DNA from: Burkholderia multivorans ATCC BAA-247
GTDB taxonomy: Bacteria > Pseudomonadota > Gammaproteobacteria > Burkholderiales > Burkholderiaceae
Direction of reading: 5' to 3'
Length of the DNA stretch: 64,000 nucleotides
NCBI RefSeq assembly: GCF_000959525.1
Contig: NZ_CP009832.1
Coordinates: forward strand, 62,001 to 126,000
Numbering within the stretch: position 1 is the first letter of the stretch; each line of letters opens with the position of its first letter. Under the pieces are notes generated by a model. It ran no database searches. It saw nothing but the letters and a program-made list of their open reading frames with translations, and was not told the DNA's origin. Both the position numbers and the translations under genes were made by a program. Of the stretch, positions 1-64,000 are shown in pieces.

Positions 1-115
1 TAAAAAGGCCCCACGGGCGCGGCCGGCGTAGCATCATGTCGGCCCCGGCCGCGCGGGACAGGCGCGCTGTGCGCCGCCGCTGCCGGATTCAACGCGCAAC
101 ACCACCCCGCTCACC

Positions 116-1129
116 ATGAAAATTGCCATCCTCGACGACTACCAGGACGCCGTCCGCAAGCTGAACTGCTTCGAGATGCTCGCCGACCACGACGTGAAGG
201 TCTTCAACAACACGGTGCGCGGGCTGGGGCAACTCGCGAGCCGCCTCGCGGAAGTCGAGGCGCTCGTGCTGATTCGCGAACGCACACCGATCTCGTCGCA
301 ACTGCTTGCCAAATTGCCGAATCTGCGCATGATCAGCCAGACCGGCCGTATTTCGAGCCATATCGATCTCGACGCGTGTACCGACCGCGGGATCGCGGTG
401 CTCGAAGGCACCGGCTCGCCGATCGCGCCGGCCGAACTGACGTGGGCGCTCGTGATGGCTGCGCAGCGCCGCATTCCGCAATACGTCGCGAACCTGAAGC
501 AGGGCGCGTGGCAGCAGTCGGGGCTGAAGACGTCGGCGCTGCCGCCGAACTTCGGTCTCGGCCAGGTGCTGCGCGGGCAGACGCTCGGCATCTGGGGTTA
601 CGGCAAGATCGGCCGGCTCGTTGCCGGCTACGGCAAGGCGTTCGGGATGAACGTGATGATCTGGGGCCGCGAACATTCGCTCGAGGCCGCGCGCGCGGAC
701 GGCTACACCGCCGCCGAGAGCCGCGAAGCGCTGTTCGAGCAGAGCGACGTGCTGTCGCTGCACCTGCGGCTGCATGACGACACGCGCGGGATCGTCAAGC
801 AGGAAGACTTGATGCGGATGAAGCCGACGTCGCTGCTCGTCAACACGAGCCGCGCGGAACTGCTCGAGGAAAACGCGCTCGTCAACGCGCTGTCGCACAA
901 CCGGCCGGGGATGGTCGCGATCGACGTGTACGAAAGCGAGCCGATCCTGCAGGGCTACAGCTTGCTGCGGATGGAAAACGTGATCTGCACGCCGCACATC
1001 GGCTACGTCGAACGCGAAAGCTACGAGCTGTATTTCAGTGCCGCGTTCAAGAACATCCTCGCGTTCGACCAGGGCGACACGTCGAGCGTCGTCAACCCGG
1101 AAGCGCTGCTGCCGGTCCGCAAGCGCTGA
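116..1129 (+). CDS. D-2-hydroxyacid dehydrogenase family protein
   Basis: This 337-residue protein is a cytoplasmic NAD(P)-dependent oxidoreductase of the D-isomer-specific 2-hydroxyacid dehydrogenase family. The Rossmann nucleotide-binding motif GYGKIG is at residues 161-166. The family catalytic triad can be placed at Arg246 (NTSRAE), Glu275 (YESEP) and His294 (TPHIGYVE). Length and domain order are normal for the family: an N-terminal substrate half, then the NAD domain from about residue 110 to 295. It is a single gene converging on the phospholipase gene, with only 19 bp between them. The actual 2-hydroxy acid substrate cannot be told from the sequence; phosphoglycerate dehydrogenase-like, formate dehydrogenase-like or glyoxylate reductase-like roles are all possible. 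Confidence 0.9.
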   Translation: MKIAILDDYQDAVRKLNCFEMLADHDVKVFNNTVRGLGQLASRLAEVEALVLIRERTPISSQLLAKLPNLRMISQTGRISSHIDLDACTDRGIAVLEGTGSPIAPAELTWALVMAAQRRIPQYVANLKQGAWQQSGLKTSALPPNFGLGQVLRGQTLGIWGYGKIGRLVAGYGKAFGMNVMIWGREHSLEAARADGYTAAESREALFEQSDVLSLHLRLHDDTRGIVKQEDLMRMKPTSLLVNTSRAELLEENALVNALSHNRPGMVAIDVYESEPILQGYSLLRMENVICTPHIGYVERESYELYFSAAFKNILAFDQGDTSSVVNPEALLPVRKR

Positions 1130-1148
1130 TCACACGCCGCGCGCCGCT

Positions 1149-2015
1149 TCACGCGGCGACGCGGCCGTCCGTCATCGCGCCGACGCGCGCGAGAAAATGT
1201 TCACCGTCGCGGCGCCCGAGATCGTATGCGTGCTGCATCTGCGACGGGCTCGTGTAATCCCAGCTGGAAATCGGCACCTTCGTCGACGGCTGCACGTACA
1301 GCCGACGCTGATCGCCGTGCGCGACCGTAAACATCTGCGGACGCGGATACCGCCGCGTGACGAGCACCAGCACGTCGCCCGGCGAGGCGTCGAGCGCGCC
1401 GACCGGCACGTTGTCCACCATCCCGCCGTCGAGCACCGGCCGGCCGCCGCGCCGCAGCACCGGCGTAAACGGCGGCGTACACGACGACTGCAGGATCAGG
1501 TCGGCCAGCTCGTCGACGTGCGCGCAATCCTGCGCGCGCACGAATTCGGGACGAAAGCCCAGTGTGCGGCCGAGCGTCGGATGCAGCGTCTTGCGCAGGT
1601 ACTTTTCGATGTTGTACGCGACGAGGCCCGCGGCCACGGCGCTGCGCGCGCCGAGCCAGCGCGGCACGTGCGACACGCCGATACGGATCTCCGGCGCGCT
1701 CGCGAGCTGCGCGAACGGCTCGCCGTAGATGTCGAGCAGCGCCTGCCGGTAGATCCGGTAGTGCGGAAACATCGGCTCGCGGCCGAACAGATTGCGCCAG
1801 TACACGTTCTTCCGGTTCTCGCGCAGCGCCTCTTCGTAATAGCGCATCACCCACGCGGCATCGCGCGTGTACAGCATGCAGGCCGTCGCCGCGCCGGCCG
1901 AAATGCCGGCGATCACGCGCGGGCGCAGGCCGAGCGCCGGCTGCGCGACGTCCCAGAAACCGGCCTGCCACCAGCAGCGATTGCCGCCGCCCGCGAAAAC
2001 GATCTGGTCGAACAT
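1149..2015 (-). CDS. Patatin-like phospholipase
   Basis: This 288-residue predicted acyl hydrolase has a patatin fold. The glycine-rich oxyanion segment (AGGGNR) is at residues 8-13. The nucleophile elbow GISAG puts the serine at residue 39. The catalytic aspartate lies in the motif LDGGMVDN at residue 196, giving the Ser-Asp dyad of the family. The start at 2015 was chosen because the protein then begins directly with the conserved oxyanion strand. The open frame continues upstream only because it overlaps the thioesterase gene in another frame. The start lies 9 bp after the stop of the thioesterase gene on the same strand, so the two are probably co-transcribed. Lipid substrate unknown. Confidence 0.88.
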   Translation of the reverse strand: MFDQIVFAGGGNRCWWQAGFWDVAQPALGLRPRVIAGISAGAATACMLYTRDAAWVMRYYEEALRENRKNVYWRNLFGREPMFPHYRIYRQALLDIYGEPFAQLASAPEIRIGVSHVPRWLGARSAVAAGLVAYNIEKYLRKTLHPTLGRTLGFRPEFVRAQDCAHVDELADLILQSSCTPPFTPVLRRGGRPVLDGGMVDNVPVGALDASPGDVLVLVTRRYPRPQMFTVAHGDQRRLYVQPSTKVPISSWDYTSPSQMQHAYDLGRRDGEHFLARVGAMTDGRVAA

Positions 2016-2023
2016 TGCGCCGC

Positions 2024-2428
2024 TCAGCTCGTCAGCGCGTAGGTCGACGTCGCGTGGACGGCCATCTTGCCGTCCTCGTCGAACAGTTCGACTTCGCCGA
2101 ACACGAGGTTGCGGCCCATTCGCAGCACGCGCGCGGTCACAAGCACGTCGCCCTTGCGCACCGGACGCATGAAGTTCGTGTTCAGCGAGACGGTCGTCAT
2201 CGGCCGGAACTCGCCGAGCGCGGCCGAGATGGCGACGACCATCGCGGTGTCGGCGGCGGCCGTGAATACCTGACCGCAGATCACGCCGCCCGAATGGCGG
2301 AATTCGCCGGAAAACGGCAGGCGCAGCGTGACGCTGTCGTCGCCGATCGATACGGGGACCAGATCGAGCGAGCGGACCCACGGGGCCAGCAGGCGATCGA
2401 GCAATTCGCGGACTGCGTTCTCGTCCAT
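2024..2428 (-). CDS. PaaI-family hotdog-fold thioesterase
   Basis: This 134-residue protein is of the PaaI/YdiI-like hotdog thioesterase type, which hydrolyses acyl-CoA thioesters. The family signature region is seen as an HSGGVICGQVFTAAADTA segment at about residues 45-62, followed by a TTVSLNTNFMRPV beta strand and a C-terminal ATSTYAL strand. In this family the HGG-type motif and a following acidic residue form the active site. The start at 2428 gives the usual length. The frame stays open upstream to 2602, but that extension has no family similarity. It is the first gene of a likely two-gene operon with the patatin-like phospholipase, which would suggest a role in lipid or acyl-chain turnover. 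Confidence 0.85.
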   Translation of the reverse strand: MDENAVRELLDRLLAPWVRSLDLVPVSIGDDSVTLRLPFSGEFRHSGGVICGQVFTAAADTAMVVAISAALGEFRPMTTVSLNTNFMRPVRKGDVLVTARVLRMGRNLVFGEVELFDEDGKMAVHATSTYALTS

Positions 2429-2576
2429 CTTCGAATGTCCAGAAAACGTTGCGCGACCGCCGCGCAACAGGTTGGACGTCATCATACCGGGAGCGCGGAA
2501 ACTGCGATGGCTCGTTATCCCGCCGTCAGGTCGCGTTGTCGTGACGAAATATTTTCGCGAAATATGCAGAAAGGGC

Positions 2577-2605
2577 TTGCCATGTCCCGAAAAGCCATGC
2601 ATAAT
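2577..2605 (+). promoter_or_regulatory. Sigma-70-like promoter of tRNA-Lys
   Basis: A -35 element TTGCCA (2577-2582) is followed after 17 bp by a -10 element CATAAT (2600-2605). The transcription start would fall a few bases before the first base of the tRNA at 2619. Position and spacing fit a stable-RNA promoter. Confidence 0.6.
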
Positions 2606-2618
2606 TTCGCTTCTGTCG

Positions 2619-2694
2619 GGGGCGTTAGCTCAGTTGGTAGAGCAGCGGACTCTTAATCCGTAGGTCGAGTGTTCGAGTCACTCACGCCCCACCA
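2619..2694 (+). tRNA. tRNA-Lys (anticodon CTT)
   Basis: A 76-nt cloverleaf. The acceptor arm pairs GGGGCGT with ACGCCCC, the D-arm contains AGCTCAGTTGGTAGAGC, and the anticodon loop CTCTTAA carries CTT. The T-loop is GTTCGAGTC and the 3' end CCA is encoded. The 3' 48 bases (2647-2694) are the attachment core of the prophage and are restored exactly on integration, so the gene stays functional. Its natural terminator now lies 37.8 kb away, behind the right repeat. Confidence 0.97.
2647..2694 (+). repeat. attL: 48-bp attachment core
   Basis: It is identical over 48 bp to 40487-40534. It starts in the anticodon arm of tRNA-Lys and ends with the encoded CCA. The bases immediately outside differ on both sides (C versus G before, A versus G after), which fixes the limits of identity. 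Confidence 0.95.
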
Positions 2695-2702
2695 AAGAAT
2701 TC

Positions 2703-2735
2703 AAGGGTTTAGCAGCGATGCTAAGCCCTTTTTTC
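2703..2735 (+). terminator. Phage-supplied terminator behind tRNA-Lys
   Basis: A 12-bp stem (2703-2714 with 2719-2730, one G-U pair) and a GCGA tetraloop are followed by a run of six or more T. It lies 8 bp inside the prophage and replaces the host terminator of the tRNA gene that was displaced to 40543. Confidence 0.85.
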
Positions 2736-2748
2736 TTTTCAGTGCCCG

Positions 2749-2775
2749 TTGATATTAGACAGTGTCTAATATCAA
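2749..2775. promoter_or_regulatory. 12-bp inverted repeat, candidate integrase arm sites (left)
   Basis: Two perfect 12-bp arms, 2749-2760 and 2764-2775, are separated by three bases. Each arm contains the octamer TATTAGAC (2753-2760 direct, 2764-2771 inverted). The same octamer occurs twice beside the right attachment site at nearly the same distance from the core. There is no T-tract, so a terminator is unlikely. Binding by integrase or an excisionase is inferred. Confidence 0.5.
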
Positions 2776-2797
2776 GTGCCATCTTCCCTCGCCTCAG

Positions 2798-2815
2798 CCT
2801 GTCAAGCCTGACAGG
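2798..2815. promoter_or_regulatory. 7-bp dyad upstream of the PAAR gene
   Basis: CCTGTCA and TGACAGG are separated by four bases, 63 bp before the PAAR start codon. It could be an operator for the cargo operon; the protein that would bind is unknown. Confidence 0.3.
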
Positions 2816-2877
2816 ATCGTTTCCGTCCCGTACTGCGTGCTACATTCTTCAGCGGATTACTTTTCGCAAAGTTCAGC

Positions 2878-3402
2878 ATGGGATTCGCATTCATTCGAGA
2901 AGGCGACACGACGTCTCACGGCGGCCGCGTGCTCGCATGTGATCCGACCAATACGGTCGACGGTAAAGCATTGGCCCTGCTCGGCGACATGGTGTCGTGT
3001 CCGCGTTGCGGCGGTGTCTTCCCGATCGTGAAGGTAAAGACCGAACTGCACATGACATTCAACGGCCGGCCGGTAGCGTCAGACGGCGACATGACGGCGT
3101 GCGGCGCGACGCTCATCGCGAGTCAGAGCAACGCTACGGCATCGCCTACGGAGGGCGCAGGACACCCAATTGGCGGCGGCCATAGCGTAGTGGCCCAACA
3201 GGCAAGCGCTGACCAGTCGGGCCCACACCGCGGGCGTTTTCAGGTCCTGGACGACGACACTGGGAAGCCCGTCGCTAATCACCCGTATACCGTGACCGGC
3301 AGCGATGGCAGCACCATTACGGGAACGACCGACGAAGACGGGTATACGGACTGGCTCGAGACTGCCCGCGCCGCGTCCCTTTCTTTCAAGCGCTCGACCT
3401 GA
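2878..3402 (+). CDS. PAAR-domain protein with transthyretin-like C-terminal domain
   Basis: This 174-residue protein has an N-terminal PAAR domain at residues 1-85. Its visible elements are a GDTTSHGG turn, a cysteine-containing CPRCGG loop and a GRPVASDGD repeat strand. A short linker follows, then a beta-rich segment at about 118-172 (FQVLDDDTGKPV, then TTDEDGYTDW) resembling the transthyretin-like domains often found in PAAR effectors. PAAR proteins cap the VgrG spike of type VI secretion systems and carry toxins. It is followed after 7 bp by a nuclease gene and then an immunity-type gene, so the three form one likely effector cassette. No VgrG or other T6SS gene is in the window. The phage's own spike has its own tip, so this is more likely lysogenic cargo than a virion part. 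Confidence 0.85.
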   Translation: MGFAFIREGDTTSHGGRVLACDPTNTVDGKALALLGDMVSCPRCGGVFPIVKVKTELHMTFNGRPVASDGDMTACGATLIASQSNATASPTEGAGHPIGGGHSVVAQQASADQSGPHRGRFQVLDDDTGKPVANHPYTVTGSDGSTITGTTDEDGYTDWLETARAASLSFKRST

Positions 3403-3409
3403 ATTCGGT

Positions 3410-4117
3410 ATGACAGACTACGCACAGGGGGGCGGATCCGGCTCGACGGCTCCGGGCAGCGGAAAAACAAACCCAGTACGCGTTCGACGAAATGCGCTCG
3501 ACGCTAAGGACCGGCAAGCGCTCTGCGCCGTCATCTGCAGGTGCAATGCGATGCCGGCCATAGGCGTTGATGGACAGAAGCTAAAGCAGCAGTGTGTCAG
3601 CGGGAGGCTAAAGGCGGCGGACGCGATCGGGAGTCATCAGAGCCCATACAAGGCCGAAATCAACTACGACATGTCATGTGATCCGCCGGCTCCGATCATG
3701 GATTCGCGGATCGGCACTAAAGCGCACGATTATTTACCGGGCTGGATTCAGAAATACTGGCCGGGCGGTCTGGAAAGCTACACGCCAGGCGTGGGCAATA
3801 TTCGCCGGCCCGATGTCGTGATCGTCAACGATCCGTCACTGCCGCCGACGCAGGACAACCTGAAATCTGTTGTGGAAATCAAGTTTCCGCCGGATCGCGT
3901 GGACCCGAAGCAGCAAGACGCATACGAACGCATCGCCGGCGACCCTTCAAAAGTCGCTACGATGGGGCCCAATGACTGCGGATGCTCCGACGATCAGCCG
4001 AACGAGACCGAATCCTCGCAATCCGCCCTGTCGCAACTCGGGAAATTGATCGGGCAAGGTCTGAAGGGAAGCCTCGGTGGCCCGATGCCGCCACCTATGC
4101 CTTTGCCCATCCCCTAA
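3410..4117 (+). CDS. VRR-NUC domain nuclease, putative type VI effector
   Basis: This 235-residue protein has a PD-(D/E)XK nuclease core of the VRR-NUC kind at about residues 95-185. The catalytic aspartate is in RRPDVVIV (Asp135) and the ExK pair is Glu156/Lys158 in VVEIKF. A following QQDAYERIAG helix supplies the conserved Gln and Tyr. The C-terminus is proline/glycine rich. The start at 3410 follows the PAAR stop by 7 bp; the frame is open further upstream only as an overlap with the PAAR gene. The toxin is therefore separate from the PAAR protein rather than fused to it. Its role as a DNA-degrading toxin delivered to rival cells is inferred from the domain and the flanking immunity-type gene. 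Confidence 0.8.
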   Translation: MTDYAQGGGSGSTAPGSGKTNPVRVRRNALDAKDRQALCAVICRCNAMPAIGVDGQKLKQQCVSGRLKAADAIGSHQSPYKAEINYDMSCDPPAPIMDSRIGTKAHDYLPGWIQKYWPGGLESYTPGVGNIRRPDVVIVNDPSLPPTQDNLKSVVEIKFPPDRVDPKQQDAYERIAGDPSKVATMGPNDCGCSDDQPNETESSQSALSQLGKLIGQGLKGSLGGPMPPPMPLPIP

Positions 4118-4131
4118 ATCGCAACCACACG

Positions 4132-5238
4132 ATGATGAGCAACGATAACGAACGACGGATTCAGGAGCTGGCCCAGGCCGGCATGATGCCGTTCGCGATT
4201 CTCGAACCGCGTTACCCTCACGATGGTATCGGCGCCGCTCTGGTTGTGCGCGCGTCCCTGTACTTCAAAGGTGGGTACACCCGTGACAAACGCGACGCGC
4301 TTGCATGGGTCTTCGATCGGTATGTCGAGATCGCCCGTCAGGCGAGCGCCCCCAACACTGACCATCCATTGAGGTGGCTCTGGTTCAATGGTAAGAAGGC
4401 GCTTCCCCTTGCGAAAGCACCCGCGCTGTCAGCACTCGCATCCAGTGTCGGCGCAAACGAAGGTTTCGATGCAACTTTCGTCGGCGGCGAGACAGCGCGT
4501 GATGCATCTTTCTACGAATTCACAACTTTCTGCCTGGAACAGTTCCAGGCTGAACTCGGCACTCGGGGTCTCGACGTTCTAGTTTTCACGTTCCCGGCCC
4601 CTTTCGTCCGGACGAACCCGACTCCCTTCATACGACTCTTCCGCGATGCGGCCGCCGCTGTGGACGCGATCCACGGCCATGCCGGACTCGCGGTAAATCT
4701 GTCACCGACGAGCCGAACTGAAAACGAAAGCAGCGAATATCTTATGGCGCAGCAGCTCGGGCCCGGTGTCGACGTAGGTAGTCCAATTGCTATGAAAGTG
4801 CGTGACCTTACGGACAGAATCAAGACTGTCGACTGGCTCACCCTGATCGATAAGCCAATGCTGGCAAAGGTTGGCGGCATCGCCACGCTGCAATCCGCAC
4901 TACCGACAGACTGGTACGACTTAACGCCGTGCGCGCAAGGACTGTTGATCCGCGCGGGCACAATCCCCGAAGCCGGCGTGCAGGGAGCGACCGGCGCCCT
5001 GGCGCCACCACCGGCTTATGTCGTAGTCAACGCTGCTTTGCGCGCGATCGTTGCAGATACGGTTTCGATTCTTCAACGTGGCACGGCAAATGGAGACGCA
5101 CCGGTCTACAACACGCAGACCAGCAGTAACGCATGGCTCCGGCGATTCGACGTCTCTGAGAACGAATTGCTGAACGCCAAAGCGGCCGTGCTCGATACGC
5201 CGAAACTCCCCCCCCAGAGTCTAGTCACAAAGCAATAA
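4132..5238 (+). CDS. DUF3396 / type VI immunity family protein
   Basis: This 368-residue protein resembles the DUF3396 (type VI immunity) family. Recognisable segments are ALVVRASLYFKGGYT near the start, a central FVRTNPTPFIRLFRDAAA segment, and a late PTDWYDLTPCAQGLLIRAG segment. No signal peptide or membrane segment is seen, which fits a cytoplasmic protector against a nuclease. Two adjacent ATG codons (4132 and 4135) could start it. It lies 14 bp after the nuclease gene on the same strand, the standard order toxin then immunity. Specific inhibition of this nuclease is inferred from position, not from sequence. Confidence 0.75.
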   Translation: MMSNDNERRIQELAQAGMMPFAILEPRYPHDGIGAALVVRASLYFKGGYTRDKRDALAWVFDRYVEIARQASAPNTDHPLRWLWFNGKKALPLAKAPALSALASSVGANEGFDATFVGGETARDASFYEFTTFCLEQFQAELGTRGLDVLVFTFPAPFVRTNPTPFIRLFRDAAAAVDAIHGHAGLAVNLSPTSRTENESSEYLMAQQLGPGVDVGSPIAMKVRDLTDRIKTVDWLTLIDKPMLAKVGGIATLQSALPTDWYDLTPCAQGLLIRAGTIPEAGVQGATGALAPPPAYVVVNAALRAIVADTVSILQRGTANGDAPVYNTQTSSNAWLRRFDVSENELLNAKAAVLDTPKLPPQSLVTKQ

Positions 5239-5253
5239 GCTGCGAGGCACAAC

Positions 5254-6003
5254 ATGGACCTTACTGCGCTTACCGGTTCCCTAGGAGCAATCCACGCTGC
5301 ACTTGCGACCATAACGGCAATTGTGGGAATTGCAATGTCACGCAATACTTTCCGGTCCGGCAATCAACTTTTCTCCCAAACTCGCACGAAGCGCCTATAT
5401 GAAATCATGAAGCTGAAGGACCAGGGTTGGCGCGCGATCTCGTCCGGCGCGTTGCAGCTTGCGGTCAAGGAGGCATTCGGCATGCGACTGAGCGGGGACG
5501 AAATTCGATTCATATTTGAACGGGATGACGCACTCTCGCTGTTCCGATCACGAGAATATGCCGGCAGTTTTGTAAAGTTCTGTCCTATTGAAGCACGTTA
5601 CAAAGACAATCGGTATAAATGGCTTCAGCGATGGACGTTCAGAGGAAATTTTCAAGTTTTACTAGCATCATCGGTCACTGTCTATTTCCTTACATTTGTC
5701 CCCGCCCACAAGTTGGGGACGGTCAGCACTCCGGCAGCAGTGGTCCTGATGATCGTCGGAACAATACTCACGTTTACACTGATGTTTTTTGCGCGTGAAG
5801 CAAAGGCAGCAGGGACTCTGATAAACGTCGATAGTGAATATCCGCGGCCTTCGTATGGCCACAAGCTAGCGATTACGAAACGCGCCAACAAACTCTCGGA
5901 CAGCACTCAAAAGACTGATGTAGCGCAGGATCGGAAAGCGTCGCCCAGCTTTCGACGAATCAATCCTGCAGCGAAACGAGATGAGCCTGCCGCGATCGCA
6001 TAG
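5254..6003 (+). CDS. Hypothetical membrane protein
   Basis: This 249-residue protein is not recognised. It has a hydrophobic N-terminal segment (residues about 10-28), a long charged middle region (30-130) and two further hydrophobic segments near 136-150 and 160-180. A basic, disordered C-terminal tail follows. This suggests an inner-membrane protein with a cytoplasmic central domain. Base composition is visibly lower in G+C than the phage structural genes. It starts 15 bp after the immunity-type gene and may be the last gene of that operon. It could also belong with the phosphoribosyltransferase that follows as a separate, possibly defensive, unit. Confidence 0.7.
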   Translation: MDLTALTGSLGAIHAALATITAIVGIAMSRNTFRSGNQLFSQTRTKRLYEIMKLKDQGWRAISSGALQLAVKEAFGMRLSGDEIRFIFERDDALSLFRSREYAGSFVKFCPIEARYKDNRYKWLQRWTFRGNFQVLLASSVTVYFLTFVPAHKLGTVSTPAAVVLMIVGTILTFTLMFFAREAKAAGTLINVDSEYPRPSYGHKLAITKRANKLSDSTQKTDVAQDRKASPSFRRINPAAKRDEPAAIA

Positions 6004-6027
6004 GAAACCCGCGCGCCGCACCCTACC

Positions 6028-6138
6028 ATGCAGCTCGCCCCGCGCTACATCGCAAAGAAGGCAGGCGATCCATCTGCCGCCTTTCGCGACTTCGATGACA
6101 TCCTGATGAACCTGCCGCATGCTGCTTCTGCAAATTGA
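6028..6138 (+). CDS. Possible 36-residue leader peptide overlapping the phosphoribosyltransferase
   Basis: This short frame starts with ATG 25 bp after the membrane protein gene and overlaps the first 20 bases of the next gene. That arrangement could couple translation of the phosphoribosyltransferase gene. It has no recognised domain and may not be expressed. Confidence 0.25.
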   Translation: MQLAPRYIAKKAGDPSAAFRDFDDILMNLPHAASAN

Positions 6139-6760
6139 CGATGCAACTCGCGACGCCCATCCCTTCCTGCGGCGTGATGATCACTGTTGGTACTGCGGCG
6201 ATTACACCGCGCGCGGAGGACTCGCGTGCAGCCCGATCGACGAGCTGGTTGCCGACTTCCAGAAATCGGTCTCGCGGCAAGGACGTCCCGAGTATCGGGA
6301 CAAGACGCGTGCGATTCAGACGGTCGGACGGACGTTTCGCAATGCATTCGTTCCGAACGCGTTTCGACAATGCACCTTCGTGCCTGTCCCGCCATCCAAG
6401 CCCCGAACGGCCCCGGAATACGACGACCGAATGGTGCTCGCGCTCGGCCACATGGCGGCGCTTGTTCAAGACGAATTGCTTATTCTCGCCGACGTACGCG
6501 AGTTGGTGCTGCACCGTGAAAGTTACGTCGCGTCGCACCTGACTCCGGCGCAACGCATGCGCCCGGAGGACTTGATTCCGCTCTACGAGATCAATGAAAC
6601 GATTGCGGTGCCCCAGCCGAAGCACATTATCGTTGTCGACGACATCCTGACCACGGGTAGCCACTTCGTCGCGATGAAAACCATTCTCCAGGCGCGCTAT
6701 CCGAATGCATGGATAGGCGGTTTGTTCATAGGGAGACGCCCAGAAGCGCCCGATTTTTGA
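6119..6760 (+). CDS. Phosphoribosyltransferase-domain protein
   Basis: This 213-residue protein has a clear type I phosphoribosyltransferase signature, the PRPP-binding loop IIVVDDILTTGSHF at about residues 163-176. A preceding FVPVPPSK strand and an N-terminal CWYCG pair followed by a further cysteine suggest a ComF-like arrangement with a small zinc-binding element. ComF-type proteins act in competence, but isolated phosphoribosyltransferase genes also occur among phage-borne cargo and defence loci. It is the last gene before a 490-bp gap that holds the candidate cos site. That is the position where P2 carries its optional right-end genes. The substrate is unknown. Confidence 0.7.
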   Translation: MLLLQIDDATRDAHPFLRRDDHCWYCGDYTARGGLACSPIDELVADFQKSVSRQGRPEYRDKTRAIQTVGRTFRNAFVPNAFRQCTFVPVPPSKPRTAPEYDDRMVLALGHMAALVQDELLILADVRELVLHRESYVASHLTPAQRMRPEDLIPLYEINETIAVPQPKHIIVVDDILTTGSHFVAMKTILQARYPNAWIGGLFIGRRPEAPDF

Positions 6761-7254
6761 TAGTGGCGCACCGGGCCCGCATAATCACGGCGCGTAAAAT
6801 TGCACAGGGAAATCGGCCGCCTCACTCCTCTGCTCGCCCGCTACGGGCGGGCCGCAACGGTCAATGCACACGTGCATAAAAACCGCTCGATTTTGCGGGC
6901 GGGTGGGGCGGGGTCACAACTGCGCGCGTGCGTCGCGATCGGCTTCCTGCGGTGAGTGCGCGCTCCGGCGACCTTTTGCCGATTCACCAAAGATTTTCCG
7001 GGAAGCAATGGGAAGAATGCTGGTGTTCGATCACGAAGAAACAGCGAGATTGCAAGGAGCGAGGTCAGCGGCGGAACCCAGGCAGGGTAAGCCGGATCAC
7101 GGTTCCCACAAGCATGCAGCCACCGGCTAAGGCAGGTTTAAGGCGCTTCACTATCGAAACCACCCCGTTCCCCATATGGGGAGACCGTGTTACGATCTTG
7201 CCAATCACTGGGACGCTCTGAAAGCTCAGTCGCCGCCGATTTCTCGGGGTGGTC
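6761..7254. other. Gene-free gap containing the candidate cos region
   Basis: No convincing gene is present in these 494 bases; the short open frames here have no family similarity. The central G-rich stretch (6894-6915) resembles the P2 cohesive end. The gap separates rightward cargo genes on both sides. Confidence 0.5.
6902..6920 (+). other. Candidate cos (cohesive-end) site
   Basis: This 19-nt sequence, with core GGGGCGGGG, matches the P2/P4 19-nt cohesive end as I remember it at 13 of 19 positions. The next seven bases, TGCGCGC, also match the P2 flank. It lies in the largest non-coding gap between the attachment site and gene Q, the side of Q where P2 has cos. The P2 sequence is recalled from memory, so the match is only a lead. 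Confidence 0.4.
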
Positions 7255-7998
7255 ATGCCGATCAATTACCTCCGCGAATTTACAACGCCCGAGCGCAACG
7301 ACGCGACGAATCGCCGCCTCGGAAGATCGCTTGCGTTCGTCGCGGGTGCGACCAACGCCGGTGGATTTTTCGCTGTTGGCCAGTACACATCGCATATGTC
7401 TGGCATCGTGTCATCGCTGACCGATAGCGTCGTGCTGGGCGACATTAAGGTCGTCGTGGCAGGGTGCTGCTCTTTGCTCTCTTTCCTCGTTGGCGCCGCC
7501 ACGTCCGCTATCTTGATCAATTGGGGCCGCCGTAAGCGTTTGAGCAGCCAATACGCGATGCCGCTGATGCTTGAAGCTACACTGCTGCTCTTCTTCGGCC
7601 TTCTTGGCTCAAGACTTGAAACGCGCCATGTGCTCTTTGTACCTGCAACCGTCTGCCTCCTCTGCTATGTGATGGGGCTGCAGAACGCCATGATTACAAA
7701 GATCTCGAAGGCGGAGATACGTACGACACACGTCACTGGTCTTGTGACAGATATCGGGATTGAGCTTGGTAAGCTATGTTATTGGAACACTCGAGCAAGC
7801 TGCCGGGATCTCGTTCGCGCGGACCGACAAAAACTAAATCTTCTCGGATCTCTATTGCTGGCATTCGTAACGGGTGGACTAGCAGGAGCATTCGGTTTCC
7901 GCAACGTCGGCTTCGCCTCAATTGTTCCTCTTGCAATTGTCCTCATTGCGCTTGCTGTTGTGCCAGTTCTCGATGACATGCGCGCCTTGCGAAGTTAG
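7255..7998 (+). CDS. DUF1275 (YoaK-like) membrane protein
   Basis: This 247-residue integral membrane protein belongs to the DUF1275/YoaK family. The family opening is visible as LAFVAGATNAGGFFAVGQYTSHMSG at about residues 25-49, followed by about six hydrophobic segments. A later MGLQNAMITKISKAEIRTTHVTG segment (about 140-162) is the most conserved internal motif. Function of the family is unknown. The ATG at 7255 has a GGGGTGG sequence 5 bp upstream. A GTG at 7249 in the same frame would add two residues. It sits alone among prophage cargo genes and may be a host gene picked up by the phage. Confidence 0.8.
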   Translation: MPINYLREFTTPERNDATNRRLGRSLAFVAGATNAGGFFAVGQYTSHMSGIVSSLTDSVVLGDIKVVVAGCCSLLSFLVGAATSAILINWGRRKRLSSQYAMPLMLEATLLLFFGLLGSRLETRHVLFVPATVCLLCYVMGLQNAMITKISKAEIRTTHVTGLVTDIGIELGKLCYWNTRASCRDLVRADRQKLNLLGSLLLAFVTGGLAGAFGFRNVGFASIVPLAIVLIALAVVPVLDDMRALRS

Positions 7999-8468
7999 CC
8001 GAGATGCTGGGTGATATGGATCGGATGCGCCCCTTGGTCTTGCCGAGGGACATTGGTATGGGTCTCGTCGTCCTCTGCGTTGAGTCAGCTCACCACGGCG
8101 ACGAGGTCTACTAAGAACGGTTTTCTCAGTGACGGTCGTGCACTCGTGCGTCAGCCCTTCCCTATCTTGAGGATCCGAAGCGCATGCTCGCGATGTGGCG
8201 CAAGCATAAACGAGATGTGCACCACAATTCCGAGACATGCCAGTGTCGCAAGAGGCGCGTGGCTTCGGCTGCGATAAATGTGCCGCCTATCGCCATTGTC
8301 GCAACACGGTTCCCATGGCCGTGAACGCAGTTGGCGCGCAAGCCGAAATCCGGACAAGCGCCCGCTCTCCGTCGTGAAGGGGCGCGATCCATGTCGGGCT
8401 TCGCCATCCCGCTTTCGCGGCGTAGTGCGCGATTTGATATGCAAGCATCTGTCGGGCGACGCCGATGT
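7999..8468. other. No recognisable gene
   Basis: These 470 bases contain only short overlapping open frames on both strands without a good start, family similarity or consistent codon use. The stretch could be the remains of a lost cargo gene, but I cannot name it. Confidence 0.4.
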
Positions 8469-8708
8469 TCAGTGCGTCTGTTGGTGCATATGTCGCTCAA
8501 TCGCGGCCATGGCGAGTTCGAGGACGTGACTGGCGGCTAGCTCAACGGCCGTGCCGGCACGCAGGTATTGGCGAATCGGAACCACTTGTAGCTGATGACT
8601 GCCATCATTGTTGTCCACGATGAAAATATTGGCCATCCCCGTGTCCGGCACCGCCACAATCTGAATTGTCGTGCGAGATACGGTCACTTGCATACTTACT
8701 GTTGACAT
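8469..8708 (-). CDS. Small hypothetical protein, paralogue 1
   Basis: This 79-residue protein of unknown function is clearly related to the product of 8937-9182. Both begin M-(S/T)-T-V-x-M-Q and have a middle A-x-I-(F/Y)-x-V-(D/N) strand followed by a DGS turn. Both also share an (I/V)R(Q/E)YL-A segment and a closing HxLE helix. The start at 8708 was chosen by this alignment; the frame is open to 8777 but the extra residues have no counterpart. The Shine-Dalgarno is weak. The gene runs toward the DUF1275 gene. Confidence 0.6.
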   Translation of the reverse strand: MSTVSMQVTVSRTTIQIVAVPDTGMANIFIVDNNDGSHQLQVVPIRQYLRAGTAVELAASHVLELAMAAIERHMHQQTH

Positions 8709-8936
8709 GCTAGTCGTCCGGTTTAGGCCGACGATAGTATGCCCCTTGGTAGCCCATTGAATTTTCGTGTAAACCACTTTTCCAGCTGCGCGGTGACAAA
8801 ATTGTGGGGCCTATGAGCGCTTTTTATGTCTGAAGCAACTGGCGAGAGTCATCGTGGCGAGCCGAACGTCAAAAAATGACGTATTGCAGCGCAAGATTCA
8901 TACTGCGCACTGCAGCGCGTACACTGGTTGCGGCCG

Positions 8937-9182
8937 CTATAATCCATCCTTGCGCAGGCGGTCCAGCTCCCCAAGTGCTGTGGTGATGACTTCAAGGATA
9001 TGTCGTACAACCTGTTCGCTGGACATCCCGGCGTCGAGGTACTCCCGCACACTCATCGCTCTCGGCTGCTGCGAACTACCATCGCTGTTGACCATGTAAA
9101 TCTTGGCGGTGGCTTGTTCCGCCAGTAGGACGACCTGAACAGTTTTACCGCTGACAACTGTCTGCATGCACACGGTTGTCAT
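8937..9182 (-). CDS. Small hypothetical protein, paralogue 2
   Basis: This 81-residue protein of unknown function is a paralogue of the preceding one on the same strand. Its layout is a two-strand beta start, a SDGSSQ turn, an MSVREYLDAGMSSEQV segment and a C-terminal helix. A strong Shine-Dalgarno (AGGAGG) lies 6 bp upstream of the ATG at 9182, which supports the start. It is separated from paralogue 1 by 228 bp and from the portal gene by 192 bp, so it may have its own promoter. Nothing links it to virion assembly. Confidence 0.65.
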   Translation of the reverse strand: MTTVCMQTVVSGKTVQVVLLAEQATAKIYMVNSDGSSQQPRAMSVREYLDAGMSSEQVVRHILEVITTALGELDRLRKDGL

Positions 9183-9328
9183 CGCTCCCTCCTGGTGAAA
9201 CCGACTTTACGCTCGGAACAGCATGCTGTTATAACTATGACAAAAGGCCCGGCGTATTATCAATCTTTTGGAGTACCACCTCGAGACCGGCGCGACCTAA
9301 GATTATTTTTCTGCCCCTGTCTCTTCAG

Positions 9329-9356
9329 TAGGAGTGGGGCAAGCGCCCCACTCCTA
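9329..9356. terminator. 12-bp G+C-rich hairpin after gene Q
   Basis: Perfect arms 9329-9340 and 9345-9356 have an AAGC loop and lie 19 bp beyond the stop of the portal gene. There is no T-tract on either strand, so termination efficiency is uncertain. Position fits the end of the leftward P-Q operon. Confidence 0.45.
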
Positions 9357-9374
9357 ATATCGGCCACGCAAAAG

Positions 9375-10424
9375 CTATAGGACCGGCGTGTGCCGGCGAA
9401 AGCGGACGACCTCGACGCCGAGCCAGTCGTTCACCTCCTGCAGCCGCGCTTTTAGCGGCTCGATCTCGAGTTCGTTGAACACCTCCGCCGCCTTACGAAC
9501 GTCACCGAACCCTCCAGCGTTCGACGGGATGATGCCCATCAGCTGCGGCGGCACCCGGTGCGCCGCGAGCTGATCTTCTACCGTCACCTTCTTGATGTTC
9601 CAGAATTCGTCCTTCGCCGCAACCTCGCCGATCGGCAGCAACTGAATGCCGTCCTTCTTACCCTTAGGCGCGTACATAAACAGGTTCCGGAAGTTGCCCG
9701 GCCCCTTCGCGTTCTTCAGCGCCGCGCGCAGATTGTCGACGTCCTCCTGCTTCTCGGCCGCGTCGGTCATGTACAGGATGAAGCCGGCGTGGCTGCCGTT
9801 CTTGTAGTAGCGCCGCCGAAAGAGGGTCGCGCTCTCATTTAGCCACGTCGAATTCAGCGCCGAGAGGTATTCGGGCAGCCCGTAAATCTCCTGATTCAGG
9901 TCGGGCTCGTACAGGTGATAGACGGCGCCTGCCGGAAACGCGTGCGGCTCGCGCACGTTCGTCACGAACCAATACTGGCCCGGCTCGACCCCGACCCGCG
10001 TGTATTTCGCGAGCGAGCATTTCAACGCCATCGGCTGCCCCAGCCGATTTGTGCGCAGTTCGAGGTAGCTGTTCGCGAAGACCAGATACTCGAGTACGAA
10101 CCGGCTGAAGTCTGCGCGCGACAGCAGCGGATGCTCGACGTACGACTGCACGAGGATGTTGCGCTTCACGTAGATAGCCGAGCTGTGATGCGGCGCGGCG
10201 CGGAACGAGCGCGCGAGACCGTCCAGCGGAAGCGGCGGCTCATACCAGTTCCCCATCTGCATGCACTCGGCGTAGTCGAGCAGCTCGCGTCGGTCGAGCA
10301 CGGCAACCGGGTCGCCGAACGAGAACACTTCCGCGTGCGTAGCCGGCGCTGACTGCGTGTCGACCGTCAGCTCGCTGCGGTCGTGTGCGCGGCGCGCGGC
10401 GCCGCGTCGATACTTGCGTGACAT
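9375..10424 (-). CDS. Q: Phage portal protein (P2 gpQ)
   Basis: This 349-residue portal protein forms the dodecameric ring at the capsid vertex through which DNA is packaged and ejected. It matches the P2 gpQ family along its length: an FSFGDPVAVLDRREL opening, a WYEPPLP segment, a central VRRRYYKNGSHAGFIL-like segment, and a C-terminal HRVPPQLMGIIP motif followed by GFGDVRKAAEVF. The ATG at 10424 overlaps the terminase stop codon (TGATG), showing translational coupling. Transcription is leftward, away from the O-N-M operon, as in P2. Confidence 0.93.
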   Translation of the reverse strand: MSRKYRRGAARRAHDRSELTVDTQSAPATHAEVFSFGDPVAVLDRRELLDYAECMQMGNWYEPPLPLDGLARSFRAAPHHSSAIYVKRNILVQSYVEHPLLSRADFSRFVLEYLVFANSYLELRTNRLGQPMALKCSLAKYTRVGVEPGQYWFVTNVREPHAFPAGAVYHLYEPDLNQEIYGLPEYLSALNSTWLNESATLFRRRYYKNGSHAGFILYMTDAAEKQEDVDNLRAALKNAKGPGNFRNLFMYAPKGKKDGIQLLPIGEVAAKDEFWNIKKVTVEDQLAAHRVPPQLMGIIPSNAGGFGDVRKAAEVFNELEIEPLKARLQEVNDWLGVEVVRFRRHTPVL

Positions 10425-12175
10425 CAGAAAATCTCCATGAATCCGGTGTTGGTACCTGTCGCCCCCTCGAGCGGCTCGTTCGCGAGCGCGTGCATGCACG
10501 CCCAGGCGAGGTCGCCGTGGCTCGCCTCTTCTGAGCGGCTCGCCTTGTACGTGACCTGCAGGCCGCTGGGCGTGAGCGTCTTCTTGATTGCCATGAATGA
10601 CGCAGCGAGATCCTTCCAGCCCGAGTCAAATTCGAACCGGCCCTTGCGGATCACGTTCTGCGCCTTCATTACGAGCGCGGTCTTGATCTCCACCGAGTAG
10701 TGGAACGGCGTCGCGGCCGGGAAGAACTTCGTGACGAGCTGGTAGACGCCCTGCCCGATCCCGGTCGTATCGATGCCGATGTAGGTGACCCGGTAGCGCC
10801 GGGTCAGCGCCTCGATCTGACCGGCCTGCGCCTCAAAGTCGAGGCCGTGCCACTGGAACCGCTCGAGCACGCGGAACTTTCCGCCCGGATACTTCGGCGG
10901 CGCCACGACGACACAGCCAGCGCTGTCGCCCGTGTGCGAGGGGTCATAGCCGATCCAGACGTCCTCGTCGCCGAATGGGCGCAGATACAGCGGCTTGAAG
11001 TCGTCCCACACTTCCCACGTATCGACCATGCAGGGCTGCAGCGCCGACAGCGGAAACACCGACAGCGAGTCGTCGATGAACTGACACAGCAGCAGGTTCG
11101 CGTATTCGTCGGCGCTGTATTCGAGTTTCAGGCGCTCGAGGTCGAACAGGTTGCAGCCACCGCGCACGGCGTCCTCGACGGTCACGATCTGCCGCCATTG
11201 GCCGTCGCCGCACGCGCGCCCCGCCGCGAGAGAGGCATTCGAGATGTCGACCGACACGCGCTGATCCTTCGGGCGGCCGCGGTTGAACAGCGCGCCGGAC
11301 CAGAACGGATATGCGTCGTGTGCGAGGCTCGACGGCGTCGAAAAATACGTCTGGCGCCACTGCGAGTGGATCGCCATGCCCGACGCGACCTTGCGCAGGT
11401 CCTGAAAGCGCGGCACCCAGAAGTACTCGTCGAAATACAGGTTGCCGTGGTAGCTCTGCGCGGTGCGCGCGTTCGTGCCGAGGAAGTACAGCGTTGCGCC
11501 ATTCGGTAGCACGATTGGGTCGCCCTTCAGCTCAACGCCCACCGTATCTTTCGCGAACTGGACGATGTACTGACGGAACACGTGCGCCTGCGCCTTGCTG
11601 GCCGACAGGAAGATCTGATTGCGGCCGGTGTTCAGCGCGTCGAGCAATGCCTCACGCGCGAAGTACCAGGTCGCGCCGATCTGCCGGCTCTTCAGGATGT
11701 TGCGGATTCGTTCCTTGAATCCCGCGCGATACCACGTGCGCTGATAGTCGAAGATCGATTCGAGGAATGCATCGTTCAGCTTCTCGATCTGCTCGTCGGT
11801 GAACGCGTTGCGCTCGTCCGCGCTGCGCGACCGTCTCGTCCCGCCCGCGCTCCCGCATTGGCTCACCTTCGCGTCGTTCGCCGGGCGCGTGCGCAGCCGG
11901 TCGAGCTGACGCGTCAGCAGGTCAATCTCTTTGAAGTCGCGCCCTTCTTTCTTCTCCTTCACGACGAGCCGAATCAGCTGCGCCTCCATCGACAGCGCGA
12001 CGCGATCGACCGGCTCGGTCTCGTCCCATCTATCGCGCCGCTTCCAGCTGTACAGCGTGGCCGGCTTCTCACCGAGCATGTCGGCGATGCGCGCGATGCG
12101 ATAGCCCTGCCAGTAGAGATCACGTGCGCGTCGGCGTGGATCAACGTCAGATGAATCAGTGAGAAGTGCAGTCAT
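10424..12175 (-). CDS. P: Terminase large (ATPase) subunit (P2 gpP)
   Basis: This 583-residue terminase large subunit is the motor ATPase and cos-cleaving nuclease that packages DNA through the portal. An N-terminal helix-turn-helix-like segment (ARDLYWQGYRIARIADMLG) is followed by the ATPase domain. The Walker A-like SRQIGATWYF and the Walker B-like GNLYFDEYFWV are visible. A C-terminal nuclease domain has acidic residues in WIGYDPSHTGDSAG. Length is normal for gpP. Its upstream region is shared with gene O and contains the symmetrical Ogr-type dyad, so P-Q and O-S are probably activated together. Confidence 0.94.
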   Translation of the reverse strand: MTALLTDSSDVDPRRRARDLYWQGYRIARIADMLGEKPATLYSWKRRDRWDETEPVDRVALSMEAQLIRLVVKEKKEGRDFKEIDLLTRQLDRLRTRPANDAKVSQCGSAGGTRRSRSADERNAFTDEQIEKLNDAFLESIFDYQRTWYRAGFKERIRNILKSRQIGATWYFAREALLDALNTGRNQIFLSASKAQAHVFRQYIVQFAKDTVGVELKGDPIVLPNGATLYFLGTNARTAQSYHGNLYFDEYFWVPRFQDLRKVASGMAIHSQWRQTYFSTPSSLAHDAYPFWSGALFNRGRPKDQRVSVDISNASLAAGRACGDGQWRQIVTVEDAVRGGCNLFDLERLKLEYSADEYANLLLCQFIDDSLSVFPLSALQPCMVDTWEVWDDFKPLYLRPFGDEDVWIGYDPSHTGDSAGCVVVAPPKYPGGKFRVLERFQWHGLDFEAQAGQIEALTRRYRVTYIGIDTTGIGQGVYQLVTKFFPAATPFHYSVEIKTALVMKAQNVIRKGRFEFDSGWKDLAASFMAIKKTLTPSGLQVTYKASRSEEASHGDLAWACMHALANEPLEGATGTNTGFMEIF

Positions 12176-12214
12176 GCGGCAAGGCTACCGACGCGCGCGC
12201 GCGAGCCCTACTGT

Positions 12215-12247
12215 CAGCGGTTGTACTAGTTGCGCACACAACCGCTG
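12215..12247. promoter_or_regulatory. Ogr-type late-activator site for the divergent P and O operons
   Basis: Perfect 10-bp arms, 12215-12224 and 12238-12247, flank a 13-bp spacer. The inner core is GGTTGT-N13-ACAACC, shared with sites upstream of V and FI. It sits midway between the divergent P and O genes, as the single shared activator site does in P2. Confidence 0.75.
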
Positions 12248-12324
12248 TTCATTGCGACGCCATCGCGAACTGCCGACACTGGAATCCCTGAATACAGCAC
12301 CCTGCCCTCTTAGAGGTTTCGCAC

Positions 12325-13146
12325 ATGGCACAGGACACGAAGAAGACGAAGTTTTTCCGGATCGCGACCGAAGGCGCGACCACGGACGGTCGCACGATCG
12401 ATCGCGCGATGCTCGAACAAATGGCCCGCTCGTACGATCCCGCGGTGTACGGCGCGCGCATCAACATGGAACACATTCGCGGGCTTTATCCCGATGGCGC
12501 GTTTCGCTCGTATGGCGACGTGATTGCGCTGAAGGCCGAAGAGCAGGACGGCAAGATGCGTCTGCTCGCGCAGCTCTCGCCGACCAAGGATCTGATCGCG
12601 ATGACCACCGAGCAGCGGCAGAAGGTCTACACGTCGATGGAGGTCGACCCCGACTTCGCGGGCACCGGCGAGGCATATCTGGTTGGTCTGGCCGTCACGG
12701 ACAACCCGGCGAGCCTCGGCACCGAGATGCTCGCTTTCAGCGCGAAGAACCGTGCGTTCGACACGCGCAAGCTGCGCCCGGAAAACCTCTTCAGCGCCGC
12801 GGTGGAAGCCGACATCGAGCTTGAGGACGACGCCCCGACGCGCGCAGGCGACGCCGCGCGTTCGCTGTTCTCCAAGGTCCGCAGCCTGCTCAATCGCAAG
12901 GAAGCGTCCGACGATCAGCGCTTCTCCGATCTCTCGCAGTCGGTCGTGGCGGTCGCCGAAAGCCAGAGCCAGGTGCTCGATCAGGTCGAGCGGTTCAGCA
13001 ACGAGCTGGCCGATGTGAAGCGCGCGCTGAAAGACGCTGAAGCGCGCCATTCCGATCTGGTGCAGAAGCTCTCGCGCACCGATAGCGATCGGCAGCAACG
13101 GCCGACGTCGACGGGCGGCGACAACGCCGTGCTGACCGACTGCTGA
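12325..13146 (+). CDS. O: Capsid scaffolding protein / prohead protease (P2 gpO)
   Basis: This 273-residue protein is the internal scaffold and maturation protease of the P2 family. The N-terminal half is the serine protease domain; by comparison with gpO the triad is likely Asp21, His50 (NMEHIRG) and Ser104 (YTSMEVDP). The C-terminal half, from about residue 190, is a charged coiled coil that acts as scaffold. A Shine-Dalgarno-like AGAGG precedes the ATG. It is the first gene of the rightward head-lysis operon. Confidence 0.92.
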   Translation: MAQDTKKTKFFRIATEGATTDGRTIDRAMLEQMARSYDPAVYGARINMEHIRGLYPDGAFRSYGDVIALKAEEQDGKMRLLAQLSPTKDLIAMTTEQRQKVYTSMEVDPDFAGTGEAYLVGLAVTDNPASLGTEMLAFSAKNRAFDTRKLRPENLFSAAVEADIELEDDAPTRAGDAARSLFSKVRSLLNRKEASDDQRFSDLSQSVVAVAESQSQVLDQVERFSNELADVKRALKDAEARHSDLVQKLSRTDSDRQQRPTSTGGDNAVLTDC

Positions 13147-13183
13147 TCGACCTCACCACCCATTTTCGTAAAACGGAGAATCC

Positions 13184-14203
13184 ATGCGGAACGACACCCG
13201 CGCGCTATATAACCGCTACGTCGAGCGTATTGAACAACTGAACGGCATCAGCGATGCGACGAAGAAGTTTTCCGTCGTGCCCAGCGTGCAGCAAACGCTC
13301 GAAACGAAAATTCAGGAATCGAGCGCATTCCTCTCTCGGATCAACATCCACGGCGTCGAGGAAATGGAAGGCGACAAGATCGGCCTCGGTGTGTCCGGCC
13401 CGATCGCGAGCCGCACCGATACGACCAAGCGCGCGCGTGAGACACGCGACGTCTCGGCGCTCGACAACCAGAAGTACCGCTGCGAGAAGACGAACTACGA
13501 CACCCATATTCGCTACCAACAGCTCGACGCGTGGGCGAAGTTTCCGGACTTCCAGGCGCGTGTGCGCGATTCGATCATTGTGCGCCAGGCGCTCGACCGC
13601 ATCATGATCGGCTGGAACGGCGAGCGCGTCGCAGCCGACACCGATCTCGTGGCGAATCCGCTGCTGCAGGACGTGAACATCGGCTGGCTGCAGCAGTATC
13701 GGAACAACGCGAAGGAACGCGTGTTCTCCGGTGCCAAGGTCGGCAAGGGCGAGGAATTCAAGAACCTCGACGCCGTCGTCACGCTCGCGCGCAACGAGTT
13801 CCTCGACCCGTGGTACGCGGAAGACCCGAATCTCGTCGTGATCTGTGGGCGCGAGCTGCTGCAGGACAAGTATTTCCCGCTCATCAACCAGGCGCAGCCG
13901 TCGACCGAAACGCTCGCGACCGACATCGTCGTGTCGCAGAAGCGACTCGGCAACCTGCCGGCCGTCACCGTCCCGTACTTTCCGGCTCACGCGCTGATGG
14001 TCACGCGACTGGACAACCTGTCGATTTACTGGCAAATCAGCGCGCGCCGGCGCTCGCTGAAGGAAGTTCCCGAGCGCGATCGCGTCGAAAACTACGAAAG
14101 CTCGAACGATGCGTACGTGATCGAGCAGTACGGCGCCGGCTGCGTGGTCGAAAACATCCAGCTCGTCGACGACGCACCGGCTGCTGCGCAGGGTGGTGCA
14201 TGA
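13184..14203 (+). CDS. N: Major capsid protein (P2 gpN)
   Basis: This 339-residue protein is the main shell subunit of the P2 family with the HK97-type fold. Family features are the N-terminal segment YNRYVERIEQLNGI (removed or trimmed by gpO in P2) and a central QYRNNAKERVFSG region. A KRLGNLPAVTVPYFPAHALMVTRLDNLSIYWQ-type stretch follows near the C-terminus. Length is close to P2 gpN. The start has an excellent Shine-Dalgarno (CGGAG). The stop codon overlaps the ATG of gene M. Confidence 0.95.
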   Translation: MRNDTRALYNRYVERIEQLNGISDATKKFSVVPSVQQTLETKIQESSAFLSRINIHGVEEMEGDKIGLGVSGPIASRTDTTKRARETRDVSALDNQKYRCEKTNYDTHIRYQQLDAWAKFPDFQARVRDSIIVRQALDRIMIGWNGERVAADTDLVANPLLQDVNIGWLQQYRNNAKERVFSGAKVGKGEEFKNLDAVVTLARNEFLDPWYAEDPNLVVICGRELLQDKYFPLINQAQPSTETLATDIVVSQKRLGNLPAVTVPYFPAHALMVTRLDNLSIYWQISARRRSLKEVPERDRVENYESSNDAYVIEQYGAGCVVENIQLVDDAPAAAQGGA

Positions 14204-14886
14204 CGAACCCGTTCCGCCAACACTTCCAGCGCACTGTCGCGGCGAAGGCCGCGCGCGGCACGCCGGCGGGCGTCGGCGGGCTGCGCGACGACTCGGCGTA
14301 CACGCTGATGCTGGCGCAGCTCGACGAGCATCGCCGCGCGCTGAAGGCCGTCGAGTCGCTCGAGCGCAAGGCCGATCTGAAGCGGCAATTCCTGCCGACG
14401 TACGACGCCTGGGTCGCGGGCGTGCTGGAGGGTGCCGCCGGCGCGCAGGACGACGTGCTAATGACGATCATGGTCTGGCGCGTCGACGTCGGTGACTTCC
14501 GCGGTGCGCTGGAGATCGGCGCGTACGCGCTGCGGCACGGCCTGCCTCTGCCGGACCAGTACAAGCGCAGCACACCGTGCCTGCTCGTCGAGGAATTCGC
14601 CGAGGCCGCGCTGCGCGCGCATCGCGCAGGCGCGCCGATCCAGGTCGAGCCGCTGCTCGAAATCGAGCAGCTGACGACGGGCGCCGACATGCCCGATGAA
14701 GTGCGCGCGAAGCTGCACAAAGCGATCGGCTACGGGCTCACCGCCGCCGAGCCGGCGCGTGCCCTGGACCACCTGCGCCGCGCGCTGCAGCTCTTCGCGA
14801 ACGTCGGCGTGAAGAAGGACATCGAGCGGCTCGAGCGCGAACTGAAGAACTCTGCCAGCGGGGGCCAGCGCGGCCCCGACGGCTGA
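14200..14886 (+). CDS. M: Terminase small (endonuclease) subunit (P2 gpM)
   Basis: This 228-residue small terminase subunit recognises cos and works with gpP in packaging. The family is recognised from an RHRRALKAVESLERK-like helix, TYDAWVAGVLEG, and the MIWRVDVGDFRGALEIGAYALRHGL-type core. Its ATG overlaps the capsid stop codon (ATGA). The frame is open far upstream as a shadow of gene N, so the start was taken at the overlap and family N-terminus (MTNPFRQHFQR). Confidence 0.93.
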   Translation: MTNPFRQHFQRTVAAKAARGTPAGVGGLRDDSAYTLMLAQLDEHRRALKAVESLERKADLKRQFLPTYDAWVAGVLEGAAGAQDDVLMTIMVWRVDVGDFRGALEIGAYALRHGLPLPDQYKRSTPCLLVEEFAEAALRAHRAGAPIQVEPLLEIEQLTTGADMPDEVRAKLHKAIGYGLTAAEPARALDHLRRALQLFANVGVKKDIERLERELKNSASGGQRGPDG

Positions 14887-14975
14887 TACCAAGCGTACCC
14901 CGCGCACCAGGCGGCACGGGGCCGTAGCCGGCACTGTCCGCGCGAAAGCCCCGTCCACCGCCTCACCTTTTCAAC

Positions 14976-15467
14976 ATGACGAGCCCGACCATGTCCTTTG
15001 TCTCGACCCCGCCGCTGGCGCAGCCGCCGCGAACCTCTGCGCCGCCGATTGCGAACGACGCGTTCTACCCGGACGTGTCGCTCGAACACGCACGCGACAC
15101 CATGCGCCTCGACGGATCCGTGACCGATACCCGTTTGCGGCACGAGCTGCTCGCGGCAATCGCCAGCGTCAATGACGAATTGCGCGCGGCGCGCGCGGCG
15201 TGGCGCGATGCCGGCTTCGCGCGGCTCGCCGATGTACCGGCCCACCAGCTCGACGGCGAAAGCGTGCTGCTGCAGCACTACCGGCGCGCCGTGTACTGCC
15301 TAGCAAAGGCGACGCTCATCGAGCGGTACCGCGATTACGACACGACCGGCGACGGTGCACGCCGCGCCGACGAGCTGGAGCCTCAGAGCGACGAACTACG
15401 CCGCGATGCGCGCTGGGCGATCAGCGACATCGTCGGCCGGCCGCGCGTGACCGTGGAGCTCATCTGA
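14976..15467 (+). CDS. L: Head completion protein (P2 gpL)
   Basis: This 163-residue head completion protein stabilises filled heads. Recognisable family elements are FYPDVSLEHARDTMRLDGSVT-like residues near 30-50 and a helical HYRRAVYCLAKATLIERYRDYDTTGDG stretch in the middle. A C-terminal DELRRDARWAISDIVGRPRV segment follows. An in-frame ATG at 14991 is an alternative start. It is separated from M by 89 bp and overlaps the next small gene by one base. Confidence 0.9.
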   Translation: MTSPTMSFVSTPPLAQPPRTSAPPIANDAFYPDVSLEHARDTMRLDGSVTDTRLRHELLAAIASVNDELRAARAAWRDAGFARLADVPAHQLDGESVLLQHYRRAVYCLAKATLIERYRDYDTTGDGARRADELEPQSDELRRDARWAISDIVGRPRVTVELI

Positions 15468-15709
15468 TGCGAGCAACGTACCGAATCCGTCGCCTGCCGC
15501 AGGACCGCGTCATTGATGACCGACACGTCGCGGCACCGTTTCAAGTTCAACGCCGCATCGCGGGACTCTTCTGGCGCGAAATCGCTCTGTGCTCCGACCT
15601 CGACACTGCGTCGTTGATGCTGCAGGCCGCAGTACGCGCGCGTCGGCTGGCGTCATTGAAACCGCGGCTCGTCGCCCATTACGGTGCGGATGGTCAGGAG
15701 CTGTCCTGA
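15467..15709 (+). CDS. Small hypothetical protein between L and X
   Basis: This 80-residue basic protein of unknown function lies between head completion and tail genes. It starts on the ATGA overlap with gene L and ends on a similar overlap with gene X, so it is clearly part of the operon. Codon use matches its neighbours. P2 itself has no gene here, but related Burkholderia phages have small proteins at this place. No motif is recognisable. Confidence 0.75.
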   Translation: MRATYRIRRLPQDRVIDDRHVAAPFQVQRRIAGLFWREIALCSDLDTASLMLQAAVRARRLASLKPRLVAHYGADGQELS

Positions 15710-15921
15710 TGTGGGTGCGCGCGCTCCAGGGCGAAACCGTCGACGCACTGTGCTGGCGCGTGCTCGGCCGCACGCGCGGTGTCGTCGAGGCGGTGCTCGA
15801 GCTGAACCGGGATCTCGCGCAGTACGGCCCGATCCTGCCTCACGGGCTGCTCGTCGAGCTACCCGACGAACCACCGCAAGCGGCGCAATCCGGCGCCGAG
15901 CGGCTCCAGTTATGGGACTGA
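15709..15921 (+). CDS. X: Tail protein X (LysM-like, P2 gpX)
   Basis: This 70-residue tail protein of the gpX family has one LysM-like fold. The GETVDALCWRVLGRT start and the LELNRDLAQYGPILPHGLLVELP core are diagnostic. In P2 gpX is needed for tail assembly. The start overlaps the previous stop (TGATG), and the gene ends just before the holin start at 15924. Confidence 0.92.
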   Translation: MWVRALQGETVDALCWRVLGRTRGVVEAVLELNRDLAQYGPILPHGLLVELPDEPPQAAQSGAERLQLWD

Positions 15922-15923
15922 GA

Positions 15924-16298
15924 ATGGCTGAACCTATTTCCACGTCGTCCGCGACGACCGCGGCGCTCGGTGTCGCGACGCTGTCGCTGTTTCCCGGCGT
16001 CGACGCCAATGTCGTCATGGGTGCCTTCGCCGGCTCGCTGCTATTCGTGATGACCGCGGCCGACCCGTCGATCCCGAAACGCGTCGCGTTCTTCGTGATC
16101 TCGTTCGTGGCGGGGTGCCTGACCGCGGACCTGTTCGCAGCCGGGCTCGACGCCGTGCTTCCCGCGCGAATCGAAGTTCACGCCGGCATCGGCGCACTGA
16201 TCGCCTCGGCACTCGTCGTGAAGCTGCTGCTGTGGCTGATCGCGCAGGCCGACGCGCCCGATCGGTTGCTGAACGTGTTCAAGGGGAGGGAAAAGTGA
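15924..16298 (+). CDS. Putative holin
   Basis: This 124-residue protein has three or four hydrophobic segments (about residues 15-50, 58-75 and 88-108) and a short basic cytoplasmic tail (RLLNVFKGREK). It lies directly upstream of a second small membrane protein and the endolysin. By position and topology it is the holin or antiholin that times lysis by making the inner membrane permeable. An in-frame ATG at 15912 would add four residues and overlap gene X, so dual starts are conceivable. Confidence 0.8.
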   Translation: MAEPISTSSATTAALGVATLSLFPGVDANVVMGAFAGSLLFVMTAADPSIPKRVAFFVISFVAGCLTADLFAAGLDAVLPARIEVHAGIGALIASALVVKLLLWLIAQADAPDRLLNVFKGREK

Positions 16299-16618
16299 TG
16301 CTCACGGCCGTCTACGTGCTGCTGTGCGCCGCGCTCGCGCTGCGTCTCGTGATTTTTCGCCGCGGCACGAGCGCCCACCGACCTCTCGCGTCGTGTCTCG
16401 CCTACGCACTCGCGGTTGCCGCCGGCGCCGCGCCCATTCGCGCCGCGTTCGGCATGCTGCCGCCGGCGAATGTGGCTGACACCGTCCTCGTCGGCGTCTT
16501 GTGCCTGGCCGTGTACGGCGTGCGCGGCAACGTCGTCGAGCTGTTCCACCGCGGCAATCCGCGCGACTCGCTGATCGCGCGTGTGCTGCAGTTCAAACCG
16601 TGGGGGCGCCATGTATAA
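16298..16618 (+). CDS. Phage holin family protein (second lysis membrane protein)
   Basis: This 106-residue small membrane protein begins with a hydrophobic segment at residues 3-20. Two further segments lie near 36-48 and 60-78, and a basic C-terminus follows. It starts on an ATGA overlap with the first holin gene, and its stop overlaps the endolysin start. In related phages such a pair is annotated as holin and holin partner. Which of the two is the effector and which the regulator cannot be told from sequence. Confidence 0.78.
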   Translation: MLTAVYVLLCAALALRLVIFRRGTSAHRPLASCLAYALAVAAGAAPIRAAFGMLPPANVADTVLVGVLCLAVYGVRGNVVELFHRGNPRDSLIARVLQFKPWGRHV

Positions 16619-17411
16619 AACCCTGCGCCTGGGCGACCGCGGCGCCGACGTCGCCTACCTGCAGCGCCAGCTCATCGCGGCCGGCGCGCGCATCGACGCC
16701 GACGCACTCTACGGCAGCGCGACGCGCGGCGCCGTGGTGGCGTTCCAGGCGTCGCACGGCCTGGTCGCCGACGGCATCGCGGGCCCGAAGACGTGGGCGG
16801 CACTGGCAGCCGGCCGGCGCGATCCGCGGCACCTGACTGATGCGGATCTGCAGCGCGCGGCCGATCGGCTGAAGGTCGATCTCGCGGCCGTGCGCGCAGT
16901 CAACGAAGTCGAGTCGCGCGGCGCCGGCTTTTTGCCGGACGGCCGTCCTGTGATCCTGTTCGAGCGGCACATCATGTATCGGCAGCTCGCGGCCGCGGGC
17001 CTGGACGCCGACGCGCTCGCGGCGAAGTATCCGGGCGTCGTCAACCCGAAGCCCGGCGGCTACGCCGGCGGCACGGCGGAATACGCGCGCCTGGCGACCG
17101 CGTCGCAGATTTCCGCAGCGTGCGCACTCGAAGCGGCGAGCTGGGGCGGGTTCCAAATCATGGGCTTTCACTGGAACCTGCTCGGCTATCCGGACGTGTT
17201 CTCGTTCGTCGAGGCGATGAAGGTCAGCGAAGCCGAGCACCTCGAGGCGTTCGTGCGCTTCATCCTCGCCGACAAAGCGCTGCTCGCCGCGTTGCGCAGC
17301 CGGAAATGGGCCAAGTTCGCCGAGCTGTACAACGGCCGCGATTACGCCGATCACCTGTACGACGTGAAGCTCGAACGGGCCTTCGAGCGCTACAGCCGGG
17401 CAGTCGCATGA
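16611..17411 (+). CDS. Endolysin: N-acetylmuramidase with peptidoglycan-binding domain
   Basis: This 266-residue lysin has an N-terminal peptidoglycan-binding type 1 domain (residues 5-66, with LRLGDRGADVAYLQRQL and GIAGPKTWAAL). The catalytic domain at about 75-264 is an N-acetylmuramidase (DUF3380 type). The likely catalytic glutamate lies in VNEVESRG (Glu99 or Glu101). Typical family segments are FERHIMYRQL, ASWGGFQIMGFHW and YNGRDYADHLYDVKL. There is no signal peptide, so export depends on the holin. The start overlaps the holin stop by 8 bp. Confidence 0.92.
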   Translation: MYKTLRLGDRGADVAYLQRQLIAAGARIDADALYGSATRGAVVAFQASHGLVADGIAGPKTWAALAAGRRDPRHLTDADLQRAADRLKVDLAAVRAVNEVESRGAGFLPDGRPVILFERHIMYRQLAAAGLDADALAAKYPGVVNPKPGGYAGGTAEYARLATASQISAACALEAASWGGFQIMGFHWNLLGYPDVFSFVEAMKVSEAEHLEAFVRFILADKALLAALRSRKWAKFAELYNGRDYADHLYDVKLERAFERYSRAVA

Positions 17412-17899
17412 CGGGCGGCGCTCGCACTCTCGTCGCCGGCGCGATCGCGCTCGCCGCGGCGGGTGTCGTCATCGCGGTCCAGCATGCGCTCCTGGTCAGC
17501 GCCGGCCAGCACGCCGACGATCTCGCGCGCGACTTGCGCGAGCGAACAGCCGAGCGCGACGCGGCGCGTCGCGACGTGAAGATCGTCACGCGGTACGTCG
17601 GCCGTGTCCGGATCGTCCGCGAAAAGGGCGACACCATCGTCAAGGAGGTACCCGTTTATGTGGATCGCGAAGCTGATCGCGCCTGTGTTGTTCCTCTCGG
17701 GTTTGTGCGCGTGCACGACGCAGCCGCCGCCAATGTGCCGGTGGGACATCCCGGAAGCACTGATGCGGCCGCCGCGGGCGTTGCACTCTCTACCGTCGCC
17801 GCGACCGTCGCCGATAACTACACCACCTGCCACGAAAACGCCGAACAGCTGATCGCTCTGCAGGCGCGAGTGCGTGACGCCGAGAAGGAGGCGCCGTGA
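17408..17899 (+). CDS. Inner-membrane spanin (Rz-like, LysB)
   Basis: This 163-residue protein has one N-terminal membrane anchor (residues about 8-30) and a long alpha-helical periplasmic part rich in Arg, Glu and Ala. This is the Rz layout, which with Rz1 fuses the inner and outer membranes at lysis. The start overlaps the endolysin stop (ATGA). A complete Rz1 frame lies inside it. The stop overlaps the GTG of gene R. Confidence 0.82.
   Translation: MTGGARTLVAGAIALAAAGVVIAVQHALLVSAGQHADDLARDLRERTAERDAARRDVKIVTRYVGRVRIVREKGDTIVKEVPVYVDREADRACVVPLGFVRVHDAAAANVPVGHPGSTDAAAAGVALSTVAATVADNYTTCHENAEQLIALQARVRDAEKEAP
17658..17852 (+). CDS. Outer-membrane spanin lipoprotein (Rz1-like), nested in the Rz gene
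   Basis: This 64-residue lipoprotein is encoded entirely inside the Rz-like gene in another frame. The signal peptide ends in a lipobox LSGLC, so the mature protein would start at a lipidated cysteine (about residue 16). It continues with a short proline-rich periplasmic part, the standard Rz1 design. A near-perfect Shine-Dalgarno AAGGAGG at 17642-17648 lies 9 bp before the ATG and has no purpose in the Rz frame, which strongly supports the start. Confidence 0.85.
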   Translation: MWIAKLIAPVLFLSGLCACTTQPPPMCRWDIPEALMRPPRALHSLPSPRPSPITTPPATKTPNS

Positions 17900-18306
17900 A
17901 CAAACCGAACAGCCTGCGCGCAGCGCTGACGGCCGCCCTGCCCGAGTTCGCGCGCGATCCGGACCGGCTGCACATCTTCATCGAACACGGGTCGATTGCC
18001 GTCACCGCAGCGAATTCACTGTCGTTCGAGTATGCGTACACGCTCGACATCGTCGTGACGGATTACGCCGGACACTCGGATCACCTGATGGTGCCGATCA
18101 TCGCGTGGCTGAAGGTTCACCAGCCGGAGCTGCTGCTGAACCGCGACCTCTGCCGCGATGGGTTCAAGTTCCAGGCCGAGTTGCTGGACAATGGGAAGTC
18201 CGATGTCGAAATCCTGCTGAAGCTTACGGAGCGCGTCGGTGTCACCGAGCGGCCGGACGGATTCGAGATCCGCCACTTTGGCGAGCCGCCGATCGCGGGA
18301 ACGTGA
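17896..18306 (+). CDS. R: Tail completion protein (P2 gpR)
   Basis: This 136-residue tail completion protein of the P2 gpR family acts with gpS at the head-proximal end of the tail. The SLRAALTAALPEFARDPDRLHIFIEHG start and the central YTLDIVVTDYAGHSDHLMVPIIAWLK region are diagnostic. It starts with GTG and has an AAGGAGG Shine-Dalgarno 5 bp upstream. The stop overlaps the ATG of gene S. Confidence 0.92.
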   Translation: MNKPNSLRAALTAALPEFARDPDRLHIFIEHGSIAVTAANSLSFEYAYTLDIVVTDYAGHSDHLMVPIIAWLKVHQPELLLNRDLCRDGFKFQAELLDNGKSDVEILLKLTERVGVTERPDGFEIRHFGEPPIAGT

Positions 18307-18755
18307 TGGCGGATCGTCTCTCGCGCGCTGAGGAATGGGCGTCCGGCCTGCTGGGCCAGCTCACGAGTGCGCAGCGTGCGCGCCTAGCGAAGGAACTCGC
18401 GGCCGAACTGCGCCGGCGCCAGTCGCGACGCATCGCAGAAGCCCGCAACCCGGACGGCAGCAGATACGCGCCGCGCAAGCCGCAGGCGCGGCGCAAGAAG
18501 GGCCGCATCCGGCGCGCGATGTTCCAGAAGTTGCGCACCGCCCGCTTCCTGAAAACTGCTTCGAGCGCTGACGCGTCGGTGCTGCATTTCACGCGCGACG
18601 TCGAGCGCATCGCACGCGTGCATCAGGAGGGCCTGCGCGATCAGGTGCAGCGCGACGGCCCAATCGCTCAGTATCCGGCACGCGAGCTGCTGGGTCTCGC
18701 GGACGCCGACATCATGCGAATCGCCGACGTCGTCCTCGATTTTTTGTCGCGGTAG
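18306..18755 (+). CDS. S: Tail completion / virion morphogenesis protein (P2 gpS)
   Basis: This 149-residue protein of the P2 gpS (phage virion morphogenesis) family carries the segment RNPDGSRYAPRKP followed by a basic stretch. The family C-terminus, YPARELLGLADADIMRIADVVLDFL, is also visible. It is the last gene of the O-S late operon; the next stretch is lower in G+C and leads to the V operon. Confidence 0.92.
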   Translation: MADRLSRAEEWASGLLGQLTSAQRARLAKELAAELRRRQSRRIAEARNPDGSRYAPRKPQARRKKGRIRRAMFQKLRTARFLKTASSADASVLHFTRDVERIARVHQEGLRDQVQRDGPIAQYPARELLGLADADIMRIADVVLDFLSR

Positions 18756-18805
18756 ATTTCGCTCGGTCGTGCAGCGTCGGACCTGATTGCGATCTGCCAA
18801 AAAAC

Positions 18806-19087
18806 ATGTTTCATTCGGTCAGCTTCGCGACCGTGATCGCATACTTTCAGACTACTCCTATGTGCCTGCACGATTCGATAAAGAGGGACTTACTGCATAT
18901 CAGAAATGCAATTCAGATTCTTCGCGCGTCACGAAACCAGTTTGCGTCAGAAACCCGGATTGCTGAACCAAAGTACTGGCGCGAGAGGCTTTACGCCATT
19001 CGTGACTTGGCCGAACGCCACAATTTTCGAACACTGCAGCTCGAAGCAGACGAACTGATACTTGAGACTGAAGAGCTCGAACATTAG
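18806..19087 (+). CDS. Small hypothetical protein (moron between S and V)
   Basis: This 93-residue protein of unknown function has a lower G+C than both neighbours. The body is a helical, charged protein (HDSIKRDLLHIRNAIQILRASRN, then AEPKYWRERLYAIRDLAERHN). An in-frame ATG at 18860 gives a 75-residue form that begins with this helical part and may be the true start. Neither start has a good Shine-Dalgarno. Position between two late operons and composition suggest an acquired cargo gene. Confidence 0.55.
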   Translation: MFHSVSFATVIAYFQTTPMCLHDSIKRDLLHIRNAIQILRASRNQFASETRIAEPKYWRERLYAIRDLAERHNFRTLQLEADELILETEELEH

Positions 19088-19103
19088 GCTGACAAATGTC
19101 AAT

Positions 19104-19128
19104 GGTTGTCACAGGCTCCCACACAACA
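19104..19128. promoter_or_regulatory. Ogr-type late-activator site for the V operon
   Basis: GGTTGT (19104-19109), a 13-bp spacer and ACAAC (19123-19127). It has the same core and spacing as the sites at 12215 and 25292. It lies about 56 bp before the start of gene V. Confidence 0.7.
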
Positions 19129-19171
19129 TGTTGTGCATGCCCCCTGGGCGCGCGCGCGGCATCCTTGCCGC

Positions 19172-19876
19172 ATGGATGATTTTGCTGACCTGAATCGCCG
19201 CCTCGAAAGCCTGTTGCGCGAGGGCACCGTGATCGACGTCGACCACGGTGCCCGCCGCGTGCGCGTTGAATCGGGCGGGCTACAAACCGACTGGATTCGT
19301 TGGCTGGTGCAGCGAACCGGCAACAGTATCGTGTGGGACCCACCGTCGATCGGCGAACCCGGACTGCTGCTGTGTCCGTCGGGTGAGCCGACCACCGGTC
19401 TGTTCCTGCCTGGCGTGTACTGCGACGGTCACGACGCACCCAGCTCGAATCCGCACGAACACGTGCGCATGTACGGCGACGGCGCACGTATCGCATACGA
19501 CTTCGCGGCTCACGCGCTCACCGCCACGCTGCCCGCCGGCGCGACTGTGCATGTCGTCGCGCCGGGCAGCGTCACGGTCGAAACCAACAGCGCAACCGTC
19601 AAGGCAAAGACTGTCACCCTCGACGCCGACGATACGACCGTGACGGGCGCGTTGCTTGTGAAGGGACCACTCACATTCGAATCCGGCGCGACAGGCAAGA
19701 ATGGAGGCGGCACGGGCTCGCGCGCCGTGATCGAGATCGAGGGCAGCGCCCACTTCACCGGCGTCGTATCAGCAGACGTCGACGTGCAGTCGCAAAATGT
19801 GAGCCTCGTGAAGCACCCGCACCAGGCGCAAGGCGAATTCGCGCAGACCTCGAAACCGCTCGCGGGTGGCGCATGA
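19172..19876 (+). CDS. V: Baseplate assembly / tail spike protein (P2 gpV)
   Basis: This 234-residue membrane-piercing spike of the contractile tail has an OB-fold domain from about residue 15 to 85 (TVIDVDHGARRVRVESG, WDPPSIGEPGLLLCPSGE). A repetitive beta-helix made of V-T-V repeats follows at about 115-175. The C-terminus contains KHPH, the HxH metal-binding tip motif typical of P2-like spikes, so this virion does not need a separate PAAR tip. The start at 19172 gives the family N-terminus (MDDFADLNRRL). Confidence 0.92.
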   Translation: MDDFADLNRRLESLLREGTVIDVDHGARRVRVESGGLQTDWIRWLVQRTGNSIVWDPPSIGEPGLLLCPSGEPTTGLFLPGVYCDGHDAPSSNPHEHVRMYGDGARIAYDFAAHALTATLPAGATVHVVAPGSVTVETNSATVKAKTVTLDADDTTVTGALLVKGPLTFESGATGKNGGGTGSRAVIEIEGSAHFTGVVSADVDVQSQNVSLVKHPHQAQGEFAQTSKPLAGGA

Positions 19877-20250
19877 TGGGCATGAACGCACGCACTGGCC
19901 GCGCGATCGCCGGCCAGGCCCACATTGAGCAATCCGCCGCGGACATCCTGTTCACGCCGCTCGGCACACGCGTCATGCGGCGCGACTACGGTTCGCTCCT
20001 GCCCGCGCTGATCGACGGGCCGGTCAATCCGCTGATGCGCATGCGGGTGATGGCGGCGTCGGTCATGGCGCTGGCACGCTGGGAGCCGCGAATTCAGGTC
20101 AATCAGGTGGATTTCGCCGCCACCGGCGGCGACGGCGGTGCCGTGCTCGAGTTGCATGGCGAGCGCACCGACGGCCCGCGCGCCGGCACGCCGTTCTCCA
20201 TGCGCCTGCCGACGACGAGTGGCCGCATTGCAAGTCGAGGTGTGGCATGA
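19873..20250 (+). CDS. W: Baseplate wedge protein (P2 gpW, gp25-like)
   Basis: This 125-residue baseplate protein of the gp25/gpW family initiates sheath assembly. The motif IEQSAADILFTPLGTRVMRRDYGS, including the conserved EPR-like WEPRIQV later on, is diagnostic. It overlaps gene V by four bases (ATGA) and gene J by four. Confidence 0.93.
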   Translation: MMGMNARTGRAIAGQAHIEQSAADILFTPLGTRVMRRDYGSLLPALIDGPVNPLMRMRVMAASVMALARWEPRIQVNQVDFAATGGDGGAVLELHGERTDGPRAGTPFSMRLPTTSGRIASRGVA

Positions 20251-21152
20251 GAACGACGCCGATCGACCTGTCACAGCTCCCGGCGCCGGACATCGTCGAA
20301 GAGCTGGACTACGAGACTATCTTCGCCGAGAAGAAGGCCCGGCTCATTTCCCTGTACCCGAAGGAACAGCAGGACGAGATCGCGGCCGCGCTCGAGCTCG
20401 AATCCGAGCCGATGGTCAAGCTGCTGCAGGAAGGTGCCTACGAAAAGATGCTGCTGCTCGCGCTGGTGAACGAGAAGGCGCGTGGCTTGCTGCTCGCGTA
20501 CGCGAAGGGCACGACGCTGGAGCATCTCGGCGCCCTGTTCGATGTCGAGCGTCTGCTGATCTCGGCCGGCGACCCGGACAACGGCATCGATCCGGTCTAC
20601 GAGGACGATGACAGCCTGCGCGAGCGCATCCAGCTCGCGCCGCGCGGCTTTTCGGTGGCCGGCCCCGACGATGCGTACGTGTTCCACGCACGCGCGGCGG
20701 ATGGGCGTGTGAAGGCGGCGACCGCGTACAGCCCATCGCCGTGCGTGATGGTCGTCACGATCCTATCGCGCGAAGGCGACGGCACCGCCAGCGAGGAACT
20801 GCTCGACATCGTCCGGAAGAACCTCGAAAAGAAGCGCCCGCAGGCCGACGAGGTCATTGTCCAGAGCGCGAAGATCGTGCCGTACGCGATCCGCGCGACG
20901 CTGCGCTTCTTCAACGGACCGGACCGCGCCGTTGCGATCGCTGCGTCGCGGAAGAACGCCCAGCAGTTCGCCGATGCAATGCACCGTCCTGGTTCCGAGA
21001 TCACGGTGGACGGTCTGTATGCATCAATGCGTGTGGCCGGCGTCCAAAAGGTGCTGCTCGACACACCGGCCAACGGCGTGCCGATCGCGATCGACGAGGC
21101 GCCGTACTGCACCGGTATCGAGCTGGTCGACGGCGGGGTAGCTGATGAATAA
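20247..21152 (+). CDS. J: Baseplate assembly protein (P2 gpJ)
   Basis: This 301-residue wedge protein of the gpJ/Mu gp47 family links the baseplate hub to gpI and the fibres. Recognised segments are TPIDLSQLPAPDIVEELDYE at the start, a DNGIDPVYEDDDSLRERIQLAPRG-like segment in the middle and a DGLYASMRVAGVQKVLLDTP stretch near the end. It overlaps genes W and I, showing tight translational coupling. Confidence 0.94.
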   Translation: MRTTPIDLSQLPAPDIVEELDYETIFAEKKARLISLYPKEQQDEIAAALELESEPMVKLLQEGAYEKMLLLALVNEKARGLLLAYAKGTTLEHLGALFDVERLLISAGDPDNGIDPVYEDDDSLRERIQLAPRGFSVAGPDDAYVFHARAADGRVKAATAYSPSPCVMVVTILSREGDGTASEELLDIVRKNLEKKRPQADEVIVQSAKIVPYAIRATLRFFNGPDRAVAIAASRKNAQQFADAMHRPGSEITVDGLYASMRVAGVQKVLLDTPANGVPIAIDEAPYCTGIELVDGGVADE

Positions 21153-21699
21153 ACCGACCCGTTCACTGTTGCCGCCGAATGCGACGGCGCTCGAGCGACG
21201 CCTCGCCGAAGCTAATGCGGACCTGCTCGACATCCCGGTCGAGCTCGACACGCTAATGGACCCGGACCGGATCCCGCTGCGCTTTCTGCCGTGGCTCGCG
21301 TGGCACATGGGCGTAGACACGTGGCGCGACGAATGGCCCGAGCAGGTGAAGCGCGCGCGCGTGAAATCTGCAATCCGCATCGCCCGCAAAAAGGGTACGG
21401 CCGATGCCGTGCGCGACGTCTGCGCGTCGTTCGGCGCGAACGTCGTGATGCGCGAATGGTTCGAGATGACGCCGCGCGGCGTGCCGGGCACGTTCGAGGT
21501 CGTGATGACGGTAGGCAGTCGTGAAGGCGTGCCGGCCACCGCGCAGTACGTCGCCGACATTCGCGCCGAAGTCGATCGGGCGAAGCGGGGAACCGCGCAC
21601 TACATCTTCAAGCAAGGCTACAGCGCGATCGGCACGCAGCAGGTCGGCGCGGGCGCACGCGCCGCGGTCTATCGCCGGCTGTCCCTCTCGGAAACCTGA
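21145..21699 (+). CDS. I: Tail protein I (P2 gpI)
   Basis: This 184-residue baseplate periphery protein of the P2 gpI family has LLPPNATALERRLAEA at the N-terminus and the strongly conserved LPWLAWHMGVDTWRDEWPE at about residues 50-68. It connects the baseplate to the tail fibre gpH. It overlaps gene J by 8 bp, and only 2 bp separate it from gene H. Confidence 0.94.
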   Translation: MNKPTRSLLPPNATALERRLAEANADLLDIPVELDTLMDPDRIPLRFLPWLAWHMGVDTWRDEWPEQVKRARVKSAIRIARKKGTADAVRDVCASFGANVVMREWFEMTPRGVPGTFEVVMTVGSREGVPATAQYVADIRAEVDRAKRGTAHYIFKQGYSAIGTQQVGAGARAAVYRRLSLSET

Positions 21700-21701
21700 A
21701 C

Positions 21702-23312
21702 ATGGCTGGAAACCTCATCAACATTACCGACGCCGGACGCGCGGCGCTCGTCGCAGCTAGCAATACCGGCACGGTTGCCCGCCGCGTGACCGAAGTCGGT
21801 CTCGGCACCGCGGCATTCACCTTCGACAAGGGCATGAAAACCATGCCGACCGAGCGCAAACGCGTGACCACGTTCGGCGGCGAAAACGTCGCGCCCGATA
21901 CAGTGCACGTCGTCATCCAGGACGACACCGACGATCAGTATTCGCTGTTCGCGTACGGTCTGTACCTCGACAATGGTGTGCTCTTCGGTGTCTACGTTCA
22001 GGACACGCCCATTCTGGAAAAGTCGCCGGCGGCGATGATGCTGCTTGCGAGCGACATCGTGTTCAAGTCGATCGACGCGTCGCAGCTCCAGTTCGGCCCC
22101 GCCACGTTCCTGAACCCGCCGGCGACGACGGACCGCAAGGGCGTCGTCGAGCTTGCGACGACGGAAGAGGTTGCCGCTGGCACCGACGCGACGCGCGCCG
22201 TGACGCCGGCTACGCTCAAGCCACGGCTCGACGCGAAGGCCAATCTTTCCGGCGCTGACTTCACGGGCCGCATCAGCACGCGGGACGTCCTGCATCTCGC
22301 GTCGGCGCCGGGCGGCACCGGCGCGATTCTCAGCGCCGGCAACGGCGATGGTGCATCCGCCTCGACGACCAACGTCGCGTTGCGTTCGTGGTATGGCATC
22401 GGGTTCGCGCCAACGATCGACGGCATGCCCGTACCGCGAACAGAGTTTTCTCACTGGTTCGATACGCGCACCGGCAATACCGGCTTTCGCGGCACGCTCG
22501 ACGTCGGCGGCCTCATCACGGCTCAAACGCCTCCATCGGGCGACGCATCGAAGCGCGTGCCAACGACCGAATGGGTTGTCGCAGCGATCGCGTCGGCCGG
22601 CATCGGCACGATCGTGTTCGAGCCGCGCACCAGCGTGCGCGCCGGCTTTCTGAAATTGAACGGCGCGCTCGTCAACCGCAGCGACTATCCCGCGCTGTGG
22701 GCGTACGCACAGGCGAGCGGCGCGCTCGTCGCCGAGTCGGCGTGGGGGCAGAACAATTGGGGATGTTTCTCGACGGGCGACGGCGCGACGACGTTCCGTC
22801 TGCCCGAGCTGCGCGGCGAATTCTTGCGCTGCTGGGACGACGGCCGCGGCGCGGATTCTGCGCGCGGGATTGGCACTTTCCAGAGCTTCCAGAACGCATG
22901 GCATGCGCACGGGGCATCGTCGGCAGCCGTCGGCGACCATACGCACGGCGCCTGGACGGACGCGCAAGGCTGGCATGGTCACCACGGCTGGACCGGCGGC
23001 GGCGGCGGACACAATCACAACAACGGGATTTTCAGCCGCTTACTGCGGCCGCCTTACGGTGGGTCGCTAACCGGTTCCGACCAGGCCGGTAGCGGCTCCG
23101 AGCAGGCGGTCGGTGCCGGCGATTCGGCCGACATCGCATGGTCCGGCGATCACGCACACGAGTTCAATACCGAAGGGTCCGGAACGCACAGCCATAACGT
23201 CGGAATCGGCGGCGCCGGCGCACACGCGCATGCCATTACCGTGAACGGGGACGGCGGTAACGAGGCCCGTCCCCGGAACATCGCCATGCTCGCCATGATT
23301 CGCGCTTACTGA
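21702..23312 (+). CDS. H: Tail fibre protein (P2 gpH-like) with collar domain and His-rich tip
   Basis: This 536-residue tail fibre is the likely receptor-binding protein. The N-terminal about 160 residues are the P2 gpH attachment domain (fibre N-terminal region, DUF3751 type). Next comes a short repeat region (VVELATTEEVAAGTDATRAV). From about residue 300 a phage tail collar domain appears (LKLNGALVNRSDYPALWAYA). The last 130 residues are glycine- and histidine-rich with at least seven HxH-type pairs, as in metal-binding long-fibre needles. The fibre is short relative to P2 gpH, so the shaft has been reduced. Confidence 0.88.
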   Translation: MAGNLINITDAGRAALVAASNTGTVARRVTEVGLGTAAFTFDKGMKTMPTERKRVTTFGGENVAPDTVHVVIQDDTDDQYSLFAYGLYLDNGVLFGVYVQDTPILEKSPAAMMLLASDIVFKSIDASQLQFGPATFLNPPATTDRKGVVELATTEEVAAGTDATRAVTPATLKPRLDAKANLSGADFTGRISTRDVLHLASAPGGTGAILSAGNGDGASASTTNVALRSWYGIGFAPTIDGMPVPRTEFSHWFDTRTGNTGFRGTLDVGGLITAQTPPSGDASKRVPTTEWVVAAIASAGIGTIVFEPRTSVRAGFLKLNGALVNRSDYPALWAYAQASGALVAESAWGQNNWGCFSTGDGATTFRLPELRGEFLRCWDDGRGADSARGIGTFQSFQNAWHAHGASSAAVGDHTHGAWTDAQGWHGHHGWTGGGGGHNHNNGIFSRLLRPPYGGSLTGSDQAGSGSEQAVGAGDSADIAWSGDHAHEFNTEGSGTHSHNVGIGGAGAHAHAITVNGDGGNEARPRNIAMLAMIRAY

Positions 23313-23322
23313 AACGACACCT

Positions 23323-24159
23323 ATGCTCATCCATCAATACGACGCCGAAACCGGACAGTACATTTCCAGCCATCTCGCCGACGTGGATCCGAAGAACCCG
23401 AATCGCTGGCTCGTGCCAGCGTTCAGTACGCTCGATCCACTGCCGGAGCGCACGCCGCGCACCTGGCCGTTTTACCGTAACGGTGCATGGACGCTCCTGC
23501 CTGATCACCGCGGACAGGTTCTGTATCGACAGGACACAGGCGAGCCGGCCGAAATTCTCGCGGCCGGCACGACGCCCGAAGCACAGGGGCTCACCGAAAT
23601 TCCACGTCCGTCGCCGGAGCACGTGTGGCGCGACAGCGGCTGGGTCATCGATCCCGCGCTCGTGGCTCAACGAGCACGGGAAGCAGCGATGGTCGAGTTC
23701 GAATCACGTATGGCGCGCGCGCGTCAGATGAACGCTGGCAAGGCGGACGCGTATGCGGCAGGGCTGTTGTCGATGGAGGAGGTGTATTACTTCCGCGCAT
23801 GGTCCGCCTATCAGCTCGATCTGGTCCGCGCGATTCAGTCGGACGGCTTCCCCGACACCGTGCATTGGCCCGACGATCCGGTCCCCTTCGAAGTCGCGTG
23901 CGAACCGGCGCTTGCGGAATTCGAGGCGCGAATGGCGAAGGCAAAGAGCTTTATCGACGGGAAAGCCGACGCGTATGCGGCAGGCGAGCTGTCGGACGAA
24001 GAGCAGTACAACTATCGCGCATGGTCTGCGTATGCCGATCGGCTCACGCATACGCTGAATCGGGAAACGTTCCCGAATGTGGTGTGGCCGAAGGAGCCGG
24101 CGCCGTATGTTGCGCCGTCGGTGCCGAGTGCGACTGCTGATGATGAAGGCGTGGCGTAA
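23323..24159 (+). CDS. Tail fibre assembly protein with internal duplication
   Basis: This 278-residue protein lies directly after the fibre gene and is the likely fibre chaperone, in the place of P2 gpG. The N-terminal about 110 residues match fibre-associated proteins (HQYDAETGQYISSHLADVDP). The rest is two copies of a tfa-like domain of about 65-70 residues, starting near residues 126 and 202. Both copies contain GKADAYAAG, then a Y-x-x-RAWSAY motif and an FP-x-V-x-WP motif. Two acidic residues precede each aromatic motif. P2 gpG has no such duplication that I know of. Confidence 0.8.
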   Translation: MLIHQYDAETGQYISSHLADVDPKNPNRWLVPAFSTLDPLPERTPRTWPFYRNGAWTLLPDHRGQVLYRQDTGEPAEILAAGTTPEAQGLTEIPRPSPEHVWRDSGWVIDPALVAQRAREAAMVEFESRMARARQMNAGKADAYAAGLLSMEEVYYFRAWSAYQLDLVRAIQSDGFPDTVHWPDDPVPFEVACEPALAEFEARMAKAKSFIDGKADAYAAGELSDEEQYNYRAWSAYADRLTHTLNRETFPNVVWPKEPAPYVAPSVPSATADDEGVA

Positions 24160-24202
24160 GCGCTCTGGAAGAGAGGCGGTCGGCGAGTGACGCCCCAAGT
24201 CG

Positions 24203-24508
24203 TTATTTGCCGTTCTTCTCCCACAAGCTTGCCCAGGCACGCATCTCTTCGAGGTTTACGCAAACATCGCGCAGCACGCCGTCGGCTCCCCCGGGATGCA
24301 ACTGATGCTTGCGCACACTGTAGAAGTCTTTGGCGAGGGAAATAATTTTTGTCGTTCGTTCAAAGCAGTAGCCGCAGTGCAGACGCATGCGGCTATGCAG
24401 TACCTCGAGCTGAGCCAAAGCGAAAGGATTGGGCTCTGCCGACTCATTGTTGCGAAAAACATTTTCTATTTCGTTTGCGATTTCACGGATAACTTTCGAT
24501 GTTTTCAT
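24203..24508 (-). CDS. Small hypothetical protein (moron, reverse strand)
   Basis: This 101-residue protein of unknown function is encoded against the late operons and has clearly lower G+C. It is mostly helical (TSKVIREIANEIENVF, then FALAQLEVLHSRMRL) with three cysteines (CGYC, CV). A Shine-Dalgarno-like GAAGGGG precedes the ATG. Orientation, composition and place between the H and FI operons fit an independently expressed lysogenic gene. I cannot assign a function. Confidence 0.55.
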   Translation of the reverse strand: MKTSKVIREIANEIENVFRNNESAEPNPFALAQLEVLHSRMRLHCGYCFERTTKIISLAKDFYSVRKHQLHPGGADGVLRDVCVNLEEMRAWASLWEKNGK

Positions 24509-24768
24509 TTCCCCTTCCGTTTATTGCGGAACGCTAAGTTTGTGGCCAAATAGCAGGCAATGTCACGGCACGTCGAGCCGACAGTGATTGTACGTTTCGT
24601 TAAGGCTCAGCGCATATGTGTCTTAATTCGCAATCGTTTTACGGACACGTTTTTTTAACTTTCGATCCCTTTATCTAACGACGACGTCACCACGCAGTAA
24701 CAACCGCCGCTGGGAGCACATCCAGGCTTGCCAGATGGTCAATCGAAGCGCGTGCCCCATACAGGACA
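24509..24768. other. Low-G+C spacer with no recognisable gene
   Basis: These 260 bases lead from the reverse-strand moron to the decayed com gene. They include A+T-rich stretches that could hold the moron promoter. Nothing more specific is visible. Confidence 0.35.
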
Positions 24769-24900
24769 TCCATTGCGGTACATCCGGCTCACCATCAAAT
24801 GCCCGCGCTGTCGGGCTATGAACGTGTTGAGGGCCGAGCGCCGCTTACCCGCAGGCCGCCGAGTCTCCGCTACGAGGGGTTCGCTCCATGCAACTACTCA
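24769..24900 (+). pseudogene. Decayed com-like zinc-finger regulator
   Basis: Remnant of a Com-family small zinc-finger protein, the type that activates translation of phage DNA-modification genes such as mom of Mu. The start codon reads ATA instead of ATG, followed by codons for QDIHCG. A deletion then removes the expected second cysteine pair region and shifts the frame. After it the frame reads YIRLTIKCPRCRAMNVLRAE, which is the conserved C-terminal part. In intact relatives the end overlaps the methyltransferase start, and that overlap is kept here at 24888. Confidence 0.65.
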
Positions 24901-25198
24901 TTTCCGCTGACCTGATCAACCGTATTCACCAAGCCGACGCACCGAACGTGCTCGCGCGCTACCTGATAGTTGTGTCGATCTGACCTCCACGGATCCGCCC
25001 TACTCGTCCGGCGGCACGACCGGCGCCTCGCGCGGCCAGTCGCCGTCGAGCAAGTACATCGGCGGGGACGTGAAGACCGTCTACCCCGAGTTCCAGCACG
25101 ATAGCAAGGATCAACGGTCATGGTCGTTCTGGTGCATGACCTGGCCCGCCGAGGTCTATCGCGTCAGTCGCAATGAAACAGAACTGGATCGGATGTGA
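24888..25198 (+). pseudogene. Truncated, frameshifted DNA methyltransferase
   Basis: Remnant of a site-specific DNA methyltransferase. It opens as MQLLISADLINRIHQADAP, then a 1-bp deletion near 24952 ends the frame at a TGA (24980). In the next frame it resumes as DLTSTDPPYSSGGTTGASRG, with the catalytic DPPY motif, and continues through WSFWCMTWPAEVYRVSRN before a stop at 25196. The remaining two thirds, including the AdoMet-binding FxGxG region, are missing. Enzymatic activity is not expected. Together with the com remnant it shows loss of a DNA-modification module. Confidence 0.85.
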
Positions 25199-25291
25199 GC
25201 TGGAGCCCACCTACCACCAGGTCGCGACGCCACGCCTTGCCGGGCTCAACAAACCCACCGTCGCTGCATAACGCCATCCTGCAGCGGTTTC

Positions 25292-25316
25292 GGTTGTGGC
25301 CGACCGCTGCACAACC
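25292..25316. promoter_or_regulatory. Ogr-type late-activator site for the FI operon
   Basis: GGTTGT (25292-25297), a 13-bp spacer and ACAACC (25311-25316), identical in arms and spacing to the site between P and O. The centre is about 79 bp before the FI start codon. Confidence 0.75.
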
Positions 25317-25382
25317 ACGCGGGCGTGATCTGCGCGCGCGCGAACGGCAATCTTTTCGGGAGCCTCACTTCCGGGAGATTGC

Positions 25383-26555
25383 ATGCCCTCTGATTACCAC
25401 CACGGCGTACGCGTCATTGAGATCAATGACGGTACGCGCCCCATCCGCACGGTCAGCACGGCCGTGATCGGTATGGTCTGCACCGGCGACGACGCCGATC
25501 CGACCACCTTCCCCGAAAACCGTCCCGCCCTCATCACGGACGTGCAGGCCGCGATCGGCAAGGCCGGCACCAAGGGCACGCTCGCGCGCGCGCTCGATGC
25601 GATCGCCGCGCAAACCTCGCCGATGATCGTCGCCGTGCGGGTGCCGACCGGCAAGGATGCAGACGCGACGACCAGCAACGTGATCGGCACCACGACGACC
25701 GACGGCCAGTACACCGGCATGAAGGCGCTGCTCGCCGCGAAGAGCCGCCTCGGGGTAAAGCCGCGCGTGCTCGGCTGTCCCGGCCTCGACACGCTGCCGG
25801 TTGCCGCCGAGCTCGCCACGATCGCACAGAAGCTGCGCGGCTTCGCATACGTCAGCGCGTTCGGCGCGCAGACCAAGGAAGAGGCGGTCGCCCACCGGGC
25901 TAATTTCGGTCAGCGCGAGTTGATGACGATCTGGCCGGACTTCGTGAACTGGAACACCGCAACCAACGCCGAGGACATCACGTGGGCGACGGCGCGCGCG
26001 CTCGGCATGCGCGCGAAGATCGACGAGGAGATGGGCTGGCACAAGACGATCTCGAACGTCGTCGTGAACGGCGTCACCGGCATCAGCCGCGACGTGTTCT
26101 GGGATCTGCAGGATCCGAATACCGATGCCGGCTACTTGAACAGCCACGACGTCACCACGCTCGTGAACTCGGACGGTTACCGTCTATGGGGATCGCGTAC
26201 CTGTTCCCAGGACAAGCTATGGGCCTTCGAGAACTACGTGCGCACCGCGCAGGTGATCGCCGACACGATGGCCGAGGCGCATATGTGGGCGGTCGACCAG
26301 CCGATGAGCCGCACGCTGATCAAAGAGATCGTGGACGGTGTGAACGCGAAGTTCCGCGCATGGAAGACGGCGGGCTACCTCATCGATGGCGAGTGCTGGT
26401 TTGATCCCGCCGCCAACGAGAAGGATTCGCTGAAGGCAGGCCAGGGCTTCCTCGACTACGACTTCTGCCCGACCCCTCCGCTCGAAGACCTGACGTTCCG
26501 CCAGCGCATCACGGACCGCTACCTGCTCAAGTTCGCGCAAAGCATCGCGGTCTGA
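25383..26555 (+). CDS. FI: Tail sheath protein (P2 gpFI)
   Basis: This 390-residue contractile sheath subunit matches P2 gpFI along its whole length. The start YHHGVRVIEINDGTRPI is typical. The middle contains KSRLGVKPRVLGCPGLDT, and the C-terminal wedge contains WGSRTCSQDKLWAFENYVRTAQ and FRAWKTAGYLIDGECWF. It begins the third late operon, preceded by a GGGAG Shine-Dalgarno and the Ogr-type dyad. Confidence 0.96.
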   Translation: MPSDYHHGVRVIEINDGTRPIRTVSTAVIGMVCTGDDADPTTFPENRPALITDVQAAIGKAGTKGTLARALDAIAAQTSPMIVAVRVPTGKDADATTSNVIGTTTTDGQYTGMKALLAAKSRLGVKPRVLGCPGLDTLPVAAELATIAQKLRGFAYVSAFGAQTKEEAVAHRANFGQRELMTIWPDFVNWNTATNAEDITWATARALGMRAKIDEEMGWHKTISNVVVNGVTGISRDVFWDLQDPNTDAGYLNSHDVTTLVNSDGYRLWGSRTCSQDKLWAFENYVRTAQVIADTMAEAHMWAVDQPMSRTLIKEIVDGVNAKFRAWKTAGYLIDGECWFDPAANEKDSLKAGQGFLDYDFCPTPPLEDLTFRQRITDRYLLKFAQSIAV

Positions 26556-26584
26556 CGTCACGGCACTCACCATAGGGAAATGCA

Positions 26585-27094
26585 ATGGCTCTGCCATCCA
26601 AACTGAAGAATTTCAACGTGTTCGAAGACGGTGTCTCGTTCGTCGGCGAAGTGCCCGAAATCCAGCTGCCGAAGCTGTCTCGCAAGATGGAAGCGTATCG
26701 CGGCGGCGGCATGAACGCCGAAGTCGACGTCGACCTCGGCATGGAGAAGATGGAGCTCGGCCTCACGATGGGCGGCTTCATGAAGGAGATGTTCAAGACG
26801 TGGGGCACGTCGAAGATCGACGGCGTCACCGTGCGCTTCGCCGGTTCCTACCAGCGTGACGACACCGAAGAAACGGACGCGGTCGAAGTGTACGTGCGCG
26901 GCCGCTACAAGGAAATCGACCCCGGTAAGGCCAAGGCCGGCGACAACGCCGACCAGACCGGCACGATGTCGCTGTCGTACTACCGCCTCGTCTGCAACGG
27001 CGAGACGCTGATCGAGATCGACATCCCGAACTTCGTCGAGATCGTCGGCGGTGTCGATCGACTCGCGCAGCAGCGCCGCGACATCGGCCTGTAA
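26585..27094 (+). CDS. FII: Major tail tube protein (P2 gpFII)
   Basis: This 169-residue tube subunit forms the inner channel inside the sheath. The LPSKLKNFNVFEDGVSFVGEV start and the RKMEAYRGGGMNAEVDVDLGMEK segment are family signatures. It follows FI after 29 bp, in the order sheath then tube as in P2. Confidence 0.95.
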   Translation: MALPSKLKNFNVFEDGVSFVGEVPEIQLPKLSRKMEAYRGGGMNAEVDVDLGMEKMELGLTMGGFMKEMFKTWGTSKIDGVTVRFAGSYQRDDTEETDAVEVYVRGRYKEIDPGKAKAGDNADQTGTMSLSYYRLVCNGETLIEIDIPNFVEIVGGVDRLAQQRRDIGL

Positions 27095-27127
27095 TCCCAA
27101 TCCATTCCCTCTCTCAGGAAACACACC

Positions 27128-27439
27128 ATGCAATCCAAGCAATCCGCCGTCATTACGCTCGATACGCCGATCAAACGCGGCGAGCAGGAAATCGCTGCCG
27201 TCACGCTGATGAAGCCGCTCGCCGGCGCGCTGCGCGGCGTCGCGCTCACCGACGTGCTGCAGCTGGATGTGATCGCGTTGTCGAAAGTGTTGCCGCGCAT
27301 CAGCGATCCTGTTTTGACCACGCAGGATGTGCTACGCCTGGACCCGGCCGATCTGGTGCAGCTCGGCACGGAGGTGGCTGGTTTTTTGGTGCCCAACTCG
27401 TCGAAGGCGGACGTCTCCCTCGAACCGTCGACGACGTGA
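27128..27439 (+). CDS. E: Tail assembly protein (P2 gpE)
   Basis: This 103-residue tail assembly protein of the P2 gpE family is the short form made without frameshifting. LMKPLAGALRGVALTDVLQLDVIALSKVLPRISDP is the conserved body. Codons 85-87 contain a T-TTT-TTG slippery heptamer at 27382-27388. From there a -1 shift reads without a stop into the E' frame. Both products are chaperones for the tape measure in P2. The stop codon overlaps the ATG of the E' frame. Confidence 0.93.
   Translation: MQSKQSAVITLDTPIKRGEQEIAAVTLMKPLAGALRGVALTDVLQLDVIALSKVLPRISDPVLTTQDVLRLDPADLVQLGTEVAGFLVPNSSKADVSLEPSTT
27382..27388 (+). promoter_or_regulatory. Programmed -1 frameshift site (T TTT TTG)
   Basis: The heptamer is in the correct zero-frame phase (GGT TTT TTG). 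The -1 frame is open from here to 27555, so slippage yields a 143-residue E+E' fusion. P2 uses the same slippery sequence at the same gene. Confidence 0.85.
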
Positions 27440-27558
27440 TGGCTGACATCGCGCTCGTGTTCCACTGGTCGCCCGACGTGATGGCCGCCATGCCGTTGTC
27501 GGAGCTGATGGACTGGCGCGAGCGCGCACGTGAACGCTACGAGCAGGGTAACGAATGA
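27439..27558 (+). CDS. gpE' extension (GpE family, frameshift product)
   Basis: This 39-codon frame starts with ATG on the gpE stop and encodes FHWSPDVMAAMPLSELMDWRERA, the conserved GpE-family segment. In P2-like phages this part is normally made as the C-terminus of a -1 frameshift fusion with gpE. The open -1 frame from 27388 supports that here. Its last bases overlap the start of gene T. Confidence 0.88.
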   Translation: MADIALVFHWSPDVMAAMPLSELMDWRERARERYEQGNE

Positions 27559-30317
27559 GCGATCGTTCGCTGCGCCTCGAGGTCGTGCTCAAGGCGCTCG
27601 ACCAGGCGAGCCGCCCAATTCGCGAGATCACCGGGCGCAACCGCGCGCTGGTGAAAGACCTGCGCGACACGCGCACGCGGCTCAAGGAACTCGGCGACAC
27701 CCAGAAGCGTATCGGCGAGTTCCGCGAGTTGCGTCGCGGCATGCAGGAAACTGAGACGAAGGCGCGCGCTGCCCAGGAGCGCGTGCGCCAGCTTGCGCAG
27801 CAGATGAAAGCGGCCGAGTCGCCAACGCGCGCGCTCACGCGTGAACACCAGCAGGCCGTACGCGCGGCGAAGGCGCTTGCCGGCCTGCTCGATCAGGAAC
27901 GCCAGCGGCTCGACGGCGTGCGCTCAAGTCTCGCCGCAAGCGGCGTCAGTACACGCAATCTCGTCGAACACCAGCGGGCGCTACGCTTGAGCATCGCCGA
28001 AACGAACGCGACACTGACGGAGCACGAGCGGCGCCTGGACGCCATGAACAACCGCCAGCAGCGCGTCGCGGCCGCGCGCACAAGGATGGGCGCCCTGCGT
28101 GGCGCCGCCGCTGAGATGGCGATAGGCGGGTATGCCGCGCGCGCGACGGGCCAGCACATTCTTGCCGACCTGCGTGAGCCGCTGGCCGAGGCGAAGAAAA
28201 TCCAGAACGAGCGCGGCCGCATCCTCGGGCTCGGCCTCGGCGAACGCGCGACGCAGGATGCGGAGCGCTACGTGCGCGCGATGAAAACGCCGGGTGTAGC
28301 AATCACGGACAACATGACGCTGATGCGCGACGCGATGTCGATCTTCGCGGACGAGCATCACGCGCAGATGGTCATGCCGACGCTCGCGAAGATGAAGTTC
28401 GCGAACGAAGCGATGTTCGGCGCCGACCAGGGGCATGAGAACGAAGAGAAATTCATGAACATGCTGAAGGTGATCGAGCTGCGCGGCGGCACGAAATCCG
28501 ACGCTGCGTTCATTAAAGAAGCGAACATGGTCCAGCAGGTGCTGACCGCGACGGGTGGGCGTGTCGGCGGCGACGAATGGCGCAACTTCATTCAGACCGG
28601 CAAGGTCGCCGCGAAGCAGATGCGCCAGGACGCGTTCTATTACCAGATGGAGCCGCTCATCCAGGAAATGGGCGGTCACGCGGCCGGCACCGGCGTGCAG
28701 GCGGCGTACAGCAACCTGATGCAAGGCAAGACGACCGTGCGGGCGGCCAAGCGCCTGGTCGAGCTCGGGCTCGTCGACAAGAAGTCGGTCGAGTACAACA
28801 CGATCGGCAATGTGAAGCGGATCAAGCCCGGCGCGCTGATTGGCGGCGATCTCTTCAACGCCTCGCCATTCGAGTGGATGGAGAAGGTGCTGCTGCCGAA
28901 GCTGAAGGCCAAGGGCATCACGTCGGACGCCAAGATTCTGGAGGAATTCTCCACGATCATGACGAACGGCAACGGCGCGAACCTGTTCGCCACGATGTAC
29001 ATGCAGCGCGAGCAGATTCACAAGAATGAGCGGCTGAACCGCGGCGCGTACGGGATCGACAAGCTGCATGCACTCGGGCAGCAGCAAACCGAAGGGAAAG
29101 AGCTGATCGCGCTGGAGAAGGTCCGCAATCTGCGCACCGTGATCGGCGAGCAGGTCCTGCCCGTGTACAACCGCGCGCTCGAGCTGACCACCAGTGTGCT
29201 CGAGCGGCTGCTCGGCTTCGCGAAGGAATATCCGACGTTCACGCGCGCGGTGGCGATCGGCGCGGCCGGCCTCGGCGTGCTGCTCGCCGTGCTCGGCACG
29301 CTGACGATCACGCTCGCGGCCGTGCTCGGGCCGCTCGCGATCGTGCGCTTCAGCATGTCGATGCTCGGCATCCAGGGCAGTGTCCTGGTGCGCGCGCTCG
29401 GCGCCATCGCGCGGACGTTGCTGTTCGTCGGCCGCGTCGCGCTGACGAGTCCCATCGGCATCGTGATCGCCGGCATCGCGCTTGCCGCGCTGCTCATCGT
29501 CAGGTACTGGGAGCCGATCAAGGCGTTTTTCTCGGGCTTCTGGCAAGGGCTGGCCGATGGCCTGAAGCCGCTCGCGCCGCTCGTCAGCCGAGCCTTCGGG
29601 ATACTCGGCGCCGCGTTCGCACCGCTCAAACCGCTGTTCGTCTGGCTGATGGGCGCTGCGAAGGGTGTGTGGGACTGGCTCACACGACTACTGCCGCCCG
29701 TCGACGCAAGCAAGGAAAGCCTCGACGCCGCAACGGGCGCCGGCCGAGCCTTCGGCGCCTGGCTGGCCGACATCATCCGCGGCCTCGCTGATGCGTCGAC
29801 GCGCTTCGCTGAGTTCGGATCGAACCTTATGTCCGGGCTCGTCGACGGGATCACTAACGGCCTGGGCGCCGTGAAGACCGCGATCCAGCGCGCTGGCGAC
29901 AGCGTTGTCAGCTGGTTCAAGGAGCGGCTCGGCATCCACTCGCCGAGCCGCGTGTTCGCCGCACTCGGCGGCTTCACGATGGCCGGCCTCGAGCAGGGGC
30001 TGCGCAACGCCCAGGACGGACCGCTCGCGACGGTGCGCGAACTCGGCAAGCGCATCGTCGCCGCCGGCGCAGGCATCGGCCTCACGGGAGCGGCAATCGC
30101 GGGCAGCGCACCGCTTTCCGTCGACAACCGGCCGCCGCTGATCGCCGCAACGGCCGCGCGCGCGCCGGCATCGGCGCCCGCGCCGATCACGATCAACGTG
30201 TACGCGTCGCCAGGCATGGACGCGAATGCGCTCGCGCAGAAGGTGCTGCAGGTGATGCGACAGGAGCAAGCCGCGCAGGCCGCGCGTGAGCGCTCGCGCC
30301 TGCGCGATCGGGATTGA
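27555..30317 (+). CDS. T: Tail tape measure protein (P2 gpT)
   Basis: This 920-residue tape measure protein sets tail length and is probably ejected with the DNA. The first 200 residues are a long alpha-helical coiled coil (IREITGRNRALVKDLRDTRTRL). The TP901-like tape-measure core follows at about 215-480. Hydrophobic segments lie at about 565-640, and a C-terminal FKERLGIHSPSRVFAALGGFTMAGL segment is typical of the family. The start overlaps the E' stop (ATGA). Confidence 0.94.
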   Translation: MSDRSLRLEVVLKALDQASRPIREITGRNRALVKDLRDTRTRLKELGDTQKRIGEFRELRRGMQETETKARAAQERVRQLAQQMKAAESPTRALTREHQQAVRAAKALAGLLDQERQRLDGVRSSLAASGVSTRNLVEHQRALRLSIAETNATLTEHERRLDAMNNRQQRVAAARTRMGALRGAAAEMAIGGYAARATGQHILADLREPLAEAKKIQNERGRILGLGLGERATQDAERYVRAMKTPGVAITDNMTLMRDAMSIFADEHHAQMVMPTLAKMKFANEAMFGADQGHENEEKFMNMLKVIELRGGTKSDAAFIKEANMVQQVLTATGGRVGGDEWRNFIQTGKVAAKQMRQDAFYYQMEPLIQEMGGHAAGTGVQAAYSNLMQGKTTVRAAKRLVELGLVDKKSVEYNTIGNVKRIKPGALIGGDLFNASPFEWMEKVLLPKLKAKGITSDAKILEEFSTIMTNGNGANLFATMYMQREQIHKNERLNRGAYGIDKLHALGQQQTEGKELIALEKVRNLRTVIGEQVLPVYNRALELTTSVLERLLGFAKEYPTFTRAVAIGAAGLGVLLAVLGTLTITLAAVLGPLAIVRFSMSMLGIQGSVLVRALGAIARTLLFVGRVALTSPIGIVIAGIALAALLIVRYWEPIKAFFSGFWQGLADGLKPLAPLVSRAFGILGAAFAPLKPLFVWLMGAAKGVWDWLTRLLPPVDASKESLDAATGAGRAFGAWLADIIRGLADASTRFAEFGSNLMSGLVDGITNGLGAVKTAIQRAGDSVVSWFKERLGIHSPSRVFAALGGFTMAGLEQGLRNAQDGPLATVRELGKRIVAAGAGIGLTGAAIAGSAPLSVDNRPPLIAATAARAPASAPAPITINVYASPGMDANALAQKVLQVMRQEQAAQAARERSRLRDRD

Positions 30318-30329
30318 AGGGGGATTGTC

Positions 30330-30758
30330 ATGATGATGGCGCTCGGGCTGTTCGTGTTCAGCCTGTCGACGCTGCCCTACCAGGAGTTGAAGCGCCGGCG
30401 CGGCTGGCGCTACGCGAGCAACAACCGTGTCGGCCGGAAGCCGGCGCGGCAGTACGTCGGCGAAGTTGACGAAACGATCGTCCTCTCCGGCGTGCTGCTG
30501 CCCGAACTGACCGGCGGCGATCTGTCGCTGTCGGTGCTCGAGGCGATGGCCGAGCAACACACCGCGTGGCCGCTGATCGAGGGCACCGGCCACATCTACG
30601 GCATGTTCACGATCGACGACATCGATACGGCGCGCACGCTGTTCTTCCCGGATGGCGCGGCGCGCCGCATCGACTTCACGGTGGCGCTCACGCGCAACGA
30701 CGACATCAACATGCTGGGAATTGTCACCGATGCGATCAAGGAGGCGATCTCGCTATGA
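30330..30758 (+). CDS. U: Tail protein U (P2 gpU)
   Basis: This 142-residue tail terminator-type protein of the P2 gpU family has a FVFSLSTLPYQELKRRRGWRYASN start and a YVGEVDETIVLSGVLLPE core. Three ATG codons in a row (30330, 30333, 30336) follow an AGGGGG Shine-Dalgarno. The first is best spaced, and the true one may differ by one or two residues. The stop overlaps the start of gene D. Confidence 0.94.
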   Translation: MMMALGLFVFSLSTLPYQELKRRRGWRYASNNRVGRKPARQYVGEVDETIVLSGVLLPELTGGDLSLSVLEAMAEQHTAWPLIEGTGHIYGMFTIDDIDTARTLFFPDGAARRIDFTVALTRNDDINMLGIVTDAIKEAISL

Positions 30759-31903
30759 ACCTGGCCGACTTGCCGGGCGCCGAGTTGATGCAGAAAACCG
30801 CGCTGGCCGACGATCGCGTGCCGCGCGCGATCTACTCGATCACGCTGGCCGGCAAGGACATTACGCACAAGTTCGACGGTCGGCTGATCTCGATGACGCT
30901 GCAGGACAACCGCGGCTTCGAGGCCGACCAACTCGACATCAGCCTGGACGACTCGGACGGCGCGCTGGAGATCCCGAGCCGCGGCGTGAGACTGAAGGTG
31001 GCGATCGGCTGGGCCGGCGCTGCGAACGGGCTCGTCGATAAAGGCGAGTTCGTTGTCGACGAGGTGCGGCACACCGGCACACCAGATGTGCTCACCATTC
31101 GCGCGCGCAGCGTCGATCTGCGCGCGGGCCTCTCTATCAAGAAGGAGCGGTCCTGGCACCGGCAAACGGTCGGCGCGATCGTGCGCGCGATCGCGAGCCA
31201 GAACAAGGTAGAGGCGCGTGTCAGCCGTGCGCTCGACGGCCAGCTCGTCGACCATATCGACCAGACTGCCGAATCGGACGCCAATTTGCTCACGCGCTTG
31301 GCCAAAATGTTCGACGCAATCGCAACCGTGAAGAACGGGAAGCTACTGTTCATCAAGGCTGGCGAAGCGACCACGGCGAGCGGCAAGCCGTTGCCGCCCG
31401 TCACAATCACCCGCGACGTCGGCGACCGCCACGAGTTCGGTGTCGCCGATCGCGACGCGTATTCCGGCGTGCAGGCGTTCTACCTGAACACGCGCACCGC
31501 AAAGAAGCAGTCGACCACCGTCAAGCGGCGCCGGCGGCGCACCACGAAGAAGAAGCCAATCGACAAGAGCGGCGACGTGCTGTTCGGCACGGCCGAGAAC
31601 GTGAAGGTGTTGCGGCACACATACGCGAACAAGAGCAACGCGACGCGCGCGGCGAAGGCGGAATGGGAGAAACTGCAGCGCGGCGTTGCGGAATTCAGCA
31701 TCGTGCTCGCGCTTGGGCGACCCGAGCTGATGACCGAGCTGCCTGTAACCGTGCGCGGTTACAAACGGGTCATCGACGACTGCAAGTGGATCGTCGCGCG
31801 TGTTACACATACGCTCGACGGTAACGGCGGATTTACATCGGACCTCGATCTGGAGGTCAAGGCGACCGAGGTGCCGGAATTCGACACCTCGGATGGAGCG
31901 TGA
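30755..31903 (+). CDS. D: Tail protein D / late control protein (P2 gpD)
   Basis: This 382-residue baseplate hub protein belongs to the P2 gpD family (gp27-like hub). A sequence of ITLAGKDITHKFDGRLISMTLQDNRGFEADQLDISLDD type near the start and KKERSWHRQTVGAIVRAIA in the middle are signatures. A lysine/arginine-rich insert (VKRRRRRTTKKK) follows at about residue 255. It is the last gene of the FI operon, and only one base separates its stop from that of the converging small gene. Confidence 0.95.
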   Translation: MNLADLPGAELMQKTALADDRVPRAIYSITLAGKDITHKFDGRLISMTLQDNRGFEADQLDISLDDSDGALEIPSRGVRLKVAIGWAGAANGLVDKGEFVVDEVRHTGTPDVLTIRARSVDLRAGLSIKKERSWHRQTVGAIVRAIASQNKVEARVSRALDGQLVDHIDQTAESDANLLTRLAKMFDAIATVKNGKLLFIKAGEATTASGKPLPPVTITRDVGDRHEFGVADRDAYSGVQAFYLNTRTAKKQSTTVKRRRRRTTKKKPIDKSGDVLFGTAENVKVLRHTYANKSNATRAAKAEWEKLQRGVAEFSIVLALGRPELMTELPVTVRGYKRVIDDCKWIVARVTHTLDGNGGFTSDLDLEVKATEVPEFDTSDGA

Positions 31904-31904
31904 A

Positions 31905-32144
31905 CTACTGCATCAGCATGCGGTGGATAGCGGACAGGCTCGCGAGTGAGCTTGTGACGAGCTGCACGAGATCAGCATGCTCGGCAGGGGACAGCGTTCG
32001 CAGTCGGCGCCCCGCGCGCTTCTTCCTTGGCGGATCAGCGGAACGCGTCCTTTGTGTGGTCGGGTTCGCTTCCGCGCAGCGATCGATGACCCCGTCGATC
32101 GTTGTTTCAATGGCATCGAGTTGGTCTTGCTTCGTGTTACGCAC
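31905..32144 (-). CDS. Small hypothetical protein converging on gene D
   Basis: This 79-residue charged protein of unknown function begins RNTKQDQLDAIETTIDGVIDRC. It has a central basic PPRKKRAGRRLRTLSP segment and a helical C-terminus. The GTG at 32144 is preceded by GAAGAGG, better than the ATG at 32195 that would lengthen it to 96 residues. It runs against the late operon from the regulatory region, so it may be expressed in the lysogen. Confidence 0.5.
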   Translation of the reverse strand: MRNTKQDQLDAIETTIDGVIDRCAEANPTTQRTRSADPPRKKRAGRRLRTLSPAEHADLVQLVTSSLASLSAIHRMLMQ

Positions 32145-32181
32145 TACGGATACCTCTTCGGATATTGTGAACCACGTTACC

Positions 32182-32289
32182 GCGTGAAACGACATTCACG
32201 CGTCAAGTAACGCGGCCCTATTTTCGTGCGTTACGAATGAAAATGAAACGTAGGAAAAAGGCTTTCGAAAGTTAGGTAAAAACCTACGT
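32182..32289. promoter_or_regulatory. Cluster of dyads upstream of the LysR-like gene
   Basis: Three overlapping dyads are visible. GCGTGAA-N6-TTCACGC is at 32182-32201. ACGTAGG (32248-32254) pairs with CCTACGT (32283-32289). TAGGT-N4-ACCTA is at 32273-32286. They lie between two divergent genes and may be operators for the LysR-like or another phage regulator. Confidence 0.4.
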
Positions 32290-32348
32290 CCGCCTCGGTC
32301 CCGGCGGCCGGATTGAGCGGTGTTCGCGACACGCTGCTAGATTGCGTC

Positions 32349-32750
32349 ATGCCCACATTGCGCAATCGTATGAATCCATCCACGAGGCCGACACAATTCA
32401 ACTGGAACCTTCTCAGGGCCTTCGCGGAGATCGCCCGTTACCGCAGCATCACAGAGGCCGCGCACGCGCTTGGCGTGCAACGGCCGACGGTCAGCCAGAA
32501 GATCACCGAGCTCGAAAAGATATTGGGCCTCTCGTTGATGGAGCGGCGTTCCGGTAGCGATGGATTCCGCCTCACTCCGTACGGGAGACGGCTGCGCATG
32601 ATCGTGTCCCGCTTCAATCAGGAGTTAGCGGCGCTGCGCGGGCAGCCGGACCGCTCGCCGTCCATGTTGGATGCGGCAGACATTCTGGGGCACGTGGAAG
32701 ATGCGATGGCGGCGCTCAAGCGCGCCGCGGATACCCTGCGCCGGTCCTAA
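32349..32750 (+). CDS. Stand-alone LysR-type helix-turn-helix protein
   Basis: This 133-residue protein carries only the DNA-binding half of a LysR-type regulator. The winged helix-turn-helix is at residues 18-80 (WNLLRAFAEIARYRSITEAAHALGV, then TVSQKITELEKILGLSL). The linker-helix region follows, and then only a short helical tail replaces the 200-residue effector domain. The ATG at 32349 was preferred over an upstream TTG. It lies in the lysogeny control region next to the CI-like gene and could act as a phage regulator that does not sense an inducer. Confidence 0.75.
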   Translation: MPTLRNRMNPSTRPTQFNWNLLRAFAEIARYRSITEAAHALGVQRPTVSQKITELEKILGLSLMERRSGSDGFRLTPYGRRLRMIVSRFNQELAALRGQPDRSPSMLDAADILGHVEDAMAALKRAADTLRRS

Positions 32751-32755
32751 GTAAG

Positions 32756-33247
32756 TCAGTCTTGACTGATCTGACCGCGTTTACGAGATACGCGTTGTCG
32801 CTTGGTCTGCTCCACATTGGCTTGTGCCGCCTTCACTTCCTCCTCAACGAACGCGTCCAGCTTCGCCATGCGATTCGCCGCGATCCGTGGAATCCGCTTT
32901 GAAGGTTGGCCAGACACGGTCATCTCGCCAATGTGCAAGTAACCGTTGATCGCGCCTTGCACTGCGGCGCGTCCGATGTCGTTCAGTTGCAAAAAGCTGT
33001 CTACCAGGTCAGCTACGTCAGGCGGCAATTTCGATTGCGTCGCACGCTCGCCAGTAATCACGTACAGCACGTCAACGCCGATCTTGGCGAGCGCCGCCAG
33101 ATAGTTCGCGTCTGGTGATCGCGTACCGGATTCGTAGTTCAGTTGCGCCTGCTTTCCCAGCCCACCCAGCGCAGCGAACTCTGCCTGGCTTAGTCCGATG
33201 CGCATCCGTTCCTCCTTCAAACGGTCGCCAATCATTTTCTCTACCAT
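32756..33247 (-). CDS. CI-like phage repressor (XRE family)
   Basis: This 163-residue protein has an N-terminal HTH_3 domain at residues 6-60 (IGDRLKEERMRIGLSQAEFAALGG, then NYESGTRSPDANYLAALAKIGVDV). The C-terminal part is short and lacks a LexA-type peptidase motif. It is therefore probably not cleaved after DNA damage and resembles non-inducible repressors of P2-like phages. It is divergent from the early small-gene operon at 33323, with candidate operators between. Role: maintenance of lysogeny. Confidence 0.85.
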   Translation of the reverse strand: MVEKMIGDRLKEERMRIGLSQAEFAALGGLGKQAQLNYESGTRSPDANYLAALAKIGVDVLYVITGERATQSKLPPDVADLVDSFLQLNDIGRAAVQGAINGYLHIGEMTVSGQPSKRIPRIAANRMAKLDAFVEEEVKAAQANVEQTKRQRVSRKRGQISQD

Positions 33248-33248
33248 C

Positions 33249-33296
33249 TTGAAGTTTCGTTTTGAGTACCTTAAACTTCACTCATCCCTAGTGAAG
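33249..33296. promoter_or_regulatory. Candidate CI operators between repressor and early genes
   Basis: Three copies of a TGAAG/CTTCA half-site occur in 48 bp. They are GAAGTTT (33251-33257) facing AAACTTC (33273-33279), and CTTCACT (33276-33282) facing AGTGAAG (33290-33296). A -10-like TATAAC follows at 33313. The arrangement fits a repressor-controlled early promoter. Confidence 0.5.
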
Positions 33297-33322
33297 CACT
33301 GTCCAAACTGAGTATAACCGCC

Positions 33323-33550
33323 ATGACTACCCCCCAAGGTCCCCGGCGCGCACCGGCCGGCGTCATGTCCAGCAAGCCGGTTTCCCTGCGCCTTCTGCCC
33401 GCCGAGCGCAGCCAGCTCGAACAGCTCGCCCGACGTGAGCCTCGCTCTCTTGCGAGCCTCACGCGCCTGATCTATCTCGAAGGGCTGCCGCACTACCTCG
33501 CCAAGGTGTCCTCGTTCGAGGACACGTCCGCCAAAGTTTCCGCCAGCTGA
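33323..33550 (+). CDS. Small protein with ribbon-helix-helix-like pattern (early gene 1)
   Basis: This 75-residue protein is the first gene of the early operon, opposite the repressor, the place of cox/apl in P2. From residue 19 the pattern VSLRLLPAERSQLEQLARREPRSLASLTRLIYLEG resembles a beta strand plus two helices of a ribbon-helix-helix DNA-binding fold. Neither the ATG at 33323 nor that at 33365 has a clear Shine-Dalgarno. The first is very close to the -10-like box, so the second may be used. A role in the lytic switch is inferred from position only. Confidence 0.6.
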   Translation: MTTPQGPRRAPAGVMSSKPVSLRLLPAERSQLEQLARREPRSLASLTRLIYLEGLPHYLAKVSSFEDTSAKVSAS

Positions 33551-33565
33551 CCGGAGGTGATCATC

Positions 33566-33760
33566 ATGTATCCCGATCCCAAGCGCGTCCGCGACAACCG
33601 CCTGATGCTGCGGTTCGACGACTACGAATACGCGCTCATCACCGCGCTTGCTAACTATCAGGGCGAGCAAACCGCCACGCTGATTCGCCAGATGGTTCTG
33701 CGAGAAGCCGCCGAAGCCCTGTTGCCATCGAGCAATGTAGCTCGCGACCAGGCCCGATAG
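33566..33760 (+). CDS. Small protein with ribbon-helix-helix-like pattern (early gene 2)
   Basis: This 64-residue protein contains NRLMLRFDDYEYALITALANYQGEQTATLIRQMVLREAAEALL, a strand-helix-helix layout like Arc/CopG-type DNA-binding proteins. The ATG at 33566 has GGAGGTG ideally placed; a GTG at 33557 would add three residues. It is probably co-transcribed with the previous gene (15 bp gap). Function unknown. Confidence 0.65.
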   Translation: MYPDPKRVRDNRLMLRFDDYEYALITALANYQGEQTATLIRQMVLREAAEALLPSSNVARDQAR

Positions 33761-33785
33761 CAGCAGCCTTGGAGCAGCCGATTCA

Positions 33786-33977
33786 ATGCCCGAACTCGAA
33801 ATCACCTTCACCGAGCAGGACGCCGAAATACTCGAGCGCGTACGGCAACAGCAAGGCCTCGCGTCGATTCAGCAAGCGGCGGAATGGCTCGTGAAGCGAC
33901 GGCTGCGCCTCGGCGCACGTCGCCTCACCGGACGAGACCGGGCGCTCTACGTCGTCCATAACAACAGCCGTAATTGA
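33786..33977 (+). CDS. Small protein with ribbon-helix-helix-like pattern (early gene 3)
   Basis: This 63-residue protein begins PELEITFTEQDAEILERVRQQQGLASIQQAAEWLVKRRL, again one strand and two helices with a basic C-terminus. It is the third such small protein in a row in this operon. A DNA-binding or regulatory role is plausible, but no close family is recognised. Confidence 0.6.
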   Translation: MPELEITFTEQDAEILERVRQQQGLASIQQAAEWLVKRRLRLGARRLTGRDRALYVVHNNSRN

Positions 33978-34004
33978 CGCGGCCATTTCCGACAGGAAGT
34001 CACG

Positions 34005-34253
34005 ATGAAATTGAAGTGCCATCACTGCGGCAGCCGCGCCGTCATTCGGACCAGCCGTCCGCTGTCCGTCCTCGTCCGGGAGGCGTACTGCCAATGCACC
34101 AACATCGAGTGCGCGACGACGTACAAGATCCATATTGCCGCCGTCCACACGATCGCGCCGAGCCTCAATCCGAACCCGATGGTCTACCTGCCCGTCGGCA
34201 AGGTTGACCGGCTACCGCAGGACCCGCGTCAGCTCTCGCTGATCGACGCCTAA
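34005..34253 (+). CDS. ogr: Ogr/Delta-type zinc-finger late transcription activator
   Basis: This 82-residue protein of the Ogr/Delta family activates late promoters of P2-like phages by binding upstream dyads and contacting RNA polymerase alpha. The zinc ligands are visible as CHHCGS (residues 5-10) and the second pair CQCTNIEC (about 30-37). The motif CATTYKIHIAAVHTIAPS that follows is conserved. Three matching dyads upstream of the P/O, V and FI operons are its likely targets. Unlike in P2, the gene is in the early region rather than directly after gene D. Confidence 0.88.
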   Translation: MKLKCHHCGSRAVIRTSRPLSVLVREAYCQCTNIECATTYKIHIAAVHTIAPSLNPNPMVYLPVGKVDRLPQDPRQLSLIDA

Positions 34254-34341
34254 CCAGTAACCGCAATTCTTGTTTCAACCCATCGCACCCGCCTCGCGCG
34301 GGCGCGGGGGACTCCTTTTGCCTGAAATTCTGGAGAGACTC

Positions 34342-34536
34342 ATGCAAACGCCGACTCCCGCCCACGTCACCACCCTCACCTCGTCGCTCGACTTCAACCA
34401 GCGCGTCGCCTACCTGCAGAAGCTCTGCGCGGCTGACGTCCGCGCCGACGTATTCGTCGCATCCGCACGCGCACTCGGTTTCGCCGTGTCGTGGGATCTC
34501 GCGCGCGGCACGCCGCTGCTCGCCTGGATGCACTGA
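34342..34536 (+). CDS. Small hypothetical early protein
   Basis: This 64-residue protein of unknown function starts with TPTPAHVTTLTSSLDFNQRVAYLQKLCAADVRAD. The ATG at 34342 has GGAGAG just upstream. An upstream open extension has no Shine-Dalgarno and was not used. Small proteins of this kind are common in the early operon of Burkholderia P2-like phages. Confidence 0.6.
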   Translation: MQTPTPAHVTTLTSSLDFNQRVAYLQKLCAADVRADVFVASARALGFAVSWDLARGTPLLAWMH

Positions 34537-34539
34537 CCG

Positions 34540-34743
34540 ATGCGCGCGCCGCTCACCGACGTCGACCTGCGCGCGGCATGGCATCGCCTGCGCATGGTCG
34601 GTGATTTCGACACGTCGATCCGCCATCGCGCCGTACGCCTGGTCGTGGAATCTGCGGCGCGTGCGATGCAGGACCGAGAACAAGCCCGGTCGCGGCGCAG
34701 CTCCGACGCGAAGCGATGCGCTGCGAACGACTTCGACGAATGA
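34540..34743 (+). CDS. Small hypothetical early protein
   Basis: This 67-residue, highly basic helical protein (DVDLRAAWHRLRMVGDFDTSIRHRAVRLVVESAARAM) lies 3 bp after the preceding gene. No family is recognised. Confidence 0.55.
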   Translation: MRAPLTDVDLRAAWHRLRMVGDFDTSIRHRAVRLVVESAARAMQDREQARSRRSSDAKRCAANDFDE

Positions 34744-34786
34744 CGAATCCGCGCCGACTGCCGGCGCACTCACCTGGAGCCAAACC

Positions 34787-34981
34787 ATGAAACCCTACGT
34801 TTTCGGCATCAGTGTGCTGCTGATGCTCTCGCTCTCCCTCACCGGCGCCTACTACCTCACCGCCGACGTCCTGCGCCTGTTCGACGTCCGATACGCACGC
34901 CCGCTCGCGTTCGTCGGCGGCGTCGCGGTGATCGTTGCGCTCGTCGTCGCGCTCGGATGGTCCGTTCCGCCTCGGGGTTGA
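34787..34981 (+). CDS. Small two-helix membrane protein
   Basis: This 64-residue protein is almost entirely two membrane segments (residues about 4-24 and 40-58) joined by a short charged loop. An inner-membrane location is predicted. A role in superinfection exclusion has been proposed for similar phage proteins, but nothing in this sequence shows it. Confidence 0.6.
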   Translation: MKPYVFGISVLLMLSLSLTGAYYLTADVLRLFDVRYARPLAFVGGVAVIVALVVALGWSVPPRG

Positions 34982-34985
34982 TTTG

Positions 34986-35345
34986 ATGACGATCGAATCC
35001 GCCATCCGCTATGAGCTGCTAACGTCGGCCGGTCTGCGCACCGTCACCGGCGAGCATGTCGTCATTCCGAACGACGTCGGCGCGACTTTCGGCATTCACG
35101 CCGAGCCCTATCTGGCCGACGGCCATCCGGAAAAGTGGGTCGTCACGCACCTGGCCTCGGGCATGCAAGCCGGGACGGGCACATCCCGCACCGCAGCCAT
35201 CACAAATGCGACGACGAACGTCGAACGCAATCGGCGCCGGCTGCGCACGATGCTCGACGAGGCGACTGCGGCCCGCACCGATCTGCAGTTCGCCACCTAT
35301 CAGCTCGAGCGCAATCGGCGCGCGATCCTGGGGGAAGCCGCATGA
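34986..35345 (+). CDS. Hypothetical early protein
   Basis: This 119-residue soluble protein of unknown function is predicted to start with a beta-rich domain (EHVVIPNDVGATFGIHAEPYLADG) and end in a long helix (VERNRRRLRTMLDEATAARTDLQFATYQLERNRRAIL). It starts 4 bp after the membrane protein gene and overlaps the next gene by four bases, so it belongs to the primase operon. Confidence 0.6.
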   Translation: MTIESAIRYELLTSAGLRTVTGEHVVIPNDVGATFGIHAEPYLADGHPEKWVVTHLASGMQAGTGTSRTAAITNATTNVERNRRRLRTMLDEATAARTDLQFATYQLERNRRAILGEAA

Positions 35346-35602
35346 GCCGTCTCGATGCTTCGTCGCACGATGCGACGCTGCGGGCTGCGATCGTCGCGGC
35401 CGCAAATCCTCTGCACTTCAACAACCGCCCCGGCAGCGTCGCTCGCCAGTGTGCGCTCGGCCTGTTCGTCGCGGCATTGAGCGATCGCCTCGCGCTCGAC
35501 TTCCCGGAGTCCGCCGACGCGCTGCGCGCGCTCGTCTTCTCTCCCGCGACGCCGGACAACCCGGCTGTCAATGCCCCGCAGCAACCTGAACAACAGCAAT
35601 AA
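35342..35602 (+). CDS. Small hypothetical protein upstream of the primase
   Basis: This 86-residue protein of unknown function begins SRLDASSHDATLRAAIVAAANPLHFNNRPGSVAR and ends in a glutamine-rich tail. It starts on an ATGA overlap with the previous gene and ends 2 bp before the primase-helicase. Position suggests a helper of replication, but the sequence gives no proof. Confidence 0.6.
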   Translation: MSRLDASSHDATLRAAIVAAANPLHFNNRPGSVARQCALGLFVAALSDRLALDFPESADALRALVFSPATPDNPAVNAPQQPEQQQ

Positions 35603-35604
35603 CG

Positions 35605-38400
35605 ATGGCCTCGATCGACGAACTGAAACAACGCATCGACCTGCACGACCTCGCCGATCGCCTCGGTCTCAAGCGCGGCCGCGGCGGCAACAAGGCGCTC
35701 TACCACTCGCCGCAGCACGAGGACAAAAACCCGTCCCTGTCGATCTACGTGAATCACCCGAAGCATGGCACGGGCTGGCGCGATCACAGCGCCGGCGTCG
35801 GCGGCTCGTGCATCGATCTGGTCATATATGTGCGCGGCGGCACCGTCGCGGACGCTGTCCGCTACCTGCACGATGCGTACGGCATTCCGCTCGACCGGTC
35901 GGCGCCGACCGAGCGCCGTGAGAAAACGACCGTCGAATACATCGCCGATCGGTGCTTCGCGGAGCGCGACCAGGTCCGCGAATACCTCGGCGGCCGCGGC
36001 ATTTCGGCCGCGGCGATCGACGCCGCGATCGCCGCACGCACGCTCGGCTTCAACACGTGGACGAGCTCGAAAGTTGCCGCCGGCGAAGTCGGGCACGGCG
36101 GGCCGGCCGCCGCGTTCATCGTGCGGGCTCCGACCGACGGCCGCGTCGTCGCCGTCGACATGCGCTACGTGGATCCCGCACTGAACGGCGGCGTCAAAAC
36201 GCAGACGCAGGGCGACAAGGCGGGCTACGGCTGGACCGCGGATCCCCGGCGACTGGAGAAGGCGAAGCGCGTATTCATCGTCGAAAGCGCGATCAACGCG
36301 CTGTCGATCGACACGTGTGCTCTGCCCGGCGCGGCCGCGCTCGCGCTGCGCGGCCTCGGCAACGTTGACGCGCTGGACTTCACTCTGCTGCGAGGCAAGC
36401 AGGTTGTGGTCTGCATGGACAACGACGAGCCATTCGCTGACGGCCATCCGCGCGCCGGCCACCGTCCCGGCCCCGAAGCAGCGTGGGCGCTCTACGAACG
36501 GCTCACCGCCTTGAACATCAGCGCCGTGCTCGTCGACCAGGCTGACTGGCTCGCCGACCTCGCGGACGGGGAGAAGCAGCAGAAGCCCATCAACGACGTC
36601 AACGACTACCTGCAGCTGCGCGGCCCGCTCGAACTCGCGCGTGCGCTCGAGCAGCTGGAGCCGTGGCTGATCGCCGGCCTCGCCGGCGACGCCACACGCC
36701 GCGGCCGGCCGCGCATCTCTCTGCCGCCGCACGACTTCGCACAGTACTGGCGCTTCCGCGTGCGACCCGACTTCACCAGCTACATCACGAAGATGGACCG
36801 CAACGAGGAATCGGGCGTCGAGACACCGGTGATGACGGATCTGTGCGGTTTCCGCATCGCCGGCATGAGCCGCGTGTCGGTCGCGAGTGCGACATCGACG
36901 ATGACGGGCGACGCCGACCAGGCGCCGACTGTGTACTTCGCCGTGTCGGTGCAGGCGCCGCGCCACGGCGCGCAGCTCATTCGCCGCGTGATGCTCGACG
37001 ACCAACTGCACAACGTCGACCAGTGGGGCAAGTTCGGCCCGATCTGGGCGCCGGCGCCGTTCAAGCGCATGGTCAATATCCTGGAGCGCGGCGCCGACCT
37101 CGGTGCGCGGCAGGCCGCGAATTTCGTGGGGCTCGCGTGGCGCGAGGGCCGGCTCATCGTCAACGAAGGCCCGGATTGCTACTTCACCGAAGCGGACAAG
37201 CAGTGTCCGTATCACAACCTCACGTTCCCGAGCGGCCCGATCAGTGACGCGCGCCGCGTCATCAGCGCCTACCAGACAACGTTCAAACAGAACGCCGCGA
37301 CGATCCCGCTCGTCTGGGCGCTCGGCGGTCATCTGAAGGCACTGCTCGGCTTCTGGCCGCATATCACGATCCAGGCGAACAAGGGCGCTGGCAAATCGAC
37401 GCTCATCAAGCGTCTGGAACGGTCGCTCGCGTTCACGATGTTCTCGGGCCAGTCGCTGCAGACCGAATTCCGCCTGCTGACCAGCATCAGCCATACGAGC
37501 CATCCGGTCGGCTGGGAAGAACTGTCGGCACGCCGGCAGGACGTGATCGACAAGGCGGTCGGCCTGCTGCAGGAAAACTATCAGTACACCGTCACGCGCC
37601 GCGGCGCGGACATGACCGAATACCTGCTGTGCGCGCCGGTGATGCTCGCCGGCGAGGACGTGCCCGTGCGCAGCCTGCTCGGCAAGCTCGTACGCACGAC
37701 GCTCACCGGCAAGCGCGGCCCGCTGCTGCCCGACGACCTGCCGCGCTTTCCGGTACGGCAGTGGCTCGAATTTCTCGCCGGGCTCGACAAGCGCGCCGTG
37801 CTCGACCAGTACGCGATGCTGCGCGACAAGGCGTTGGCCAACTGCCGCGCGAGCGGTGAGGACGACGGCGCGAAACGCATGGCCGGCAACTATGCGGCCG
37901 TCGCGCTCGCCTGGCGCTACCTGTGCGAGTTCGCCGGCATGGATCCGACGGAAGGCGACTTCCCGCGCGATCTGCTCGCTGAAATGAACGGCCACATCGC
38001 CGAGACGAGCGCCGACCGGGAACCTTGGGTCTGGATCATGGAAACCGTGCTGTCGGAAATCGACGGCGGCAACTACAAGCACCCGTACACGTTCGACATG
38101 GTCGACGGCGAGTTCTGCCTACTGCTGCGCACCGGGCACGTGATGGACCACATCGCGCACACGAGCGCGCTGCGCGACAAATGGAACGCCCTGCCGGTGA
38201 AGTCGGACCGCGTGTTCAAGGCGCAACTCAAGCACGCCGGCGTCGTGGTTGGCGAGAAGGAAGTCGAGCGGCGCATCTATACCCGTCGCGTGCCGTACCT
38301 CACGCCGATCTCGCTCGAGCGCCTGGCCGGCTTCGGGCTGCACGTGTCGGTTCGCGAAGATCTGGCGACCGACGCGGCCGAGCAACGAGGCAGCGCATGA
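35605..38400 (+). CDS. Phage replication primase-helicase (CHC2-like, Toprim, ATPase)
   Basis: This 931-residue protein has three parts. Residues 5-90 resemble a CHC2 primase zinc-binding domain, but the metal-binding cysteines are missing: the usual C-P-x-H reads YHSPQHED, so zinc binding is doubtful. A Toprim domain follows at about 215-330, with the glutamate at 227 (VESAIN) and the acidic DNDE at 272-275. From about residue 560 there is an ATPase with Walker A GAGKST at 594-599 and acidic VGWEELSARRQDVID, resembling a helicase. It replaces the rolling-circle protein gpA of P2, so this phage probably replicates by a theta-type, P4-like mode. Iteron-like repeats lie directly downstream. Confidence 0.85.
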   Translation: MASIDELKQRIDLHDLADRLGLKRGRGGNKALYHSPQHEDKNPSLSIYVNHPKHGTGWRDHSAGVGGSCIDLVIYVRGGTVADAVRYLHDAYGIPLDRSAPTERREKTTVEYIADRCFAERDQVREYLGGRGISAAAIDAAIAARTLGFNTWTSSKVAAGEVGHGGPAAAFIVRAPTDGRVVAVDMRYVDPALNGGVKTQTQGDKAGYGWTADPRRLEKAKRVFIVESAINALSIDTCALPGAAALALRGLGNVDALDFTLLRGKQVVVCMDNDEPFADGHPRAGHRPGPEAAWALYERLTALNISAVLVDQADWLADLADGEKQQKPINDVNDYLQLRGPLELARALEQLEPWLIAGLAGDATRRGRPRISLPPHDFAQYWRFRVRPDFTSYITKMDRNEESGVETPVMTDLCGFRIAGMSRVSVASATSTMTGDADQAPTVYFAVSVQAPRHGAQLIRRVMLDDQLHNVDQWGKFGPIWAPAPFKRMVNILERGADLGARQAANFVGLAWREGRLIVNEGPDCYFTEADKQCPYHNLTFPSGPISDARRVISAYQTTFKQNAATIPLVWALGGHLKALLGFWPHITIQANKGAGKSTLIKRLERSLAFTMFSGQSLQTEFRLLTSISHTSHPVGWEELSARRQDVIDKAVGLLQENYQYTVTRRGADMTEYLLCAPVMLAGEDVPVRSLLGKLVRTTLTGKRGPLLPDDLPRFPVRQWLEFLAGLDKRAVLDQYAMLRDKALANCRASGEDDGAKRMAGNYAAVALAWRYLCEFAGMDPTEGDFPRDLLAEMNGHIAETSADREPWVWIMETVLSEIDGGNYKHPYTFDMVDGEFCLLLRTGHVMDHIAHTSALRDKWNALPVKSDRVFKAQLKHAGVVVGEKEVERRIYTRRVPYLTPISLERLAGFGLHVSVREDLATDAAEQRGSA

Positions 38401-38964
38401 TGCCCTGCCAGCCAATGCGGCCGCCGTGCTGCACGCTGCCCCCGTCTCCCTCGCAAGTCGAACCTGCCGGGTGAAAGCGCGGGCCTCAATGAAAGCGGGC
38501 CGCGCGAGCCGTTTTTTCCACCGGGAAGGGGCAGGCAGCGCACGCGAACCGTGGTTTTCGGGGGCGTCCGCTCGTAAGTCTTTGATTGTTGAGAAGAGTA
38601 CCGCCGTGTGTCGCCCTCCATTCGCCACTAGTCGGGGCGTTTTTGCCACTAGTCCGATTTTCGCGCCGACGCCCCCCGTGCCTTCATCTCTTCTCTCTAA
38701 TTCATTGAAAAAGAAGAGAAAAGAAAGCAGGGAAGAAGCAATAAAAGGCCTGAATCGAGCGCCACGAGTCTTGGGCTTTTTGCCACGGGTTTCCGCCTGT
38801 GCCTATTTTTTGAGCCACGAGTTTTCAGGCCCATCCACGGGTAACTCATGGCAATTGATGGCAAAAAATCTATTTATAAATCAGTGCGTTACACCAAAAA
38901 CCAGCGCAAACCACGAATCCACGAGTTGCGCTGCGTGTGGTTCCTTTTTGTGACAGTGATTGCG
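38401..38964. other. Non-coding region with repeats and A+T-rich stretches
   Basis: This 564-bp gap has a marked drop in G+C from about 38690. It holds eight short CCAC-type repeats, purine- and A+T-rich runs (38690-38750 and 38860-38895) and the palindrome ATTTATAAAT near 38872. No gene is recognised. It is the best candidate for the replication origin. Confidence 0.55.
38625..38927 (+). repeat. Eight CCAC(G/T)RRT(C/T/A) direct repeats, candidate iterons
   Basis: Copies start at 38625, 38646, 38762, 38783, 38815, 38835, 38911 and 38919, all on the same strand. Variants are CCACTAGTC (2), CCACGAGTC, CCACGGGTT, CCACGAGTT (2), CCACGGGTA and CCACGAATC. Several start-to-start distances are 20, 21, 21 and 32 bp, close to whole DNA turns, as in iteron arrays bound by replication proteins. 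Confidence 0.6.
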
Positions 38965-39288
38965 ATGCAGAATCTTGACCAGGCACCGTCGAGCTTTCGC
39001 TACGACGCAGCAAACGTGTTGCCACCTTTTCTCACTGATGCCGAGCTACGTCGAATCGCCGAGCCGCTGCGCCAACCGGCCGCGATTATGCGGTGGTTCA
39101 AGCGAGCGGGTTTTGAGGTGAAAAAGAAACCGAACGGAATGCCGCTCGTGTCGCGCGCGCATTTCGAGCAAGTCATGTGCGGACGAGCAGTCGCAAGCGA
39201 TATCGATCGCGGCACGGGTGATTGCTCGCCGGATACCGCTGCATTGCTACAACGGTTCGCACGCAGCAACAAGAAGAAGGCAAATTAA
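38965..39288 (+). CDS. DUF4224 protein, possible excisionase
   Basis: This 107-residue protein of the DUF4224 family is recognised from FLTDAELRRIAEPLRQPAAIMRWFKRAGFEV and PNGMPLVSRAHFEQVM. The family has a MerR/excisionase-like winged helix pattern and is very often encoded directly before a phage integrase. Its stop codon is immediately followed by the integrase ATG. The start at 38965 matches the family N-terminus; upstream open sequence contains the repeats and is not counted as coding. A role as recombination directionality factor is inferred from position. Confidence 0.75.
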   Translation: MQNLDQAPSSFRYDAANVLPPFLTDAELRRIAEPLRQPAAIMRWFKRAGFEVKKKPNGMPLVSRAHFEQVMCGRAVASDIDRGTGDCSPDTAALLQRFARSNKKKAN

Positions 39289-40368
39289 ATGGGGCGCAAA
39301 CGAAAAAGTAACGAATTGGGACTGCCAGACCGGGTCTACCCGAAACATGGCGCGTTTTACTACGTGCATCGCGACGGGCGCTGGGAACGCCTTGGAACTG
39401 ATCTGGCTGAGGCGAAACGAAAAGGCAATCTGTACAACGACCCTGATTCGACCTACGGCACAATGTCTTACTTCCTTGACGAATTCGTCGTGCATTGCGA
39501 GAAGCGGGTACAGCTCGGCTACCTCAAGCCCCGAACGTACGAGGACTATAAGCGGGACGTCGAACCGCTGAAGGTCTACTTCGGCCGCATGACGCCGGCC
39601 AGCGTCGAACCGAAACATGTCGGTGCCTATCTCGACCTGTGCGCGGAAAACGGTCGTCCGGTCCGCGGCAATCGCGAGAAAGCTTGCTTGTCGTCATGCT
39701 TCACCTGGCTTATTCGAACCGGCAAGGGGAGCGTTAAGCTGAACCCGTGCCTTGGCGTCAAACGGAACAAGGAAACGAAGCGAGAAAGGTATGTCGAACA
39801 CGACGAGTATCGAGCCGTGTGGGCGGTCGCGGCACCTCAAGTACGCGGCCTGCTTGATCTGACATATCGAACGCTGCAGCGCCCAGAGGACATTATCGCG
39901 TGGGGACCGGCGAACATCGTTCAGAAGCGCGAGCCGGACGGGTCAGTACGCCGCGTAATCCGCAACGACCAGGGTAAAACCGGCGCCATCGTCGACATCG
40001 CCGTAACACCCGAAATCGACGCAATTCTGAACTATCTGAAGGCTACCGGTCCCACCCCCGGGCCTGGGACAACGTGGATTCGCAAGCGCAACGGCGAACC
40101 TTACAGTTACTCCGGGCTCACATCAATGCTGCACCGTTACATCGCGAAGGTGAACCGCGCTCGCGAAACGAAGGGGCTTACTCCGTTTCAGTCGTTCGGA
40201 CCTTACGACATGAAAGCAAAGGGGGCAACAGATATGTGGCTCTCTGGCGTGCCGCTCGAGCGCATCCAGGTATTGTGTGGGCACGACTCCGTGACGACGA
40301 CTGAAATTTACGTCAAGTGCCGATGGCGAGGCACGGTCGAGCCCAACCGGCAGCACGCGGCCGTCTAA
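39289..40368 (+). CDS. int: Tyrosine recombinase / phage integrase
   Basis: This 359-residue integrase has an N-terminal arm-binding part and a SAM-like core-binding domain (about 65-160). The catalytic domain carries the first Arg in DLTYRTLQRPED and the second His in LCGHDSVTTTEIYVK with the Tyr nucleophile seven residues on. The usual HxxR box II is replaced by YDMK in PYDMKAKGATDMW, a deviation seen in one branch of phage integrases. It reads toward attR, and its stop codon lies inside one of the TATTAGAC sites. Confidence 0.93.
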   Translation: MGRKRKSNELGLPDRVYPKHGAFYYVHRDGRWERLGTDLAEAKRKGNLYNDPDSTYGTMSYFLDEFVVHCEKRVQLGYLKPRTYEDYKRDVEPLKVYFGRMTPASVEPKHVGAYLDLCAENGRPVRGNREKACLSSCFTWLIRTGKGSVKLNPCLGVKRNKETKRERYVEHDEYRAVWAVAAPQVRGLLDLTYRTLQRPEDIIAWGPANIVQKREPDGSVRRVIRNDQGKTGAIVDIAVTPEIDAILNYLKATGPTPGPGTTWIRKRNGEPYSYSGLTSMLHRYIAKVNRARETKGLTPFQSFGPYDMKAKGATDMWLSGVPLERIQVLCGHDSVTTTEIYVKCRWRGTVEPNRQHAAV

Positions 40369-40432
40369 TAACGCACGACAAGCCGCGTCAGAGCAGGCCC
40401 CAATTTGCTCCGACGCGGAGTGCTTATTAGAC
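40363..40432. promoter_or_regulatory. Candidate integrase arm sites (right) flanking a hairpin
   Basis: GTCTAATAA (40363-40371) and TTATTAGAC (40424-40432) form a 9-bp inverted repeat sharing the octamer TATTAGAC with the left end. Between them a hairpin (40383-40395 with 40406-40418, one mismatch) without T-tract may end the integrase transcript. Confidence 0.5.
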
Positions 40433-40486
40433 ACCCTACGAACGTAAGCTACTGAAAACAAATCAATTTGTCACGAAATGCAAGCG

Positions 40487-40534
40487 GGACTCTTAATCCG
40501 TAGGTCGAGTGTTCGAGTCACTCACGCCCCACCA
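40487..40534 (+). repeat. attR: 48-bp attachment core
   Basis: Perfect copy of 2647-2694 without the 5' part of the tRNA, so it is not a tRNA gene. It marks the right end of the prophage. Confidence 0.95.
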
Positions 40535-40542
40535 GGAATTTC

Positions 40543-40577
40543 AAAGGCCGGTCAGCGCAAGCTGACCGGCCTTTTTC
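40543..40577 (+). terminator. Original tRNA-Lys terminator, displaced to the right of attR
   Basis: A 14-bp perfect stem (40543-40556 with 40561-40574), a GCAA loop and a T-tract lie 8 bp after the CCA of the right repeat. This is the distance expected for the terminator of the uninterrupted tRNA gene. It also lies between rightward integrase and leftward host genes. Confidence 0.85.
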
Positions 40578-40682
40578 GTCTGTGTAGCACCGCACACCGC
40601 GATGGCCGCGTCGGGCAAGTTCGAATCGCGGCGCAGCCTCAGCGCTCGACACTTCCCCGAATCCCTTGCTTCCGCAACGATG

Positions 40683-41813
40683 TCACACGACGTAGTCCGC
40701 CACCGTTCCCAGCTTCGTCCGCAACGCTGACACAACGGTGCCGACATCGATATCGCTGACCGCACCGCTGCTCTGGATACCGATCGACTTGCAGCGCGGC
40801 GTAAGTCGCAAGTGCATGGGCTCCGCGTGCGCAAACAGCGTGACCGAGCCGGCGTCGGTAGTGTGCGCGACATGCATCAGCCCGCCATCGCACCCCACGA
40901 ATCCTGCGCTGCGCGCGATGACCGCGCGCGATTGCAGCAGGCTCAGCTTCCCCACCAGAGAGCGCACGGTAAAGCGCGCATAGGTGTGTCGACCGATCGC
41001 GTCGGCGGCATCGCGCCCGTTGTCCGAGCCGAGCAGCAAGACGGACGGCGGGACCGCGAGATCGTCCGCCGCATCCAGTGCAGACAACAACTCGGGCCAG
41101 CGGTCATAGGTGCGCCTTGGCTCGATGCCGCCGACCGCGATGCACAGATACGGCGTTTCGGGCACGAGCGCGTCGACGCTACGCTCGGTCGGATCGCTGC
41201 AACCGAGGTAGGGCTGCGCGAGCGCGTGCAGCCGCGCAGGCGTCAGACCGAGTCCGAATACGTGATTGATCGCAGCAAAGCTGAACTGCGTCTGATTGCG
41301 ATCCGGACCGTAGAAGTAGCCGAACAGGCACGCGAACGGCAGGTGCCTGAAATGCTTGCGCTTCAATCGGATCGACGGCAGATTGAATTCGTTCAGCAGC
41401 ACCGCATCGTAGTCGCGCGCCAGCACGTCTTCCACGCGGTCGAACACATTCGCGAAAACATCGTCTTCCTCGAACAGCGGGCGCAGTTTCGGCAGCGTCA
41501 GCAGATCCGCCTTCACGCCCGTGCCGCGCAGCAGGCTTCGGCCGGCCATGTCCATGGTCGCGTCGCCGAAATTCGCCTTGCCGGTGTACAGCCACAAAAT
41601 CCGCGCATCGTTCGGCAACGTGTCGCGATAAAGCGCCGTCTGCCCACCCAGCGCGAGCGACCATCGGCGGTGAAGATATTTTTTCGCGACGGTCAACTTC
41701 GAGGCCTGCGCGAGATAGCGCGCCGGATCATGAGGCACCGATTCGTAAGGAATCGACGTAGAGCGTGCGACACAATGGTCGATCAATCGAAACATGGTTG
41801 GTATCGTTGTCAT
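40683..41813 (-). CDS. Glycosyltransferase family 9 (heptosyltransferase-like)
   Basis: This 376-residue protein resembles ADP-heptose:LPS heptosyltransferases (GT9). The C-terminal nucleotide-sugar binding half contains YLCIAVGGIEPRRTYDRWPELLSAL and the family motif FVGCDGGLMHVAHTTDAGSVTLFAH, matching GxDxGxxHLA. The N-terminal acceptor half is divergent (ARILWLYTGKANFGDATMDMAGRSLL). The start is uncertain: ATG codons at 41846, 41813 and 41795 are possible. It is a lone leftward gene divergent from the polysaccharide ligase-like gene. Likely role: sugar transfer in LPS or another surface glycan. Confidence 0.78.
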   Translation of the reverse strand: MTTIPTMFRLIDHCVARSTSIPYESVPHDPARYLAQASKLTVAKKYLHRRWSLALGGQTALYRDTLPNDARILWLYTGKANFGDATMDMAGRSLLRGTGVKADLLTLPKLRPLFEEDDVFANVFDRVEDVLARDYDAVLLNEFNLPSIRLKRKHFRHLPFACLFGYFYGPDRNQTQFSFAAINHVFGLGLTPARLHALAQPYLGCSDPTERSVDALVPETPYLCIAVGGIEPRRTYDRWPELLSALDAADDLAVPPSVLLLGSDNGRDAADAIGRHTYARFTVRSLVGKLSLLQSRAVIARSAGFVGCDGGLMHVAHTTDAGSVTLFAHAEPMHLRLTPRCKSIGIQSSGAVSDIDVGTVVSALRTKLGTVADYVV

Positions 41814-42219
41814 TTTCGTCGGCCGTGCCCGCGCCGTTGCCGACATATCGCGCCGTTTCTCGTGACGGAACGGCATCGACGGCCTTTCCCCGGGACGAAT
41901 GTCGATGCACGTGCACCATGGCGCCCGCCGCGAACGCTCCATTATAGGGGCTCGCGACACCGAACCCGCATTCTTGACCGGCGGCAGCTTCTAAAGTAAC
42001 GTCTCGCACGCCATGTCGCCGGATGGCGCAGTCAATCCAATCGACCATTTGCCGTATCCGCGCCGCATCGCGCCCGCCATCGCCTGCGATAGGCAACGCC
42101 ATCGAGGTGGCGCATGCAGCCAACGGCGCGGTTCGCCGCTTGCCGGCAAGGATCGCGCTTGCCTACGTCGACGGGGCGGTCACCAAGCCAATCTCAATTT
42201 CAGATTTCTTCCGGAGCCC

Positions 42220-43527
42220 GTGTTGAGGCGTGATTGCTTGTCGTCCCCCGCCCGGCTACCCAGTCGTGATGAACGCCCGCCGCTCGCAGCCGTCGCAGCC
42301 TACATCGTGATTGCAGCCGCCCCGCTGTTCCTCGTCACCATTCGTGGCTGGAGCAGCGCGGTCCTGTTTGTCGCGGCGCTCTGTGCCGCCGTTGCCTTGG
42401 CGCAGCGACGCGCATCGCCCTTCGTCGCAGTCGCGGAACGGCCGGCCACGATGCGCATGGCGATCGTGCTGCTGCTTCCGGTCGCATCGATCCTGATCAG
42501 CTCGGCTTTCCGCGGCAAATTCGCCGCACCGATGTTCGACAGCCCGTCCCGCTTCGCCGCCGCGATCCCGATTCTGCTGCTGGTCGTGCACTATCGGTTC
42601 AGCGTCGGCCGGTGGCTGCAGTACACGATTCCGCTCGGGCTGGTCGTCACGTTCGTGCAGCTCCACTTCTTCGAAGGCCCCCATTTCTGGGACGGCGACC
42701 GGATGGCGACGTACTTCGCGGATCCGCTGACGTTCGGTCAATACATGATGACGCTCGGACTGATGAGCCTCGCGTCGATCAATCTGTTCGGCAAGGACCG
42801 CCCGCCGCTGATCGCGTTCAAGTGCGCGGCTGCCGCGCTCGGGTTCTATCTGTCGATTCGCTCGGGCAGCCGCACCGGCTGGCTGGCGATGCCGATCGTG
42901 ATCGCCTATCTCGCGCTGCCGCGGCATCGCCAATTGCGCGCACGCAACGTCGCGTTGGCACTCGGCGTCGTGGCCGTGCTACTGGTTTCCAGCTACGAGT
43001 TCTCGCAGACGGTCCGCGACCGCATCGACGCCGCGCAGCAAGACTACGCGAGCTACCACTTTTCGGGCATTGCGCCCGACACGTCCGCGGGGCTGCGCAT
43101 CACCTTCCTGCGCATTGGCACCTATCTCGCGGCGACGCATCCGCTCGGCGGACTCGGAGACACGGGTTTCGAGTCGGCGCTGAAGGCGCCCGAACTCGCG
43201 GCATTCGCTTCTCCGTATGCGCGCAGCTTCGCCCTGCATGCGGGCTTTCACAACGAGCTGATGACGAATGCGGTACGCTCCGGCATCTGGGGGATCCTGT
43301 CGACGCTCGCCTTGTTCATCGTACCGATGGTCATTTTCGTGCGGGCCATCCGCTCGCCCGACCGCGATCGCGTCGCCAATGGCACGATGGGCCTCGTGTT
43401 CATGATCTGCCAGATTGTGAGCGGCATGACGACCGAGGTGTTCAACCTCAAATTTACGGCCAGCTTCAGTGCGATTTTCATCGCAGCGTTGTGCGGTGCC
43501 TCGATCATTCGCTATGGAAAAGAATAA
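42220..43527 (+). CDS. O-antigen ligase / polymerase family membrane protein
   Basis: This protein of about 435 residues has ten or more hydrophobic segments and the Wzy_C/WaaL-type periplasmic region at about 265-340. The motif SIRSGSRTGWLAMPIVIAYL and the FHNELMTNAVRSGIWGIL loop with conserved His are typical. It probably joins O-antigen to lipid A-core or polymerises repeat units in the inner membrane. The GTG at 42220 with CCGGAG upstream is the chosen start; other starts are possible. The last 14 bases overlap the glycosyltransferase gene. Confidence 0.82.
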   Translation: MLRRDCLSSPARLPSRDERPPLAAVAAYIVIAAAPLFLVTIRGWSSAVLFVAALCAAVALAQRRASPFVAVAERPATMRMAIVLLLPVASILISSAFRGKFAAPMFDSPSRFAAAIPILLLVVHYRFSVGRWLQYTIPLGLVVTFVQLHFFEGPHFWDGDRMATYFADPLTFGQYMMTLGLMSLASINLFGKDRPPLIAFKCAAAALGFYLSIRSGSRTGWLAMPIVIAYLALPRHRQLRARNVALALGVVAVLLVSSYEFSQTVRDRIDAAQQDYASYHFSGIAPDTSAGLRITFLRIGTYLAATHPLGGLGDTGFESALKAPELAAFASPYARSFALHAGFHNELMTNAVRSGIWGILSTLALFIVPMVIFVRAIRSPDRDRVANGTMGLVFMICQIVSGMTTEVFNLKFTASFSAIFIAALCGASIIRYGKE

Positions 43528-44338
43528 ATACTCGATTACGTTCGCCTGCTACAACCAGGTCGAATATACGAAGAAGTGCATCGACAGCATGCTGAAACAT
43601 GGCACGCCGCTCGATCGCGTCGTCGCCGTCGATAACGCGTCGAGCGACGATACGCTCGAGTATCTGAAGAGCCTGCCGCTCGGCGGCGTCATCCACAATG
43701 CCGAGAATCTCGGGTGCGGGATCGCATGGAACCAGGGCGCACTGCATCAACAGGCCGAGTGGACCGTCGTCATGAACAATGACGTGCTGGTATCCGCGGA
43801 GTGGATCGAACGACTGATCCATGCGGCGGAGAAACACAACCTGAAGGTCGCGTCGCCGGCCTTGGTCGAGGGGCCGCTCGACTACGATTTCGACGACCAG
43901 TCGCTCGTGTGGAGCGACCGCATGCGCGACACCCTTCGCGTCGGCACTCGCCATGCCGTCTGTCTCGCCGTGCATCGAAGCGTATGGCATGAGGTCGGCT
44001 ACTTCCAGCCCGTACCGAAGCTGCTCGGCTATGAGGACACGCTGTTTTTCAGCGAGCTCGACAAGGTCGGCATTCGCACTGCGATCACCGGTGCGGCGTG
44101 GCTGCACCACTACGGCTCGATCACGCAGACCGCGATGAAGCAGGAGCGCGGGCTGTCGAGCAAGCAAGGTCTCGCCAACCGAAAGAACTATCGGCTGTTG
44201 AATCAGAGCTGGCTGACGCGCAAGATGAACAAGCTCAAGCGCAACCGGATGCTGAACGCGTGGCGCGAGGCGGAACTGGCGCGCTACGGCATGACCTTGC
44301 ACGGCAAGCGCGAGGGCGGCGACTATCACTGGCTTTGA
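43514..44338 (+). CDS. Glycosyltransferase family 2
   Basis: This 274-residue inverting glycosyltransferase has a GT-A fold. The nucleotide-binding start is YSITFACYNQVEYTKKCIDSML, with VVAVDNASSDDT following. The metal-binding DxD-like site is VMNNDVLVS, and the acceptor loop carries YEDTLFFSELDKVG, a GT2 signature of acidic residues. The C-terminus is basic. It overlaps the ligase gene by 14 bp (ATG at 43514) and is probably translated with it, so both act in surface glycan synthesis. Confidence 0.88.
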   Translation: MEKNKYSITFACYNQVEYTKKCIDSMLKHGTPLDRVVAVDNASSDDTLEYLKSLPLGGVIHNAENLGCGIAWNQGALHQQAEWTVVMNNDVLVSAEWIERLIHAAEKHNLKVASPALVEGPLDYDFDDQSLVWSDRMRDTLRVGTRHAVCLAVHRSVWHEVGYFQPVPKLLGYEDTLFFSELDKVGIRTAITGAAWLHHYGSITQTAMKQERGLSSKQGLANRKNYRLLNQSWLTRKMNKLKRNRMLNAWREAELARYGMTLHGKREGGDYHWL

Positions 44339-44752
44339 CGCCGCTCGCTGTCCCTCCGAAGGCGTGTTGCTGCGGCTGACCCGCGGCTCGTCCGCTCCGC
44401 CGCAGCACGCCCTCCCACCTCCTGTACCGCGCAGCACGCCGACGATCGGCATCCCTCCGTTGGCCCCCTTTTTTTGCATCGCCGCCTCGATAGGGCACGT
44501 CGGTAAGCCACCGAACGCATTTCCCGCGCCGTTTCCGCTAGAATCCTCCGACAAATAATCACACGATCGGCGCGGGCCTTGCCGTTCCCGCGTCGGCACT
44601 GAGAGAACATGGGACGTCAGACATGGGAACATGTGAGCGGGACGCGACCATTCGGGCGGTACGGTGGCGCCGAGATCGGGCTGTCCGTCGGCGCGCGCGA
44701 CTCGGTCGCCCGCACCGCCCTCCGCCCTGCATTGCGCGAACCGGATCCGGTC
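44339..44752. other. Intergenic region, no gene recognised
   Basis: These 414 bases follow the glycosyltransferase operon. An A+T-richer stretch near 44530-44575 may carry the promoter of the DUF3592 gene. No inverted repeat with a T-tract stands out. Confidence 0.35.
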
Positions 44753-45661
44753 ATGCCGCTTAACGCGCGGATCGCGCTCGCACTCGGCATCGCGCTGCTC
44801 GTCGCGGCAGCCATCCTTGCCGTCACGGCCGGCCACGCGACCGGCCATCTGATCCGCATGCCGGGCACGGTCGTGCGCATCGTCCAGGACAGCGACGCGA
44901 TGCGCGCGTATCGGCCGATCGTCGCGTACGTCGCGGACAACGGCGAGCGTCGCGAGATCGCCGGCAGCACCGCATCGATCGTCCCCGCCTACGATATCGG
45001 CGAGCACGTCGACGTGCTGCTCGATCCGGCCCATCCGAACCGTCCCGCCACGATCGACGACTTCGCGCAGCGCTGGTTTCCGGCCTGCGCCGCGGCGCTG
45101 CTCGCGGTCGCGTCGTTTGCGATCGGCAGCCTGCTGTACGTCAACGCGCGCCGCCACGCGGCACGCGACACGATGCCGGGCGCCGCTGCGCGCCAACGCG
45201 CGCTGCAGCGCTGGGACGTCGCGGTCGTCCTGATTCCGATCGCGATCGGCACCGGCTTCCTCGCCGGCGCGGGCGCGACCGGCCTGCGTCAGTGGCAGAC
45301 CGTGCGCCATTACGCGTATGCGACGGGGCGCGTCATCGCGTTTGCGGACAACACGCACGCAGCGCACGGCGCATCAGCCTCGTCGCGCTGTGCGGCGCTC
45401 GTCGCGTTCACGGCCGACGGCGGCCGGCGGATCACGTTCCGGCAGCGCACGCCCGTCGCACATTCGCGTCTGCAGGCGGGCGAAGCCGTCACCGTGCTGT
45501 ACGACCCCGTGATGCCGGAACGCGCGATCGTCGACCGCTTCTGGGATCGCTGGGGCATCACCGCGATCCTGTTCGCGATCGGCGCGCCGTTCCTCGCGGC
45601 CGGCCTGTTCGTCGCCGCGACGCTATGGCCCGGTCAGCCGCCGTACGAGCGCGCGCACTGA
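44753..45661 (+). CDS. Membrane protein with two DUF3592 domains
   Basis: This 302-residue protein is built from two similar halves. Each has a hydrophobic helix (about 8-28 and 161-181) and a small beta domain of the DUF3592 kind (about 35-105 and 190-270). The first half has GTVVRIVQDSDAMRAYRPIVAYV, then GEHVDVLLDPAHPNRPATIDDF. The second has GRVIAFADNTHAAHG, then GEAVTVLYDPVMPERAIVDRF. Each half ends in a further membrane helix. Function of the family is unknown. An upstream in-frame ATG at 44609 was rejected because the extra residues have no DUF3592 similarity. Confidence 0.82.
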   Translation: MPLNARIALALGIALLVAAAILAVTAGHATGHLIRMPGTVVRIVQDSDAMRAYRPIVAYVADNGERREIAGSTASIVPAYDIGEHVDVLLDPAHPNRPATIDDFAQRWFPACAAALLAVASFAIGSLLYVNARRHAARDTMPGAAARQRALQRWDVAVVLIPIAIGTGFLAGAGATGLRQWQTVRHYAYATGRVIAFADNTHAAHGASASSRCAALVAFTADGGRRITFRQRTPVAHSRLQAGEAVTVLYDPVMPERAIVDRFWDRWGITAILFAIGAPFLAAGLFVAATLWPGQPPYERAH

Positions 45662-45727
45662 CTTCTTCGTGCGATCGCGCGCGCCGTCGCCCGATATGCG
45701 GCGACGGCCCGCGCGCATCGCGCCTGC

Positions 45728-47182
45728 CTACCACGGCAGCGAATACGTCTTCGTATTCGTGAAGCTCTTCATCGCCTCCTGCACACCTTCCTTGTAGCCG
45801 AGCCCCGAATCCTTCACGCCGCCGAACGGCGTCAGTTCGAGCCGGTAGCCCGGCACCTCGCGCACGTTCACGCTGCCCACCTCGAGTTCGGTGATGAAAC
45901 GCGTGATGTAGTCGAAGCGGTTCGTGCAGATCGACGACGACAACGCATAGTCGGTGCTGTTCGACATCCGGATCGCTTCGTCGATGTCGCGAAAGCGCAT
46001 GATCGGCGAGACCGGTCCGAACGTCTCGTACTTCACGAGCGGCATGTCGGGCGTTACGCGGTCGACGACCGTCGGCGAATAGAGCGCGCCGTCGCGTACA
46101 TTGCCGACCAGCAGCCGCGCGCCGCGCGCGATCGCATCGTTTACGCGCGACTCGCAGAACATCGCGGCCGCCTCGTCGATCACCGTGCCCATGTCGTTCG
46201 ACGGATCGGCCGGATTGCCGTACGACCACGCGCGCGTCTTCTCGACGACGAGCTCCGTGAAGCGATCGGCCACCGCCTCGTGCACGAGCATCCGCTTGAT
46301 CGCGGTGCAGCGCTGCCCCGAGTTCTTGTACGAGCCCGACACCGCGAGCGTGCTCGCTTCGTCGAGGTCGGCATCTTCCATCACGATGATCGGATCGTTG
46401 CCGCCGAGCTCGAGCACGGCGCGCCGATAGCCCATGCGCGATGCGATCGACTTGCCGATCGACACGCCGCCCGTGAACGTGATCAGATCGATCGCCGGAT
46501 TCGTCACGAGCTCGTCCGCGATCTCGTTCGGGTCGCCGGTGATCACCTGCAGCATCTGCGGCGGCAGGCCCGCTTCATAGAGGATGTCCGCAAACAGGTA
46601 GCACGACAGCGGCACCTTCTCCGACGGCTTCACGACGATCCGGTTGTTCGTCGCGATCGACGGCACGACCTTGTGCGCGACCTGGTTCATCGGATGGTTG
46701 AACGGCGTGATCGCCGAGATCGCGCCGAGCAGCGGCTCGCGCTGCGTGTACACGCGGCGCTTCTTGCCGTGCGGCGTCAGATCGCAGGAGAAGATCTGCC
46801 CGTCGTCCTTCAGCACTTCGCCGGCGCCGAACGTCAGCACGTCGGCCACGCGCCCCGCTTCGTAGGTCGAATCCTTGATGCACAAGCCCGCTTCCGCGGT
46901 GATCAGCGCGGCGATCTCTGCCGTGCGCGCACGCACGATGTCGGCCGCGCGACGCAGGATCGCCGCGCGTTCGTGGCGCGTGAGCGTCGGCCGATACGCG
47001 CGCGCCACCGCGAACGCGCGCCGCACGTCGTCGAGCGTCGCCTTCGGCACCGTGCCGACGAGCGTGCCGTCGTAGGGGTTGCGCACGTCGATCGTCGCGT
47101 CGCGACGAATGCGCTCGCCATCGATCCGGAGCGCTTCATGACGAACGTCGCAGGCTGCCGTCGATTCTGCAATGGCATTCAT
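45728..47182 (-). CDS. phnY: Phosphonoacetaldehyde dehydrogenase
   Basis: This 484-residue NAD-dependent aldehyde dehydrogenase oxidises phosphonoacetaldehyde to phosphonoacetate. The catalytic cysteine is in NSGQRCTAIKR and the general-base glutamate in VLELGGNDP. The fold is the standard aldehyde dehydrogenase one, and the length is normal. Its assignment to the phosphonate substrate rests on linkage: it follows phnA on the same strand (24 bp gap), opposite the 2-aminoethylphosphonate transporter and transaminase genes. PhnW, PhnY and PhnA together form a full pathway. Confidence 0.9.
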   Translation of the reverse strand: MNAIAESTAACDVRHEALRIDGERIRRDATIDVRNPYDGTLVGTVPKATLDDVRRAFAVARAYRPTLTRHERAAILRRAADIVRARTAEIAALITAEAGLCIKDSTYEAGRVADVLTFGAGEVLKDDGQIFSCDLTPHGKKRRVYTQREPLLGAISAITPFNHPMNQVAHKVVPSIATNNRIVVKPSEKVPLSCYLFADILYEAGLPPQMLQVITGDPNEIADELVTNPAIDLITFTGGVSIGKSIASRMGYRRAVLELGGNDPIIVMEDADLDEASTLAVSGSYKNSGQRCTAIKRMLVHEAVADRFTELVVEKTRAWSYGNPADPSNDMGTVIDEAAAMFCESRVNDAIARGARLLVGNVRDGALYSPTVVDRVTPDMPLVKYETFGPVSPIMRFRDIDEAIRMSNSTDYALSSSICTNRFDYITRFITELEVGSVNVREVPGYRLELTPFGGVKDSGLGYKEGVQEAMKSFTNTKTYSLPW

Positions 47183-47206
47183 GGGTGTCTCCTTCCCGAT
47201 GCGGGC

Positions 47207-48634
<1,428 letters not shown>

Positions 48635-48654
48635 TCATAGTCAAGGGGTCTGAG

Positions 48655-49710
48655 ATGAACGAAGTGCCGGTATGCAAGCGTGTGAAGGCATGGGCGGCGG
48701 GCGCGGCCCGCTGCGCCCTGGTCGCGGCGATCGCGCTCGGCGCGGCTCAGGCGGCGCACGCGAAAACGTCGCTGCTCGTCTATACCGCGCTCGAAGACGA
48801 GGCGATGAAGCCGTACAAGGATGCGTTCGAGAAAGCGAACCCCGACATCGAGATCCGCTGGGTGCGCGACTCGACCGGCTCGGTCACCGCGAAGCTGCTC
48901 GCCGAAAAGAACAATCCGCGCGCGGACGTCGTGCTCGGGCTCGCCGCGTCGAGCCTCACGCTGCTGGATCTGCAAGGCATGCTGATGCCGTATGCGCCGA
49001 AGGGCTTCGAGCAGCTCACGCGCAAATACAGCGACGCGAACAATCCGCCGCACTGGGTCGGGATGGACGTCTGGGGCGCGACGATCTGCTACAACCGCGT
49101 GGTCGGGCAGGCGAAGGGCATTCCGAAACCGACGTCGTGGGAAGACCTGACGAAGCCCGTCTACAAGGGCGCGATCGTGATGCCGAGCCCCGTGTCGTCG
49201 GGCACCGGGTATCTCGACGTGACGGCGTGGCTGCAGACGTTCGGCGAAGACCGCGGCTGGAAATTCATGGACGCGCTCGACAAGAACGTCGCGCAGTACG
49301 TGCACTCAGGCTCGAAGCCCTGCACGCTCGCGGGCACCGGCGAATTCCCGGTCGGCATCTCGTTCGAGTTTCGCGGCCACGAACTGCAGGCGCAGGGCGC
49401 GCCGATCGATCTCGTGTTCCCGAAAGAAGGGCTCGGCTGGGACATGGAAGGCACCGCGATCATGAAGACGACGAAGCAGCCCGACGCCGCGAAAAAGCTC
49501 GCCGATTTCATGGCGAGCAAGCAGGCGAACGAAATCACCGCGCGCTGGTGGGCGATCGTCGCGTATCCGGGCGTCGCGCGCAAGCTTGCCGGCATTCCGG
49601 ACAACTATGCGGATCTGCTCGTGAAGAACGACTTCGTCTGGTCCGCGAAGAACCGCACGTCGATTCTCGACACGTGGCAGAAGCGCTACGGAGCAAAAGC
49701 GCAGCAGTAA
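48655..49710 (+). CDS. phnS: 2-Aminoethylphosphonate ABC transporter substrate-binding protein
   Basis: This 351-residue periplasmic binding protein has a signal peptide at about residues 1-37 (basic start, hydrophobic core ALVAAIALGAAQ, cleavage after AHA). The mature protein shows the type 2 binding fold of iron/phosphonate-type proteins (LLVYTALEDEAMKPYKDAFEKANP at the start). The WGATICYNRVV and PSPVSSGTGYLDVTAWLQ segments are typical of PhnS. It is first of the rightward operon, with the promoter and operator about 100 bp upstream. Confidence 0.92.
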   Translation: MNEVPVCKRVKAWAAGAARCALVAAIALGAAQAAHAKTSLLVYTALEDEAMKPYKDAFEKANPDIEIRWVRDSTGSVTAKLLAEKNNPRADVVLGLAASSLTLLDLQGMLMPYAPKGFEQLTRKYSDANNPPHWVGMDVWGATICYNRVVGQAKGIPKPTSWEDLTKPVYKGAIVMPSPVSSGTGYLDVTAWLQTFGEDRGWKFMDALDKNVAQYVHSGSKPCTLAGTGEFPVGISFEFRGHELQAQGAPIDLVFPKEGLGWDMEGTAIMKTTKQPDAAKKLADFMASKQANEITARWWAIVAYPGVARKLAGIPDNYADLLVKNDFVWSAKNRTSILDTWQKRYGAKAQQ

Positions 49711-49801
49711 CGCCGCGACCCGCAGCGGGGCCGCGCCGCGCGCCGCCCCGCGTCCCTTTCCTCGTCGAACGCGGCCTGCAGGCCGCAGCGTGGAGGCGCG
49801 C

Positions 49802-50893
49802 ATGGCACCTTATCTGAGCGTAGAACGCATCGAGAAGCGGTACAACGACACGCAGGTCCTGTCCGACATCAACCTCAGCGTGATGAAGGGCGAAATGATC
49901 TGCTTCCTCGGGCCGTCCGGCTGCGGAAAGACGACGCTGCTGCGCATCATCGCGGGCCTCGAGACGCAGAACGGCGGCCACATCATGCAGGACGGCCGCG
50001 ACATCTCGCGGCTGCCGCCGCAGCTGCGCGACTACGGGATCGTCTTCCAGTCGTATGCGCTGTTTCCGAACCTCACCGTCTACGACAACGTCGCGTACGG
50101 GCTCGTCAATCGCAAGATGAAGCGCGACGCGATCCACGAACGCGTGCATACGCTGCTCGCGCTCGTCGGCCTGCCCGACAGTCATCGCAAGCATCCGGGC
50201 CAGCTGTCGGGCGGCCAGCAGCAGCGCATCGCGCTCGCACGCGCGCTCGCGACGTCGCCGGGCCTGCTGCTGCTCGACGAGCCGCTCTCGGCGCTCGACG
50301 CACGCGTGCGTGTGCGGCTGCGTCAGGAGATTCGCGCGCTGCAGCAGCGGCTCGGCGTGACGACGATCATGGTCACGCACGATCAGGAAGAAGCGCTGTC
50401 GATGGCCGATCGCATCGTCGTGATGAACCAGGGCGTGATCGAGCAGATCGGTACGCCGCTCGAGATCTACCGGCAGCCCGCGTCGCCGTTCGTCGCCGAT
50501 TTCATTGGGCGCGTCAATACGATTCCGGCCGAGGTCGCGCACGACGGCACGCTGCGCGCGGGCGGCGTCGGCATCGACTGCCGGCACGGCGCCGCACGGC
50601 CGGCGCAGGGCGCGGCCGTCTCGGTGTACGTGAGGCCCGAAGACCTGCGCATCCGCGTCGCCGGCGAAGCGGCCGACAACGTGCTCGCGGGCCGCGTCGA
50701 GAAACTCGAGTTCCTCGGCGCGTTCTGCCGCGTGAGCTTCCGGATCGATGGGCTCGACGGCCAGGAGATCGTCGCCGATCTGTCGTATCGCGACGTCGAC
50801 CGCACCGGCGTGTGCGCCGGCGCGCGCGTCGATCTCGCGCTCGATCGCGAGCATGTCCGTGTGTTCCCCGTTGCCCAGGAGCGACTGCAATGA
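49802..50893 (+). CDS. phnT: 2-Aminoethylphosphonate ABC transporter ATP-binding protein
   Basis: This 363-residue ATPase has Walker A GPSGCGKTT at about 38-46, signature LSGGQQQR and Walker B LLLLDEPLSALD, then the switch histidine in VMVTHDQEEAL-type context. A C-terminal TOBE/OB domain follows at about 250-360. The ATG at 49802 is preceded by TGGAGG; an in-frame GTG at 49790 is less likely. It energises uptake through the fused permease whose start overlaps its stop. Confidence 0.93.
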   Translation: MAPYLSVERIEKRYNDTQVLSDINLSVMKGEMICFLGPSGCGKTTLLRIIAGLETQNGGHIMQDGRDISRLPPQLRDYGIVFQSYALFPNLTVYDNVAYGLVNRKMKRDAIHERVHTLLALVGLPDSHRKHPGQLSGGQQQRIALARALATSPGLLLLDEPLSALDARVRVRLRQEIRALQQRLGVTTIMVTHDQEEALSMADRIVVMNQGVIEQIGTPLEIYRQPASPFVADFIGRVNTIPAEVAHDGTLRAGGVGIDCRHGAARPAQGAAVSVYVRPEDLRIRVAGEAADNVLAGRVEKLEFLGAFCRVSFRIDGLDGQEIVADLSYRDVDRTGVCAGARVDLALDREHVRVFPVAQERLQ

Positions 50894-52617
50894 GCGCCGT
50901 CCTCGCCGAGCGCCGCCGCGGCGCTACCGCCCCCGCCGACGTGCGGCAGATCACGCACTGGCACGATCGCGTCGCGCAGCTCGCGCTCGTCGCGATGGCC
51001 GCGCTGCTGTCACTGTTCCTGCTGCTGCCGCTCGCGCTCGTCGTGCATAAATGCTTCGTCGATGCGGACGGCCATTTCGTCGGCCTGCACAACTTCGTCA
51101 CGTATCTCGAGGACAGCGCCGTGCTGCGCTCGATGCTGCATTCGTTGACGGTCGGCGCGCTCGTCACCGCGATCGTCGTGCCGATGGCGTTCACGTTCGC
51201 CTATGCGCTCACGCGTTCGTGTATGCCGTTCAAGAATGCCGCGCGCACGATCGCGCTGCTGCCGCTGCTCGCGCCGACGCTGCTGTCTGCCGTGTCGTTC
51301 ATCTACTGGTTCGGCAACGCGGGGCTGCTCAAGCCGCTGCTGCACGGTCACTCGATCTACGGGCTGCCGGGAATCGTCGTCAGCATGGTCTACGCGTCGT
51401 TTCCGCACGTGCTGATGATCCTCGTCACCGCGCTGTCGCTCGCGGACGGGCGCCTGTACGAAGCGGCCGCCGCGATGGGCACGAGCCGCACGCGCAAGTT
51501 CTTCACGATCACGTTGCCCGGCGCGAAATACGGGCTCATCAGCGCGACGATGGTGTCGTTCACGATGTGCATCAACGACTTCGGCGTGCCGGTCGTGATC
51601 GGGGGATCGTACAACGTGCTGTCGACCGACATCTACAAGCTGATCATCGGGCTGCAGGACTTCAACCGCAGCGCGGTCGTGAGCCTGATGCTGCTGTGCC
51701 CGGCGCTCGTCGCGTTCGGCGTCGACTACTTCATCCGCCGCCGCCAGCAGTCGCAGCTCGGCGCACGCTCGACGCCGTATCAGCCGAAACCGTCGCGCGG
51801 CTTCGATCTCGCGATGTTCGCGTACTGCGCGATCGTCTGTGCGTTCTTCCTCGCGGTCGTCGGGATCGCGGTGTTCGCGTCGTTCGTGAAGTTCTGGCCG
51901 TATCAGATGAGCGTCGGGCTGCAGCACTATCGGATGGGACTCATCGCGGCCGGCATCTTCGACGCGTACAAGAACAGCCTGAAGATGGCGGCGACCGTCG
52001 CGATCGGCGGCACGATCGTCGTGTTCGGCGGCGCCTATCTGATCGAGAAGACGCGCGGCGCGCGCTGGCTGCGCGGCTTCATCAGCCTGTGCGCGATCCT
52101 GCCGATGGGTGTGCCGGGGCTCGTGCTCGGCATCAGCTACATCTTCCTGTTCAATGCGCCCGGCAATCCGCTGAGCGGGCTGTACGGCACGCTGTGGCTG
52201 CTTGCGATCGTCACCGTCGTCCACTACTACGCATCGAGCCACCTGACGGCCGTCACCGCGCTGCGGCAGATCGACGGCGAATTCGAGGCCGTGTCGGCGT
52301 CACTGAAGGTGCCGTTCTACAAGACCTTCGTGCGCGTCACGGTGCCGGTGTGCCTGCCCGCGATCCTGCTGATCGCGCGCTATCTGTTCGTGAACGGGAT
52401 GACGACCGTATCGGCCGTCGCGTTCCTCTACTCGCCGGACACGCAGCCCGCGTCGGTCGCGATCCTGAACCTCGACGATGCGGGACAGATGGGCCCGGCC
52501 GCCGCGATGGCGACGCTCGTGCTCGCGACGTCGTCGTGCGCGTGCCTGCTGTTTGCCTGCGTGTCGCACGTGCTGCTGCGTCGCACGCAGGCTTGGCGCA
52601 CACCGTATCGCCGCTGA
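50890..52617 (+). CDS. 2-Aminoethylphosphonate ABC transporter permease, PhnU-PhnV fusion type
   Basis: This 575-residue inner-membrane permease contains two complete BPD_transp_1 modules. The first (about 75-280) carries the EAA loop [22 protein letters not shown]. The second (about 360-560) carries [22 protein letters not shown]. It therefore replaces the separate PhnU and PhnV subunits, and one chain forms the whole channel. About twelve hydrophobic segments are present. The ATG overlaps the ATPase stop codon (ATGA). Confidence 0.9.
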
Positions 52618-52663
52618 TTTCCCGATGCACCGATCCGATGCCCGACTTCCTCAAGGAGAAACC

Positions 52664-53794
52664 ATGACGCTCGCCGATCAGCCCATCCTGCTCACGCCCG
52701 GCCCTCTGACGACCTCCGCGCGCACGCGCGACGCGATGCTGCGCGACTGGGGGTCGTGGGACAGCGACTTCAACGCGATCACGGCGCGGCTGCGTACGCG
52801 GCTCGTGCAGATCGTGCACGGCGAAGACACGCACGAATGCGTGCCGCTCCAAGGCAGCGGCACGTTCTCGGTCGAAGCGGCGATCGGCACGCTCGTGCCG
52901 CGCGACGGCCACGTGCTGGTGCCGAACAACGGCGCGTACTGCCAGCGCATCGCGAAGATCTGCCGCGTGCTCGGCCGCCGGCTGACGACGATCGACTACA
53001 GCGAAGACCGCCGCGTCGATCCGGCCGACGTCGATCGCGCGCTCGCCGCCGATCCCGGCATCACGCACGTCGCGCTCGTGCACTGCGAGACGGGCACCGG
53101 CGTGATGAATCCGCTGCACGAGATCGCGCAGATCGTCGCGAAGCACGGCCGCGGGCTGATCGTCGACGCGATGAGTTCGTTCGGCGCGATCGAGATCGAT
53201 GCGCGCACGACGCCGTTCGACGCGGTGATCGCGGCGTCGGGCAAGTGCCTCGAAGGCGTGCCGGGCATCGGCTTCGTGATCGTGAAGCGCAGCACGCTCG
53301 AACGTTGCGAAGGCAACTGCCATTCGCTCGCGATGGACCTGTACGACCAGTGGGTCTACATGCAGCGCACGACGCAGTGGCGCTTCACGCCGCCGACGCA
53401 CGTCGTCGCGGCACTCGACGCGGCGCTCGCGCAATACGTCGACGAAGGCGGGCTCGCCGCACGCGGCGGCCGCTACCAGCGCAACTATCGTGCGCTGGTC
53501 GACGGGATGCTGGCACTCGGCTTCCGCCCGTTCCTCGATCCGGCGATCCAGGCGCCGATCATCGTCACGTTCCATGCGCCGGACGATCCGAAGTACGACT
53601 TCAAGACCTTTTATCAAGAGGTCAAAAAGCGCGGCTACATTCTGTATCCGGGCAAGCTCACGCAGGTCGAGACGTTCCGCGTCGGCTGCATCGGCCACTT
53701 CGGCGAAGCGGGCATTCCGGGCGCCGTCGCCGCGATCGCCGACACGCTCAAGGCGATGGGCGTGCAGCGCATGTCCGCCGAAGCGGCCGCGTGA
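52664..53794 (+). CDS. phnW: 2-Aminoethylphosphonate-pyruvate transaminase
   Basis: This 376-residue PLP-dependent class V aminotransferase converts 2-aminoethylphosphonate and pyruvate to phosphonoacetaldehyde and alanine. The PLP lysine is Lys194 ([11 protein letters not shown]) and the PLP-ring aspartate is Asp168 ([11 protein letters not shown]). [18 protein letters not shown] at the start is the family signature. A TCAAGGAG Shine-Dalgarno precedes the ATG at 52664. Its product is the substrate of the PhnY dehydrogenase encoded on the other side of the transporter. Confidence 0.95.
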
Positions 53795-53863
53795 TGCATG
53801 CCACACCGACACCGTTCGGGCCGTGCACGCGCGCGGCCCTCCACTCAACCGGCTGAACCTTCG

Positions 53864-55252
53864 ATGCGACCTTTCTGGATCGAACAAGCGCTGTTCAACG
53901 ACGGCGATCTCGCGCCCGCGCTGCAGGGCGCGACGCAGGCGGACGTCTGCATCGTCGGCGGCGGCTTCACCGGACTCTGGACCGCGATCCAGACGAAGCG
54001 GCAGAATCCGGCGCTCGACATCGCGATCGTCGAGAGCGACCTGTGCGGCGCCGGCGCGAGCGGCCGCAACGGCGGATGCCTGCTCACGTGGTCCGCGAAA
54101 TTCCTGACGTTGCGGCGATTGTTCGGCGAGGCCGAGGCGATCCGGCTCGTGAAGGCATCGGAAGCGGCCGTGCAGCACATCGCGGACTTCTGCCGCGAGC
54201 ATGCGGTCGACGCGGAACTGCGGCGCGACGGCACGCTCTACACCGCGACCTCGCCTGCGCAGATCGGCACGCTCGCGCCGGTGCTCGATGCGCTGGCCGC
54301 GTGCGGCATCCACAGCTACGCGCCGCTGCCGCCGGCCGAGGTTGCGCGCCGCTCGGGATCCGCACGCAATCTCGACGGCGTGTACTCGCCGATCGCGGCG
54401 ACCGTCCATCCGGGCAAGCTCGTGCGCGGCCTGCGCCGCGTCGCGCTCGCGATGGGCATCCGCCTCTACGAACGCACGCCGATGCTCGCGTTTACGCCGG
54501 GCCAGCCGGTGGTCGTGCGCACGCCGTGCGGCAGCGTGACCGCGAAGAAACTCGTGCTCGCCATCAACGCGTGGATGGCGAGCCGTTTCCCGCAGTTCGA
54601 ACGGACGATCGCGGTCGTCTCGAGCGACATGGTGATCACCGACCGATGCCCGGAGCTGCTCGAACGCACGGGGCTCGTCGACGGCGTGTCGGTGCTCGAC
54701 TCGCGGATCTTCGTCTACTACTACCGGACGACGGTCGACGGCCGGCTGATGCTCGGCAAGGGCGGCAACACGTTCTCGTGGCGCAGCCGGATCGCACCTG
54801 TCTTCGATCGCCGCTCGCCGTACGAGAGCGAACTCACGCGAAGCCTGCACGCGTTCTTTCCGTCGCTCGCCGGCGTGCCGATCACCGCGAGCTGGAACGG
54901 GCCATCCGACCGCTCGGTGACGGGCTTTCCGTTCTTCGGCCGGCTCGACGGCGCGCCGAACGTGTACTACGGCTTCGGCTATTCCGGCAACGGCGTCGGG
55001 CCGACGTACATGGGCGGGCAGATCCTGTCGTCGCTCGTGCTCGACGCCGACAACGCATGGACGCGCAGCCCGCTCGTGCGAGGGCCGCTCGGCCGCTTCC
55101 CGCCGGAACCGCTGCGCTACGTAGGTGCGCATGTCGTGCGCAATGCGATCCGCCGCAAGGAACGCGCGGAAGACGAAAACCGACGGCCGGCGGCCGTCGA
55201 CACGTGGCTCGCGAAGTTCGCGAGCGCGGCCGGCAAGGCCGACAAGGAATGA
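53864..55252 (+). CDS. FAD-dependent aminophosphonate oxidoreductase
   Basis: This 462-residue flavoprotein of the DAO family carries the FAD-binding GGGFTG in DVCIVGGGFTGLWTA (about residue 30-44) and a SGRNGGCLL segment. It matches the putative aminophosphonate oxidoreductase group linked to phn clusters. It could oxidise N-methylated or other aminophosphonates to phosphonoacetaldehyde, feeding the PhnY-PhnA steps. It is the last gene of the rightward operon. The start at 53864 gives the family N-terminus; the open frame upstream overlaps the phnW end. The exact substrate is inferred from context. Confidence 0.85.
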   Translation: MRPFWIEQALFNDGDLAPALQGATQADVCIVGGGFTGLWTAIQTKRQNPALDIAIVESDLCGAGASGRNGGCLLTWSAKFLTLRRLFGEAEAIRLVKASEAAVQHIADFCREHAVDAELRRDGTLYTATSPAQIGTLAPVLDALAACGIHSYAPLPPAEVARRSGSARNLDGVYSPIAATVHPGKLVRGLRRVALAMGIRLYERTPMLAFTPGQPVVVRTPCGSVTAKKLVLAINAWMASRFPQFERTIAVVSSDMVITDRCPELLERTGLVDGVSVLDSRIFVYYYRTTVDGRLMLGKGGNTFSWRSRIAPVFDRRSPYESELTRSLHAFFPSLAGVPITASWNGPSDRSVTGFPFFGRLDGAPNVYYGFGYSGNGVGPTYMGGQILSSLVLDADNAWTRSPLVRGPLGRFPPEPLRYVGAHVVRNAIRRKERAEDENRRPAAVDTWLAKFASAAGKADKE

Positions 55253-55285
55253 TTCGCGCGTCGCGCGCCGCCGCAGCAGTAGATG

Positions 55286-55317
55286 AAAAAAGGGACGCCG
55301 GAAAAGCGTCCCTTTTT
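55286..55317. terminator. Bidirectional terminator between the phn operon and its regulator
   Basis: A perfect 12-bp stem (55287-55298 with 55306-55317) has A-runs on the left arm and T-runs on the right, so it works on both strands. It sits between converging genes, 33 bp after the oxidoreductase stop. Confidence 0.9.
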
Positions 55318-55370
55318 CATGCCGCGTGACTTGCGTACGCGGCGCGGTGCACGGCCGCGCGTGCCGAGCG

Positions 55371-56096
55371 CTACGCGCGCGCCTTCTCGCGCGCCGCCTT
55401 GCCGGCCGCCGGCAGGCCCTGCTCGTGCGTGCGCCGCATCCGCGCCAGACCGTGCGCGACGTGCTCGCGCACGAGCGCGACGGCCTTCTCCTCGTCGCCG
55501 TCGGCGAGCGCCTGCACGATCTTGTCGTGCTCGGCCGCCGACACCGCGATCGCATCCTCTTCCGCCTCGATCGCCGCCTGGCGGAGCAGCCCGAGCTGCC
55601 GGACGAGCCGGCGATACGTATCGGTGAGATGCGTATTGCCGACGCCGACCACCATCGCATCGTGGAACTGCACGTTGAGCTCGGTGTAGCGCGTGACGTC
55701 GTGTGTCTTCGCGGCCTCCTTCATCGACTTGACGATGCCCTTCAGGATCTTCAGCGTGTCGGCCGACATGCGCTTCGCGAGCGCGCGCGCGACCGATTCG
55801 TCGAGCATCGCCCGCACCTCGTAGATTTCCTCGGCCTCGCGCAGCGGCACGACGCGCACGGTCACGCCGCGGTTCTTCTCGTTGCGCAGCAGGCCGGCCT
55901 GCTCGAGCGCACGGAACGCTTCGCGCACCGGCCCGCGTGACACGTTCAGCTTCGTCGCGATCTCGACTTCGTTCAGCTTCTCGCCCGGTGCGTACTCGCC
56001 GGATACGATCGCGCGCTCCAGCATGTCCTGGACGATCATCGCGAGCGACTGGCTTTGCAGGAGTTCGATGGCGTTCAGCGCGTTCGGGGCAGTCAT
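55371..56096 (-). CDS. phnR: GntR-family regulator of phosphonate utilisation
   Basis: This 241-residue regulator of the FadR subfamily has a GntR winged helix at about 18-82 (GEYAPGEKLNEVEIATKLNVSRGPVREAFRALEQAGLL). The FCD ligand-binding domain follows at about 95-220, with the metal/ligand residues in LNVQFHDAMVV and AEHDKIVQALADGD. It matches the phosphonate-utilisation-associated GntR group of Burkholderia. The same TTGTCAACA site lies over its own promoter and over the phnS promoter. This suggests autoregulated repression relieved by a phosphonate or a pathway intermediate. Confidence 0.88.
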   Translation of the reverse strand: MTAPNALNAIELLQSQSLAMIVQDMLERAIVSGEYAPGEKLNEVEIATKLNVSRGPVREAFRALEQAGLLRNEKNRGVTVRVVPLREAEEIYEVRAMLDESVARALAKRMSADTLKILKGIVKSMKEAAKTHDVTRYTELNVQFHDAMVVGVGNTHLTDTYRRLVRQLGLLRQAAIEAEEDAIAVSAAEHDKIVQALADGDEEKAVALVREHVAHGLARMRRTHEQGLPAAGKAAREKARA

Positions 56097-56156
56097 GGTC
56101 GGGCAGGCAGCAAGGCTGCGGCAGGAAACAGGGGCGCCATATCGGCGAATGATCCC

Positions 56157-56188
56157 TGTATACCCTTAGCCCGATATATTGTCAACAG
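56157..56188 (-). promoter_or_regulatory. phnR promoter with overlapping operator
   Basis: On the minus strand, TTGACA (56185-56180), 17 bp and TATACA (56162-56157) form a strong promoter 60 bp upstream of the regulator start. The operator TTGTCAACAG (56179-56188) covers the -35 box, as expected for autorepression. Confidence 0.65.
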
Positions 56189-56232
56189 TTTTCAGTTTCC
56201 AAAAAGCTTGCGCCGCCGCGGCGGCGCAGCGC

Positions 56233-57897
56233 TCACTTCGGCAGCGCCGGGATCATCCATGTGAGCACGTGCTGCTGCAGGAAGACCAGCACGCCGAGCA
56301 GCAGCGTCAGCACGACGCTGTGCCAGAACGTGCGCGCGAACACGATCCCTTCGCGCCCTTTCAAATCGGTCGTCGACACGCCGGTCGCGATATTCTGCGG
56401 CGAAATCATCTTGCCCATCACGCCGCCCGACGAATTGGTCGCGGCCATCAGCACCGGATCGAGGCCGAGTTGCCGCGCGGCGACGACCTGCAGATTGCCG
56501 AACAGCGCATTACCCGACGTATCGCTGCCCGACAGGAACACCGCGATCCAGCCGAGCGACGCCGACACGAGCGGAAACAGCGCGCCCGTCGATGCGACGC
56601 CGGTGCCGAGCGTATAGCTGATGCCCGAGTAGTTGAGCAGATACGCGAGCCCGACGATCATCATCACCGTGACGATCGCGATCCACGTCTGCCGCCACGT
56701 TTTCACCACGCACTCGAAGAACGCGCCGACGCCCGTGCGCGTGAGCGCAGCCGTGATGATCGCCGACACGAGGATCGCGGTGCCCGTGCCGAGCGGCTGG
56801 AAGTCCCAGATCGCCGCATACGGCTTCTGGTACAGCGACACGAACACCGCATTGTGCAGCCCCGGCCACTTGATCTTCACGTCGCCGATCGCCGCGATAT
56901 TCGCATGCACCCACACGATCACGACGACCGACACGACGATCCACGGCAGCCAGCCGCCGAATCCGGCGCGCATGCCGCTGCCGCCCGTGCCCACGCCCGT
57001 CTCCGTGCCCGCGCCCGCGCCGCGTGCGAGCGAGAACTGCGGATCGGGCTGCGGCTTCCACATCTGCAGGAAGCCGATCGTGACGATCAGCGACGTGAGC
57101 GACGACAGCACGTCAGTCAGCTGATAGCCGAGATAGTTCGACGTGACGAACTGCGCGAGCGCGAAGCTGCCGCCCGATACGAGCAGCGCAGGCCACAGCC
57201 GCGCGATCGAACGCATGCCGCCGTACGCGCCGACCACGTAGAACGGCAGCAGCAGCGCGAAGAACGGCAGCTGGCGGCCGACCATCGCGGCAAGCGTCGT
57301 CGGCGGCAGCGAGGTGACCGCGCCGAGCACCGTGATCGGCACGCCGAGCGCGCCGAACGCGACCGGCGCGGTATTGAACAGCAGCGTATAGGTCAGCGCT
57401 TCGAGCGCGGGGAAGCCGAGCGCGATCAGCAACGCGCTGGTGATCGCGACCGGCGTGCCGAACCCGGAGATCCCTTCTAGCAGACAGCCGAACGAGAACG
57501 CGACGACCAGCAGCACGAGGCGCCGGTCGTCGGGCAGATTGTCGAGCATCCATTGCCGGAACTGGTCGAAGCGGCCCGACTTCACCGCGATGTTGTACAG
57601 CAGCAGCGCGTTGAAGACGATCCACATCACCGGCACGACGGCGAGCGCCATTCCGGCGCCGACCGCATCGAACGCGAGACCGGCCGGCATCCCCCACGCC
57701 CCGATCGCGACCGCGAGGCCCGCGACGAGCCCGGCGAGCGACGCCTGCCACGCAGGGCGGCGCAGCACGCCGAGCGCGATCAGCGCAACGGCGATCGGAA
57801 TCACGGCGACGAGGAACGAGAGCAGCAGCGAGCCGGCGACGGGCGTCAGCGGCTGCGCGAAGACGATGCCGGGCGGTAGAGCGACTGTGGGATTCAT
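56233..57897 (-). CDS. lldP: L-lactate permease
   Basis: This 554-residue inner-membrane lactate permease of the LctP family has about twelve hydrophobic segments along the whole length. The conserved GCLLEGISGFGTPVAI and GSDTSGNALFGNLQV loops, plus ATNSSGGVMGKMISPQNIA, are diagnostic. The ATG at 57897 gives the usual N-terminus. It probably imports lactate or glycolate by proton symport. No lactate dehydrogenase gene is adjacent, and the gene is transcribed alone, behind the phnR promoter region. Confidence 0.93.
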   Translation of the reverse strand: MNPTVALPPGIVFAQPLTPVAGSLLLSFLVAVIPIAVALIALGVLRRPAWQASLAGLVAGLAVAIGAWGMPAGLAFDAVGAGMALAVVPVMWIVFNALLLYNIAVKSGRFDQFRQWMLDNLPDDRRLVLLVVAFSFGCLLEGISGFGTPVAITSALLIALGFPALEALTYTLLFNTAPVAFGALGVPITVLGAVTSLPPTTLAAMVGRQLPFFALLLPFYVVGAYGGMRSIARLWPALLVSGGSFALAQFVTSNYLGYQLTDVLSSLTSLIVTIGFLQMWKPQPDPQFSLARGAGAGTETGVGTGGSGMRAGFGGWLPWIVVSVVVIVWVHANIAAIGDVKIKWPGLHNAVFVSLYQKPYAAIWDFQPLGTGTAILVSAIITAALTRTGVGAFFECVVKTWRQTWIAIVTVMMIVGLAYLLNYSGISYTLGTGVASTGALFPLVSASLGWIAVFLSGSDTSGNALFGNLQVVAARQLGLDPVLMAATNSSGGVMGKMISPQNIATGVSTTDLKGREGIVFARTFWHSVVLTLLLGVLVFLQQHVLTWMIPALPK

Positions 57898-58269
57898 CGT
57901 GTCTCCTCTGGATGGACGACGAGCCGATCGATCGGCCGCTTGCGCATGCAACGGTCTGCGTCGCCAACCGATCGGTCGCTTAAAAGAGGTTAGGAGCCAC
58001 GTGCCGCTTGTACAAGGGAGGACAAGCCCGAGGCCGGCCGCTGTGCGCGGCCGTTCGCCGACGCGCAGCGGGCAGCGCGCTGACAGGCACGACAGCTACG
58101 CGCGCGTCGCGTCGCGTCGCGTCGCGCCGCCGCAATGTTGCGTGTCGAACAAAGGAGCCTGTCTGCGAGCGGGATGTTTCGTTGGGCGTCCGAAGTCTAG
58201 ACTCGCTGCATCGAATCCGGCCGCGCCGCCGACGGCGCCGCGCCGGCATGCCATGGAGCCAAACACGAT
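57898..58269. other. Intergenic region with a short pentamer repeat
   Basis: These 372 bases hold no recognised gene. Four tandem copies of GCGTC lie at 58104-58123. The region should contain the divergent promoters of the permease and DUF4148 genes, but I see no clear consensus boxes. Confidence 0.4.
58104..58126. repeat. Tandem GCGTC pentamer (4 copies)
   Basis: Four exact 5-bp units plus a partial fifth lie in the intergenic region about 145 bp upstream of the DUF4148 gene. Copy number may vary between strains. Confidence 0.7.
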
Positions 58270-58581
58270 ATGAACACGTTGAAACAGGCCATATGTGCTG
58301 CGCTGCTGATCGGCTCGACGTGCGCGGCGCACGCGCAGCCCGCATCGCGGCCGCTGACGCGCGCCGAGGTTCGTCAGGAACTCGCCGAACTGCAGGCGGT
58401 TGGCTATCGCGCGAGCCTCGCGAGCAGCCCGAACTTCCCGGACGACATGCAGACGATCATGCGACGCGCGGCCGCTGCGCGCGAACGCGCCGGATATGGC
58501 GGCACCGGCCGTGCGAATGTCGAATCGGGCAAGCCGGCGCTGCCGCGCGCAGCCGATCGCGAGACGTATGCGCACCACTGA
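58270..58581 (+). CDS. DUF4148 exported protein
   Basis: This 103-residue small periplasmic protein has a signal peptide of about 22 residues (LKQAICAALLIGSTCAAHA, cleaved before QPAS). The DUF4148 core RPLTRAEVRQELAELQAVGYRAS follows. Such proteins are present in many copies in Burkholderia; the function is unknown, although expression often responds to stress. It is a single gene, converging on gshA. Confidence 0.88.
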   Translation: MNTLKQAICAALLIGSTCAAHAQPASRPLTRAEVRQELAELQAVGYRASLASSPNFPDDMQTIMRRAAAARERAGYGGTGRANVESGKPALPRAADRETYAHH

Positions 58582-58665
58582 TGGCGCGCCGCACGTGCTG
58601 AGGCGCTCGCAGCAAGATCGCCCGACGGGCGCCGACGTGCGCGGCGCAGTGCGCCGCGACGCACG

Positions 58666-60279
58666 TCAGACGCTGAAGCGGTTCAGCGTATATGCGCGAT
58701 AGGCCGCGACGAACGCGTCGAACGATCCGGCCTCCTTCGCTTCCAGCTCCGCCTGCTCGGCGAGCGACTGCTCGGCCAGTGCGGTCGATGCGCGCATCGC
58801 GTCCGCCGACGGCGGATGCGCACGGTAGTACGCGGCATGCGCTTCGCTCTGCGCGCGCGCGAACGCGAGGAACGAGTGGCCGTTCTCGCGCATCGTGCGC
58901 AGCACACGCGCCGACGGCGTGCGTTCCGGATCGGCGAGCTTCTCGCGCTGCGCGGCGATCGCGCGCGCATGCGCATCGTCGCCGCGAATCTCGTCGAGAC
59001 GGCGGCCGATCGTTTCGATGTCGGCCATCAGCGCATCGGCCCACGCGCGCATCGCGATCGGCTCGCCGTCGCGCGTCAGCATCAGTCCCGGCTTGCGGCC
59101 TTCCATCGTCACGCTCGCGAAGTTCGCATTCGCTTCCTTGTACGCGTCGCAGTCGAGCGTCGGGCTCGCGTCGAGCGCGCATGCGAGCAGAAACGCGTCG
59201 AGAAAGCGCGCGGTGTCGATCGCGATGCCGGTCGGCTCGAACGGATCGATGTCGAGGCAGCGCACTTCGATGTACTGCACGCCGCGCGACGCGAGCGCAT
59301 GCAGCGGACGCTCGCCCGAATAGGTGACGCGCTTCGGCCGGATCGTCGAGTAGAACTCGTTCTCGATCTGCAGCACGTTCGTGTTGATCTGGATCCACTC
59401 GCCGTCGCGGTGCGTGCCGATCGCCTCGTACGGCGGATACGGCTCGCTGACGGCCTTCGACAGCGCGTCGAGATAGCCGGGCAGCGTGTTGTAGTCGACG
59501 TGCAGCGCGGCCTGCGCGGTCGTGTTCGAGTAGCCGAGATCGCTCATGCGCAGGCTCGTCGCATACGGGCGGTACAGCGTATCGGCGTCGAACGCTTCGA
59601 GCGTGTTCGGCTTGCCGCGCAGGAACTTCGTGTCGAGCGCGGGCGACGCGCCGAACAGATACATCAGCAGCCAGCTGCGGCGCCGGAAGTTGCGGATCAG
59701 CGCGAGATAGCGCTCGGACTGATAGTCGACGAGCGTCGCGGTCGATCCTTCGTCCGCATGCAGCCGCCGCCACACTTCCTCATGCAGCGAGTAGTTGTAG
59801 TGGATGCCCGCGATGCACTGCATCGTGCGGCCGTAGCGATACGCGAGGCCGCGGCGATACACCGTCTTCAGCCGACCGATGTTCGACGTGCCGTAGTTCG
59901 CAATCGGGATCTCGTCGTCGGCGGGCAGCAGGCCGGGCATCGAGTTGTTCCATAGCAGCTCGTCGCCGAGCGACGCGTACACGTAGCGATGCAGTTCGTC
60001 GAGGCGTTCGAGCGTCAGCGCGGCGTCTCCTTCCGCGGGGGTGATCAGCTCGAGCAGCGCTTCGGAATAATCGGTCGTCAGCGACGGATGCGTGAGTGCC
60101 GAACCGAGCGCGCGCGGGTGCGGCGTGAACGCGATCATCCCGTCGCGCGTCACGCGCAGGCTTTCCTTTTCGATGCCGCGCAGGCCGTCGGGCAGATGCT
60201 GCCGCGTCGGGCCCGTGCTCAGCGCATCGAGGCGATTCAGCAGCAGTTCGGACTGGCGGTGAGTCATGGTGTTCGACAT
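58666..60279 (-). CDS. gshA: Glutamate-cysteine ligase
   Basis: This 537-residue enzyme of the gamma-proteobacterial-type GshA family catalyses ATP-dependent joining of glutamate and cysteine, the first step of glutathione synthesis. Signature segments are LRGIEKESLRVTRDG at about 29-43 (with the metal-binding glutamates), TTDYSEALLELITP, and GIHYNYSLHEEVWRRL. VQYIEVRCLDIDPFEPTGI is also present. Length is typical. A Shine-Dalgarno is weak. It is transcribed alone, with three 11-bp tandem repeats in the region upstream. Confidence 0.95.
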   Translation of the reverse strand: MSNTMTHRQSELLLNRLDALSTGPTRQHLPDGLRGIEKESLRVTRDGMIAFTPHPRALGSALTHPSLTTDYSEALLELITPAEGDAALTLERLDELHRYVYASLGDELLWNNSMPGLLPADDEIPIANYGTSNIGRLKTVYRRGLAYRYGRTMQCIAGIHYNYSLHEEVWRRLHADEGSTATLVDYQSERYLALIRNFRRRSWLLMYLFGASPALDTKFLRGKPNTLEAFDADTLYRPYATSLRMSDLGYSNTTAQAALHVDYNTLPGYLDALSKAVSEPYPPYEAIGTHRDGEWIQINTNVLQIENEFYSTIRPKRVTYSGERPLHALASRGVQYIEVRCLDIDPFEPTGIAIDTARFLDAFLLACALDASPTLDCDAYKEANANFASVTMEGRKPGLMLTRDGEPIAMRAWADALMADIETIGRRLDEIRGDDAHARAIAAQREKLADPERTPSARVLRTMRENGHSFLAFARAQSEAHAAYYRAHPPSADAMRASTALAEQSLAEQAELEAKEAGSFDAFVAAYRAYTLNRFSV

Positions 60280-60583
60280 GGATGCGCAAGTGCGGGACGG
60301 CCGCAGGACGATGCCGCGCGGCCGGCTGGATTATTGGTCGCTTCGTTGGTAGCGGGCACTTTAACATCTCGCCGAAACACGCGCTTGAGGTGCGCCGGCG
60401 CGCGCGCGGGCGTGAAATCGACGGTCCGGGCGCGCGGCGTGCGGCGTTGCGCCGACGTTGCGCCGACGTTGCGCCGACGTTATGCAGCACGCAGCGAGGC
60501 GGCTGCGCAGGCGGTTGCGGATTCGTCCGACGGAACGCGGCGCGCGGCCATCGTACGCAGCGCCGGTTCCGATGCAATAGCGG
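60280..60583. other. Intergenic region with 11-bp tandem repeats
   Basis: No gene is recognised in these 304 bases. The region should contain the gshA promoter. Three copies of an 11-bp repeat lie at 60446-60478, near the alkA end. Confidence 0.4.
60446..60478. repeat. 11-bp tandem repeat (GTTGCGCCGAC, 3 copies)
   Basis: Three exact consecutive copies, followed by a partial one. No role is evident; such short repeats can vary in number. Confidence 0.8.
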
Positions 60584-61555
60584 CTAGCCGCCGCGCGCGG
60601 CGCCCATCCGGTCCGCGACCTCGTTCCACAGATGCAGCGCCGCGTACGCGCGCCACGGCCGCCAGCCCTCGGTGCGCTGCTTCTGGCTCGCGAGCCGGTC
60701 GAGCGACGGATCGCGCGCGGCGATCGACTGCATCAGGACCAGATCGGACGCGGGCCACGCGTCCGGATCGCGCCATGCGCGCATCGCGATGTATTCGACC
60801 GTCCACGGGCCGATGCCGGGCAATTCGAGCCACGCGGCGCGCAGCGTCGCGAGATCGGCCTGCGCGGTGTCGACCGGCACGTCGCCGGCCGCGACCGCGC
60901 GCGCCATCCCGGTTAGCGCGGCCGCGCGCTTGCCCGGCATGCCGATCTTCGCGAGATCGCACGTGGCGAGCGCGTCCGGCGTCGGAAAGCGCCAGGCGGG
61001 CGCACCGTCGGCCGTATCTGCATCGTCATGCAGCACGCGTTCGCCCGCACGTTCGACGAGCCGCCCGACGATCGTCGTCGCGGCCTTCACGCTAACCTGC
61101 TGGCCGACGATCGCCCGCACCGCCAGCTCGAAACCCGACCACGCGCCCGGCACGCGCAGCCCCGGCGCGGCCGCGACGAGCGGCGCGAACCACGGGTCGC
61201 GCGCGAGCCCGCTGCCGATCGCGGCCGGGTCCGCGCCGAGATCGAACATCGACGCGACACGCGCGGCGAATGCATCGTCGACGTGGCGCGCCGCCGCGCC
61301 TTCGACGGTCGCGATCAGACAATGCCGACGCGGATGCCGCGTCACGGTGAGCCGGCCCGGTTCGCCGTGTAGATCGACGATGCGTCGATAGACGCCGTGC
61401 GCGACCTGCTCGACGCCGGGGATCGCGCGGCCGCTGAAAAAGCGCAGCACGCGCGGCCAGTCGTACGGCACCTTGAAGCGCAGTTCCAGTTGCGCCGACG
61501 GCGGCACGTGGCCGCCGTCCGCTGTCGATGCGATCGTTGCGATTTCGATGCTCAA
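60584..61555 (-). CDS. alkA: DNA-3-methyladenine glycosylase II
   Basis: This 323-residue base-excision glycosylase removes alkylated bases. The N-terminal AlkA_N domain is at about 15-130, and the helix-hairpin-helix glycosylase domain follows. LPGIGPWTVEYIAMRAW and the catalytic aspartate in AWPASDLVLMQ are clear. The start is proposed as TTG at 61555, overlapping the ada stop (TTGA) with GGAGG 10 bp upstream. The same frame is open far upstream, but only as a shadow of ada. It is coupled to ada, which would induce it after methylation damage. Confidence 0.88.
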   Translation of the reverse strand: MSIEIATIASTADGGHVPPSAQLELRFKVPYDWPRVLRFFSGRAIPGVEQVAHGVYRRIVDLHGEPGRLTVTRHPRRHCLIATVEGAAARHVDDAFAARVASMFDLGADPAAIGSGLARDPWFAPLVAAAPGLRVPGAWSGFELAVRAIVGQQVSVKAATTIVGRLVERAGERVLHDDADTADGAPAWRFPTPDALATCDLAKIGMPGKRAAALTGMARAVAAGDVPVDTAQADLATLRAAWLELPGIGPWTVEYIAMRAWRDPDAWPASDLVLMQSIAARDPSLDRLASQKQRTEGWRPWRAYAALHLWNEVADRMGAARGG

Positions 61556-62649
61556 GCTGTGCTGTCCTCCTCGATGGCGGCCGTGGCCGGTTCGTCGTCG
61601 CGTGCGCGGCGCGCTTCGGATGCGAGCAGCGTCGCCTTGCGGCGCACGCCCCACCGATAGCCGGCGAGCGCGCCGCCCTTTTGCACGACACGATGACACG
61701 GAATCGCGAGCGCGACCGGATTCGACGCGCACGCGGACGCAACCGCGCGCACCGCGCCCGGCGCACCGAGCGCTGCGGCGATCTCCGAATAGCTGCGCGT
61801 CTCGCCGTACGGAATATGCGTGAGCGCTTCCCAGACGCGCTGCTGGAACGCGGTCGGCGCGATGTCGAGCGGCAAGTCGAAGGTGTGCCGCGTGCCGTCC
61901 AGATAGGCGCCGATCTGCGCGATGAACGGTGCGAGCCGCGCCGGCGATTCGACGAGCTCGGCCCGCGCGAAGCTCGCCTTCAGTTCGTGCACGAGCGCAG
62001 CCGGTTCGTCGCCGAACGCGATCCGGCAAATGCCTTTGTCGGTCGCGGCGACGAGCACCGTGCCGAGCGACGTCGGCGCGGTCGCATAGTCGATCCGCAG
62101 CCCCGCGCCCTGCCGGCGAAACGCGGACGGCGCCATCCCGAGCTCGCGCGGCACCGACGCGTAGAGCCGCGACGGCGAATTGAAGCCGGCGTCGACCGCG
62201 GCGCGCGTGACGGGCTGCCCGCGCTGCAGCGCCTGGCGCAGCGCGGCGCCGCGCTGTGCGGCCTGGTATTGCCGCGGCGACACGCCGACGACGCGCTTGA
62301 ACAGCCGCTGAAGATGAAACCGGCTCACATGCACGGCGTCGCTCAGCTGCTGCAGCGTCAGCCGCTCCGAATGGGCATCGAGCACCGCGCAGGCGCGATT
62401 GACGATCTCGAGCTCGCGCGGCAGCCCTTCCGGCTGACAGCGCTTGCAGGGCCGGAAGCCTGCCGCCCGCGCGGCGGCCGGATCGTCGAAGAACGCCACG
62501 TGCTCGCGGCGCGGCAGCCGCGACGCGCAGCTCGGACGGCAGAACACGCCCGTCGTGCGGACTGCGTAGAAAAACGCGCCGTCCGCGTGCGGATCGCGGG
62601 CAGTCACGGCGCCCCAGCGGGCATCGTCGGTCGGATAGGCGGTTTTCAT
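61552..62649 (-). CDS. ada: Bifunctional Ada: methylation-responsive regulator and O6-methylguanine-DNA methyltransferase
   Basis: This 365-residue protein has three parts. The N-terminal zinc domain (about 10-85) has four cysteines in FCRPSCASR and RPCKRCQ, the first of which takes methyl groups from phosphotriesters. An AraC-type DNA-binding domain lies at about 90-185 (LSDAVHVSRFHLQRLFKRVVG). The C-terminal methyltransferase has the active cysteine in AIPCHRVV. The ATG at 62649 has GAGG upstream. Methylated Ada is known to activate its own promoter, and alkA is the next gene here. Confidence 0.95.
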   Translation of the reverse strand: MKTAYPTDDARWGAVTARDPHADGAFFYAVRTTGVFCRPSCASRLPRREHVAFFDDPAAARAAGFRPCKRCQPEGLPRELEIVNRACAVLDAHSERLTLQQLSDAVHVSRFHLQRLFKRVVGVSPRQYQAAQRGAALRQALQRGQPVTRAAVDAGFNSPSRLYASVPRELGMAPSAFRRQGAGLRIDYATAPTSLGTVLVAATDKGICRIAFGDEPAALVHELKASFARAELVESPARLAPFIAQIGAYLDGTRHTFDLPLDIAPTAFQQRVWEALTHIPYGETRSYSEIAAALGAPGAVRAVASACASNPVALAIPCHRVVQKGGALAGYRWGVRRKATLLASEARRARDDEPATAAIEEDSTA

Positions 62650-62845
62650 CGTAACCTCGCACTCTCGAGTGTAGACGGTGCCCACTTTAGGCGCCGGCAC
62701 GTACAGTCGCGCGCCGAATCTTGCGCTGTCATCCGCGGCGCAAATCGGGGCCGCAAGCGACGCCGCCTGTCATCGCGCCGTCACAATTTTGCTGCACTGC
62801 GGGTGCGACAAAACGCCGTCCTGACGTTTTTTTACACACACGATA

Positions 62846-62942
62846 TTGCATCGCACCATTCGTATGTGTATAGTGGTTCCTGTCTCCTCCATGTCTCCTC
62901 CTGATATGGATTAAGCCCGTTCCGCGTGAACGGGCTTTTTTT
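62846..62942 (+). ncRNA. Candidate small RNA with promoter and terminator
   Basis: A promoter-like pair TTGCAT (62846-62851) and TATAGT (62869-62874), 17 bp apart, predicts a start near 62881. A strong terminator (10-bp stem 62913-62922/62928-62937 plus seven T) ends at 62942. The transcript of about 60 nt contains a perfect 10-nt direct repeat (62881-62890 and 62892-62901), each copy with CTCCTCC, the complement of a Shine-Dalgarno sequence. No reading frame of note fits. This layout suggests a trans-acting regulator of ribosome binding sites. Confidence 0.5.
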
Positions 62943-63027
62943 CGTCCGTCGATTGTGCCGCGTTCCGGCCGATGCGCGTGCGTGGTCTACACTCGATGAA
63001 CCTTGCCTGGCGAAGGAGCGTTCGTCC

Positions 63028-63441
63028 ATGAAACCGACCCTGCGCGGCATCGACCACGTCGTGCTGCGCGTCACCGACATGGCCGCGATGACGCGCTTTT
63101 ACTGCGATGCCGTCGGCTGTCACGTCGAGAAGGAGCAGCCCGATCTCGGCCTCGTGCAACTGCGCGCCGGCGACGCGCTGATCGACCTGCTCGCCGTCGG
63201 CAGCAAGATCGACCGCGCCGACAGCGGGCCGCCCGGCGCCGGGCGCAACGTCGATCACGTGTGCCTGCGCGTCGAACCGTTCGACCCCGACGCGCTGATC
63301 GCGCACTTCGCCCGTTTCGGTGCGCGGCCCGGCGAGCCGATCGAGCGCTACGGCGCCGGCGGCTACGGGCCGTCGATCTACCTGTTCGATCCGGAAGGAA
63401 ACATGCTGGAGTTCAAGGGGCCGCCTGCCGTCGTCGGCTGA
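63028..63441 (+). CDS. VOC-family (glyoxalase/dioxygenase fold) protein
   Basis: This 137-residue protein of the vicinal oxygen chelate superfamily has two beta-alpha-beta-beta-beta modules. Likely metal ligands are His10 (GIDHVVLRV), His78 in NVDHVCLRVEP and the Glu near the end (NMLEFKGP). It resembles VOC proteins of the glyoxalase I-like group with unknown substrate. The ATG at 63028 has AAGGAG 12 bp upstream. It is a single gene behind the candidate small RNA, converging on yaeQ. Confidence 0.88.
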   Translation: MKPTLRGIDHVVLRVTDMAAMTRFYCDAVGCHVEKEQPDLGLVQLRAGDALIDLLAVGSKIDRADSGPPGAGRNVDHVCLRVEPFDPDALIAHFARFGARPGEPIERYGAGGYGPSIYLFDPEGNMLEFKGPPAVVG

Positions 63442-63465
63442 GCGTGCGGCCCGCGGATGGCGCGC

Positions 63466-64000
63466 TCACGCGTCGGCGCGCGCCTTCAGCGTCGTCCATT
63501 CGACGGCGACCGGATCGTGATCGGCGCTCGAGATCCACGCGGCGCCGTCCTGCACCGTGCACTGCAGGCGCATCGTGCGCTCCGCGAGGCGGCCAAGCGC
63601 GGCCGCGACGCCTTCCGCGAGCGACAGCACCTGCACGTTGCGCAGCCGCTCGACCTTGCTGCGCACGCCCTGCCACCAGATATCCGACGCCTTCCCGCCG
63701 TACGCGATCACCGTGACCTGTGCGGCGCGGCCCGCTGCCTTCGCGATGCGCCGCTCGTCGGGCTGGCCGACCTCGATCCATGCGTCGATCGCGCCGGTCA
63801 GATCCTTCTGCCACAGATCGGGCTCGTCGGTGTCCGACAATCCCTTGCCGAACTCGAGACGCTCGTGCGCGAGCAGCGCGAACGTGGCGATCCGCACCAT
63901 CATCCGTTCGTCGGTTTCGGACGGATGACGCGCGACCGTCAGCGCATGATCGGCGTAGTAATGCCGATCCATGTCGGCGATTTGCAGTTCGGCTTTGTAG
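63466..64000 (-). CDS. yaeQ: YaeQ family protein (5' end beyond the window)
   Basis: The reading frame continues through the window end; the family N-terminus is visible up to YKAELQIADMDRHYYADH, and only a few codons are missing. The family has a PD-(D/E)XK nuclease-like fold, with the signature DEPDLWQKDLTGAIDAWIEVGQPDERRIAKA. Its physiological role is not well defined. It converges on the VOC gene with a 24-bp gap. Confidence 0.9.
   Translation of the reverse strand, partial: YKAELQIADMDRHYYADHALTVARHPSETDERMMVRIATFALLAHERLEFGKGLSDTDEPDLWQKDLTGAIDAWIEVGQPDERRIAKAAGRAAQVTVIAYGGKASDIWWQGVRSKVERLRNVQVLSLAEGVAAALGRLAERTMRLQCTVQDGAAWISSADHDPVAVEWTTLKARADA

What the first reader, a model, noticed from the sequence alone, without database searches (positions are those of the whole stretch)
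38625..38927. Iteron-like array next to the primase-helicase: probable phage replication origin
Eight same-strand copies of CCAC(G/T)RRT(C/T/A) lie in a 300-bp, A+T-rich non-coding stretch directly behind a CHC2/Toprim/ATPase replication gene. Several copies are spaced 20, 21, 21 and 32 bp, close to whole helical turns. P2 itself uses a gpA nick site inside its gene. P4, in contrast, uses iterons bound by its own primase-helicase. This prophage seems to combine P2 morphogenesis with a P4-like origin.
Basis: partly seen in the sequence, partly recalled or inferred. Interest (0 to 1): 0.75.

Follow-up and report, generated by a model that had tools for sequence, protein, structure and literature searches.

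The report
Phage replication origin with readable code
A stretch of short repeats behind a viral DNA-copying gene in a Burkholderia prophage is very probably the virus's replication start site, and comparing relatives suggests which amino acids of the copying protein read which letters of the repeats.

Summary
The array is real: eight exact forward copies (shuffle mean 0.04, 0 of 5000 shuffles reach 8). It is larger than described: 12 sites, nine forward and three inverted, at nearly fixed spacings, with a conserved IHF-consensus site (94 of 95 arrays). The same array follows the same primase-helicase in KS5, KL3, AP3, KS14 and others, and in loci of other bacterial families.

The main evidence is covariation. 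In AP3-like phages the third base of the sites is C instead of A; in KS14-like phages it is T. Among 805 scorable primase positions residue 897 ranks first for this base on two measures: P/A/S/N/T with A, R with C, Q with T, 113 of 114 distinct cases; glycine (7) is mixed. The neighbouring residue 898 ranks first for base 6 on one measure, less clearly. Both lie in the wing of a C-terminal winged helix. Integrases do not track the motif.

So the primase-helicase itself very probably binds the array, as SaPI Rep and SCCmec Cch2 bind iterons behind their own genes. 'P4-like' is not supported: the helicase half resembles Cch and SaPIbov1 Rep, fused to a DnaG-type primase. That replication starts here is inferred, not shown.

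The parts
35605..38400 (+). 931-aa primase-helicase: DnaG-type zinc ribbon and Toprim primase fused to a Cch/SaPIbov1-Rep-like helicase
   Evidence: Pfam; PHROG 5629; AlphaFold; Foldseek; VIA-align
37987..38379 (+). C-terminal winged-helix-like domain (about aa 795-925), the proposed array reader
   Evidence: models; best rows SaPIbov1 Rep C-terminus and TcpK
38293..38298 (+). codons of residues 897 (P) and 898 (Y) in the wing strand: 897 tracks motif base 3, 898 (with 897) tracks motif base 6
38546..38554 (-). site Sx, inverted (CCACGGTTC)
   Evidence: type-matched inverted site here in 65 of 70 representatives
38575..38587 (-). IHF-consensus site 1 (exact match to WATCAANNNNTTR; consensus recalled)
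38604..38612 (+). site S0 (CCGTGTGTC; degenerate in this copy)
38625..38633 (+). site S1
38646..38654 (+). site S2
38681..38735 (.). A+T-rich polypyrimidine/polypurine inverted repeat, conserved; possible unwinding or hairpin element
38762..38770 (+). site S3
38783..38791 (+). site S4
38801..38811 (+). conserved GCCTATTTTTT element
38815..38823 (+). site S5
38835..38843 (+). site S6
38843..38851 (-). site S7, inverted (CCATGAGTT)
38853..38861 (-). site S8, inverted (CCATCAATT)
38879..38891 (+). IHF-like site 2 (one mismatch here; an exact forward match in 49 of 95 arrays) in an A+T-rich stretch
38911..38919 (+). site S9
38919..38927 (+). site S10, overlapping S9 by one base; DNA similarity to the named phages ends shortly behind it
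39289..40368 (+). tyrosine integrase, unrelated or distant to those behind the same array in other phages (control)
40487..40534 (.). attachment-site repeat: 48-bp copy of the tRNA-Lys 3' end (other copy 2647-2694), 1.56 kb from the array

Best explanation
The stretch 38546-38927 is the replication origin of this P2-type prophage. Inferred working: the C-terminal winged-helix domain of the adjacent primase-helicase binds the twelve CCNC sites, with wing residues 897 and 898 reading bases 3 and 6 of each site. IHF bends the DNA at one or two flanking sites so that a compact complex forms. One or two rings of the MCM-like helicase half assemble there, an A+T-rich element (about 38681-38735 or 38862-38895) opens, and the fused DnaG-type primase lays the first primers for host polymerase. 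Shown here: array, geometry, conservation, coordinated change and residue-base covariation. Inferred: binding, IHF, opening, priming and the start of replication.
For: Array conserved behind the same primase in nine named phage loci aligned with the window. Sites keep their register in 70 representatives (strict motif found in 43-60 of 70 at +29, +50, +71, +187, +208 and +240, in 24-34 at +260, -276 and -286). In C-type phages the third base separates from A-type perfectly at 9 of 11 sites and at 0.95-0.99 in the other two (66 arrays). Over 121 distinct pairs residue 897 ranks first of 805 scored columns for this base by fraction of label information (0.89, next 0.56) and by symmetric uncertainty (0.53, next 0.49), and first on both in 70 representatives; 113 of 114 non-glycine cases fit. 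R897 goes with C in three backgrounds at residue 842 (N, R, Q). For base 6 residue 898 ranks first by symmetric uncertainty (Y898 with A, 70 of 70). Every primase nucleotide column that separates A- from C-type above 0.97 is non-synonymous. On a tree without the C-terminal domain the C label needs 9 changes, 8 forced; in 8 independent pairs the residue goes the same way in about 7 and never the other way, median p 0.016, range to 0.031. Integrases do not track the motif. Fold and layout match SaPI Rep/Cch, whose kin bind iterons behind their own genes (PMC7581432, section 6 and passages). No gpA in the genome.
Against: No binding, unwinding or replication data. The code was found and tested on the same loci. 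Loci outside the 121-set agree but are all A-type: 20 arrays by a relaxed anchor, at least one (L137) looking spurious and several typed before, and the P897 loci L341, L324 and L363; L339 (R897, CCCC) is a new genome but repeats an array already in the set. So there is no fresh test for C or T. One exception: L071 has R897 and N842 with a CCAC array; its match begins at residue 33. For base 6 residue 897 holds more of the label information than 898 (0.74 against 0.64), and for bases 4, 8 and 9 the top columns (302, 806, 730; scores 0.18-0.43) lie outside the wing, a measure of family background. 95 of 289 loci gave no array with the first anchor; three R897 primases (L198, L219, L290) gave none either, nor did most relatives under 60% identity. 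With the domain alone Foldseek has no hit at E 0.001. GC skew is uninformative.
Confidence: 0.84

Rival explanations
1. The array is bound by the primase-helicase, but as a control element (copy control, handcuffing or silencing), while replication starts elsewhere.
For: Many sites on both strands, with an inverted cluster S6-S8; P4 has such a second element (crr, recalled). KS14 carries the same array plus a separate RepB with its own repeats, so in KS14 the plasmid origin may be the RepB one.
Against: In the window's genome the paired motif occurs only in this array. The array carries IHF-consensus sites and A+T-rich elements usual in origins and lies behind the primase in different gene orders (31 of 121 at 0.8 kb or more).
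Confidence: 0.1
2. The repeats are integrase or excisionase arm sites.
For: They lie next to xis and int, and IHF sites are usual in attP (recalled).
Against: The att core is 1.56 kb away behind int. AP3 (CCCC) and Musica (CCAC) have 95% identical integrases, AP3 and Mana 97%, while window and Milagro share the motif with integrases that show no real similarity. KS14 has no integrase annotated in the stretches seen and still has the array.
Confidence: 0.02
3. The residue-base correlation is only linkage: the primase 3' end and the array are inherited together and another protein binds the array.
For: They are neighbours in 90 of 121 pairs, and within Burkholderia the type has moved between otherwise similar primases. 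All loci were collected through the primase, so other shared genes were not tested in the same way.
Against: Only non-synonymous columns separate the types; the rule also holds in distant lineages and where the array lies 2-3.7 kb away; Arg-G and Gln-A are the pairings expected from chemistry (recalled); the best residues for two motif bases are adjacent in the wing.
Confidence: 0.05

Closest known systems
SaPIbov1 Rep and its origin (Staphylococcus aureus pathogenicity island)
   Different: The SaPI primase is a separate AEP-type protein (PMC7581432 passages); here a DnaG-type primase is fused. Host and element differ, and the array here has 12 sites in a P2-type phage.
SCCmec Cch and Cch2
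   Different: Cch2 is of another helicase branch (Primase_Cterm) with three AAGTG iterons (PMC7581432 passages); no fused DnaG primase.
Phage P4 alpha protein and ori/crr (recalled)
   Same: One protein joins primase, helicase and iteron binding.
   Different: Other helicase and primase types; the P4 iteron is absent near the array.
TcpK of plasmid pCW3
   Different: A dimeric relaxosome accessory protein, not a helicase; homology not shown.
P2 gpA origin
   Same: P2-like morphogenesis family (named relatives are Peduoviridae).
   Different: No gpA homologue in the genome.

Membership tests
SaPIbov1 Rep/Cch-type initiator with downstream iteron origin | MCM-like helicase fold | tested here: met
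SaPIbov1 Rep/Cch-type initiator with downstream iteron origin | C-terminal DNA-binding domain of the same fold | tested here: inconclusive
SaPIbov1 Rep/Cch-type initiator with downstream iteron origin | Iterons directly downstream of the initiator gene | tested here: met
   over relatives the IHF anchor lies within 0.8 kb in 90 of 121 and further downstream in 31
SaPIbov1 Rep/Cch-type initiator with downstream iteron origin | C-terminal domain binds the iterons | not testable with these tools
   covariation only
SaPIbov1 Rep/Cch-type initiator with downstream iteron origin | Array drives replication | not testable with these tools
   needs a replicon assay or marker frequency
P4 alpha/ori | P4-type primase and D5/SF3-type helicase | tested here: inconclusive
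   no such Pfam hit at E up to 0.1; the folds found are DnaG and Cch
P4 alpha/ori | P4 type I iterons (motif recalled) | tested here: not met
   2 one-mismatch matches in 64 kb, none near the array, chance mean 3.6
P2 gpA rolling-circle origin | gpA homologue | tested here: not met
   PF05840 absent from the genome; 2 of 14 control genomes match
attP arm sites | sites follow the integrase and flank the core | tested here: not met

The most novel reading that the evidence does not exclude
These phages carry a modular origin-recognition code: two neighbouring wing residues of a fused primase/MCM-like initiator set the origin sequence (897 sets base 3: Arg-C, Gln-T, small or Pro-A, Gly tolerant; 898 sets base 6: Tyr-A, His/Asn mostly G). 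The code has switched several times between close relatives, presumably so that prophages sharing a cell, or elements borrowing their origin, do not fire each other. Two prophages in one Burkholderia pseudomultivorans genome already differ (A-H with CCACGGGT, P-Y with CCACGAGT).
Probability: 0.5. Interest if true: 0.88.

Novelty: new variant of a known kind. Interest (0 to 1): 0.78.

Why it matters
It gives a likely origin and initiator to a group of P2-type phages (KS5, KL3, AP3, KS14 and kin). For KS5, KS14 and KL3 the genome paper's table lists no P2 A or B counterpart, and the passages seen name no origin (PMC3091744); the AP3 passages name none either (PMC5247547), nor did the listings of my searches. 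It extends the SaPI/SCC type of initiator helicase to tailed phages with a fused DnaG primase. Above all it offers a simple, directly testable rule for how an initiator helicase reads its origin, and natural proteins of all three specificities exist.

Tried and rejected
Integrase arm sites: rejected (att core 1.56 kb away; integrase control). Hidden gene over the array: rejected. P4 membership: no support. DnaA boxes: the only exact TTWTNCACA in the window is at 62830, none at the array. GC skew: the cumulative skew falls along most of the prophage, so its minimum near 38.2 kb says little. Residue 842 looked like a determinant in the first set (R in 78 of 78, N in 16 of 16), but distant R897 phages have R842 or Q842 and still have CCCC, so it was dropped. 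A sequence-profile search of the C-terminal domain against the PDB gave only a weak hit to an unrelated protein (E 0.058). Plasmids: one record, a B. multivorans replicon of 2.4 Mb. A scan with L203 brought one new, truncated locus; a three-sequence alignment of the polypurine element was not used. Rows left out of counts: of 289 loci with a primase C-terminus 95 had no array by the anchor; of the 194, 187 had enough protein and 121 were distinct; 20 arrays found later by a relaxed anchor are not in the 121. In one search, 12 of 931 columns were skipped for gaps and the rest not scored were invariant.

Full report
Observation. The window holds a 37.8-kb prophage between two 48-bp copies of the 3' end of tRNA-Lys (2647-2694 and 40487-40534). 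Behind its 931-aa primase-helicase (35605-38400) lie eight forward copies of the reported motif. This is far above chance in the 600-nt stretch, and two copies 5-30 nt apart occur nowhere else in the genome. The stretch is non-coding by comparison.

Conservation and full anatomy. Nine named phage loci aligned with the window carry the array in the same place; one search listed 136 distinct downstream regions. Spacing is nearly fixed: relative to the conserved TAAGTC.TTGATT element, forward sites start at +29, +50, +71, +187, +208, +240, +260, about +336 and about +344, and inverted sites at +276 and +286. By the strict motif these were found in 47, 60, 53, 43, 44, 43 and 24 of 70 representatives for the first seven and in 26 and 34 for the inverted two, with neighbours one base off adding to the later ones. 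A further inverted site lies at -20 to -22 in 65 of 70. Several spacings are close to whole helical turns (21, 21, 116, 21, 32, 20). The TAAGTC element is an exact match to the IHF consensus (recalled) on the minus strand in 94 of 95 arrays; 49 of 95 have an exact forward match too, against 0.003 expected per region. These 95 were chosen by motif counts, not by that element, except L121 and L127. Where both are exact the distance is mostly 303-304 bp (25 of 35 pairs among 70 representatives). Two A+T-rich peaks lie inside, one over a polypyrimidine/polypurine inverted repeat and one at IHF site 2.

Coordinated change. In AP3 and Momento the third base of the sites is C instead of A, on both strands. 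Among 94 typed non-identical primases over 72% identity (78 A-type, 16 C-type) the only primase nucleotide columns that separate the types above 0.97 are non-synonymous, in codons 819, 821, 842 and 897. L016, whose primase is 97% identical to the window's, has a C-type array and C-type residues. In a distant locus of Paraburkholderia lycopersici (L140) the array, 2.9 kb behind the primase, is also C-type, with Gln842 and Arg897. KS14 and FLC10, with Gln897, have the same array about 2.6 kb behind the primase, with CCTC.

The code. Three further scans of viral contigs brought the set to 289 loci with a primase C-terminus, 194 with an array and 121 distinct pairs. By majority of the third bases of S0-S2 and S5: Pro 48 of 48 A, Ala 21 of 21 A, Ser 11 of 11 A, Asn 4 of 4 A, Thr 1 of 1 A, Arg 22 of 23 C, Gln 6 of 6 T; Gly 5 A, 1 C, 1 mixed. 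Counted singly over nine fixed registers: Arg 158 C of 169, Pro 386 A of 397, Ala 122 A of 132, Ser 35 of 35 A, Asn 23 of 23 A, Thr 7 of 7 A, Gln 18 T of 21; Gly 16 A, 5 C, 5 G, 3 T. Among 805 scored columns residue 897 ranks first for base 3 by share of the label information (0.89; next 0.56) and by symmetric uncertainty (0.53; next 842 with 0.49), and first on both in 70 representatives (0.82 and 0.44; next 0.52 and 0.39). For base 6 residue 898 ranks first by symmetric uncertainty (0.55 against 0.44 for 897): Tyr with A in 70 of 70, His with G in 29 of 41, Asn with G in 8 of 8; but 897 holds more of the label information (0.74 against 0.64), so the two are not cleanly parted. For bases 4, 8 and 9 the best columns are elsewhere (302, 806, 730) with 0.18, 0.38 and 0.43, which shows the family background. 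Read on the opposite strand, Arg meets G and Gln meets A, the classical pairings (recalled). Mutual information between protein and site columns picked out contacts in the MerR family (PMC5045206, passages).

Independence. On a tree from residues 1-780 only (70 representatives), the C label needs nine changes, eight forced by well-supported branches. In eight independent pairs the residue goes the same way in about seven, the other way in none (median p 0.016, range to 0.031). Within Burkholderia much of this must be recombination of the gene's 3' end with its array; the L203-type, L140 and KS14-type cases are more distant. The exception is L071. Loci outside the set agree, but all of those with new arrays are A-type; a fresh test of Arg-C and Gln-T is missing.

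Why an origin. No gpA is present in the genome. The protein combines primase and helicase of initiator type; SaPI Rep and Cch2 bind repeats directly behind their own genes (PMC7581432, section 6 and passages). The array lies behind the primase in different gene orders (90 of 121 within 0.8 kb, 31 further) and is independent of the integrase. KS14, a plasmid prophage with its own RepB, also keeps it (PMC3091744 passages), which suits a lytic-replication role. None of this shows that replication starts here.

Verdict. The residue-base code is the new and testable part.

Noticed in passing
L363 and L364, same-genus genome G006, C1:192651-193160 and C1:438871-439305: Two further places in one genome keep only the primase C-terminus; in L363 it is joined to a frame that looks like the start of a P2-type capsid scaffold gene (recalled resemblance) and is followed by an array. 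Deleted prophage or an element borrowing the origin.
   Followed up: partly
L180 about 4540-4680 (KS14, NC_015273): KS14 carries, besides the CCTC array, repeats of the AACCGGGG type next to its RepB gene: two candidate origins in one plasmid prophage.
   Followed up: partly
L094 and L095 (Burkholderia pseudomultivorans LMG 26883): Two loci in one genome have different wing residues (A-H, P-Y) and different motifs (CCACGGGT, CCACGAGT).
   Followed up: partly
window 38681-38735: Conserved polypyrimidine/polypurine inverted repeat; RNA-model folding more stable than mononucleotide shuffles (mean z -2.4 over 70, 64% below -2). Function unknown.
   Followed up: partly
L003, L004, L006, L007, L012, L013 (Milagro, Mana, AP3, Momento, Menos, Musica): Deposited annotations place hypothetical, membrane or baseplate proteins over the array; comparison does not support a shared gene there.
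   Followed up: yes
L011 (Microcystis phage vB_MaeS-yong1): Carries a 55% identical primase-helicase without a recognised array in the 2.4 kb behind it.
   Followed up: no
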